Shown here piece after piece: positions 1 through 35,460 of a stretch of 35,460 nt of DNA. The translations under genes were made by a program, and so were the position numbers. Under the pieces are notes generated by a model. It was not told where the DNA came from. It saw only the letters and a program-made list of their open reading frames with translations, and made no database searches. The DNA comes from Lachnospiraceae bacterium (GTDB taxonomy: Bacteria > Bacillota > Clostridia > Lachnospirales > Lachnospiraceae), in assembly GCA_024403435.1 (NCBI GenBank), contig JAKSRV010000010.1, positions 1-35,460 on the forward strand, given 5' to 3'. The stretch's first letter is position 1, and each line of letters begins with the position of its first letter.

Positions 1-19
1 GATATTCATCTATTAATTC

Positions 20-48
20 AAAAAAAGCCCGCGACTTAGGTCACGGGC
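20..48 (-). terminator. Intrinsic terminator after the TPR-like gene
   Basis: On the minus strand a 9-bp stem (27-35 with 40-48, one mismatch) with a 4-nt loop is followed by a run of six to seven T. It lies just past the stop of the gene that ends at 56, so it should end that transcript. Confidence 0.8.
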
Positions 49-55
49 CTTATTA

Positions 56-739
56 TTATAAAAACTTAAAACTAACTTTGGGCGCTACATAATGTGAATC
101 AAACACCTGAATTGTTGCCGTTGCATCTTCAACGTAAGGACTGAGCGAAGCCTTCGCCTGCTTGTAAAGATACAGCCTCGGAACAGTGAATGTGGTGTTG
201 AGAAATCTGGTAGCCAAATCATTGCATGTTTCAAGGCAAAGTGTAGCAAGATTCGCTGTCTTCCAGTCATTCTCAGCAAAATCCTCATAAATAGAATATC
301 CGACAGTATACAGTGCCTGACACCATGAAAGTGTCAGTTTTTTAAACTGTCTGAAGCTATTGGAATTCATATTTGTCATATCTGTTGCTTCATAAGTCTT
401 GATTGCCAAATCCTTTATCTCCATAGAGATATTTTTAATGGCATAATATTTTTCCTGCTGAATCAAATTAGCGTTTGCAATCGTAGCGATGATATTAGCC
501 ATAGCATCATCTATCGAAAGCGCTGTATCAATTCTCTTTCTCAAATTGGAATACTGAAGACGACAGAACATAGAATAATAAGCAGCCTCCCAATTATCAG
601 GCTCCTGCTCTAAAATGTCATCATAATAATCTGCTGCACGATCGTACTCTTCAACATCACGTGCTTTTCTGGCTCTGGCCAACAATTCTTTTGTACTAAG
701 CCCCACTGTGCCAAAGCTGTAAGTAAACCCCTGATCCAT
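56..739 (-). CDS. TPR-like hypothetical protein
   Basis: Soluble 227-residue protein with no signal peptide or membrane segment. Residues about 19-58 read as one tetratricopeptide-type helical hairpin (alternating small and aromatic residues, with EEYDRAADYYDDIL then EPDNWEAAYY), which suggests a protein-binding scaffold. The rest is predicted helical and matches no family I recognise. The gene stands alone: it has its own promoter at 791-819 and its own terminator at 20-48. The function is unknown. A single degenerate TPR unit is thin evidence, so the family call is tentative, but the reading frame, promoter and terminator make it a real gene. Confidence 0.75.
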   Translation of the reverse strand: MDQGFTYSFGTVGLSTKELLARARKARDVEEYDRAADYYDDILEQEPDNWEAAYYSMFCRLQYSNLRKRIDTALSIDDAMANIIATIANANLIQQEKYYAIKNISMEIKDLAIKTYEATDMTNMNSNSFRQFKKLTLSWCQALYTVGYSIYEDFAENDWKTANLATLCLETCNDLATRFLNTTFTVPRLYLYKQAKASLSPYVEDATATIQVFDSHYVAPKVSFKFL

Positions 740-790
740 TTTTAATCGTCCTTACCGTCCCCAAACCATAAGTCCCAATTACCAAAATAT

Positions 791-819
791 ATAATACCCT
801 ATTTCTTGCTAATTCTCAA
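791..819 (-). promoter_or_regulatory. Sigma-A-type promoter of the TPR-like gene
   Basis: On the minus strand TTGAGA (819-814), a 17-nt spacer and TATTAT (796-791) sit about 50 nt upstream of the ATG at 739. Each hexamer has one mismatch to consensus and the spacing is ideal. The -35 lies inside the phased repeat block at 811-850. Confidence 0.6.
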
Positions 820-850
820 TATTTCTCACTATTTCTCAATATTTTCAATA
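811..850 (-). repeat. Four 10-bp phased direct repeats at the -35
   Basis: Units close to ATTTCTCAAT (plus-strand reading) start at about 811, 821, 831 and 841 with a period of exactly 10 bp. The second and fourth differ at one or two positions. The block overlaps and extends upstream of the -35 of the TPR-like gene, the usual place for direct-repeat activator sites. It could also be simple AT-rich drift. Confidence 0.5.
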
Positions 851-873
851 GTCCTCAAATATATCCGGCTTTC

Positions 874-1509
874 CTATATCTCCATCATGTAGGACATCAT
901 ACATCCGCCGGCTGCACCTGCTGTAATAACGTCTGCAAGATTATCCGGCTTTATTCCACCGATTGCATATACAGGCACGTCTCCCTGCTCTTTGCAGTAC
1001 TGAGTAATCTCTCTGACAAAATCCAATCCTCTGCCCTTCAATCCCTTCTTACACTCGGTCTCAAATATGGTTCCCAAAATAATCTGAGTAGCACCGCCTG
1101 CAATAGCTTTTTGCACATCCTCAAGACTGTGGCAGGACACACTGAGCAAGCTGATTTTGTCCGGATTATGTAAACCAACAGATTGTTTTTCATTCTCAAA
1201 GTTATGTAAACCATTGTTTTTACTCAACTCTTCCAAAGCCGCAACGGACATGTGTATTGCTTTGCAACCGATAGCTTCTGCAATACTTAATTTTGAATGC
1301 ACATACATATCTACATCATACATGTCACATATCTGCTTTACCTGCTTAGCCAGACTGCAATATTCCTCATCGTTCAAGTCTTTTTCACGCAAAATAAGAG
1401 CGTGTGGCCTTAGCTTAGCCACACGTTCTATCTGAGTCAAATAATCACCCTTCACAAGACTGCGATTGGTAATTACTATAGTGTTTTTTACAAACTCCAA
1501 ATTAGTCAT
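874..1509 (-). CDS. thiE: Thiamine-phosphate synthase / TenI family protein
   Basis: ThiE condenses HMP-PP with the thiazole phosphate to give thiamine phosphate in the cytoplasm; TenI relatives share the TIM-barrel fold. Visible features are the early LREKDL segment, a SCHS segment, the GATQIILGTIF strand and the C-terminal AIGGI-x-PDN phosphate-binding loop followed by an AGAAGG turn. Start chosen at the ATG at 1509 (211 residues), because GGGAG lies 6 nt upstream; an in-frame ATG at 1530 has no ribosome site. It is last in the thiS-F-G-H-E operon, 68 nt after thiH. The phosphate tunnel motif GTIFETECKKGLKGRG departs from textbook ThiE, so a TenI-like aminopyrimidine or thiazole tautomerase role is possible. 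Operon position favours thiamine synthesis either way. Confidence 0.8.
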   Translation of the reverse strand: MTNLEFVKNTIVITNRSLVKGDYLTQIERVAKLRPHALILREKDLNDEEYCSLAKQVKQICDMYDVDMYVHSKLSIAEAIGCKAIHMSVAALEELSKNNGLHNFENEKQSVGLHNPDKISLLSVSCHSLEDVQKAIAGGATQIILGTIFETECKKGLKGRGLDFVREITQYCKEQGDVPVYAIGGIKPDNLADVITAGAAGGCMMSYMMEI

Positions 1510-1577
1510 CGACAACTCCCACTGCGTCATTTCGTGCAGATGTCTGTTATGCGGTATGAACTCACATTCAGCATGTA

Positions 1578-2846
1578 CTACACATAAATATAATCGTTCA
1601 ATACAGGCTGCAGTCCGCCTTGTTCCATATCATGATACATGCTGTCAAAAGAACGATTGTCATTTATTTCAAACTGCTCGTCTCCTGCCTCTGAACCTTC
1701 AGCACTTTCACCTTCGTATTTTTCCTCGTGGTCACCGATACCGGTAGATACGCCGGCAGAAACCTTGGTAGCACAAATCTTGGTGATACCGTTTCTGAAT
1801 TCCACGCTCTCGCGACTGGATACGGTAATACCTACGAAAGGAAGGAAAATACGATATGCGCAGAGAATCTGACACAATTCCCTCTCTCCAACATCGTTGG
1901 GATTAATCTTGTCGTTATTTACTATAGGTCTGAGTCTTGGGCAGCTGAGTGAAAGCTCCGCATGGGGATATCTGCGGTTAATGTAATGAACATGAAGAGC
2001 AGTTGCCAATGCATCCTTTCTAAAATCATCCAATCCGAGAAGTGCTGAGAAGCCTGCGCCTCTCATGCCACCCATCAATGCTCTCTCCTGAGCATCAAAA
2101 CGATAAGGCCATACTCTCTTGTGGCCCATCAGATGAAGCGTCTCATACTTATCAGGATTGTAGGTCTCCTGAAATACAGTTACATAGTCAACTCCGCATT
2201 CATGGAGATACTCATACTCATCAACATTTACGGGATAGATTTCAACACCGATATTTCTGAAATACTTTCTTGCAATCTTTACCGCTTCACCGATATATTT
2301 CACATCCGAATGCGCGCGACTCTCACCTGTAAGCATGAGGATTTCCTCCATACCTGTCTTGGCGATAACCTGCATCTCATGTTCGATTTCCTCAAATGAA
2401 AGCTTCTTTCTGCGGATCTTGTTATAGCAGTTGAAGCCACAATATACGCAATAATTCTGACAATAATTGGCGATATAAAGAGGGGTAAAAATATAAACCG
2501 TATTACCGAAATGATTCTTGGTAATCTCTTCAGCCTTTCTGGCCATCTGCTCCAAGAAAGGAGCTGCTGAAGGTGACAGCAAAGCCTTAAAATCCTCTAT
2601 ACTACATGAGTCATTTGACAATGCTCTCTGAACATCTGCGGCAGTATAAGCAGAATAATCATACTCGTCCATAGCGGCACGAACCAGATCCTTGATATCA
2701 GAATTGATAACCTGCATTCCCTCCATATATTCCATATGGTTGGTTCTGACAGACGGATCCTGCTCAAGTCTATGCTTTTTCTCAAGCGCTGCAGGAGACA
2801 ATTCATCACTGTCTATTAAAAACACATTATTTTCTTCACTCATCAC
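1578..2846 (-). CDS. thiH: 2-Iminoacetate synthase ThiH
   Basis: Radical SAM enzyme that cleaves tyrosine to 2-iminoacetate (dehydroglycine) and p-cresol, the anaerobic route to the glycine-derived part of the thiazole; aerobes use ThiO instead. The CX3CX2C cluster motif (CQNYCVYC) is near residues 132-139. It is followed by the TGESRAHSDVKYI segment and the ThiH-type C-terminal region (TVSSRESVEFRNG, KVSAGVSTGIG). Near residues 375-390 a short acidic Glu/Gly/Ser-rich stretch occurs where many ThiH proteins are shorter. The first codon is GTG; the ATG directly after it (2843) sits 8 nt from AGGAG and is equally or more likely. It lies between thiG and thiE in one operon. Confidence 0.93.
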   Translation of the reverse strand: MMSEENNVFLIDSDELSPAALEKKHRLEQDPSVRTNHMEYMEGMQVINSDIKDLVRAAMDEYDYSAYTAADVQRALSNDSCSIEDFKALLSPSAAPFLEQMARKAEEITKNHFGNTVYIFTPLYIANYCQNYCVYCGFNCYNKIRRKKLSFEEIEHEMQVIAKTGMEEILMLTGESRAHSDVKYIGEAVKIARKYFRNIGVEIYPVNVDEYEYLHECGVDYVTVFQETYNPDKYETLHLMGHKRVWPYRFDAQERALMGGMRGAGFSALLGLDDFRKDALATALHVHYINRRYPHAELSLSCPRLRPIVNNDKINPNDVGERELCQILCAYRIFLPFVGITVSSRESVEFRNGITKICATKVSAGVSTGIGDHEEKYEGESAEGSEAGDEQFEINDNRSFDSMYHDMEQGGLQPVLNDYIYV

Positions 2847-2854
2847 CGAATCTC

Positions 2855-3619
2855 CTATCTCAAGAATCCTGTAAGAGGATCTGATGCACTGCCGCCTCTT
2901 GCAAGGACGCGTCCCATTCCGGTCAAATAAGCCTTACGACCTGCTTCGATAGCAAGCTTGAATGCTGCTGCCATCTCGGGAACATCGCCTGCAGTTGCTA
3001 TAGCTGTATTTGCCATGATAGCTGCTGCGCCCATCTCCATAGCTTCACATGCCTGAGAAGGCTTACCGATACCTGCATCTACAATGATAGGAAGATCTAT
3101 TTCATCTATAAGTACCTGAATCATAGCTTTGGTAGCCAGACCCTTGTTGCTTCCGATGGGAGCTGCAAGAGGCATTACCGCAGCCGCGCCTGCATTCTGA
3201 AGATCACGAGCCACATTGAGGTCGGGATTCATATACGGAAGTACTACAAAACCTTCCTTCGCAAGAATTTCTGTCGCCTTGATAGTCTCCTGGTTATCGG
3301 GGAAGAGATATTTTGCATCACGCATAATCTCAACCTTTACAAAATCTCCGCAGCCCATAGCTCTGCTAAGTCTTGCAATACGAACAGCCTCCTCAGCGTT
3401 TCTGGCACCTGAAGTATTGGGGAGCAATGTTACTCCCTTGGGAATATAATCAAGGATGTTCTCACTTTCCTGAGTATTTGCTCTGCGAAGTGCCAACGTA
3501 ATAATCTCCGCACCACCCTGCTCAACCGCAGCCTTAATCAGATTGATATTGTATTTTCCCGAACCGAGAATAAATCTGCTGTTAAATTCTTTTCCACCGA
3601 GTATAAACTTATCTTCCAT
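2855..3619 (-). CDS. thiG: Thiazole synthase ThiG
   Basis: ThiG joins 1-deoxy-xylulose 5-phosphate, 2-iminoacetate from ThiH and sulfur from ThiS thiocarboxylate into the thiazole phosphate. The 254-residue length is normal. Family segments visible in order: FILGSGKY near the N-terminus, [21 protein letters not shown] around 65-85, the Schiff-base lysine segment FVKVEI around 93-98, [12 protein letters not shown] around 150-161, and the C-terminal [19 protein letters not shown] phosphate-binding region with NTAIATAGD. It is separated from thiF by 24 nt and from thiH by 8 nt, consistent with one transcript. Confidence 0.97.
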
Positions 3620-3643
3620 AATCTCTCCTACTAAATAAATATT

Positions 3644-4264
3644 TTAATTTTCCAATATAAGCTGAATTACTTTATTTGCCTGATGTGCTGCACATACAGT
3701 TACCCTCGGAGACATAAGTCCCATTCCGGCCCCTATATCCGTGTTTTCATCACCGCATATAAAAAGTCTCTTCATAAGCTGTCTGGTCTTTATCGTATTG
3801 GAATCTCCGTATCCGGCCATTCCGTTTCCCGACACCACTACAGTATCCTTTAGCTGTGTGAGTACCTCCTGCACGAGCATAGCTTTTTGTTCTGCCGCGT
3901 CAAAAGCTTCACATACTATCGGATATCCGGTTAGCAGCTCAGCCACATTATCAGGTGTCACCTTGATACATTTTGTTTCATAATCAAGATACGGATTGAC
4001 CTGACAAAGCAGCTCCTTGATAGCCTCCGTCTTGGGCGTACCAACCTGAGGAATAAGGTATGCCTGCCTGTTGAGATTCGTTACATCCACCACATCAAAA
4101 TCAATCAACAACAAATGTCCCACACCGCTTCTGGCAAGCATCATGGCAATATTGGAGCCCAGCCCGCCCAATCCTGCGATAGCAACTCTTGCATTAGATA
4201 ATTTCTCCTTGATATCCGCGGGGAATCTGGCATCAAAAGCCCGATCGAGTGTAGCCTTATCCAT
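3644..4264 (-). CDS. thiF: ThiS adenylyltransferase ThiF (short clostridial type)
   Basis: E1-like enzyme that adenylates the ThiS C-terminus so that sulfur can be loaded. The nucleotide-binding GLGGLGSN is at about residues 31-38, and the acidic DFD plus NLNRQ motifs follow. At 206 residues it is shorter than E. coli ThiF or MoeB. I find no CX2C zinc pair, in contrast to the E1-like gene at 15506-16336. Both traits fit the short ThiF subfamily seen in Clostridia. Its ATG overlaps the thiS stop by one base (TGATG), so the two are translationally coupled. Confidence 0.92.
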   Translation of the reverse strand: MDKATLDRAFDARFPADIKEKLSNARVAIAGLGGLGSNIAMMLARSGVGHLLLIDFDVVDVTNLNRQAYLIPQVGTPKTEAIKELLCQVNPYLDYETKCIKVTPDNVAELLTGYPIVCEAFDAAEQKAMLVQEVLTQLKDTVVVSGNGMAGYGDSNTIKTRQLMKRLFICGDENTDIGAGMGLMSPRVTVCAAHQANKVIQLILEN

Positions 4265-4458
4265 CAGCCGCCTCCCACAAAACGAAGCACTTCTATCTCA
4301 TCTTCATCCTTTATAGTGATTGCCTTAAGCTCATCTTTTGGTATGATATCCAGGTTGAGTTCTACGACTACTCTGTTAAGCTCGTATCCTTCTTCCGTCA
4401 GATAATCATACAGATTACGTCCGGCAATATCCTTCTGTTCTCCGTTAATTCTTACCAT
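4264..4458 (-). CDS. thiS: Sulfur carrier protein ThiS
   Basis: Ubiquitin-fold carrier of 64 residues that receives sulfur as a C-terminal thiocarboxylate for ThiG. It ends in VGGG with nothing after the glycines, so it needs no trimming, unlike the carrier at 16340-16546. Start chosen at the ATG at 4458 because AAGGAG lies 5 to 6 nt upstream; the longer frame starting at 4488 has no ribosome site and would begin inside the leader. It is first gene of the thiamine operon, 55 nt downstream of the leader terminator. Confidence 0.93.
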   Translation of the reverse strand: MVRINGEQKDIAGRNLYDYLTEEGYELNRVVVELNLDIIPKDELKAITIKDEDEIEVLRFVGGG

Positions 4459-4512
4459 TTTTTCTCCTTGATATAAAATAGAATCCAATAGGAAAGCAAT
4501 TTCCTATTACGC

Positions 4513-4549
4513 AAAAAAAGCGTCTACGGACGGTAATCCGTAAACGCTT
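4513..4549 (-). terminator. Leader terminator upstream of thiS
   Basis: On the minus strand a 12-bp stem (4549-4538 with 4529-4518, one G-U pair) with an 8-nt loop is followed by seven T. It lies between the thi promoter and thiS, so it must be read through for operon expression. This makes it the expression platform of a transcription-termination control element. Confidence 0.85.
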
Positions 4550-4651
4550 AAAAAACTGTAGTATACGCCCCGGTACTTACCATTCCATAGTAAATAATCC
4601 GGCGCCTTTTATGACGGTGAAAAGTGGTGCCCCCAATTCACCCGAAAAACG
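4550..4651 (-). promoter_or_regulatory. Structured thi leader; candidate HMP-PP (thiS-motif) riboswitch
   Basis: The roughly 100-nt minus-strand leader before the terminator can form a GGUGAA/UUCACC stem and a second helix around GCGCCGG and CCGGGGCG enclosing a UUAC/GUAA hairpin. The TPP riboswitch signatures (CUGAGA and the CUGAUC/AAUGCCAGCG region) are absent. A riboswitch class directly upstream of thiS in Firmicutes, the thiS motif, is known to sense HMP-PP and to work with a terminator-embedded aptamer. Operon content (thiazole branch only, no thiC or thiD) fits that logic. I cannot recall the consensus well enough to match it base by base, so the class is inferred from position and architecture. 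Confidence 0.5.
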
Positions 4652-4657
4652 AGATTG

Positions 4658-4686
4658 ATTATATCGATGCCGCCTGCATATGTCAA
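4658..4686 (-). promoter_or_regulatory. thiS: Consensus sigma-A promoter of the thiamine operon
   Basis: On the minus strand TTGACA (4686-4681), a 17-nt spacer and TATAAT (4663-4658) match the housekeeping consensus perfectly. Transcription would start near 4651 and give a leader of about 190 nt before thiS. Such a strong promoter agrees with control by termination rather than by initiation. Confidence 0.9.
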
Positions 4687-4768
4687 CTCCTAAATATCCA
4701 CATAGCAACAAATGATAACTTCAGCTCAAAAATCCATAAATCTGTCCAGTTCTTATATCGAACCTTAA

Positions 4769-6676
4769 CTATCTCAAGCCTTTCATTACAGCCTTATTCT
4801 CATACATTGCCGCATCCGCTTTGTTGAAGACCTCTTGTATATGGAAATGCTCTTCGCTGTTGTATACTGCCATACCTGAAGCAATACTGATTTTTTCATA
4901 TAACGGAACATCAGCATTCTTCAACCGATTCATCTCTTCCTTCATTTCTGCAAGCAGCTTTTCACGTGCCTCGAAATCATCCCTCTCGACGATGACCATA
5001 AATTCATCTCCACCGATTCTGTATACAGCACTCTTTTTGAAAGTCTTGCATATAAGTCTGCAGGAATTGATGATATATTCATCACCGGCCTCATGGCCCA
5101 AACTGTCGTTGATAGTTTTAAGATTGTTAATATCAAAAAGAATCATGGCAAACTCAGGCTTAATCTCGGAGGACATCCTTGCCTGCATATCACCCAGTCT
5201 GGTCTCAAACGCAGTTCTGTTCTTTACATGAGTCATTGCATCAGTCTCTGTCATCTGCAACAATCTCTGATTCAAAGCATTGAGCTTCAGCTTTTGGAAA
5301 TAGCGGTTCAAAATGATGTTCATACGCTCAAGATACTTACGCATCATCTGAGCATCCCATACCTTTTGATAGTCATCACCCAATACTACATAACCAACCT
5401 CATACTCATTCTCATGGAGAGGAAGAATTATATAAAATCTGTTGCCCATCTGTGGATTCAGCTGCGGAAGAACCTTTCGTGTCTCAAATTCCTTAATATT
5501 TTGGACATACCCGTGATCCTTCGAATATATCATATTCATGTATTCAGGATATCCATCAGTTCTTAGTTTTCTCTGGCTATCATGTATGCTCTTTTCAACC
5601 AACGGATCGATAAATACATGGAACGTAGGTGACTCATATGTGCCATCATTGGCATTCAACTGACTGAAAGACTCTCTCAGACTGTCAAATTCAGTTCCCT
5701 GAAGTATTACTCTTTCCATCGTGTTCAGTCTGATATCAAAGCTGGAATTATTAAATCTCTCTGTAAATCTGTCTTTTCCGATTTTTCTGCGAATAGCCTC
5801 AAAGTCTTTGGCCGAGCAGCATCCGCAGCTTTCACTGGGTACAAACTCACACTGAGTACGATGAATCTTTTCTACTTCATGCCCTGCAAATATTTCTTTT
5901 AAAATATACGCAACTTTTCTTCCTATATTGTCAAATCTCTGATCAACCGAACTGATTGATGGATCGTATACCTGTGCCAAAGACTCATTATCAAAACCGG
6001 TAAACAGAACATCCTCCGGAACCCTGTATCCCTTTTTAACAAGATGATTGCTCAATACCATTGCCAAGGTATCATTTGCACACACAATGGCATCAGGCAG
6101 TTTCTTACCCTTTTGCAGCTGCTCATCAATAAACGTAGCACCTAGATACGGAGACCATTGAGTATAGCATATATTTTCTTCCTTGATTTCCAGACCATGC
6201 TCTATAAATACAGATCTCACAGCTTCCAATCTATTGTTGGAATCCATATTTTCAGGTGTTCCGGCCAGGAACCATATGTCTTTTACACCATGTTCTTCAA
6301 TCAGGTGTCTGGCCAAATCCTTTGTACCTTTGAAATTATCAGTTCCGACAAAATAGAATCGTTCATCCTCTTTGCCGGTCATAACTACAGGAATATCCGC
6401 TTCTATACAGCGAGATGTTAAATCCTGTATTACATTTGGAAAATCCAAACCGTTTGCAAACAATAATGCCGCATCGAATTCCTTCATATCCGGCAATTGA
6501 TATATATTCAGTTCACCATGCAAATCCGCTTCGGTAGTACCATATACAGCATGGCTCATAAACATATATATGTCTGCTGACTGTCCTTCCAATCCATCAC
6601 GCAATCCTGTCAGATATTGATATAAAATCTCACCGGCCCAACCGGTGGAAAAAACTGCAATTTTTTTCTTATCCAT
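4769..6676 (-). CDS. Soluble diguanylate cyclase with LacI-type sensor domain
   Basis: Residues about 4-285 form a type-1 periplasmic-binding/LacI-like ligand domain, with VVMTG, VGTDNFKGTKDL, AIVCANDTLAMVL, LFTGFDN and SSVDQRFDNIG segments. There is no signal peptide and no N-terminal helix-turn-helix, so it senses a cytoplasmic ligand, by analogy a sugar. A Cys-rich SCGCC motif follows at about 283-287, then a linker domain of about 180 residues. The C-terminal GGDEF domain (about 470-630) has the metal Asp of FDINNLKTIND near 515 and an intact GGDEF at 555-559, so it should make c-di-GMP. The RxxD inhibitory site expected five residues upstream is absent, so product inhibition there is unlikely. 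It sits between the thi promoter and the mutS-like pair as its own unit. Confidence 0.88.
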   Translation of the reverse strand: MDKKKIAVFSTGWAGEILYQYLTGLRDGLEGQSADIYMFMSHAVYGTTEADLHGELNIYQLPDMKEFDAALLFANGLDFPNVIQDLTSRCIEADIPVVMTGKEDERFYFVGTDNFKGTKDLARHLIEEHGVKDIWFLAGTPENMDSNNRLEAVRSVFIEHGLEIKEENICYTQWSPYLGATFIDEQLQKGKKLPDAIVCANDTLAMVLSNHLVKKGYRVPEDVLFTGFDNESLAQVYDPSISSVDQRFDNIGRKVAYILKEIFAGHEVEKIHRTQCEFVPSESCGCCSAKDFEAIRRKIGKDRFTERFNNSSFDIRLNTMERVILQGTEFDSLRESFSQLNANDGTYESPTFHVFIDPLVEKSIHDSQRKLRTDGYPEYMNMIYSKDHGYVQNIKEFETRKVLPQLNPQMGNRFYIILPLHENEYEVGYVVLGDDYQKVWDAQMMRKYLERMNIILNRYFQKLKLNALNQRLLQMTETDAMTHVKNRTAFETRLGDMQARMSSEIKPEFAMILFDINNLKTINDSLGHEAGDEYIINSCRLICKTFKKSAVYRIGGDEFMVIVERDDFEAREKLLAEMKEEMNRLKNADVPLYEKISIASGMAVYNSEEHFHIQEVFNKADAAMYENKAVMKGLR

Positions 6677-6753
6677 ATGCGCGCCTCCCGAAGGTGCTGT
6701 GCCACCAAGTGTTATACATAATTATACTACTTATCGTCTGTTCGGCATAATAC

Positions 6754-6772
6754 AAAAGTTCGCGAAACTTTT
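6754..6772 (-). terminator. Small inverted repeat after the MutS/GH3-stub unit
   Basis: AAAAGTT and AACTTTT arms of 7 bp flank a 5-nt centre CGCGA. On the minus strand the 3' arm ends in four T, so it could be a weak terminator for the mutS-like transcript. It could equally be an operator for the downstream GGDEF gene. Confidence 0.3.
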
Positions 6773-6917
6773 ATATATTAGTAACAAAAAAGCGCTTATG
6801 AACCTCGCCTGCTTTTTTCAAAGGGAAATGACCGTCCTTCTTCAACAGGACTGTGCACTCCGCGCCGTTCTCACGCAGGTAAGCATTATGCTTTTCCTCA
6901 TATTTGTTCAGTTTCAT
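6771..6917 (-). pseudogene. Truncated N-terminus of a GH3 beta-glucosidase-like gene
   Basis: A 48-codon minus-strand frame starts at the ATG at 6917 with CGGAGAG just upstream. The ATG overlaps the stop of the preceding mutS-like gene (ATGA). Residues 11-39 (NAYLRENGAE, then CTVLLKKDG and FPLKKAGEV) resemble the start of family-3 glycoside hydrolases common in Lachnospiraceae, which run for 700 or more residues. After AGEV the family would continue with a Gly-rich strand; here it changes to HKRFFVTNI and stops. No further GH3 sequence is seen in the remaining 94 nt before the GGDEF gene. I read it as the leftover of a deletion; a short functional peptide cannot be excluded. Confidence 0.6.
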
Positions 6918-8584
6918 ACACTCTCCGTTCCGTATATCATTTTGTCATAGAGATCCAGGCCGAAGCTGGTAAGCTGTGGTACGCATGGTATCATCTTAAA
7001 TGTTCTCTCACCACTGTCCAATCTCTCTGCACTCAGGAATACCACGTTGGTCTCATCTACACCCTTATCTTTCTTCTCCTGCTCTTTCTCTTCATATAGT
7101 CTCTTTGCGAAGGAAAGCAAATGTGTAACCGTCGCAACATTTACACCCATCCCGGTCATCGCCTGCAAAATATCATAGGCAATGACAGAACCCTCCTTCT
7201 CGGTCGTGGTTGCAAATGACTCATTCAAAAGCACCAAAGAAGTACCCGGGGCTTCCGCCTCATTCTTTCGCAGATAATCTACAATCTGACTCATACGCTT
7301 AAGCTCTTCATCCAAACGTCCGCTGTTCATCTCACTGTCTTCACGTCTGGTAAAATGAGTAAACATTCCCGGATAAAGAGGGGCTTCATAATAATCCGCA
7401 AGCACCGGCATTCCCGCCTGCATCATAAGCTGAGCAATTCCAAGACTGCGTAAAAATGTAGACTTACCACCCTGGTTTGCTCCTGTAACCACCAGCATAT
7501 TTTTATTCTTAATATCACAGCTGTTACCGATAGGAGCATGGTGCTGCTCTATGCACATTACCAGTTCTTTCAATTCAGTGAACTTAAAGCACTCCTTCGC
7601 GCCTACCTTGGGGAAGTTCAAATGCAGTTCATATCTTCTCATCTGATCCTGCAGATAGCATACTCCAAGCATAAATGCGCATTGCATTCTGAGATGGTCA
7701 AAAAAGACTCCAAGCTCGTCAACAAATCCCGATAAGCTCTCACACAGATAGCTCACCATCATTCGCTCCATATATGCACCCTGCTCCAAAAGTGCAGGAT
7801 TCTTGGTAAGCTGAATCGAATCCGGTACCAACTTATTTTTATAATCATCCATCTTGCTTAAGAAACCGCCGGGCTTATGATATTTCTTGTCTACACTTTC
7901 GAGTTCATCCAATTGGAACGAATCGAATCTCAGAGAATCACCTATCCTGCAGCCCAATACGATTTTAGGTACGCATATTCTGCCGGGCTTCATTCTCTCT
8001 TCTCTTTCACCCTCTATTGTAAAAAATGATACGTCATCTATCACCTTGCGTATCCTTTTTTCTTTATCCTCGGATATCTCGTTCCGCAGTCCTGTAAGAA
8101 GATTTTTAAGACCTTCCGACTTAAAGCTGTTCTCATTGTCTTCAAGTATTTTCTTTACCTTGCAGGCAGTATTCAACAGCATGTTTATTACCTTAATCTT
8201 GGTAATCATCTCACCTGCCGCATCCTGCTCCTGATGCTTCTTTTCTTTTCTTCCCAACGCATTCCAGGCATTACTCAGTCCGGTTGTAATCTCATACAGC
8301 TGTGCGGCCAGTTCCGTATTGTTCAAGAAATCTCTGATTACCGCCTGTCTGTATTCCACCTCTTCCTTCGTACGAAGAGGGACCATCATTACCTGCCTCA
8401 TAGTCTGCTCTATAAAAGGATCTGCCGGAGTTACTTTCTCTACAATTTCTCCGTTCCAAATCACCTTCTGCGCACAGGTTCTGAAAAGAGACTTGAGGTT
8501 AAGATCTGATATAATAGTCGAGTCGTCATCATAACGCTTCACATTGGTACGATCTTTATCTGCGTATAACAATCCTGCTATCAT
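6914..8584 (-). CDS. MutS-family ATPase, second of a tandem pair
   Basis: The C-terminal half is a MutS domain V ATPase: Walker A TGANQGGKST at about 367-376, Walker B region LVLLNESFATTTEKEG, and a VTHLLSF switch segment. The N-terminal 350 residues are helical, like the MutS core/lever domains. There is no mismatch-recognition domain I with its Phe-x-Glu motif, and no Smr or KOW domain as in MutS2. The start overlaps the stop of the upstream paralogue by 4 nt (ATGA), so both proteins should be made together, probably as a heterodimer. The natural substrate is not known. The Asp usual in Walker B before the catalytic Glu is Asn (LLNES), and the paralogue has the same change. Confidence 0.8.
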   Translation of the reverse strand: MIAGLLYADKDRTNVKRYDDDSTIISDLNLKSLFRTCAQKVIWNGEIVEKVTPADPFIEQTMRQVMMVPLRTKEEVEYRQAVIRDFLNNTELAAQLYEITTGLSNAWNALGRKEKKHQEQDAAGEMITKIKVINMLLNTACKVKKILEDNENSFKSEGLKNLLTGLRNEISEDKEKRIRKVIDDVSFFTIEGEREERMKPGRICVPKIVLGCRIGDSLRFDSFQLDELESVDKKYHKPGGFLSKMDDYKNKLVPDSIQLTKNPALLEQGAYMERMMVSYLCESLSGFVDELGVFFDHLRMQCAFMLGVCYLQDQMRRYELHLNFPKVGAKECFKFTELKELVMCIEQHHAPIGNSCDIKNKNMLVVTGANQGGKSTFLRSLGIAQLMMQAGMPVLADYYEAPLYPGMFTHFTRREDSEMNSGRLDEELKRMSQIVDYLRKNEAEAPGTSLVLLNESFATTTEKEGSVIAYDILQAMTGMGVNVATVTHLLSFAKRLYEEKEQEKKDKGVDETNVVFLSAERLDSGERTFKMIPCVPQLTSFGLDLYDKMIYGTESV

Positions 8585-10119
8585 GCCTCTTCTCCTTTCA
8601 ATCTGTTTACCACCTGCTCATAGTGCAGCTTATGCTTTTCAACCAGCAATATCGATGATTCCAGCGCAGGTTCATTACTTCTGACAATCTTGAAATTCTG
8701 CTTATGCTCCTCATTCATCATTGCTCTTAAGCTGACAATACCCGGGTCCTCTTTACTGAGCTCCTGCAAATGAGTGACATATATACCGTGGCAATTTTGT
8801 CCGATAAAATGATCCAACACTCGCTTACCCATTATGCAAGCATCATAGTTAGCCGCCGTGGTAAACAATTCGTTTATGACCACGAAATCATTCTTCTGAG
8901 ACTTATCCTCCATCATCGGTGCCAAACGTGTCAGCTCCTCTGCCAGTTTTCCTTTACCGGTTTCAACACTTTCCTCCACACTAAAATGTGTAAGTATTCG
9001 TGAATAAAAAGGAATCTCCGCATACTTGGCAGGTACCGGAAGTCCCAGCTTCGAGAAGAAAACAAGCTGTCCTAAGCTTCTTGCGAAGGTTGTCTTTCCA
9101 CCCTGATTCGGTCCGGTCAAAACAAAGAAATTCTCATTTGCCTCAAGTCTTGTATCGTTGGCCACCGGCATTTCGCCCTTTCTGATCATCTGACAAGCCA
9201 ACGCCAAATCATACAAATCATCCGCACGTAAACATGCGTTGTCGGACTTTTTCGCAGGAGTAAAATACAATCCTCTGTCGCTCATTTCCTGCTCAAAGGT
9301 ATAGAACGAAAGATAGAATGCCAGCTCATCTGCCAACTGAATCACAAATGCCTCGGCATAATCACTGTTCTCTTTCACAAACTTATTCAATTCAATAAAG
9401 ACATTCGGATACTTGTCGGAAATCAGTTCCAGTACCTCATCCTCCAATGTCGTAACTTCTACCGCATCACCCAGCGGATTCTTTTTTTGGAAAAAGGTCA
9501 TGGATTTTTTGCTCTCCTGTTCAGGCGAAGAAAAACCTTTAAGGAATGCATCATACTTTCCCTTAACCTCGTCAAAGGAAACTGTCAGAAAATTGTTTTG
9601 ATAACTTAATTTGATAGGGATTGCGTCCAATGAATCCCTCAAAGAATTGGCTTTTGCGGAAAGCTGTTTAAAACTGTCCCCCGCTACATAATCATTTAAT
9701 ATTTTTATCAGAGAATTCATACCCTCTGATTCGGTATTCATCGTGGCCAACTTAGACGCAAGTGTCTCCACCGCTCTCGCATAGCCTTTTATCTCACTCA
9801 GCGTAATAACGGATTTTTGCAATTCCGATCTGGTGAGTTTTTTATTTTCTAAATACTTCTTGCGCTGCTTCATCTCCTCACGAAATTCTTTGAGCAGCTC
9901 AACCATACCTTCTTTGCATATATCTTTGTAAACTGCTTTTCTATATTCCTGCCCCTGTTCATCGGCCGGAAAATATTTATACAGTGCAGTCACATCCTCT
10001 TTCCAATATGCATTTATGTCCTTCACAATTCGATCGATATTAAAGTCAATATAATATGGACTCAATGCCATCGAATCCTTATATGAAGCTTCACAATCCA
10101 ATATACTAAAGTTAATCAC
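8581..10119 (-). CDS. MutS-family ATPase, first of a tandem pair
   Basis: Companion of the downstream gene. Walker A is TGPNQGGKTT at about residues 335-344, followed by FVVINELFTTAANYD and YVTHLQELS, all MutS domain V hallmarks. The N-terminal part is long, charged and helical, with no mismatch-recognition domain. Start chosen at the GTG at 10119 (512 residues) because a GGGGGG tract lies 5 nt upstream; an in-frame ATG at 10134 lacks a ribosome site. It is clearly related to, but much diverged from, the 6914-8584 product. The pair is not the mutSL repair operon, since no mutL is near. It could act on recombination intermediates like other non-canonical MutS proteins. Confidence 0.8.
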   Translation of the reverse strand: MINFSILDCEASYKDSMALSPYYIDFNIDRIVKDINAYWKEDVTALYKYFPADEQGQEYRKAVYKDICKEGMVELLKEFREEMKQRKKYLENKKLTRSELQKSVITLSEIKGYARAVETLASKLATMNTESEGMNSLIKILNDYVAGDSFKQLSAKANSLRDSLDAIPIKLSYQNNFLTVSFDEVKGKYDAFLKGFSSPEQESKKSMTFFQKKNPLGDAVEVTTLEDEVLELISDKYPNVFIELNKFVKENSDYAEAFVIQLADELAFYLSFYTFEQEMSDRGLYFTPAKKSDNACLRADDLYDLALACQMIRKGEMPVANDTRLEANENFFVLTGPNQGGKTTFARSLGQLVFFSKLGLPVPAKYAEIPFYSRILTHFSVEESVETGKGKLAEELTRLAPMMEDKSQKNDFVVINELFTTAANYDACIMGKRVLDHFIGQNCHGIYVTHLQELSKEDPGIVSLRAMMNEEHKQNFKIVRSNEPALESSILLVEKHKLHYEQVVNRLKGEEA

Positions 10120-10343
10120 TTTGTCCCCCCACATTAATTCAAGTATTTACGCCTTTAAGACGTTTTCTCGGTACAACGGATAAAACTCTTCTCTGTCTCG
10201 CACAATACAGCCGGTTCTTATATTTTACTTTCGTTTATATTCTTTCGACACTTAGAATTATACATATCAATGCACTCTGATAATACCGATTTATCGCACA
10301 AAAAAAATTGCTCAAATATATACTAAGTGATAAATTTATTCTA

Positions 10344-10371
10344 TTAGACTATTGTGACTTTGACATATAAA
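10344..10371 (+). promoter_or_regulatory. Weak candidate promoter of the FecCD-type operon
   Basis: TTAGAC, a 16-nt spacer and TATAAA lie about 35 nt upstream of the ATG at 10406. The -35 match is partial. The rest of the 10120-10405 divergent intergenic region shows no obvious hairpin. Confidence 0.3.
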
Positions 10372-10405
10372 ATAGTGTCAGACTAAGTTACAGTTAAAGG
10401 TATAT

Positions 10406-11434
10406 ATGCGTACATTAAGTAACCAAAACAACAATAGAATATCCCAAAACGTTCTTGCACTTTTGGCGCTGAGTGTGGCACTGTTTATAATCTTTATTAC
10501 ATGCCTGTGCCTTGGAAGTGTACATATCAGCATTCCCGATGTGGCTGACAGTCTGTTCCATCCCAATGCTGCAGGAAAGGCAGCTGTTATCATCAGAAGT
10601 ATCCGCCTCCCCAGAGTACTGTCCGGATTGTTGGCCGGAATCGCCTTATCAACATCAGGTGTCGTTCTTCAAGGTGTAATGAACAACGCTTTGGCAGGAC
10701 CAAGTACAATCGGTGTCAATTCGGGTGCGGGCTTCTCTGTAATGCTTGCATATCTTCTGTTACCCAAGGTTACATGGGCAGGTCCGGTATTTGCCTTTTT
10801 CGGTGCTTTGATTACCACATTCATAATTTTTCTTCTGGCCTATTTCGGTGACAAATCCCGCATGACAATTATCCTTGCCGGAATCACCGTATCGAGCTTT
10901 TTATCTGCCGGAATCAATCTGATCAAAACCATCGACAACGATATCACCATCAACCTGAATTCTTTTATGATGGGTTCTCTTGCAGGAGTCAGTTTTTCAT
11001 CAATCACACTCCCTGCTGTCGGAATAATCGTTGCCTTTATTTTTGCTGTTATAATGGCTCGCGCACTCAATATAATTAATCTCGGCGATGACATCGCACG
11101 CTCTCTCGGCGTAAACGTAAATCTGTTGCGTTTTATACTGCTTACAATATCAAGCATCCTCGCAGGATGTGTGGTAAGCTATGCCGGATTGTTGGGTTTT
11201 GTAGGTCTGATAGTGCCTCACATCAGCCGTAAGTTGTTCGGTAACGATGCCCGACTTCTCATCCCTGGTTCTGCATTATTGGGAGCAAGCCTGGTACTGT
11301 TATGTGACCTCATCGGTCGCGTTGTATTTTCACCTTATGAATTACCGGCCGGTATACTGATGTCATTCATCGGTGGTCCGTTCTTCCTGTATTTGTTACT
11401 TCGCAAGAAGGGAGGTCGCAGAGTAAATGCTTAG
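10406..11434 (+). CDS. FecCD/BtuC-type ABC transporter permease
   Basis: Integral membrane permease of the family that imports iron-siderophores, heme and cobalamin. It has about nine to ten hydrophobic segments over 342 residues. Family segments visible are IRLPRVLSGLLAGIALSTSGVVLQG near 60-85, GVNSGAGF, GLLGFVGLIVPHISR near 262-276 and the C-terminal ELPAGILMSFIGGPFFLYLL. AAAGG lies just upstream of the ATG. It overlaps the ATPase gene by 8 nt. No binding protein is encoded on this strand; the fitting lipoprotein is at 12820-13914 on the opposite strand. Substrate not decidable from sequence; iron or a tetrapyrrole would fit the siroheme-rich neighbourhood. Confidence 0.9.
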   Translation: MRTLSNQNNNRISQNVLALLALSVALFIIFITCLCLGSVHISIPDVADSLFHPNAAGKAAVIIRSIRLPRVLSGLLAGIALSTSGVVLQGVMNNALAGPSTIGVNSGAGFSVMLAYLLLPKVTWAGPVFAFFGALITTFIIFLLAYFGDKSRMTIILAGITVSSFLSAGINLIKTIDNDITINLNSFMMGSLAGVSFSSITLPAVGIIVAFIFAVIMARALNIINLGDDIARSLGVNVNLLRFILLTISSILAGCVVSYAGLLGFVGLIVPHISRKLFGNDARLLIPGSALLGASLVLLCDLIGRVVFSPYELPAGILMSFIGGPFFLYLLLRKKGGRRVNA

Positions 11435-12188
11435 ATACGAAAATGTCACTCTGTCATGCGACAGAACTATCATACTCGAAAACGTCTCTGTTGATTTTCC
11501 CGCCAATGCCATCACCACAGTAATCGGCCCCAACGGTTCGGGTAAAACAACCCTCCTACAGGCCTTAAACGGTTCCACAACAGTCAATTCGGGCAAAATA
11601 TATTTAGATGATCAGGACTACCTCTCTATGGCCCCCAGGAAGCGTGCACAGATACTCTCTTTTCTCCCACAGGTAAGAAGCACTCTGCCCACTATTCCTG
11701 TAAAAACTCTGGTAGAACACGGTCGTTTTCCTCATTTGGGCTTTTCAAGAAAAATGGGAACCGAAGATCGCAAGATAATAGAAAATGCCATGAAACTGGC
11801 TGATGTAACAGAATATGCTTACCAATCCGTAGATACTCTCTCGGGCGGTGTCAGACAGCGAGTATTCCTCGCAATGCAGCTTGCCCAGGATTGCGATTAC
11901 CTGGTTGCGGACGAACCTACGACTTATTTGGATCTCCCCAGCCAGAAAAAAATCATGTCTATCTATAAGGAGCTGCGTGATGCCGGCAAGACCATCATTT
12001 TAGTCCTTCATGACCTCACACAGGCACTGCAGATTTCAGATAATATAGTGCTCGTAAACGAACAAAAAATAATAGCCTCCGGCAAACCGGAGGCCCTCAT
12101 AAAATCGGGAATCATTGAAGAAGTCTTCAACCTCAAGATCAAACAATTTGAGGATGAAGAGGGAAAATATATCGTCGTCAAAGCTTAG
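11427..12188 (+). CDS. ABC transporter ATPase, FecE/BtuD type
   Basis: Cytoplasmic energising subunit for the adjacent permease. Walker A GPNGSGKTT is at about 34-42, signature LSGGVRQR at about 137-144, Walker B DYLVADEP, and an H-loop LVLHD. The QVRSTLPTIPV segment after the Q-loop is typical of siderophore-type ATPases. Length (253) is normal. The 3' end contains a perfect 8-bp hairpin (12075-12094) that works as an intrinsic terminator on the opposite strand. The stop is only 2 nt from the stop of the convergent gene. Confidence 0.9.
   Translation: MLRYENVTLSCDRTIILENVSVDFPANAITTVIGPNGSGKTTLLQALNGSTTVNSGKIYLDDQDYLSMAPRKRAQILSFLPQVRSTLPTIPVKTLVEHGRFPHLGFSRKMGTEDRKIIENAMKLADVTEYAYQSVDTLSGGVRQRVFLAMQLAQDCDYLVADEPTTYLDLPSQKKIMSIYKELRDAGKTIILVLHDLTQALQISDNIVLVNEQKIIASGKPEALIKSGIIEEVFNLKIKQFEDEEGKYIVVKA
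12064..12094 (-). terminator. Minus-strand terminator inside the ATPase coding sequence
   Basis: A perfect GC-rich 8-bp stem (12094-12087 with 12082-12075) with a 4-nt loop is followed on the minus strand by TATTATTTTTT. It lies about 100 nt past the stop of the siroheme-synthase gene at 12191, so it should end the reductase/lipoprotein/siroheme operon within the 3' end of the convergent ATPase gene. Confidence 0.75.
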
Positions 12189-12190
12189 CA

Positions 12191-12808
12191 TTAATCGATT
12201 GCCTCTGTGATTATTTTCTCCAGCTCATTCTCGCTCAATGCCCTGCCCACTCTCATACTCTCTCTTGCAATGTCTGCAAAAAGATGATGTCTGATTTTGG
12301 AATCTGTAACCTTTTCTTTTACATACGGTCTGATTGAAGCCAGATAATCCAGTATCTCTTCGATATTGTCCGGAGTACTTTCTTCAAATCTTTTTCTCAA
12401 TTCCACAGCAACCTGCGGACTCGCTCCCGAGCTTGATACCCCGACTACCAGCGATCCTTTTTTATATACCGAAGGAAAAATAAAATCACACAACGGCTGG
12501 TTGTCCACCACATTTACAGGAAGATGCTTTTCGCGGCATACCAATCTTACCGTTTCGTTCAGCTCACTTATATTCGTCGCCGCAATTACATAGTCTGCAT
12601 CTTTGATATCTGTCGGTTCAAACTCTTTTTTAATAATCTCTTTAACGCAGCCGTAAGCTCCTATTTCCGGTAACACTTCAGGGGCGATCACTGTAATGTC
12701 GGCATCATATCCGTTGAGCTTTTCAATCTTTTCAAGCGCTATTCTACCTCCGCCGATCACTATACCCTTTAGTCTGTTCACTTCAAAAAAGAAAGGAAAA
12801 TAAGCCAT
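12191..12808 (-). CDS. Precorrin-2 dehydrogenase / sirohydrochlorin ferrochelatase
   Basis: Met8p/CysG N-terminal family enzyme for the last steps to siroheme: NAD-dependent oxidation of precorrin-2 and, in many members, iron insertion. It begins YFPFFFEV, then the Rossmann motif GIVIGGGRIALEKIEKL, VIAATNISELN, the VNVVDNQPLCDFIFPS segment holding the catalytic-Asp region, and GVSSSGASPQVAVELRKR. Start chosen at the ATG at 12808 (205 residues) with GAGGT upstream; the longer frame to 12868 would overlap the binding-protein gene. It is last in an operon with a siroheme reductase and a lipoprotein, so it probably supplies cofactor for both reductases in the window. The uroporphyrinogen methyltransferase half of CysG is absent. 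Confidence 0.9.
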   Translation of the reverse strand: MAYFPFFFEVNRLKGIVIGGGRIALEKIEKLNGYDADITVIAPEVLPEIGAYGCVKEIIKKEFEPTDIKDADYVIAATNISELNETVRLVCREKHLPVNVVDNQPLCDFIFPSVYKKGSLVVGVSSSGASPQVAVELRKRFEESTPDNIEEILDYLASIRPYVKEKVTDSKIRHHLFADIARESMRVGRALSENELEKIITEAID

Positions 12809-12819
12809 ATATACCTCAG

Positions 12820-13914
12820 TTATTCGCCGTATATTATATCTACCAAAATCTTGTAAGCCTCTGCCCATCTCGCATTGGGTTTTGAGTTGTACAATGATTT
12901 GTCTATTTCATAATAATTACCGTTTTGTACCGCTGTAAGCGATGACCATGCGGGATTTGATTTAAGAAGCTCCTCTACATTTGCAAGAGCCGCTTCCGTA
13001 TCCTCTCCCTGAGTGGTCACAAATATATAATCAGGGTCTGCCGCAACAATAGCCTCAAGACTCAGATCCTCCAAAAGAGTACCGTCGGTATCCGCAATAT
13101 TTACAGTGCCTATATCTGCCAATATTTCACCGCCTACCGTACCTGTGCTTCCCTTTGCTTTTACCGAGCTTGCCGCCGCTCTTATAAACAATACTGTAGG
13201 AGCTTCAAAGCCATCAGCTGATGCAGCTTCCGCTGCACGTTCCTTCTGCGCCTGCACATCCTTTTCTACATCGAGAGCATAAGTCTTATATAAATCCTTA
13301 CGTCCGGTGATATCGGTCATAACTCCGAGCACTTCTTTGTAATCATCAAAATCCGATACCTCAAAATACACCACGGTAATGCCTGTACTTGTAAGCGCAT
13401 CCTCCAATTCAATCTGGGCACTGTTGCCTGCACTGGCAATCACAAGGTCCGGTTCTGCTGCCACCAGCAACTCAAGATCGGGATTTAATATACTTCCCAC
13501 ATTAACCACTGACTCATCCAGTCCCAAATCAAAATTGGTCCAGGTATCACTTGCGGTTGCTACTACCTCTCCGCCTGCCAGATACCACATATCGGCAAAG
13601 CTTCCGAGAAGAGTCGCCACTCTGTCTGCACTCTCGATAGTAACCTCCCTTCCGAGAGCATCGGTAAGCGTTACAGGAAATGTAACCTCTACAGATACAT
13701 ATTCATCACCGGCAGGAGCATTATCAATTGTATTAACTTCTGTAATATCATCTTCAACAGTATTATCTTCATCAATATTAATGTCTGCGGTAATATTCTC
13801 TGTTGAATCAGTATTATCAGATGACGATGCACATCCACTAAGTATTAAGGCTGCAGAGATGAATCCTGCAGCCATCTTTATTACAATGTTATTTTTTATA
13901 AATCTGTTCTTCAA
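12820..13914 (-). CDS. TroA/BtuF-type substrate-binding lipoprotein
   Basis: The signal peptide ends in lipobox LSGC (Cys at about residue 28), followed by an acidic Asp/Glu/Asn/Thr-rich tether to about residue 70. Then come two lobes with TLTDALGREVTIES, AAEPDLVIASAG, ADIGTVNIADTDG and AADPDYIFVTTQG, the pattern of helical-backbone ABC binding proteins for siderophores, heme or cobalamin. The start codon is TTG (AAGGAAAA about 9 nt upstream); starting at the internal ATG would remove the positive n-region. It lies 5 nt after the reductase gene and 11 nt before the siroheme gene. It is the likely receptor for the convergent permease/ATPase, which lack one. Ligand unknown; iron or a tetrapyrrole precursor is an inference from context. 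Confidence 0.85.
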   Translation of the reverse strand: MKNRFIKNNIVIKMAAGFISAALILSGCASSSDNTDSTENITADINIDEDNTVEDDITEVNTIDNAPAGDEYVSVEVTFPVTLTDALGREVTIESADRVATLLGSFADMWYLAGGEVVATASDTWTNFDLGLDESVVNVGSILNPDLELLVAAEPDLVIASAGNSAQIELEDALTSTGITVVYFEVSDFDDYKEVLGVMTDITGRKDLYKTYALDVEKDVQAQKERAAEAASADGFEAPTVLFIRAAASSVKAKGSTGTVGGEILADIGTVNIADTDGTLLEDLSLEAIVAADPDYIFVTTQGEDTEAALANVEELLKSNPAWSSLTAVQNGNYYEIDKSLYNSKPNARWAEAYKILVDIIYGE

Positions 13915-13919
13915 TTCGT

Positions 13920-14789
13920 CTATTTTCCTTCGTATGCGTTATTTATCGCCGCACGGAATTCGTCTTCACCTACTCTCTGTATAGTGAATCTGAATCTCTC
14001 CCCCGGCTTTGCATTATCTTCAAAGAACTTAATGGCAGCATCCGCCACTCTGAGCAGTATGTCCTTATCTGTAATAATAGGAACAATCTGTTCGCCCTTA
14101 TAAATAGTATTGCCGAACAAACCACCAAAAGTCACCACATAACCGGGCTCATAATCCCATGCCTTTACAGGGCAGGCTTTTACACAACGACCGCAATTGA
14201 TGCATTTTTCCTTATCATATACAATCTTGCCATCCACCAATGAAAGAGCATCATTTCTGCAAGCCTTTACGCAGAGGCCACATGAAATGCAAGGTTCCGG
14301 TTTGTACTCAATAACATATCCGCCCTTGATACCAAGATCATTTTCTTCTGTCTTCAAACAATTATTACGGCAACCGGTAACACCAATCTTAAATTTGTGA
14401 GGAAGCTGTCTTCCGAAATATCTCTCATTAAGCTCTTTAGCCAAAGCATAAGTATCAATACATCCGCTGTTACAGATTTCTGCACCCTGGCATGCTGTTA
14501 TAGTTCTCACACCAGCACCACATACAGCCGGAGCCAACCCATCCTTAGCAAGTTCTGCCTTTACCTGTTCGATATCCTCATACTTAAGGTACGGAATCTC
14601 TACACTCTGACGTGATGTGAGATGCACTGTTCCATTACCGTATTTTTCCGAAATATCGGTAATCACCTTAAGATTGCTTGCTGTAAGCTTTCCACCGACA
14701 ACAGCGACTCTCATGCAAAAGAATCCCTGCTGCTTCTGTTTCATAAACCCACCTTTTTTTAATGATGCATAATCTATTCTTTCAGCCAT
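13920..14789 (-). CDS. Siroheme/ferredoxin sulfite-reductase-like protein, copy 2
   Basis: Single-chain member of the nitrite/sulfite reductase superfamily. Residues 1-80 form the N-terminal ferredoxin-like lobe, with TSRQ at 58-61. Siroheme-[4Fe-4S] ligands are C100, C106 (CX5C), C140 and C144 (CX3C). Two ferredoxin CX2CX2CX3C motifs follow at C167-C177 and C196-C206. The 289-residue length equals copy 1 (17224-18093) with no gaps, so the pair arose by duplication. Unlike copy 1, residue 93 is Gly instead of Arg and residue 107 is Asn instead of Pro, next to the cofactor cysteines, so substrate use may differ. It is first in an operon with a binding lipoprotein and the siroheme enzyme. Sulfite reduction is the likely role; nitrite is possible. 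Confidence 0.85.
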   Translation of the reverse strand: MAERIDYASLKKGGFMKQKQQGFFCMRVAVVGGKLTASNLKVITDISEKYGNGTVHLTSRQSVEIPYLKYEDIEQVKAELAKDGLAPAVCGAGVRTITACQGAEICNSGCIDTYALAKELNERYFGRQLPHKFKIGVTGCRNNCLKTEENDLGIKGGYVIEYKPEPCISCGLCVKACRNDALSLVDGKIVYDKEKCINCGRCVKACPVKAWDYEPGYVVTFGGLFGNTIYKGEQIVPIITDKDILLRVADAAIKFFEDNAKPGERFRFTIQRVGEDEFRAAINNAYEGK

Positions 14790-14833
14790 AATATACCTCC
14801 AATCGCATAATTACTTGTTTTTTTGTAATAGCT

Positions 14834-14874
14834 TATATATGTAGCGTTCACCGTTCCTATAGTATTTTTCTATA
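14834..14874 (-). promoter_or_regulatory. TATAG-N7-CTATA dyad and promoter of reductase copy 2 operon
   Basis: The dyad occupies 14858-14874. On the minus strand its downstream arm occupies the -35 position and is followed, 18 nt later, by TATATA (14839-14834), about 45 nt from the ATG. A dyad touching a poor -35 is the usual layout of a LysR-type activator site. It resembles the streptococcal Met box (TATAGTT-N3-AACTATA), which is also TATAG-N7-CTATA. A second promoter-like pair, TTGCAT-17-TAAAAT (14917-14889), lies just upstream. Confidence 0.5.
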
Positions 14875-14997
14875 AACGAACGATAATTATTTTAATATTC
14901 GCCAAACAAATATGCAAGCACATACTTCATGCTAATGGAAATACTACTTATGCTCATTATTCAATTTTCAATTATGTTATATTACTCTTTCCTCGGA

Positions 14998-15432
14998 TTA
15001 GAAGTAGTATTCATCAGAATAAATTCTCAGGTCTTCCTTGGTAACCTCCCCGTTTTCCACCTGAAATGAATTAATAACCGCATTCTCTGCCATCAATGAA
15101 ATAATCATATAGCTGGCATTGGAATCAAATGAAAGTCTGATATCTTCTACCGAAGGTCTTGAAGGTGACGACGGATGAGAATGCCAGTTACCCAGAGGCT
15201 TATATCCGTTAGCTCTCATATCTTTGATTGCCGCAAGCTGCTCTTTAGGATCCAATGTAAAATGATCCTCAGCATGATCGATATTTGTAAGAAAATATAC
15301 TTTCTTAACCAAACGTCCATTCTCGTTTTCTTCTCCGGCTATGAGTCCGCATGCCTCCTCCGGAAGATGCTCACGAGCATACCGGACTATTTCATCATAC
15401 ATATGATATTCCATTCGAACAATTCCCATCAT
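14998..15432 (-). CDS. hcyD: JAMM/MPN metalloprotease, HcyD-like
   Basis: M67-type zinc isopeptidase fold with the complete JAMM motif: Glu26 (EEACGLIAG), H84-S-H86, then seven residues, S94 and D97. In Wolinella succinogenes HcyD trims the residue after the Gly-Gly of the carrier HcyS and later frees homocysteine from it; the Mycobacterium Mec+ protein does the analogous job with CysO. The 144-residue single-domain length fits these. The carrier at 16340-16546 ends in GGGQ, exactly the substrate type expected. It is last in the metY operon, 73 nt after the E1-like gene. Two adjacent ATG codons are possible starts; AAGGAG suits both. Confidence 0.85.
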   Translation of the reverse strand: MMGIVRMEYHMYDEIVRYAREHLPEEACGLIAGEENENGRLVKKVYFLTNIDHAEDHFTLDPKEQLAAIKDMRANGYKPLGNWHSHPSSPSRPSVEDIRLSFDSNASYMIISLMAENAVINSFQVENGEVTKEDLRIYSDEYYF

Positions 15433-15505
15433 CGTACTCCTTCAAATGTATTCCGGCCATTTTGAATCCACCGCTAATCTATGAATTCCTTACAGATATT
15501 CATGC

Positions 15506-16336
15506 TTAACTGCGAGGTGCCTCAAAACGACTTGCGGTCTCCTCACATACTTCCTGCTCATAATCAATGGGCTCAAGGATAGTCGGATTGTCTCCGCATA
15601 CTGCACACTTACAATCTCTCTTAATCTTAATCTTGTTGAACTTCATATCCAATGCATCGTAGGTAAGCAGTGCTCCGGTGAGAGGCTCTCCTACTCCGAT
15701 CAGATATTTTACTGCTTCCATTGCCTGGAGGCTTCCGATTACACCACCCATTGCACCGATAACACCGGCCTGCTTACAGGTGGGAACAGCGTCCTTCGGA
15801 GGAGGATTCTTGAATACACATCTGTAGCAAGGTCCCTTACCGGGCACATAGGTCATCAGCTGTCCCTTGAAGCGGATGATACCTGCGTGTGAAAAAGGCT
15901 TACCCTCAAGTACACAGGCATCGTTAATCAGGAACTTAGCAGGGAAATTGTCGGTTCCGTCAATTACGAAATCGTACTCTCTTACAAGTTCTCTGATATT
16001 GGTAGAATCAACGAACATTCTGTAGGTCTTAACAGTAACGTCGGGATTCATTGCTTCCATTGTCTCCTTGGCAGACTTAACCTTGGCCTTACCGATATCG
16101 GCAGTACCGTGAATAATCTGTCTCTGAAGGTTGGAAAGATCAACCTCATCTGCATCAACAATACCGATGGTTCCTACACCGGCTGCTGCCAAATACATAG
16201 CTGCAGGTGCTCCGAGTCCACCGGCTCCGATGATAAGAACCTTACCATTCATGAGCTTCTTCTGACCCTTTGCTCCTACTTCTTTCAGTATAATATGGCG
16301 CGAGTAGCGCTCAATCTGCTCATCTGTCATTGCCAT
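15506..16336 (-). CDS. hcyF: E1-like sulfur-carrier adenylyltransferase, HcyF-like
   Basis: ThiF/MoeB-family enzyme that adenylates the C-terminal glycine of a ubiquitin-like carrier. It has the N-terminal RYSRHI motif, GAGGLGAP at 38-44, DLSNLQRQ at 66-73, zinc cysteines C170/C173 and C244/C247, and the conserved Cys187 (VPTCKQAGV). This is the long MoeB-type form, unlike the zinc-less ThiF at 3644-4264, so the cell keeps separate activators for the two carriers. It starts 3 nt after the carrier gene, and the glycine codons of that gene serve as its ribosome site. MoeB for molybdopterin is the alternative, but no mo-cofactor gene is near, while metY, a JAMM protease and reductases are. Confidence 0.85.
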   Translation of the reverse strand: MAMTDEQIERYSRHIILKEVGAKGQKKLMNGKVLIIGAGGLGAPAAMYLAAAGVGTIGIVDADEVDLSNLQRQIIHGTADIGKAKVKSAKETMEAMNPDVTVKTYRMFVDSTNIRELVREYDFVIDGTDNFPAKFLINDACVLEGKPFSHAGIIRFKGQLMTYVPGKGPCYRCVFKNPPPKDAVPTCKQAGVIGAMGGVIGSLQAMEAVKYLIGVGEPLTGALLTYDALDMKFNKIKIKRDCKCAVCGDNPTILEPIDYEQEVCEETASRFEAPRS

Positions 16337-16339
16337 CGC

Positions 16340-16546
16340 TTACTGGCCTCCTCCCATGAAATAGAGGAACTCTACGCTGTCGCCGTCCTTGAGAACGGTG
16401 GTAGCCTTTGCCTCTGATTCTACAAACTCATCATTGATTGAAACCGTAACGTACTCAGGCATCTCTACCTTCTCTGCCTCGAGAAGTTCGGGAAGTGTAA
16501 GTCCGTCCTTATATTCTTTCTTATCACCTGCAACTGTAATTATCAT
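16340..16546 (-). CDS. hcyS: Ubiquitin-like sulfur carrier with GGGQ tail, HcyS-like
   Basis: A 68-residue ThiS/MoaD-fold protein. It has the LPELLEAEKV helix, an YVTVSINDEFV strand, the LKDGDSVEFLYFM segment and a C-terminal GGGQ. One residue past the di-glycine marks carriers that must be trimmed by a JAMM protease before activation; HcyS of Wolinella has Ala there, here it is Gln. After trimming and adenylation the carrier would hold sulfur as a thiocarboxylate for MetY. AAAGGAG lies 9 nt upstream. Codons GGAGGAGGC for the glycines form the ribosome site of the next gene. Confidence 0.85.
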   Translation of the reverse strand: MIITVAGDKKEYKDGLTLPELLEAEKVEMPEYVTVSINDEFVESEAKATTVLKDGDSVEFLYFMGGGQ

Positions 16547-16588
16547 TTTTATACTCTCCTTTTTGTAAGACTTAGCTAATCTGATGAT

Positions 16589-16906
16589 TTATAAATTCTT
16601 GTCAATCCATGCATTTAGCTGCATTGGATTAAGTGCTCCCACGCTTCTGTCCTTCTCTTCACCTGCTGCGAAAAAGATCAGTGTGGGATTTGCCTGTACG
16701 CCATACTTTTCAGCAAGCGCTGTGTCAAAATTGCTGTTAACCTTGTAGACTACCAGTTTATCCTCGTAATCATCCTCTGCCTGTCCGAGAACAGGTGCCA
16801 TCTTCTTGCAGGGAACACAGGAGTCTGAGTAAAAATCTACGATAACAGGCTTATCGCTCTTAAGGACCTTCTCCTCAAAATCTGCCTCTGAGATTCTTGC
16901 TGCCAT
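16589..16906 (-). CDS. Thioredoxin with CVPC active site
   Basis: Cytoplasmic 105-residue thioredoxin-fold protein. The active site is SDSCVPCKKMAPVL instead of the usual WCGPC, and the cis-Pro loop is ANPTLIFF. The change of the two central residues would shift redox potential or partner choice. Its ATG overlaps the TusA-like stop by one base. Position in the sulfur operon suggests it reduces a sulfur-relay or reductase intermediate, served by the TrxB at 24728-25651. A general thioredoxin role is not excluded. Confidence 0.9.
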   Translation of the reverse strand: MAARISEADFEEKVLKSDKPVIVDFYSDSCVPCKKMAPVLGQAEDDYEDKLVVYKVNSNFDTALAEKYGVQANPTLIFFAAGEEKDRSVGALNPMQLNAWIDKNL

Positions 16907-17151
16907 TACTCCTCCACCTTTCTGACATAAAGGGTATAAGTACCGTCCTCATTGTCCTCAAGTTTCAAAATCTTATGTCCCTCATCTTTAATGCTTCTGG
17001 GAACATTCTGTACAGGCTCTCCATCATTCATTCTGATAGCCAATACCTGACCGTCATCAAGCTCATCAAGTGTAACCTTAGCCTTTACAAATGTAAGAGG
17101 GCATACCTTATCGGTAATATCTACTTCCTCATCAAACTGAATATCTGCCAT
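16906..17151 (-). CDS. TusA/SirA-like sulfur relay protein
   Basis: An 81-residue TusA-fold protein with the sulfur-carrying Cys17 in KVCPLTFVKAK and the C-terminal DDGQVLAIRMNDGEPVQNVPRS region. The family CPxP motif reads CPLT, keeping Cys-Pro but losing the second Pro. TusA proteins pass persulfide sulfur between donors and acceptors. Here it lies between a siroheme reductase and a thioredoxin, so it may accept sulfur from the reductase or donate it to the carrier; that is inference. Start chosen at the ATG at 17151 with AGGAGG 8 nt upstream, shorter than the frame starting at 17211. Confidence 0.85.
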   Translation of the reverse strand: MADIQFDEEVDITDKVCPLTFVKAKVTLDELDDGQVLAIRMNDGEPVQNVPRSIKDEGHKILKLEDNEDGTYTLYVRKVEE

Positions 17152-17223
17152 TTTTTCATCCTCCTGAGATATACGATTATCAACATTTGGATTAATAAAT
17201 GCCAAATGCATAATCGTTAATAA

Positions 17224-18093
17224 TTATTTTCCTTCATATGCTGCCCGAATAGCCTTACGGAACTCTTCTTCACCGACTCTTTGAAGAGTAAGTCTGAATC
17301 TCTCTCCCGGATTTGCATAATCCTCAAAGAACTTGATTGCCGCATCCGCTACTCTGAAGAGTGTTTCCTTGTCCTTGATGATAGGAACAATCTGTTCGCC
17401 CTTATAAATCTTGTTTCCGAAAAGACCGCCAAACGATACGATATATCCGGGCTCATAGTTCCAAGAATCTGCAGGACAAGCCTTTACACAACGACCGCAG
17501 TTGTTGCACTTTTCCTTATCGATTACCACTTTACCGTCAACCATTGAAAGTGCACCCTCACGACAAGCCTTTACACATACACCGCATGAAATACAATCCT
17601 CGGGCTTATAATCGATTAAGAAACCTCCCTTAACACCAAGGTCATTTTCCTCTGCCTTTAAGCAGTTATTCTGACATCCTGTAAAGCCAAACTTAAACTT
17701 GTGAGGAAGCTCTCTTCCGAAATATCTCTCATCAAATTCCTTGGCAAGTGTATATGTATCGATACATCCGCTGGGACAAACCGCAGCGCCCTGACAAGCT
17801 GTAACAGTTCTGACTCTGGGACCGCATACGCCGGGTCTGACACCGCCTTTTTCAAGCTCTGCTCTTACCTCTTCGATGTCATCAAACTTGATAAAAGGAA
17901 TCTCCACACCCTGACGTGATGTCATGTGTACATAACCTTTTCCGTATTTTTCTGCAACTTCGGCAACAGTCTTAATGTTTTCTGCAGTAAGATTTCCTCC
18001 TACGACAGCAAGTCTTAAGGAAAAATATCCCTTCTGCTTCTGTCTCATGAAGCCGCCTTTTTTTAATGATGAATAGTCAATTTTTTCAGCCAT
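17224..18093 (-). CDS. Siroheme/ferredoxin sulfite-reductase-like protein, copy 1
   Basis: Single-chain sulfite-reductase-superfamily protein of 289 residues. It has TSRQ at 58-61, siroheme-cluster cysteines C100/C106 and C140/C144, and two ferredoxin motifs at C167-C177 and C196-C206, which would feed electrons directly. In this copy R93 and P107 next to the cluster are retained, closer to typical family members, so it is the better candidate for the sulfide-producing enzyme (Sir) of the thiocarboxylate pathway. It lies between metY (29 nt upstream) and the TusA-like gene (72 nt downstream). Related gut proteins include AsrC-type and ferredoxin-fused reductases. Confidence 0.87.
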   Translation of the reverse strand: MAEKIDYSSLKKGGFMRQKQKGYFSLRLAVVGGNLTAENIKTVAEVAEKYGKGYVHMTSRQGVEIPFIKFDDIEEVRAELEKGGVRPGVCGPRVRTVTACQGAAVCPSGCIDTYTLAKEFDERYFGRELPHKFKFGFTGCQNNCLKAEENDLGVKGGFLIDYKPEDCISCGVCVKACREGALSMVDGKVVIDKEKCNNCGRCVKACPADSWNYEPGYIVSFGGLFGNKIYKGEQIVPIIKDKETLFRVADAAIKFFEDYANPGERFRLTLQRVGEEEFRKAIRAAYEGK

Positions 18094-18122
18094 TTCTTTT
18101 CTCCAATATCACTCTTTCATAT

Positions 18123-19352
18123 TTATAATTTTTCTATAGCCTGAATAAAATCATCTCTTAAGTCTTCAAAATCTTCTATTCCGACGCTGATTCTGATCAA
18201 ATCATCATATACTCCCGCATCTTCCTGCTGCTTCTTCGTAGAATGAAGACTGATGGTTGATGCCGGGTGAATCACCAGTGTCTTGGTATCGCCTATATTC
18301 GATAATCTGTATGCTACATTCAGGTTATCGAGAAGCTTAAACGCTTTTTCCTTACTGCCCACACGCAGTGTAATAATCGCTCCGAATCCATTCTTTAGTT
18401 CCTTCTTGGCAATCTCATGCCATGGGCTGGATTCAAGACCCGGATAGTTGACTGTAAAGTCTTTGTAATTATCTTCCAGGAAATGTGCTAACTTTTCTGC
18501 ATTGCTGCATTCACGCTCCATTCTAAGTCCCAGTGTTTCAAGTCCTATTGAATTCAAAAAAGCTGTCTGCGGAGATAAACAGGCTCCGGTATTTCTGAAC
18601 AATCCGTTTCTCAATTTTGCGATATAAGCATATGGACCAAACTTCACATAATCGGCCATTCCCGGATATCTGTCTTTATCCCATTTGAACTTGCCCTTAT
18701 CGGTAAGTACACCGCTGATAGAATTACTGCTTCCGTTTATGTACTTGGAAGAAGAATTGATTACTATATCAGCTCCGTGTTCCAATACCTTGATCAGGTA
18801 AGGAGTTGCACAGGTATTGTCGACCAAAAGCGGTACATTATGTTTGTGTGCCAGCTCCGCAAGCTTATCAACATCTGTAACGTCCAGGCTGGGATTTCCG
18901 ATAGTTTCCGCAAAGACAAGTCTTGTCTTGTCGTTTATAGCTGCTTCTATCTTCTCCCAGTTGTTATTCTCAACATATCTGGTTACTATACCGAAGGCCT
19001 CCAGATCTCTGAAAAGATCAATGGTTCCTCCGTACAAGCTTGCACTCGATACTATTTCGTCGCCGCTTCTTACTATATTGGTGACCGCATTGAAAAGTGC
19101 CGCCATTCCGGAAGCTGCCGCTATAGTTCCGACTCCGCCTTCCAGCTTATTAATTCTGTTTTCAAAAGCACTTATGGTAGGATTGGCAACTCTTGTGTAA
19201 CAATAGCCCGGGGCTTTGTTGCTGAAGATTCCTGCCAGATCATCTGCAGTCTGCTGATAAAAAGCGCTGGACTGATATATCGGTGTTAACGTCGCACCAA
19301 ACTTTTCTTTTTTATCTACTCCATCATGTAAAAGAGCTGTGTTAAAGTTCAT
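18123..19352 (-). CDS. metY: O-acetylhomoserine sulfhydrylase MetY
   Basis: PLP enzyme of the Cys/Met-metabolism family that replaces the acetyl group of O-acetylhomoserine with sulfide, or with a protein thiocarboxylate in the HcyS system, to make homocysteine. Visible are YTRVANPTISAFENRINKLEGG near 52-73, GGTIDLF, FAETIGNPSLDVTD, LLVDNTCATPYL and the PLP-lysine segment INSSSKYINGSSNSISG. The region PASTISLHSTKKQQEDAGV near the C-terminus is typical. Length (409) fits. AAAGGAG is 7 nt from the ATG. First gene of the carrier operon under the promoter at 19384-19412. Confidence 0.93.
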   Translation of the reverse strand: MNFNTALLHDGVDKKEKFGATLTPIYQSSAFYQQTADDLAGIFSNKAPGYCYTRVANPTISAFENRINKLEGGVGTIAAASGMAALFNAVTNIVRSGDEIVSSASLYGGTIDLFRDLEAFGIVTRYVENNNWEKIEAAINDKTRLVFAETIGNPSLDVTDVDKLAELAHKHNVPLLVDNTCATPYLIKVLEHGADIVINSSSKYINGSSNSISGVLTDKGKFKWDKDRYPGMADYVKFGPYAYIAKLRNGLFRNTGACLSPQTAFLNSIGLETLGLRMERECSNAEKLAHFLEDNYKDFTVNYPGLESSPWHEIAKKELKNGFGAIITLRVGSKEKAFKLLDNLNVAYRLSNIGDTKTLVIHPASTISLHSTKKQQEDAGVYDDLIRISVGIEDFEDLRDDFIQAIEKL

Positions 19353-19383
19353 GTCTGCGCTCCTTTCTTTATGTTATGTATGT

Positions 19384-19412
19384 ATTATAGTTTTTAACTA
19401 ACAATCTGAAAA
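19384..19412 (-). promoter_or_regulatory. metY: Candidate promoter of the metY-hcy operon
   Basis: On the minus strand TTTTCA (19412-19407), a 17-nt spacer and a perfect TATAAT (19389-19384) lie about 32 nt upstream of the ATG. The -10 overlaps the dyad at 19386-19402. Confidence 0.55.
19386..19402 (-). promoter_or_regulatory. Met-box-like dyad at the metY promoter
   Basis: Plus-strand TATAGTT-TTT-AACTAAC, with arms of TATAGTTT type and one half degenerate at the last two bases. Same N7 spacing as the dyads at 14858-14874 and 24545-24561. Here it covers the -10, so binding could block rather than assist polymerase. Confidence 0.45.
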
Positions 19413-19454
19413 ATACGTATAATCTTTTTCCAGTTATAGGTAATTCCTTTAATG

Positions 19455-19480
19455 AAAACAGCGGAGCAAATGCCCCGCTG
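19455..19480 (-). terminator. Intrinsic terminator after the arylsulfotransferase gene
   Basis: On the minus strand a stem of CAGCGG and CCGCTG, extended inward by a G-U pair and GC/GC, is followed by TTTTC. It separates the transporter/ASST operon from the metY promoter about 45 nt further on. Confidence 0.65.
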
Positions 19481-19514
19481 CTTTCTAAGTGATATTGTTT
19501 TAGAGTGATATTGT

Positions 19515-21011
19515 TTACTTAAGTAATTCTGACTTCTTTACAGATGCTACGCAGAAGTCAACCTTTTCATCCTTGTCTTCCTTCTTGTTGGCACCCATTC
19601 CGGTAATATTTTCCTTGTTGGGATCTATACCGTCTACGATAGTAACCTTACCTGTTCCTGCACCGACAGATGCTCCTGGTACTCTGAATGTCTCTACATT
19701 GAGAGGCTCGATAGAAGTCTCTACAGGCTTTTCAACCTGAGGAACCCACTCATAAGGAACTCTGTAAGCACGATATACCATGTTCATGGTAAATTTACCA
19801 CCGATATTTCTGAAGTAAGGATTGATATACTCCCATACTATCTCATGCTCGGGAGTTACCTCGATGATTCTTCCGTCAGACCCCTCGGTAATAAGAGTGT
19901 TTCCGTTAGGAAGTCTCTGTACCGAACTGATATATGAGCTGTAGAACTTTGAAGCATCTGTAAAGAGGAGGAAGCCTGCTTCAAGAGGAGTATACTGCCA
20001 TACTATTTCAAGAGTGATAGGATCAAATTCAAGTACTCTTGAATAATCTCTGTGTGCATTGTTATTACCGGTTACTGACGAAGGATTGGGGCTACCGTAT
20101 CCGCCCTCGCCACCGTTATCGAATACCAGCAGATTGCCTTCTCCGGGAAGTCCCTTAGGAATCATATGGAAGTGATGCTGACCGATTATCCAACCAAGCT
20201 TACGAAGCTCTGGAGTCTTGGAAAAATCAGGTCCAATCTGCCATACCACCTTACCGGTCTCCTTGCTGATGATTGCAAGAATATTGGCATTTCTTGCGTC
20301 AAAAATTAAGTTATCGGGATGGAATCTCTCATCACCGGCATCATACCACTTGTTGGGTCCGAGAACAGATACACTGTTGATATGCATCCAGTCTCCGCCC
20401 GCTTCCTGATGAAGTCCGGGATTTCTAAAAAGTGTATTCTTGGCAGCTTCATCAAAATCAAACTCATCAAAATGATCGCTTGCTCTCCAGCTCCAGAGAA
20501 TATTTCCTTCCCAATCTACCTCGATAATCTTGTCATCGATGAGCTTCTTGTCGGTAATATCATGATTGTAGAGATTCTCGTGTGTAAGAAGTATAGTGTT
20601 ACCGCTGTCCACCTTGGGCTCTCCGCCGGGATAATAGTATCCTACGGTGTTGCCTTCTCTCTGGAAATCATGATGCTGTCTTGCCATCCACTTGGGCTCC
20701 TCACCGGGATCTGCCACAAGTTCGGTGTGGTCGAACTTCCAAACAATGTTACCATCCCAATCAACCTGTACAAGATCGAGCTGATCCTGGTATGCATACT
20801 TACCGGCTCTGGCACCTGTTGTACCGAGAACATATCCGCCGGGAAGAAGCTTATTGGGGAAACCTCCCAATCCCGCCCAGAGATTAACCTCATTTCCGTT
20901 CATGTCAATCAATAATGCACCCTTCGCTGAAGGATAAATTGTATAGCCGCTGTAGGCCTTATCTTTATTGTACTGAAGTACACCTGTTGCAAATACGCTG
21001 GGATATCCCAT
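19515..21011 (-). CDS. Cytoplasmic arylsulfotransferase-family (ASST) beta-propeller
   Basis: ASST enzymes move sulfate from an aryl sulfate to a phenolic acceptor through a sulfo-histidine, without PAPS. Family motifs visible: RQHHDF at about 111-116, DWMHINSV at about 207-214, GQHHFHMIPKG at about 277-287 and QRLPNGNTLITEG at about 365-377. Recurrent blade strands of the type IVW-x-aromatic (NIVWKF, NILWSW, KVVWQI, EIVWQY, EIVWEY) support a propeller. There is no signal peptide, unlike the periplasmic E. coli enzyme, but like the AstA/AtsRBC arrangement in Pseudomonas putida, where import precedes transfer. AGGAGG precedes the ATG. It is last in an operon with an importer and a thioredoxin. 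The sulfate donor, acceptor, and whether it might instead release sulfate or sulfite cannot be told from sequence. Confidence 0.85.
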   Translation of the reverse strand: MGYPSVFATGVLQYNKDKAYSGYTIYPSAKGALLIDMNGNEVNLWAGLGGFPNKLLPGGYVLGTTGARAGKYAYQDQLDLVQVDWDGNIVWKFDHTELVADPGEEPKWMARQHHDFQREGNTVGYYYPGGEPKVDSGNTILLTHENLYNHDITDKKLIDDKIIEVDWEGNILWSWRASDHFDEFDFDEAAKNTLFRNPGLHQEAGGDWMHINSVSVLGPNKWYDAGDERFHPDNLIFDARNANILAIISKETGKVVWQIGPDFSKTPELRKLGWIIGQHHFHMIPKGLPGEGNLLVFDNGGEGGYGSPNPSSVTGNNNAHRDYSRVLEFDPITLEIVWQYTPLEAGFLLFTDASKFYSSYISSVQRLPNGNTLITEGSDGRIIEVTPEHEIVWEYINPYFRNIGGKFTMNMVYRAYRVPYEWVPQVEKPVETSIEPLNVETFRVPGASVGAGTGKVTIVDGIDPNKENITGMGANKKEDKDEKVDFCVASVKKSELLK

Positions 21012-21077
21012 TCTGTTACCTCCTAAAACAATTAATCATCTTCTCAAAATTACCGATACTGTTATGTACTAAAAAAT

Positions 21078-21392
21078 TTACTGAAGCTTCTTGATTTCTT
21101 CCGCAATGATCAGCGGATGAATCTCTCCCACCAGCTTGTTGACCTCATCACCCTTCTTGAAAAAGATAAGTGTAGGTACTGCAGTGATATCAAATCTGCT
21201 CTGAAGAAAACTCTCTGCTTCAATGTTTACTTTTCCGAATACTGCTTTATCCCCGATTTCCTCGGAAAGCTTTTCTATTGCACCAACCAATTTCTTACAA
21301 TGTGCGCAGGTAGGAGTATAGAACTCCACCACAACCGCCTGATTTTCAGAAACGGTATTGTCAAAATCTATTGTTGTCAATTCCTGTATCAT
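21078..21392 (-). CDS. Thioredoxin-like protein with CAHC active site
   Basis: A 104-residue cytoplasmic thioredoxin fold: VVVEFYTPTCAHCKKLVGAIEKL active-site region and the cis-Pro segment TAVPTLIFFKKGDEV. CAHC differs from both WCGPC and the CVPC thioredoxin of the neighbouring operon. It lies directly upstream of the ASST gene; periplasmic ASST of E. coli also has its own thiol-disulfide partners (DsbL/DsbI), but those are oxidants, while this one is in a reducing compartment. A role in keeping ASST or the sulfur relay reduced is inference. AGGAGG is 7 nt upstream of the ATG. Confidence 0.88.
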   Translation of the reverse strand: MIQELTTIDFDNTVSENQAVVVEFYTPTCAHCKKLVGAIEKLSEEIGDKAVFGKVNIEAESFLQSRFDITAVPTLIFFKKGDEVNKLVGEIHPLIIAEEIKKLQ

Positions 21393-21436
21393 TCTTAATT
21401 CCTCCTGTGCATATATTCATTATTTGCCTTAATTCA

Positions 21437-22489
21437 TTAGTTAAACTTGATAGTAATTCTCTCAGGGAATGCAATCTCGATTGCCTTGGTATCAACGAAC
21501 TCTTTGATGTCGTAATCTGCTTCAAAACGACCGTTCTCAAATGCCCACTGTCTTACACCGTTGAGGTGCTCAGCCGCTTCTTCTGTAAAGCCGGGCTGAA
21601 TTTTGAAGTTTTTCCAGTTAGCCTTGAAATCCTCTTCTACAATGCCAAGCTTGCCTGCAAGATAAGCTGCACTTTCATCAAGGTGATCGGTAATGTACTG
21701 TCTGGTCTCCTCAAAAGCAAGGAGATAATTAGCAAGAAGGTCTGCATTTGCATCTACAAAGGTTCTGTTAGCAAGCATATATGAACCGGTTGTGAGACCA
21801 AGCTCGGTATAGGTTGCTACAAGTTGCCAGCCCTGCTCCTCAAAATACTTGGCATTTGCACCACCTACAATGTAAGCAGAAGCGCTGTTGCTCTGTGCAA
21901 GTGCAAGAGCTGTCTGTGTAGAATCTACGGCAACGATGTTCTGCTTGTCATAGTCAAGTCCGAGCCATGCAATTGCATTTGCAATATAGTAATCAACAAC
22001 AGTTCCTGTTGTAGTCATGAATCCTTTGCTGCCATCGAGAGCATCAAGATTATCAACATATTCAGGAGCTACATAGAGGCCACCTGTCATTTCAGATCCT
22101 GCGGTAAGCTCTGAGAACAATACCAGGTCTGTTACTCCATAGGTGTTACCAAGTCTGTTGACTGCCGCATAATCTGCCATCTCTCCGATATCTGCAGTTC
22201 CGTTTACGATTGCATCGATAGTAGCAATACCATAGATGTACTCGGTAACCTCAAGGTTAATGCCGTACTTTTCAAAAATACCCTGCTGAAGTCCGATCTC
22301 TGCAATGTACTGATCGGGCTGTCCTGTCATTACTGCTGCTCTGAGAGTCTGTAATTCTTTTCCGTCAGCACTTACTGTGGTAGTAGCTGTGGAACCGGTG
22401 CTTCCGGTACCGCTATTTGATGAGCATCCGGCGAGCACTCCTGTTGCCAATACTGCTGCCAATGCTGTTGCTAAAATCTTCTTTTTCAT
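21437..22489 (-). CDS. SsuA/NMT1-type substrate-binding lipoprotein
   Basis: Signal peptide with lipobox LAGC (Cys at about residue 22), then a Ser/Gly/Thr-rich tether. The two-lobe body has LQQGIFEKYGINLEV, AIVNGTADIGEMADYAAVNRLG, a helix-start loop TTTGTVVDYYIANAIAWLGLD and YLLAFEETRQYITDH. This is the pattern of sulfonate, taurine, nitrate or HMP-precursor binding proteins. In an operon with an SsuC-like permease and an ASST, an organic sulfate ester or sulfonate is the likeliest ligand. Thiamine precursors, also bound by this family, are a weaker alternative because the thi genes are 17 kb away under separate control. Confidence 0.87.
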   Translation of the reverse strand: MKKKILATALAAVLATGVLAGCSSNSGTGSTGSTATTTVSADGKELQTLRAAVMTGQPDQYIAEIGLQQGIFEKYGINLEVTEYIYGIATIDAIVNGTADIGEMADYAAVNRLGNTYGVTDLVLFSELTAGSEMTGGLYVAPEYVDNLDALDGSKGFMTTTGTVVDYYIANAIAWLGLDYDKQNIVAVDSTQTALALAQSNSASAYIVGGANAKYFEEQGWQLVATYTELGLTTGSYMLANRTFVDANADLLANYLLAFEETRQYITDHLDESAAYLAGKLGIVEEDFKANWKNFKIQPGFTEEAAEHLNGVRQWAFENGRFEADYDIKEFVDTKAIEIAFPERITIKFN

Positions 22490-22553
22490 AATTTTCTCCT
22501 CCTTAAATCACCCTTGTGATTTACTGTCTATTATTTTTCATAACGTTTATTTA

Positions 22554-23336
22554 TCAGGCTTTCTTTACTCCGAAGTGCTTAAGTAACTTGGCACCAAGGA
22601 AAAGAAGTAATCTATCTGCTACGAAGCCTAAAATTGCAAGTGTTACAATTCCGGCAAAAGCCCAATCGGTTTTGTAATACATTCTTGATGACTGGATTCT
22701 GTATCCGAGTCCGTCACCGCCTACGAGCATCTCTGCGGCGATTACACAGATGATACTTGAGCTGAGTCCGAGTCGAACTCCGGTAAAGATATTAGGTACT
22801 GCCGAGGGTAAGATAACTGTAAAGAATACTCTTACTCTTCCGGCACCCATGCAGGATGCAGCCTCTATAAGTGACTTGTCTGTTGATACAACACCTGCGA
22901 TGGTATTTACCAAAATCGGAAAGAAGGAAGCATAAAGGATAAGTGCTACCTTTGACTTGTCATCTACACCAAACCACATAAGAAAAAGTGAAGTAAGTGC
23001 GATGGCAGGTACAAATCTGAAAAGGTTAAGTACCGGCTCAACCAACCATCTGATGTGCTTAAAATGACCTACTATCAATCCGATGGGAACCGCTGTAGCT
23101 ATTGCCAAGCCCCATCCTTTTGCAACTCTTCCGAATGAAGCTGCGATATCTGACCAAAGTGTTCCTTCCTTTGCGAGCTTCAAAAGTGCATCACCTGTTT
23201 CAAGCGGACTGGGTAAGAAAATTTTGTCCAGTTTGAAAGCGCCTAATGACCAAATCAGAATTACCAATCCCCAGGAGATGATTCCGATCTGGATTATTTT
23301 GTTGAAAACATTGACTTTTTTCTGTGTGTTTTCCAT
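22554..23336 (-). CDS. SsuC/TauC-type ABC transporter permease
   Basis: A 260-residue membrane protein with about six hydrophobic segments. Family segments: LPSPLETGDALLKLAKEGTLWSDIAASFGRVAKGW near 35-70, then IGLIVGHF, NLFRFVPAIALTSLFLMWFGVDDKSKV (EAA-loop side) and PSAVPNIFTGVRLGLSSSIICVIAAEMLVGGDGLGYRI. This pattern is diagnostic of the sulfonate/nitrate/taurine permease group. AGGAGG lies upstream and it follows the ATPase stop by 14 nt. Confidence 0.92.
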   Translation of the reverse strand: MENTQKKVNVFNKIIQIGIISWGLVILIWSLGAFKLDKIFLPSPLETGDALLKLAKEGTLWSDIAASFGRVAKGWGLAIATAVPIGLIVGHFKHIRWLVEPVLNLFRFVPAIALTSLFLMWFGVDDKSKVALILYASFFPILVNTIAGVVSTDKSLIEAASCMGAGRVRVFFTVILPSAVPNIFTGVRLGLSSSIICVIAAEMLVGGDGLGYRIQSSRMYYKTDWAFAGIVTLAILGFVADRLLLFLGAKLLKHFGVKKA

Positions 23337-23350
23337 TTCGTCTTCCTCCT

Positions 23351-24412
23351 TTAGATATAGTAGAGATTTGAATCATCGAGAGACTTATTTGTAATGATTG
23401 TAGTCTTCTCATCATCGAATACATAAAGCTGATTAATAAGTACCTTTACCGTGTCACCGGGTTTAAGCGGTCCGTTTACCAAAGGTGAATTTGCCTTAAT
23501 CTTGATATCATGTACATTGAGAATCGCTTCGAAGTAGTTTCCTCTGAAAATACTCTGTTCAACAACCGCATCTTCGTAAGCAGGTGCATTTGCCTTGGGT
23601 GAATTCTCACTGCTGATTTCCACGAACTCAGCTCTGATAACTGCCTTGGTATTCTCACCTATTGAATCGAAGCCCTTGAGTTTTCCGTAGTCCTCAATGA
23701 TTGAAGACTTACCGATAAACTGTGCTACGAAAGGAGTCTTGGGATGGAGGTAGATATCTACCGGATCGCCAACCTGTTCTACACGTCCCTGATTGGTAAT
23801 TACTATCTCATCCGCAACCTCAATCGCTTCATCCTGATCGTGTGTTACGAAAATACTTGTGATTCCGATCTTGTCTATGGTTTCTCTGAGCCAGGTTCTG
23901 AGTTCCTGTCTTACCTTGGCATCGATTGCTGCAAAAGGCTCATCCAAAAGAAGAAGTTCAGGTTCGGGAGCAAGTGCTCTGGCAAGTGCAATTCTCTGTC
24001 TCTGTCCGCCTGAGAGCTGGTCGGGATATCTTTTTTCAAGTCCGGGAAGGTTTACCAGCTCGAGCAGCTCTGTAACTCTCTTCCTGATATATTCCTTATC
24101 TCTCTTCTGAACCTTGAGGCCGTATGCGATGTTGTCATATACAGTCATATATGGAAACAACGCATAACTCTGAAATACAAAACCTACACCTCTCTGACTG
24201 GGTGAAAGTCCGTTTACCAGCTTTCCGTTGATGTAGATATCTCCGTTGTCCTGATGTTCAAGTCCGGCTATCATACGAAGAATTGTTGTCTTTCCGCTTC
24301 CGCTGGGTCCGAGTAATCCGATCAGTTTTCCTTTTTCAATTTCAAAACTCACATTCTTGGATGCCTGACAATCACCGAAGCTCTTATTGATATTTTTTAA
24401 CTCTACGTACAT
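23351..24412 (-). CDS. CysA/PotA-type ABC transporter ATPase with C-terminal domain
   Basis: Walker A GPSGSGKTT is near residues 36-44, then Q-loop FVFQSYALFPYMTVYDNIAYGL, signature LSGGQRQR, Walker B LLLLDEPFAAID and H-loop FVTHD. After residue about 235 comes a C-terminal extension of over 100 residues (VGDPVDIYLHPKTPFVAQFIG and a TOBE-like beta region), as in sulfate/spermidine/iron ATPases. SsuB-type ATPases that normally pair with SsuC permeases lack this extension, so the combination is mixed. Start chosen at the ATG at 24412 (family N-terminus MYVELKN, AAAGGA about 10 nt upstream); the longer frame to 24463 adds 17 unlikely residues. First gene of the importer/ASST operon. Confidence 0.88.
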   Translation of the reverse strand: MYVELKNINKSFGDCQASKNVSFEIEKGKLIGLLGPSGSGKTTILRMIAGLEHQDNGDIYINGKLVNGLSPSQRGVGFVFQSYALFPYMTVYDNIAYGLKVQKRDKEYIRKRVTELLELVNLPGLEKRYPDQLSGGQRQRIALARALAPEPELLLLDEPFAAIDAKVRQELRTWLRETIDKIGITSIFVTHDQDEAIEVADEIVITNQGRVEQVGDPVDIYLHPKTPFVAQFIGKSSIIEDYGKLKGFDSIGENTKAVIRAEFVEISSENSPKANAPAYEDAVVEQSIFRGNYFEAILNVHDIKIKANSPLVNGPLKPGDTVKVLINQLYVFDDEKTTIITNKSLDDSNLYYI

Positions 24413-24519
24413 GTCATCACCGTCCTTTTCAAAACTTGCATCATGTTTTTGATGTTTCATCATCAGTTTTTCTATGTCCTTCTGACATCGTAAAGATTAT
24501 CACGTTATCAAAATGCTGT

Positions 24520-24561
24520 ATAATACCGCAAATTTATTACTTGTTATAGCCGAAAACTATA
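24520..24561 (-). promoter_or_regulatory. TATAG-N7-CTATA dyad and promoter of the importer/ASST operon
   Basis: The perfect 5-bp arms lie at 24545-24549 and 24557-24561. On the minus strand the downstream arm runs into the -35 position (TATAAC), then a 17-nt spacer and TATTAT (24525-24520). This is the same layout as at 14834-14874. A poor -35 with an adjacent dyad suggests activation by a LysR-type regulator. Confidence 0.5.
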
Positions 24562-24620
24562 TATTCTGATAGCTGATAAGTATTGGCAACAATAAAAATT
24601 ATTGCTTACAATATAATTAC

Positions 24621-24662
24621 AAAAAGACAGCCCATCTATTCTATAAAGAATAAACAGGCTGT
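24621..24662 (-). terminator. Strand-specific 16-bp hairpin with U-tract in the divergent intergenic region
   Basis: On the minus strand ACAGCC, UGUU and UAUUCU pair fully with the other arm (16 bp including three to four G-U pairs; loop of 4 nt), followed by CUUUUUG. On the plus strand the wobble pairs become A-C mismatches. So the minus-strand RNA is the structured one. It lies about 200 nt upstream of the importer operon and could be a leader terminator, or could stop antisense transcription away from trxB. Confidence 0.55.
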
Positions 24663-24727
24663 TTATAAATACTTTTTATAGAAACAAAACATCAACCAAA
24701 AGCAATATATAAGTATAAGAAAGGACA

Positions 24728-25651
24728 ATGAATAATATGTATGATTTAGTGATAATCGGTAGCGGCCCCGCAGGTCTTTCCGCTGCCATCTACGGTGTCA
24801 GAGCGGGCTTAAAGCTTGTAGTTATAGAAAAAGATTATGAGGGAACCGGCCAAGTTGCTCTCAGCAGCTGCGTGGACAACTATCTCGGTCTGCCCGGAAT
24901 GGATGGCTACAGCATGGGTGAAAAATTCAGAGAGCATGCCGTAGGCTTCGGTGTTGAGTTTTTGGAAGCCGAAGTCTCTCAGATTGAGAAGAGCTCTTCT
25001 ATATATGTAATAAACACTTCCGACGGCAACAAGCTTGAAACAAAAACAGTACTCTATGCTACAGGAGCCACCCACAGAAAGCTAGGTGCACCCGGAGAAG
25101 AAAAGTACGATACCAAAGGTGTATCTTATTGCGCAACATGTGACGGCGCATTTTACAGGAAAAAGACAGCAGCGGTAATCGGAGGAGGCGACACTGCTCT
25201 CGATGACGCACTCTATCTATCAGGCATATGTGAAAAGGTATATCTGATTCATAGAAGGGATTCTTTCCGTGCTGCCGAAATCACGGTCCGTAAAATCAAG
25301 GAAAAAGAGAATATAGAATTGGTACTTAATTCAACTGTTACGGAGATTCTTGGTACCGATAAGGTTACATCGATAAAAGTAAACAATAAACTCACCGGTG
25401 AAGACAGCATATTGGATGTAAGCGGTGTGTTCGTTGCAGCCGGTTCCGTTCCGTCTACTCAGGCTGTTCCTTCAGATGTAAATCTTGATCCGGCAGGCTA
25501 TATTATTGCAGACGAAAGTGGAATTACTTCTGCTCCCGGTTTCTTTACCGCAGGTGATGTGAGAACCAAGGCTCTCCGCCAGGTTATTACTGCTGTTTCA
25601 GACGGAGCCAATGCGGTCACATCCATAACTCACTATCTTGAAAATATGTAA
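24728..25651 (+). CDS. trxB: NADPH-dependent thioredoxin reductase TrxB
   Basis: Flavoprotein passing electrons from NADPH to thioredoxin. FAD motif GSGPAGLSAAIYGVRAG is near residues 11-27, redox centre CATCDG near 134-139, NADPH-domain GGGDTALDDA and the HRRDSFRA motif that selects NADPH, then the C-terminal GVFVAAGSVP and FTAGDVR FAD segments. At 307 residues it is standard size. It is divergent from the importer/ASST operon and is the natural reductant for the two unusual thioredoxins of the island. The intergenic region is shared with the dyad at 24545-24561, so co-regulation is possible. Confidence 0.95.
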   Translation: MNNMYDLVIIGSGPAGLSAAIYGVRAGLKLVVIEKDYEGTGQVALSSCVDNYLGLPGMDGYSMGEKFREHAVGFGVEFLEAEVSQIEKSSSIYVINTSDGNKLETKTVLYATGATHRKLGAPGEEKYDTKGVSYCATCDGAFYRKKTAAVIGGGDTALDDALYLSGICEKVYLIHRRDSFRAAEITVRKIKEKENIELVLNSTVTEILGTDKVTSIKVNNKLTGEDSILDVSGVFVAAGSVPSTQAVPSDVNLDPAGYIIADESGITSAPGFFTAGDVRTKALRQVITAVSDGANAVTSITHYLENM

Positions 25652-25745
25652 TGTGTAGACTTAGAAGCTGTCAGCGAAACGACCACGAAGCATTCAACTA
25701 CTGCCGCGTACTATTTATTATATTAATATTTGATCTATAAACACA

Positions 25746-25774
25746 AAACACGGCGCCACATCAGCGCCGTGTTT
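25746..25774. terminator. Bidirectional hairpin between trxB and the Ser-rich lipoprotein
   Basis: A perfect 11-bp inverted repeat (25746-25756 with 25764-25774) with a 7-nt loop stands between convergent genes. Both strands end in short T-rich runs (TTTCTATT and TTTTGTGTTTAT), so it can end transcription from either side. Confidence 0.75.
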
Positions 25775-25811
25775 CTATTACTAATCTATTAATACAATGT
25801 CTCGTATATAT

Positions 25812-27011
25812 TTATCTTGTAATTCCGCACATTTCAAAAATGCTGTTTTCAACTGCCTGAGAAAAAGGCTCTACAAAATATAAAGAACCGTCAGCGGCCT
25901 TATAGTATCTGTTCAAATAAGACGGATCTACAGGAATATAGTAGAATCCATCATCGATACTGATTTCAATAGATTCCTCCATCTCGTAGTTTCCACTCAA
26001 CCAGTCATACTGTTTATATTCCATCTCACGTGTCTCTGCTTTGATACTCTCTGCCAGTTCATCATCTGCACAATATGATTTGTCTCCGCAGTTGATAATT
26101 ACAGGCGAATAATCATAAGCCGCACCAAAATTGTTCTGCTGGTTGTTATAGACTATTTCAAGATATTCCACCAATGATCTCATATCAACGTCATTCATGA
26201 TAACATAAAATCCATAGTCACTTCCGTCTAAGTATCCGTAATTGTCATCGTCTGCAAACAGTAACAGCACATTTCCATCACCCAAAGTGATAACATCTGA
26301 GATTTCTCCGTATTCTGAATAATCAGTTTCTATTTCGACTCTGCTAAAACTATACTCTCCAAGCTTTGATACAACTTCATCGGTAATCTCTATGCTGTCA
26401 CCATCATGAATGATAAAATCAATTCCGTTTTCAAAGGGTGCGATAAATACATTATTTTGCATATACTCTGTCGCAATATCATTTACCACATTATTAAATT
26501 CCTCATCAGAAAAAGTGACAAGGCTCTCATCATCCCACAAATATCTGTAAGCATCACATGACAAGTATATATCACCGTTTATGCATATCTTGTATTCATC
26601 GAGCAGTGCTATAAAATAATCATCTCCAACAGGCTTAATATCTGTCAATGTATCCTGAACTCTCTGAATCTGGTCCTCATCCAAATCGATGACATATTCC
26701 GAAAGAGTTATATCTCCGAATGAATTAATTGCCTCAGCAGTAGAATAATTGTAGCCATCATAAAAATAAATAGTCATTGAATCAATGGTCAGATTTTTCA
26801 TATAATCTGCATCAATTTTTCCATTGTTATGATTATTCGAAGTGTGTCCTGAAGAGCTTGACGAACTGTTTGATGATGAACCGGAAGAACTGCTAGATGA
26901 GCCGCTTGAAGATCCTCCTGTCGAAGGTGCAATTCCACATCCTACACATCCAAGTGTCAGTCCTATTGCACCGGCTGTTGCCATAAATCTTTTAATCGAA
27001 AACTTTTTCAT
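25812..27011 (-). CDS. Ser-rich-tethered lipoprotein of unknown function
   Basis: Signal peptide with several Cys near residues 22-25 (LTLGCVGCG), the likely lipidation region, then a Ser/Gly/Asn tether of about 40 residues (about 30-70). The remaining 330 residues are acidic and rich in Asp and Tyr, suggesting a beta-rich extracellular domain. I recognise no family. Start chosen at the ATG at 27011 (399 residues) with GGAGG 7 nt upstream; the longer frame to 27083 is not supported. It lies alone between two terminators. Its style resembles the lipoprotein at 30482-31234, but no clear homology was seen by eye. Confidence 0.75.
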   Translation of the reverse strand: MKKFSIKRFMATAGAIGLTLGCVGCGIAPSTGGSSSGSSSSSSGSSSNSSSSSSGHTSNNHNNGKIDADYMKNLTIDSMTIYFYDGYNYSTAEAINSFGDITLSEYVIDLDEDQIQRVQDTLTDIKPVGDDYFIALLDEYKICINGDIYLSCDAYRYLWDDESLVTFSDEEFNNVVNDIATEYMQNNVFIAPFENGIDFIIHDGDSIEITDEVVSKLGEYSFSRVEIETDYSEYGEISDVITLGDGNVLLLFADDDNYGYLDGSDYGFYVIMNDVDMRSLVEYLEIVYNNQQNNFGAAYDYSPVIINCGDKSYCADDELAESIKAETREMEYKQYDWLSGNYEMEESIEISIDDGFYYIPVDPSYLNRYYKAADGSLYFVEPFSQAVENSIFEMCGITR

Positions 27012-27098
27012 ATCTTTTCCTCCATGAGCAATATTTGCTTGCTCTACCCCTATAGACAGACAATATATCAAAATATTACACAAACTGCCAGTAAAAAT

Positions 27099-27134
27099 AA
27101 AAAAGGGTGATGCATTTAAAACTACGCATCACCC
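27099..27134 (-). terminator. Intrinsic terminator of the BlaI/BlaR1-like operon
   Basis: On the minus strand a 9-bp perfect stem (27134-27126 with 27113-27105) with a 12-nt loop is followed by six T. It lies 40 nt past the stop at 27174. Confidence 0.85.
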
Positions 27135-27173
27135 CTTGTGGTATTGTTTTGTATTGAATTTTGTAAAACTTAC

Positions 27174-28862
27174 TTAATAAAACTGAACAGGATTTTGGAA
27201 GTTACCGCTCGCATCGGTAAGAGCAAAGTGAAGATGCGGTCCGGTACTGTTTCCGGTACTTCCAAGCGTACCTATAGGCGAACCTGCGCTTACAGATTCA
27301 TTAAGTGCAACTGTCACAGATTCACAGTTGTTGTAATACACTGACCATCCGTCACTATTGGTAATAACAATATAATTACCATTGGCTGTATCAAATCCGG
27401 TCGCAGTAACCGTTCCGGAAATTGCTGCTACAAGTGGTGTCCCCATTGTTGCGGCATAATCTACTGCCTGATGACGTGATGAGTATTCCATTGCGATAAT
27501 ACTGTCTCCCATTACAGGAGTTACCAACTTAAGATTGGTTGACTCTGATGCGGTACTCTCTGTTGTATTATCTGTTGTTGTGTTATTTGTTGTAGTATTA
27601 TCTGTTGCTGTATCCTCTGTTGTGGTATTCGCTGTTGTAGTATCCGCTGCTGTGGTATCCTCGTTGGTCGATGCTGTAACTACCGTCGTGTCCTCTTCCT
27701 GCGCCGGTGCTGCTGCCACGGTCTCCTCTGTCATAGATTCCTCCATTTTTGCAGGAGTCTCCTCCGCTGCAGTTATCTCCTCCGTTACTGCATTTTCCAC
27801 TGTGATAGTAGTAGTTTCGGTTGTCGCCGCTACGGTATCTGTGGTAGTAGATGCAGCTGTGGTAAAATCAGCAGAGTCCGCAGTCTCAATCGGCTTACCG
27901 ATAGTGGTATCCTCCGATGCATTTACCGGGTTGGTCGTAAAGACCAGGGTAACTGCCATAGCTGCCATTACCGCTCCGACAACGAGCCACTTATTGGCTT
28001 TCTTTAATTTCATTATATTCAAGATCCTTTCTTTTACACTGACCTCTGCAAAAGCGATGGGGCAAGAAAGGAGCATCCTGTGAGGGACGCTGCATTCCAG
28101 CAGAGTAGTGGAATACAGCTTTTTCCCTTCCGGTCCCATTGTACGGATTACCTTCTCGTCGCAAGCAAGCTCTATGTCACGGCAAAGCAATATGAATGCT
28201 ATCCATACCAACGGATTGAACCAATATACGGCCAGCAAAGCGTAAGCTACAGGCTTTATAATATGATCCATTCTTTTGATATGTGCTCTCTCGTGAAGGA
28301 TTACACAATCCAGTTGCTCATCATTGAGATAGTAAGGTACATATATCTTGGGGCGCGCCAAACCTAATACAAACGGAGAATTGATTTTTTCTGTCCGGTA
28401 TACATTGTCCTCATAACGAACCGCATCACACAGTCTACGTTTCATACGAACACTTGAAACGATACTTGTGATCAGCAGTACAGCTATTCCCGCAATCCAT
28501 ACGTATAGCAGAATTGTTGCGGTGGTGGAGGTGATGATTCTCTCACTGTTGCTGACGGCAGTCTCCGCCGTCTCGTCATATGCCTGCATCAAATAAGCAT
28601 TCAATGCATTGTCCATAGTATTCAATCCCGAATCTACCGTTACATTATTACTCTCCACCACAAAAGTATCTGTGCTGGGAATAATACTGAACGGTGCAGG
28701 AACCGAAAACGGACACAACAGTCTGAATCCGACCAAACACCACAGCACACCCACTATCCATCTGGGGGCCTTTTTGAAAATCATACGAAATATTATCACC
28801 GCCATAATCAACCAACCGGCGACAATACTCATATTCAATAGATTGATAAATAATACTTTCAT
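27174..28862 (-). CDS. BlaR1-type M56 membrane metalloprotease fused to an M23-like domain
   Basis: Residues 1-310 form the M56 sensor-protease module: membrane helices at about 5-28, 35-50 and 115-135, zinc motif HERAH at 190-194, the ELACDEKV segment at 231-238 and a last helix at about 292-310. Residues about 318-443 are a Thr/Asp/Asn/Glu-rich extracellular linker. Residues about 445-562 are an M23/LytM-like domain with zinc ligands H464 and D468 (HQAVD) and H543/H545 (GPHLHF). The family YxHL motif reads YNNC at about 510-513, so one active-site His is missing. Classic BlaR1 carries a penicillin-binding sensor instead. The repressor gene lies 3 nt upstream. The protein probably senses a wall state or antibiotic and cuts BlaI-type repressor. 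Confidence 0.85.
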   Translation of the reverse strand: MKVLFINLLNMSIVAGWLIMAVIIFRMIFKKAPRWIVGVLWCLVGFRLLCPFSVPAPFSIIPSTDTFVVESNNVTVDSGLNTMDNALNAYLMQAYDETAETAVSNSERIITSTTATILLYVWIAGIAVLLITSIVSSVRMKRRLCDAVRYEDNVYRTEKINSPFVLGLARPKIYVPYYLNDEQLDCVILHERAHIKRMDHIIKPVAYALLAVYWFNPLVWIAFILLCRDIELACDEKVIRTMGPEGKKLYSTTLLECSVPHRMLLSCPIAFAEVSVKERILNIMKLKKANKWLVVGAVMAAMAVTLVFTTNPVNASEDTTIGKPIETADSADFTTAASTTTDTVAATTETTTITVENAVTEEITAAEETPAKMEESMTEETVAAAPAQEEDTTVVTASTNEDTTAADTTTANTTTEDTATDNTTTNNTTTDNTTESTASESTNLKLVTPVMGDSIIAMEYSSRHQAVDYAATMGTPLVAAISGTVTATGFDTANGNYIVITNSDGWSVYYNNCESVTVALNESVSAGSPIGTLGSTGNSTGPHLHFALTDASGNFQNPVQFY

Positions 28863-28865
28863 CCC

Positions 28866-29225
28866 CTATTCCTCATAAGAATCGATAATCTGTCTTATTT
28901 CATCAATTTGTTTAGCGGAAAGCTTCTTACTTCTTGCAAATGCAGCCATAAAAGCCGGTACCGATCCTGAAAATGTCTTATCCACCAATTCATCGATTTC
29001 AGCGGTCTGAACCTCATCCTTGGTAACCAAAGGAGTAACTATAGCGTTCTCACTCTTAAGTACTCCGCGTTCCGACAGACGCTTAATAACCGTATATGTG
29101 GTGGCTTTCTTCCAGCCCAGTCTCTCATCACAAATCTTGACCAGCTCTGTACTGTTAATCTGACCATACTCCCAGAGTATCAGACAGAATCTGTATTCAC
29201 TTTCATAAACCTTAGGTGTCTCCAT
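28866..29225 (-). CDS. BlaI/MecI/CopY-family repressor
   Basis: A 119-residue winged-helix repressor. The N-terminal LILWEYGQINSTELVKICDERLGWKKATTYTVIKRLSERGVL is the recognition-helix region of the family. The C-terminal half is the dimer/proteolysis region. It is made with the M56 protein as a two-gene unit whose promoter carries two dyads. AAGGAG is 7 nt upstream of the ATG. Cleavage by the M56 partner on signal would derepress the operon, as known for BlaI/BlaR1. What else it controls is unknown. Confidence 0.93.
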   Translation of the reverse strand: METPKVYESEYRFCLILWEYGQINSTELVKICDERLGWKKATTYTVIKRLSERGVLKSENAIVTPLVTKDEVQTAEIDELVDKTFSGSVPAFMAAFARSKKLSAKQIDEIRQIIDSYEE

Positions 29226-29278
29226 TGGAATTCTCCTTAAAATAAAATCAGCTGATTGGGAATAGCACGAAAGAAAAT

Positions 29279-29296
29279 GGTCTAACGCGCTAGACC
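29279..29296. promoter_or_regulatory. Operator dyad 1 for the BlaI-type repressor
   Basis: GGTCTA-N6-TAGACC palindrome just downstream of the promoter, about 60 nt before the repressor ATG. Its centre is 26 bp from dyad 2. Autoregulation through paired dyads is the family rule. Confidence 0.75.
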
Positions 29297-29304
29297 TTGA
29301 ATTA

Positions 29305-29333
29305 AGTCTAATGCGTTAGACCAGGTTTGTCAA
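29305..29333 (-). promoter_or_regulatory. Promoter of the BlaI/BlaR1-like operon
   Basis: On the minus strand TTGACA (29333-29328), a 17-nt spacer and TAGACT (29310-29305). The -10 departs from consensus because it is part of operator dyad 2. Confidence 0.7.
29306..29321. promoter_or_regulatory. Operator dyad 2 for the BlaI-type repressor
   Basis: Perfect palindrome GTCTAA-TGCG-TTAGAC covering the -10 and part of the spacer, so binding would block polymerase directly. Confidence 0.75.
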
Positions 29334-29358
29334 CACATAATTTTCTATTTTTTTAATG

Positions 29359-30480
29359 CTATTCGACATACATTATAGTCTCGAGATCATCAAGTCCATA
29401 ATGTCTGAATGTAATTCTGTAATCAGGATGCATCTTCAAAATCAAATCGGGAAGGGTAATAAAATCCTCAAGTTTATGATAAATTGAGATAGCCATTCTG
29501 GGATGACATTCCTTAATCAGAATCTCTGCTCCCAGTAAGGCATCGTACTCTGCTCCCTCAACATCCATTTTCAGATAAGTGATTTTTTTACCCTTAAGCA
29601 CCTCATCCAAAGCGATTGTCTCTATAGTCTCCACACCGTCAAAGTTTCTGCTTTCAGCTTCTTCCTTGCTGATAATACATGAGTCCTCAAATCCCTTTGA
29701 TGCAAAATAAACCTTTTCATTTTTCCCGGCTGTGCCGTATGGATACAAATCACACTTACCGAGAGGCTCCAGCAATTTCTTACACTTTTCGTAGTTTTTA
29801 GGATCGGCCTCAAAGCTGTAGATATGATCAAAGCCCTTCTGTCCACACCATGCCGCGAATCTGTAACAGGTTCCTCCGTCATAACATCCGCAATCTACGA
29901 ACACTTCATTTTCAAGCGGCTCAAAGAAATCAAAATACTGTGAAGAATTGTTGCGCCAATCATACATACCCATCGCAATATTCTCTTCCGCTATTCCAAT
30001 ATCATTGCACAGTCTCTTCTTGGTCTCATCGGCAACAGATTTCACTGAATAAGAAATTATTACCTTTTTATCACCATATACTGCTTTGTTATCACGCATT
30101 TCCTTTTCGCTGATGATTCTGATGCCTGTCTGTGCATCTACACTTCCCTTGGAATCATCCGGCTCAATAAACGCATCAATATGTGCACCGAAGCGCAAAA
30201 ATCTACCGGCCAAATAATGTGCCGCTCCACCCGAACCGTACACCAAAACATGGTCGCCCTTTTTAATCTTTTCGGCATAGCTCTCCATATCACTGCTTAG
30301 ATTTCTGTACTTGGCGTCAAGCCCTGTCATGGCTCCCACATTACCTGTCATTGCATACATCAATCTCGCTTCAAAAATCTTTTTGGATATATCATCGCTT
30401 AGATGTGCATATACATTGCGTGCCATTTCTACAAGTTCAGCGTCTGTATTAACCGCCAAAGCTAAATAATCTGCTCCCAT
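29359..30480 (-). CDS. FkbM-type SAM-dependent methyltransferase
   Basis: The first 190 residues hold a helical start and a nucleotide-binding-like region (VLVYGSGGAAHYLAGRFLRFG at about 80-100), followed by the C-terminal FkbM methyltransferase. There the SAM motif is EVFVDCGCYDGGT, then YSFEADPKNYEKC, and the family tail ITYLKMDVEGAEYDALLGA with ISIYHKLEDF. FkbM proteins methylate hydroxyl groups, often on sugars or secondary metabolites. Start chosen at the ATG at 30480 (373 residues): GAGAGGG precedes it by 6 nt, and it lies 1 nt after the stop of the lipoprotein gene, so the two are coupled. No glycan cluster is near; the substrate is unknown. Confidence 0.85.
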   Translation of the reverse strand: MGADYLALAVNTDAELVEMARNVYAHLSDDISKKIFEARLMYAMTGNVGAMTGLDAKYRNLSSDMESYAEKIKKGDHVLVYGSGGAAHYLAGRFLRFGAHIDAFIEPDDSKGSVDAQTGIRIISEKEMRDNKAVYGDKKVIISYSVKSVADETKKRLCNDIGIAEENIAMGMYDWRNNSSQYFDFFEPLENEVFVDCGCYDGGTCYRFAAWCGQKGFDHIYSFEADPKNYEKCKKLLEPLGKCDLYPYGTAGKNEKVYFASKGFEDSCIISKEEAESRNFDGVETIETIALDEVLKGKKITYLKMDVEGAEYDALLGAEILIKECHPRMAISIYHKLEDFITLPDLILKMHPDYRITFRHYGLDDLETIMYVE

Positions 30481-30481
30481 A

Positions 30482-31234
30482 TCAATCCCTCTCATTCATT
30501 TCAAATTCTTTTATCACTGATTCGCGTGTCAATTTGTTATTGTTCTTGTCACTAAACTTAAGCGAATGCCAAAGCTTATAATCACCGTTGGTTTTATCTT
30601 CATCCTCACTTTTAGGCATAATTATCAGCACATCATATGATTTACCCTCATCCCATACAATGTTCCCCGTATCATCCAATTGGTATCTACTGTCCCTGCT
30701 GGAATCATGATAATTATTGATGTATTCCAAATCTATCAATGTATCTATGTCCACCAAAATATCAGCCATTTCCGAATAATCCGTTCCGGCTTCAAAATGT
30801 ATCTCCAACGGCCCCCATGTCCCCAGCAATTGATATTCCGTGACACATTCATTGTCTAAAACTGCTTTGATATCATCCTCATAATATCGTAATACACAAT
30901 CAATATAGTCCGTTCTATATTCCATTCGTCCGCTGTACATAAAAGGTATTGTCGTTGTAAAACCATTTACGTAACAGTTATCTACGGTAATTGTAAATTC
31001 CACTCCGTCATCATCTACCATTTGGTAAATAAAATTCTTACCACCCGCATCTGTATTGCTGTCAACAGATTTACCGTTACTCCTGATTCCGCTGTTAATA
31101 CACTCCTGCGCCAACGCCTCAATACGAGATACCGAAGGCTTATTATAAACAAACGTACATCCCGTAAGCATCATCGAGCATGCACCTGCCAACACGACAG
31201 TCAACATTTTTAAGTTGATAAAACCTCTTTTCAT
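30482..31234 (-). CDS. Small lipoprotein of unknown function
   Basis: Signal peptide with lipobox LTGC (Cys at about residue 26). The 224-residue mature part is acidic, with a TVDNCYVNGFTTTIPFMYSGRMEYRTDYIDCVL region and a C-terminal charged segment. No family recognised. AAAGGA lies 8 nt before the ATG. It is 57 nt downstream of the DUF3810-like gene and directly coupled to the FkbM gene, so it is probably the fourth gene of the polymerase-headed run. Confidence 0.75.
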   Translation of the reverse strand: MKRGFINLKMLTVVLAGACSMMLTGCTFVYNKPSVSRIEALAQECINSGIRSNGKSVDSNTDAGGKNFIYQMVDDDGVEFTITVDNCYVNGFTTTIPFMYSGRMEYRTDYIDCVLRYYEDDIKAVLDNECVTEYQLLGTWGPLEIHFEAGTDYSEMADILVDIDTLIDLEYINNYHDSSRDSRYQLDDTGNIVWDEGKSYDVLIIMPKSEDEDKTNGDYKLWHSLKFSDKNNNKLTRESVIKEFEMNERD

Positions 31235-31291
31235 TTAATCAGTCCTTTTACTTATGAATACTTCTCCCGATTATCCGCAGCTATCGATATT

Positions 31292-32374
31292 TTACTGCTC
31301 GTAATAATACTGCAGCAGCATCAAAACCATTCCACTGTATATATTCTCCTGTAAAATTTCGCCCTGTATCTCCCAGCCTTTATCTGCAATTTCCCCTGCA
31401 GGTTCCGACAAAACTTCATGTACAGTCTCATTCACTTCAGCCTCATACATCAGTTCGGCCTGCTCATATGCGTATAAATAATCTGCAGATACTCGATCCG
31501 ACCACATCAAATCATAATCATCATATTCCCAAACTTCATCGTCGACATATCTGTAGATTTCAAACCATCCGCAATACTGAAAATACAGATTGTCACTTTC
31601 AGCCAAAACAATCGCACTTATAAAGGTCGCTTCATTTTCATAATAATAGCCCTTATGATGACACAGTTCATGGGCAATAGCCGTCGGCATATACAGTGCG
31701 CTCATATATCTGTTGACGGTAGGCTCCATCGTATAAATATAATTATATCCGCCTATACCCATCATATCCAGCACCGCAGAGCAATAAGCTTCCTTGGCCG
31801 GTGAATAGTGACCTGCAAGCTTAGGGAATTCATCTGCACGCGCTTCCATAATAGCAAAAATCTCTTCCTGTGAATAATCTGTAATTACTATACCGTTTTC
31901 GTCTCTCGGTATTTTCTCAGCTATTTCATTAAGCTTGCTGACAGCCAGATTTCTCACAGCCTTTAACTCTGCCACCGTGTACTCTGTTCTGGTATTGTCA
32001 CTTACCACCAATACATTTCCTCTGATTGGTATAAACCAATTGGTAGTGTACACCAGCAACACCAGCAACAAAATAATCAGAAAAGTCTTGGCATAACCCT
32101 TAAAAAACTTTGCAAAGGCTTTCTTCTTAAAAAGGATCAAACGCACTATTCCAAACACAAGAAACAGCACCACAAGTGCCGCTCCCACATACATCAATAA
32201 TTCGCCTATAATAATACTCGTTCTACCGGTCAACGATCCTATAGCAGCATTCAAGCCTCTGTATACCGTAACGGTATACCGGTCACAGAACTCCTTACTG
32301 AATGCAATCAAGTTAAGTATCACCGTGACAGCAATAATAACCAGCACCGCTATTTTATATTTTGATTTTTTCAT
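31292..32374 (-). CDS. Membrane HExxH metalloprotease-like protein (DUF3810-like)
   Basis: Three hydrophobic segments at about 7-24, 54-80 and 97-115 precede a large domain that should be extracellular or cytoplasmic depending on topology. It carries H235-E-L-C-H239 followed by KGY and E248 (NEATF), the layout of a gluzincin zinc site. The pattern PTAIAHELCHHKGY-x-x-ENEA matches DUF3810. Activity and substrate are unproven for the family. It starts 27 nt after the YolD-like gene, with AGGGA about 8 nt upstream. Confidence 0.8.
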   Translation of the reverse strand: MKKSKYKIAVLVIIAVTVILNLIAFSKEFCDRYTVTVYRGLNAAIGSLTGRTSIIIGELLMYVGAALVVLFLVFGIVRLILFKKKAFAKFFKGYAKTFLIILLLVLLVYTTNWFIPIRGNVLVVSDNTRTEYTVAELKAVRNLAVSKLNEIAEKIPRDENGIVITDYSQEEIFAIMEARADEFPKLAGHYSPAKEAYCSAVLDMMGIGGYNYIYTMEPTVNRYMSALYMPTAIAHELCHHKGYYYENEATFISAIVLAESDNLYFQYCGWFEIYRYVDDEVWEYDDYDLMWSDRVSADYLYAYEQAELMYEAEVNETVHEVLSEPAGEIADKGWEIQGEILQENIYSGMVLMLLQYYYEQ

Positions 32375-32401
32375 AACTCCCGTCCCTACAAAATATCTTT
32401 A

Positions 32402-32836
32402 CTAAAAAATATCCCCGCAATCAATCCCCGTTATTGCTTCTATGGAAATTCGTTCTCCATCCTCAAATGCAACACACATTTCGTATGTATCAATCTTTTT
32501 GACTATACCCTTCTTGGTCAAATACTGTCCACCGGTCTTGTCAGAATCTTTATGCAGCACCTTGTCAGCCACATAATAAGTAATCTCAACAATCCGACGC
32601 TGAGACAAATGTTCCTGTATATACTGCAAATGAAGATCGATTTTATCCTTCTCATTTTCATCAAGGAACTTTTCGGCATCCGTCAACCTGGCAGTTTCAT
32701 CAATTCGATCATCAAAGCCCGTCAATGCAGCAAAAGGAGCAAACTGCGCCGCACGTTTTTCCGCGTCCATAGGCTTCTTTGTGACAGGACGTTTGTTGTG
32801 TATTAAATTGTCATACCTGTGCATATCCTTTTGCAT
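32402..32836 (-). CDS. YolD-like protein
   Basis: A 144-residue soluble protein with the family block MDAEKRAAQFAPFAALTGFDDRIDETAR near residues 23-50 and a C-terminal beta-rich part (VEITYYVADK, QYLTKKGIVKKID). YolD-like genes in Firmicutes usually follow a UvrX/YqjW-type Y-family polymerase, as here with a 9-nt gap. They are thought to assist or regulate that polymerase, in the manner of UmuD, although mechanism is not established. Confidence 0.9.
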   Translation of the reverse strand: MQKDMHRYDNLIHNKRPVTKKPMDAEKRAAQFAPFAALTGFDDRIDETARLTDAEKFLDENEKDKIDLHLQYIQEHLSQRRIVEITYYVADKVLHKDSDKTGGQYLTKKGIVKKIDTYEMCVAFEDGERISIEAITGIDCGDIF

Positions 32837-32845
32837 ATATGAGAC

Positions 32846-34426
32846 CTATCCCTTATGACCGCCGACCTGATTGTTTCTTTCTCTGGTAGTAGCACCATCC
32901 ATATAGTTGGTTCCCTTAAGCAAAGCATTTTTACCATATCTGCCCTGTATGGCTAATATAGCCTTCTGAAGATTTTTCTCCTGCGTTTCCTTTGCTTTTT
33001 CAGCTGCTCTTTGTTTTGCACGTGCCTCATAGTCAGTGAACAAATCCAGCTGCTCTCCATCCCCGTATATATCGTCGCTATCCGAATCACTCACCTGTGA
33101 TTCGTGGATTATATGATTGGCTGCCACCGTTATCCTTCGAACCATCAGTCCGGGATTTGTAATTTTTCTATAGAGCTCCATAGTCTTTTCAATGATTATT
33201 GATGACAGGCTACTGTACTTTCCTATATTGATTGAACCATGTGCAGACTTGGGAACCTGCCTGCCGTAATGGTCCACCTCAAGCGCCCCCTTGTAGCCCG
33301 GATTGTCTATATCATAACCGATTGTAAGCACTATCTGATCGGTAACCAATTCCTTGGATACTAAATCCAAAGCCAATAAATCCGTCATCTCACGGACAAT
33401 AATCTCTGCTTTATCGTACTCATAAGGTCCTGACAATACCTGTCCGGTACTGAGACTGTTATTCTCGGGAGTGTAGGATTTAACCATATCTATAGTGGTC
33501 GGTTCATATCCCCATGCATGGTCAATCAACAATTCTGCATTTACTCCAAACAGCTTATATAACATGGCTTCATTAAAAAATCCATCCTGCTTAAGTGCTC
33601 TTCCGTCAGCTCCAAATTCATGCACCTCGGTATCAGCCCTGTCGATAGGAGGCAATCCAATCGATACTCGTGCGATATCACCCATGGTATATATCTGAAC
33701 CTCTGCCAGTCTCTTGGCCAAGCCTCTTCCAACGCGCCAAAAATCCGTAATGGGTTCATGTGCCCACAGCTGCTCCCTGTATGACACTTCATCGAGTTCA
33801 GCTATGCGGACACCGTAACTGTCAGGCTTTGTTTTTTTAGCCATTACATCCATTGCAACCTTAGCCAAATACATATTGGTACCGATTCCACCGGTCGCAG
33901 TGATTTGGGTTGTCGCAAGCACATCGAGGATCATAGTTCTGCACAGTTCGCGTGCCGTCATATTGTGAAGCTTAAGGTAATTCGTAACATCTATAAAACA
34001 TTCATCTATAGAATACACATGTATATCTTCTGAGGACACGTATTTCAGATAGATGTTATAAATCTGCGTACTGATAGACATATACTTTTTCATCTGAGGA
34101 GTAGCGATTATATAATCAATTGATAATGACGGATCTGCTGCCAGTTCCTCTGCATTACATGACGCCCCGGTAAAAGTATTTCCCGGTGCATTCACTCTAC
34201 GTTTTGCGTTGGCCTCTTTGACTTTCTGCACCACTTCAAACAGTCGTGCTCTGCCCGGTATTCCATAAGCCTTCAGAGATGGAGAAACCGCGAGACATAT
34301 AGTTTTTTCAGTGCGAGATGCATCAGCCACCACGAGGTTGGTTGTAAGTGGATCCTTTTTTCTAAACACACATTCAACAGATGCATAATATGATTTTAGG
34401 TCAATCGCAATATATGTCCTGCCCAC
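32846..34426 (-). CDS. Y-family translesion DNA polymerase (UvrX/UmuC-like)
   Basis: Error-prone polymerase for damaged templates. Catalytic residues are visible in IAIDLKSYYASVEC (metal Asp and the Tyr steric-gate region at the start) and YSIDECFID. The helix-hairpin region WRVGRGLAKRLAEVQIYTMGDIARV follows, then the little-finger domain. Near the C-terminus QLDLF is a sliding-clamp-binding motif, and a charged coiled tail follows. Start chosen at the GTG at 34426 (526 residues), with GAAGGAG upstream; the longer frame begins with TTG at 34456 and no ribosome site. It heads a run with yolD-like and three other genes. A TATAAT -10 (34480-34475) with a weak -35 is upstream; no clear LexA site was found. 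Confidence 0.9.
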   Translation of the reverse strand: MGRTYIAIDLKSYYASVECVFRKKDPLTTNLVVADASRTEKTICLAVSPSLKAYGIPGRARLFEVVQKVKEANAKRRVNAPGNTFTGASCNAEELAADPSLSIDYIIATPQMKKYMSISTQIYNIYLKYVSSEDIHVYSIDECFIDVTNYLKLHNMTARELCRTMILDVLATTQITATGGIGTNMYLAKVAMDVMAKKTKPDSYGVRIAELDEVSYREQLWAHEPITDFWRVGRGLAKRLAEVQIYTMGDIARVSIGLPPIDRADTEVHEFGADGRALKQDGFFNEAMLYKLFGVNAELLIDHAWGYEPTTIDMVKSYTPENNSLSTGQVLSGPYEYDKAEIIVREMTDLLALDLVSKELVTDQIVLTIGYDIDNPGYKGALEVDHYGRQVPKSAHGSINIGKYSSLSSIIIEKTMELYRKITNPGLMVRRITVAANHIIHESQVSDSDSDDIYGDGEQLDLFTDYEARAKQRAAEKAKETQEKNLQKAILAIQGRYGKNALLKGTNYMDGATTRERNNQVGGHKG

Positions 34427-34483
34427 GTCCGCACGCTCTCCTTCCCCGATTATCAATCTATCGATTTATATTTTATTATAACT

Positions 34484-34513
34484 TAAAAGAGACCAAGTAT
34501 ACACTCAGTCTCT
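34484..34513 (-). terminator. Intrinsic terminator after the CPBP protease gene
   Basis: On the minus strand an 11-bp stem with two to three G-U pairs (34513-34503 with 34498-34488, 4-nt loop) is followed by TTTT. It lies 27 nt past the stop at 34540 and just upstream of the polymerase promoter. Confidence 0.6.
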
Positions 34514-34539
34514 CTAAAATATCATACAAGTTATAGCTT

Positions 34540-35421
34540 TTATACTGCGGCTTTTTTTCTGCTCATGATTACCATACATACCGTTCCTGCAATAACAACA
34601 GGTGCAAACATTATTGCATTCGCTACAATAACATTCGGTAATGCATTTTCAACAATCTCACCGTTGAGATAATACAATAAAATTCCCGGCATTCCGTTAT
34701 TTACCGCATGCATTATTGTCGCCGGCCATATTGACTCTGTCTTGATGGTGATATATGTAAAAGTCATGCCCATGAATACACAAAATACGCACATTATTAA
34801 TATTCCAAGATATGGAAATCCCGGATAATCTGTACCAAAATTGTGGCCTATACAGGTAAGCGGAGCATGCCACAAGCCCCAGAGGATTCCGCCTACCACA
34901 ACCGCTTTTTTCACTCCCATCAATTTGATGAGTTTGGGCATCATATAGCCGCGCCATCCGCCTTCTTCACCAAGTGCGGCAAATGAAAAGATAGTTGCTG
35001 ACACAACAGTTGCTATCGGAACCGCAAATGTCAATCCCTTACTGATTTTCAACTGCAAATAGTACTCGGCATCAAAAGCATTCGGAACCACCGCCAATAT
35101 TATCAGATAACCACATTCTCTAATAATCCAGGGAAGAAACATTGCCACCAAATAGAATATCCATTTTTTATCCTTAAAGTTTATTCCCAGCATTAACGAA
35201 TCCTTGCCGGTAAATGCATATCCCTCTTTCGTGATATACCTTGTAAGTATGTTAGCTATAAAAGGAAACAGCATTCCCATTCCGACAGCCTGAGTACGTG
35301 CATCTTCTGCATCCCACCTAAATCCACTAATAATATAAGCACCTTCAAAAAGCCATGTCATGCCAAACGTTAACACTAAAAAAATGATTAGTCTTTTTAA
35401 TTCCAATTTCTTATCCATCAT
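34540..35421 (-). CDS. CPBP-family intramembrane metalloprotease
   Basis: A roughly 293-residue protein with about eight hydrophobic segments. The three Abi/CPBP motifs are present: GEEGGWRGY (EExxxR) at about 152-160, ILWGLWHAP at about 180-188 and IMHAVNNG at about 238-245, which together form the metal site of the Rce1-like group. Bacterial members act in bacteriocin self-immunity, prenyl-protein-like processing or stress, but no bacteriocin gene is visible here. Start chosen at the ATG at 35421 with AAGGGAG 5 nt upstream; a GTG two codons earlier is possible. Confidence 0.88.
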   Translation of the reverse strand: MMDKKLELKRLIIFLVLTFGMTWLFEGAYIISGFRWDAEDARTQAVGMGMLFPFIANILTRYITKEGYAFTGKDSLMLGINFKDKKWIFYLVAMFLPWIIRECGYLIILAVVPNAFDAEYYLQLKISKGLTFAVPIATVVSATIFSFAALGEEGGWRGYMMPKLIKLMGVKKAVVVGGILWGLWHAPLTCIGHNFGTDYPGFPYLGILIMCVFCVFMGMTFTYITIKTESIWPATIMHAVNNGMPGILLYYLNGEIVENALPNVIVANAIMFAPVVIAGTVCMVIMSRKKAAV

Positions 35422-35460
35422 ACCCACTCCCTTCTCGCAGCAACACGGCAGGTTATTCTG

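Follow-up and report, generated by a model that had tools for sequence, protein, structure and literature searches.

To our knowledge, the protein-thiocarboxylate route to methionine has been worked out in one organism only. Trimming of a carrier, its adenylation, thiocarboxylate formation, coupling by MetY and release by HcyD is reportedly the chain that Krishnamoorthy and Begley described in 2011 for Wolinella succinogenes; Tran et al., in the same year, are said to have added a second paper on this pathway. The W. succinogenes carrier HcyS reportedly has Ala as its cap. As of November 2017, according to an excerpt of PMC5764234, neither MetaCyc nor KEGG contained the route. Class 4e of Iyer 2006 combines a carrier, a JAB protein, an E1 without rhodanese domain, SirA/TusA, sulfite reductase and O-acetylhomoserine sulfhydrylase, and row 4e of its Table 1 lists low-GC Gram-positives and W. 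succinogenes (PMC1779556). SirA/TusA is described as always present in such clusters, with a predicted rhodanese-like role (PMC1779556).

Here we analyse the window, that is, the whole stretch of 35,460 nucleotides from a Lachnospiraceae bacterium, and the seven-gene operon within it (Table 1). We estimate at roughly 85% the probability that this operon makes homocysteine with protein-carried sulfur, a figure that applies to the core pathway and does not extend to a sulfur relay within it. Its assignment to the HcyS/HcyF/HcyD/MetY/Sir set of W. succinogenes, proposed in the first-pass annotation, is backed by the gene set, the motifs and the grouping of MetY with PDB 3RI6. In the predicted pathway, HcyD, a JAMM protease, would take the cap (here Gln) off HcyS-GGGQ, and the E1 HcyF would use ATP to adenylate the exposed glycine. 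Sulfite-derived sulfur, supplied via Sir, would turn this end into a thiocarboxylate, MetY would couple it to O-acetylhomoserine, and HcyD would cleave HcyS away, leaving free homocysteine. The catalytic activities of all operon proteins are predicted from sequence.

Table 1. Features of the window discussed in the text
Feature	Position	Strand	Evidence or remark
Seven-gene operon metY, sir, tusA, trx, hcyS, hcyF, hcyD	14998-19352	minus	open frames and Pfam
metY, O-acetylhomoserine sulfhydrylase, carrier-dependent clade, no SYHG loop	18123..19352	minus	PF01053, tree, loop
sir, small siroheme 4Fe-4S sulfite reductase, AsrC-like	17224..18093	minus	PF01077, PF03460, Fer4
tusA-like sulfur-transfer protein, VCPLT active-site motif	16906..17151	minus	PF01206, 71 bits
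Operon thioredoxin (trx), atypical SCVPC centre	16589..16906	minus	PF00085, 88 bits
hcyS-like carrier, ThiS family, GGG and one-residue cap Gln	16340..16546	minus	PF02597, TIGR01683, relatives
GGA GGA GGC, GGG codons of the carrier, also reading as putative E1 Shine-Dalgarno	16346..16354	minus	
hcyF-like E1/MoeB-type adenylyltransferase, no rhodanese domain, PTCKQAG cysteine	15506..16336	minus	PF00899
hcyD-like JAMM metalloprotease, HSHP-x6-S-x2-D intact	14998..15432	minus	PF14464
Hairpin, possible terminator	19454..19485	minus	between arylsulfotransferase-like gene and metY
Thiamine ThiS of the window, naked end	4264-4470		
Second small siroheme sulfite/nitrite reductase paralog, just downstream	13920..14789	minus	PF01077, 113 bits
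NAD-binding protein, siroheme-synthase (Met8/CysG N) look	12191..12808	minus	PF13241, 94 bits; recognised by eye
Upstream neighbours: SsuABC-like importer, CAHC thioredoxin, arylsulfotransferase-like protein	19515..24463	minus	

The operon, its neighbours and its distribution

The operon was recovered as first annotated: all seven genes are open frames on the minus strand, each with a Pfam match above cut-off, and the intergenic distances are -1 to 73 nt. The hairpin beside metY is stable (-26.3 kcal/mol, z -7.4, with none of 200 shuffles equally low). Its U-run forms part of the paired stem and it does not appear in the list of the terminator scan, so its role as a terminator is putative. A promoter-like pair lies 5' of metY at 19412-19384, in a window where such pairs are no more frequent than in shuffled sequence. 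Consequently, metY to hcyD is graded only as likely to be a single transcription unit. A search of the window for RNA regulators with Rfam gave no match at gathering score.

The grouping of the seven genes is more than chance, since it recurs in many other genomes. The closest named relatives of the operon are from Lachnospiraceae, and the gene set is widespread, occurring in Lachnospiraceae, Fibrobacter, Treponema and others. The relatives show the same set: among 101 loci with a carrier, TusA is found in 100, E1 in 97, JAMM in 95, MetY in 80, Sir in 75 and thioredoxin in 62, some of the absences being due to short contigs. The E1 taken for L033 and L136 belonged to a second cluster; the E1 alignment used the nearest E1 per locus and omitted L103, L124, L140 and L148, which have no E1.

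MetY matches PF01053 (Cys_Met_Meta_PP) at 395 bits and scores 454.4 bits against TIGR01326, below the cut-off of 495.1. In a tree that excluded the loop columns, the window MetY groups with 3RI6, the W. succinogenes MetY, apart from ordinary sulfhydrylases (support 99/93), and a rebuilt tree gave the same grouping (97/91). The branch of 3RI6 is long, and its alternative placement had a p-AU of 0.039 and then, in the rebuilt tree, 0.115, which is not a rejection; simple bit scores place the window MetY closer to the ordinary sulfhydrylases 8SF5 (381 bits) and 7KB0 (374) than to 3RI6 (318). The SYHG loop is missing in 3RI6, in 27 aligned hcy-linked MetYs and in all 81 hcy-locus MetYs at an identity of at least 45%. 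Of 14 other MetY-type genes taken from the family's genomes, 13 have the loop; the remaining one is a shorter relative of 382 aa. An ordinary free-sulfide type was considered for the window MetY and fails on both the loop and the TIGR01326 cut-off. The loop provides a simple marker separating carrier-dependent from ordinary sulfhydrylases. Two further ordinary sulfhydrylase-type genes are present in the same genome, so the hcy pathway is not the sole route; this suggests redundancy. The genome also has a MetA-type gene with TGAPVE, which we take to be the acetyl type.

As for the remaining proteins, Sir (NIR_SIR, PF01077, 100 bits; TIGR02912, 161.5 bits, below the cut-off of 324.1) would yield sulfide. 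HcyF matches ThiF (PF00899) at 292 bits over residues 11-245 of 276, without a rhodanese domain at E 0.001, and its PTC cysteine is found in 96 of 97 aligned rows, the window included. HcyD matches Prok-JAB (PF14464) at 83 bits, has an intact zinc motif HSHPSSPSRPSVED and finds its nearest PDB sequence in 2KKS (131 bits). For TusA, a start at 17151 (MADIQFD), which follows AGGAGG, is preferable to one at 17211; the Cys-Pro motif of the protein is kept in nearly all relatives. TusA had been annotated as an extra, unnamed member of the pathway; we reject it as a new member, since Iyer 2006 already has it in all operons of the class (PMC1779556).

The neighbourhood might bear on sulfur supply. 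The second reductase is a neighbour with a putative role in the pathway, and the NAD-binding protein, whose relatives are found close to the cluster at some of the loci, would supply siroheme. The genome, which is 81% complete, gave no CysD/CysH-type match, and an organic sulfur supply is therefore possible; the upstream neighbours are a possible source. The SsuABC-like importer scores 51.5 bits against SsuA_fam, below the cut-off of 163.5, and the PDB matches of the arylsulfotransferase-like protein (E 0.0014) do not suffice for mapping catalytic residues. Among the open-access titles listed, nothing apt was found on arylsulfate sulfotransferase as a sulfur source.

Carrier cap and the hcyS-hcyF junction

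The GGGQ end of the carrier, noted at first annotation, is read in the sequence as VEFLYFMGGGQ followed by the stop. The carrier matches PF02597 (ThiS) at 46 bits and exceeds the cut-off of TIGR01683 (thiS), with 59.9 vs 37.45 bits; hcy-type carriers in these genomes are readily misnamed ThiS. The first-pass annotation regarded a cap other than Ala as special, a view that did not survive the comparison with relatives. All 113 hcy-type carriers examined end in GGG and a cap, with Q and C most frequent. Among 100 intact carriers the first cap residue is C in 38 and Q in 32, which rules out Gln as a distinctive cap, and on the tree this residue switches at least 32 times. Since cap identity varies freely among relatives, Ala is not counted as pathway-defining either. 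Carriers capped with MV or C are already published, according to excerpts of PMC6006322. Carriers with no JAMM gene in the stretch examined have a naked end in 37 of 40 cases, the exceptions being three ThiG-linked Pseudomonadota carriers, which are capped. Weak carrier matches, where inspected, mostly proved to be ThiS of the thiamine type or ThiS-ThiG fusions; the unfused ones were used as controls. Within the window, the thiamine ThiS has a naked end. It may fairly be inferred that HcyD removes Gln from HcyS-GGGQ. The cap would hold the carrier inactive until HcyD acts, its identity being of little importance, and such an ever-present yet free cap is directly testable.

The glycine codons of the carrier may have a second use. 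The sequence leading into the E1 start reads GGGAGGAGGCCAGTAAGCG-ATG, and GGAGGAGGC encodes the carrier glycines while doubling as a Shine-Dalgarno-like sequence. GGAGG is present in 80 of 87 pairs with the HcyF start at most 15 nt away and in 1 of 11 pairs with a more distant start. These counts take the start codon nearest the carrier stop as the HcyF start, which favours short gaps; starts placed from a fixed anchor gave 79/86 for close and 1/10 for distant pairs. Thiamine ThiS genes also have GGAGG, in 14 of 20 cases with a close next start and in 8 of 16 without. After kinship was taken into account, four supported independent pairs remained (mean 3.4 for the link vs 0.1 against), too few for significance. 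As the GG codons read as a ribosome-binding site of HcyF, its translation is probably coupled to that of HcyS. The dual use of these codons may account for the caps being mostly of one residue.

Sulfur transfer and alternative readings

The CVPC thioredoxin, proposed at first annotation as an addition to the pathway, has held up as a recurrent member with an atypical motif (62 of 101 carrier loci). In a comparison that took in further thioredoxins from eight genomes, the operon thioredoxins mostly have SC[VI][PA]C in place of WCGPC, and all 63, the window included, have no Trp ahead of the first Cys; one of them clusters with ordinary thioredoxins in the tree. The protein is inessential to the mechanism, since 39 of the 101 loci lack it, among them all 15 from Fibrobacter. 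In this group, sulfur would perhaps be passed as persulfide, from TusA to the HcyF cysteine, and not as free sulfide alone, and the thioredoxin would reduce an acyl-disulfide or persulfide intermediate, a role that is directly testable. One may speculate that in Clostridia these elements form a closed persulfide relay and do not draw on free sulfide: sulfur would travel from Sir to TusA, the HcyF cysteine and an HcyS acyl-disulfide, with release by the dedicated SC[VI][PA]C thioredoxin, dual-use glycine codons and a cap lock of free identity. We regard this complete scheme as tentative and rather doubtful; if true, carrier and activator would be made together in most such operons.

The plain W. 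succinogenes chemistry, to which we would give somewhat less than even odds, has Sir giving free bisulfide directly to HcyS-AMP, with TusA and thioredoxin only assisting Sir or the redox balance and passing no sulfur to HcyF. It matches the free-bisulfide supply by Sir that Krishnamoorthy and Begley reportedly described in 2011, and the many loci without thioredoxin (39/101) agree with it. However, TusA in 100 of 101 loci and a ThiF-type cysteine in 96 of 97 E1s would be expected of a persulfide route. Iyer 2006 predicted a rhodanese-like role for SirA/TusA (PMC1779556). There is a slim chance that MetY works on free sulfide and that the carrier serves another acceptor, be it for making cysteine, for thiolating tRNA or for conjugation to proteins. 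Such a reading could draw on the MetA-type gene and the ordinary MetYs of the genome, and on HcyD scoring 73 bits against the desampylase model (cut-off 130). Against it, 80 of the 101 loci have MetY close to the carrier, and MetY falls with 3RI6 in the tree and has no SYHG loop. Searches at E 0.001 gave no match to cysteine synthase, tRNA thiolase or E2 families for any of the seven proteins.

The cap itself might be functionless, a by-product of the hcyS/hcyF overlap whose codon merely sets the Shine-Dalgarno spacing. Supporting this idea are the spacing of 9 nt between GGAGG and the HcyF start in 56 of 80 cases and the one-residue caps, found in 68 of 87 close vs 1 of 11 distant pairs. Nevertheless, all 11 distant pairs are capped as well, and by arithmetic the same 9 nt would result if an uncapped end were followed by a 2-nt gap. 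In the window, GGAGG of the thiamine ThiS, which is naked, lies 6 nt ahead of the next ATG. This explanation was therefore mostly rejected, and we consider it unlikely. A duplicate thiamine (ThiS/ThiF) system is barely credible: the carrier does score above the thiS cut-off, yet separate thiS, thiF and thiG genes are present in the window, their ThiS being naked, whereas the operon carrier is capped and no ThiG is found among the seven proteins. The reading we prefer is that of homocysteine synthesis with protein-carried sulfur.

Comparison with known systems

The W. succinogenes pathway reportedly shares the gene set with the operon, including the capped carrier, JAMM, E1 and sulfite reductase, and its MetY (3RI6) belongs to the same clade as the window MetY, with the same loop loss. 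The differences are the cap, reportedly Ala there and Gln here, the extra thioredoxin of the window operon and, with regard to sulfur supply, the lack of a CysD/CysH-type match in the 81% complete genome. The nearest solved carrier is the 'ThiS' GmR137 (PDB 2K5P/3CWI), presumably from Geobacter metallireducens, with the sequence FLYFMGGGK; Lys is probably its cap, as the protein has 70 residues in all. Unlike the window carrier, it is filed as a thiamine protein. The operon thioredoxin scores 62.5 bits against NF047697 (clostridial TrxA), under the curated cut-off of 140; we take this family to be linked to glycine reductase.

Among the matches listed for HcyS, HcyD and HcyF in open-access literature, only HCys for homocysteine was found. 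As far as this literature was searched, three points are new: the thioredoxin in the hcy set, MetY loop loss as a marker and a second, putative role of the diglycine codons as Shine-Dalgarno of hcyF. The CysO/JAMM/cysteine synthase operon (rows 4c and 4d of Iyer 2006) was dismissed as a match, there being no cysteine synthase among the seven proteins. Class 4e names no thioredoxin, and the word has 0 occurrences in the main text of Iyer 2006 (PMC1779556), whereas the window operon has one. In excerpts of PMC10880999, TrxA3 of Clostridia, with its [G/S]C[V/E]PC motif, resembles the hcy thioredoxin in being operon-dedicated and having an atypical centre; it serves glycine reductase, and the hcy-set thioredoxins, unlike TrxA3, often have Ala, Thr or Ser for Pro. 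As excerpted from PMC6006322, PtmS2 (cap MV) and PtmS3 (cap C) have a cap after GG, as does the window carrier, and PtmS1 is a JAMM protease thought, like HcyD, to expose GG before activation. PtmS2 and PtmS3 serve thioacid antibiotics, whereas the hcy set would serve methionine.

Gene content of the operon and its relatives

The cluster is correctly described in every part by the first-pass annotation, all seven genes being located on the minus strand (see table), and the assignment to the homocysteine (hcy) pathway of the Wolinella succinogenes type is supported by both the gene set and the grouping of MetY with 3RI6, the PDB structure of the W. succinogenes enzyme. The same annotation had proposed TusA as an unnamed extra member; this does not hold, since class 4e clusters always contain SirA/TusA (Iyer 2006, PMC1779556). 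Features that deserve pursuit are the operon thioredoxin, the freely varying cap, the overlap in coding and the MetY loop. Intergenic distances within the operon are -1 to 73 nt, and a hairpin of -26.3 kcal/mol is predicted by folding ahead of metY. The source assembly comprises 2.3 Mb in 168 contigs and is 81% complete, the window being its contig C2.

Genes of the hcy operon in transcription order
Gene	Position	Strand	Remark
metY	19352-18123	minus	first in transcription order
sir, small siroheme/4Fe-4S sulfite reductase	18093-17224	minus	
tusA	17151-16906	minus	better start used
thioredoxin	16906-16589	minus	
ThiS-type carrier	16546-16340	minus	
E1/MoeB-type protein	16336-15506	minus	
JAMM protease	15432-14998	minus	last in transcription order

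Of 200 genomes of the family searched for the JAB domain, 57 had a match at E 0.001 and 31 had one above the Pfam cut-off. Around the better matches 20 stretches were retrieved; 15 have an hcy-type carrier, and in the other five the JAMM gene stands by itself, has only E1 beside it or adjoins the end of a contig. A carrier profile built from 16 sequences (the window and those 15) detected hcy-type carriers (>68 bits) in 16 of 391 genomes of the class, our own included, and at least 572 confirmed relatives among named genomes. The best 80 of these, which are the most profile-like and not a random draw, belong to Lachnospiraceae, other Clostridia, Fibrobacter, Treponema, Ruminobacter, one Synergistaceae MAG and one Planctomycetaceae MAG; the closest named kin among them, the Lachnospiraceae MAG L083, has an identical carrier. 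Pooling the 20 and the 80 with six wider stretches gave 106 loci, 101 of them with the carrier. Near it we found TusA in 100, E1 in 97, JAMM in 95, MetY in 80, Sir in 75, thioredoxin in 62 and thioredoxin reductase in 22, part of the absences being due to short contigs.

The sole other sampled genome of the same genus (G116, 99% complete) yielded a JAB-domain match that is only weak (E 9e-5, below the cut-off), which suggests that the cluster is not fixed throughout the source genus. A second cluster type, in which a longer E1 adjoins a divergent JAMM protein, was seen in relatives L033 (527-3706), L051 (15832-17761) and L048 (1335-3368). In L033, this E1 has 488 aa with an N-terminal MoaD-like stretch ending LIAGG, and the cluster also adjoins a loop-less MetY.

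The MetY loop and the supply of sulfur

In the PDB score list of the window MetY, 8SF5 and 7KB0 rank above 3RI6. In the alignment, both the window MetY and 3RI6 are without the ten-residue stretch P-[DN]-x-SYHG, which is likewise absent from 27 aligned hcy-linked MetYs chosen for spread (window included). Seven genomes of the family supplied 14 other MetY-type genes, 13 of which have the stretch (one reads TYHG), the fourteenth being a 382-aa relative used as outgroup. None of 81 hcy-locus MetYs at >=45% identity has the stretch; two chance YHG matches among them fall outside it or in the short form. With the loop columns removed, hcy-linked MetYs join 3RI6 with support 99/93. The alternative, 3RI6 grouping with ordinary sulfhydrylases, had a p-AU of 0.039 in the first tree and of 0.115 in a tree rebuilt after dropping two long rows, where support was 97/91. 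We take the missing loop as a sequence marker of hcy-linked MetY; its absence might give room for the carrier tail. At L175 (G116:C7:389300-392800), an open stretch of 827 aa takes in two tandem Cys/Met PLP-enzyme genes, one for an ordinary sulfhydrylase that has SYHG, the other for a shorter relative.

All 16 genomes tested encode a MetA-type acyltransferase, and our own bears TGAPVE, which we take to be the acetyl-type motif. The own genome also has two further full-length sulfhydrylase-type genes (on contigs C114 and C19), both with the SYHG loop. A CysD/CysH-type protein (PF01507) was found in three of eight genomes (G153, G008 and G122) and not in the other five, namely our own, which is incomplete, and G116, G102, G191 and G311, which are 99 or 100% complete; thus, some members of the group may draw sulfite from a source other than activated sulfate. 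Candidate sources are the SsuABC-like importer and the arylsulfotransferase-like gene beside the cluster, the latter being near the hcy cluster in eight related loci, five of them also with a small thioredoxin. It is tempting to speculate that sulfuryl transfer onto that small thioredoxin could yield sulfite without activated sulfate. The arylsulfotransferase-like protein of the window (19515-21392) starts MGYPSVFATGVL and by eye has no evident signal peptide. In the window, L038, L083, L084, L097 and L105, the gene of such a protein adjoins its own small thioredoxin (CAHC/CSHC/CPHC) and an SsuABC-like importer.

Possible dual use of the glycine codons

In the window, the GGGAGGAGG ahead of the E1 start consists of the codons of the carrier's GGG. 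Among relatives, GGAGG occurs in 80 of 87 whose E1 start is no more than 15 nt away and in 1 of 11 with a more distant start (Fisher p 1.4e-8); two loci lacking a measured carrier-E1 gap are left out of this count. With a fixed anchor for the E1 start the figures are 79 of 86 and 1 of 10, respectively. GGAGG lies 9 nt from the E1 start in 56 of the 80 and 8 to 10 nt from it in 66. GGA makes up 32% of glycine codons in E1 genes. The kinship-corrected test comprised four supported pairs (3.4 for, 0.1 against), a sample too small to reach significance. One-residue caps are found in 68 of 87 close pairs and 1 of 11 distant ones. Under a looser match, GGAGG is also frequent in thiamine-type ThiS (14 of 20 with a close next start, 8 of 16 without), so carriers of this kind may in general use their glycine codons for ribosome binding. 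The window's thiamine ThiS (4264-4470) is naked, ending at GGG and stop, with GGAGG 6 nt before the next ATG.

The free cap and the operon thioredoxin

The Gln cap, previously proposed as distinctive, proved to be one of many. One of the 101 carriers (L142) is cut by a contig end; all 100 intact ones have residues beyond GGG, with caps 1 to 15 residues long. Whole caps are C in 33, Q in 27, R in 9 and others in 31, and the first residue is C in 38, Q in 32, R in 9, A in 9, S in 8, T in 2, M in 1 and N in 1. Some carriers are near-copies or possibly the same species from two collections, and 94 of the 100 differ in the last 60 residues. Together with 12 further carriers (8 + 4) and the window, 113 of 113 are capped, 107 with a JAMM gene within the examined stretch. 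Among 40 separate carriers without a JAMM gene in the examined stretch (2.0 to 3.2 kb), 37 end naked, the top-scoring being L246 at 61 bits. The sequences in the profile are themselves capped, but with the cap taking up one of 68 columns, little bias is expected. The cap is not exclusive to the hcy system, since three ThiG-linked ThiS of Pseudomonadota (L224, L225 and L238) are capped AR, AV and ASSPNIS with no JAMM gene in the 3.2 kb examined. When mapped on a tree of 97 E1 rows (quick method), the cap's first residue requires at least 32 changes and thioredoxin presence 9.

The W. succinogenes carrier reportedly has Ala as its cap, and the nearest PDB carrier, 2K5P/3CWI, reads GGGK up to residue 70 of 70. 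Solved as a 'thiamine-biosynthesis ThiS', the latter has FLYFMGGGK and scores 73.5 bits against the hcy-type profile, versus 28.6 for the next PDB chain; judged by sequence, it is probably misnamed. Caps as such are known, PtmS2 having MV and PtmS3 a single C (PMC6006322).

In 45 of the 63 operon thioredoxin rows (window included) the centre is SDSC[VI][PA]C, and the Trp preceding the first Cys is replaced in all 63 (S 55, T 4, G 3, K 1). The 14 Trp-bearing thioredoxins from elsewhere in eight genomes that were entered in the tree have WCGPC in nine cases and WCAPC, WCMPC, WCGYC or WCGKC in the remainder; one operon row groups among these ordinary ones. Two more thioredoxins, with GCVPC, occur in G191. 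None of the 15 Fibrobacter loci has the operon thioredoxin. The PTC cysteine of E1 is present in 96 of 97 rows. In a bold reading, a persulfide and acyl-disulfide route involving the TusA cysteine and this E1 cysteine would be resolved by the operon thioredoxin. Dedication of a thioredoxin with an atypical centre has a precedent in clostridial glycine reductase operons, whose own dedicated TrxA reads [G/S]C[V/E]PC (PMC10880999).
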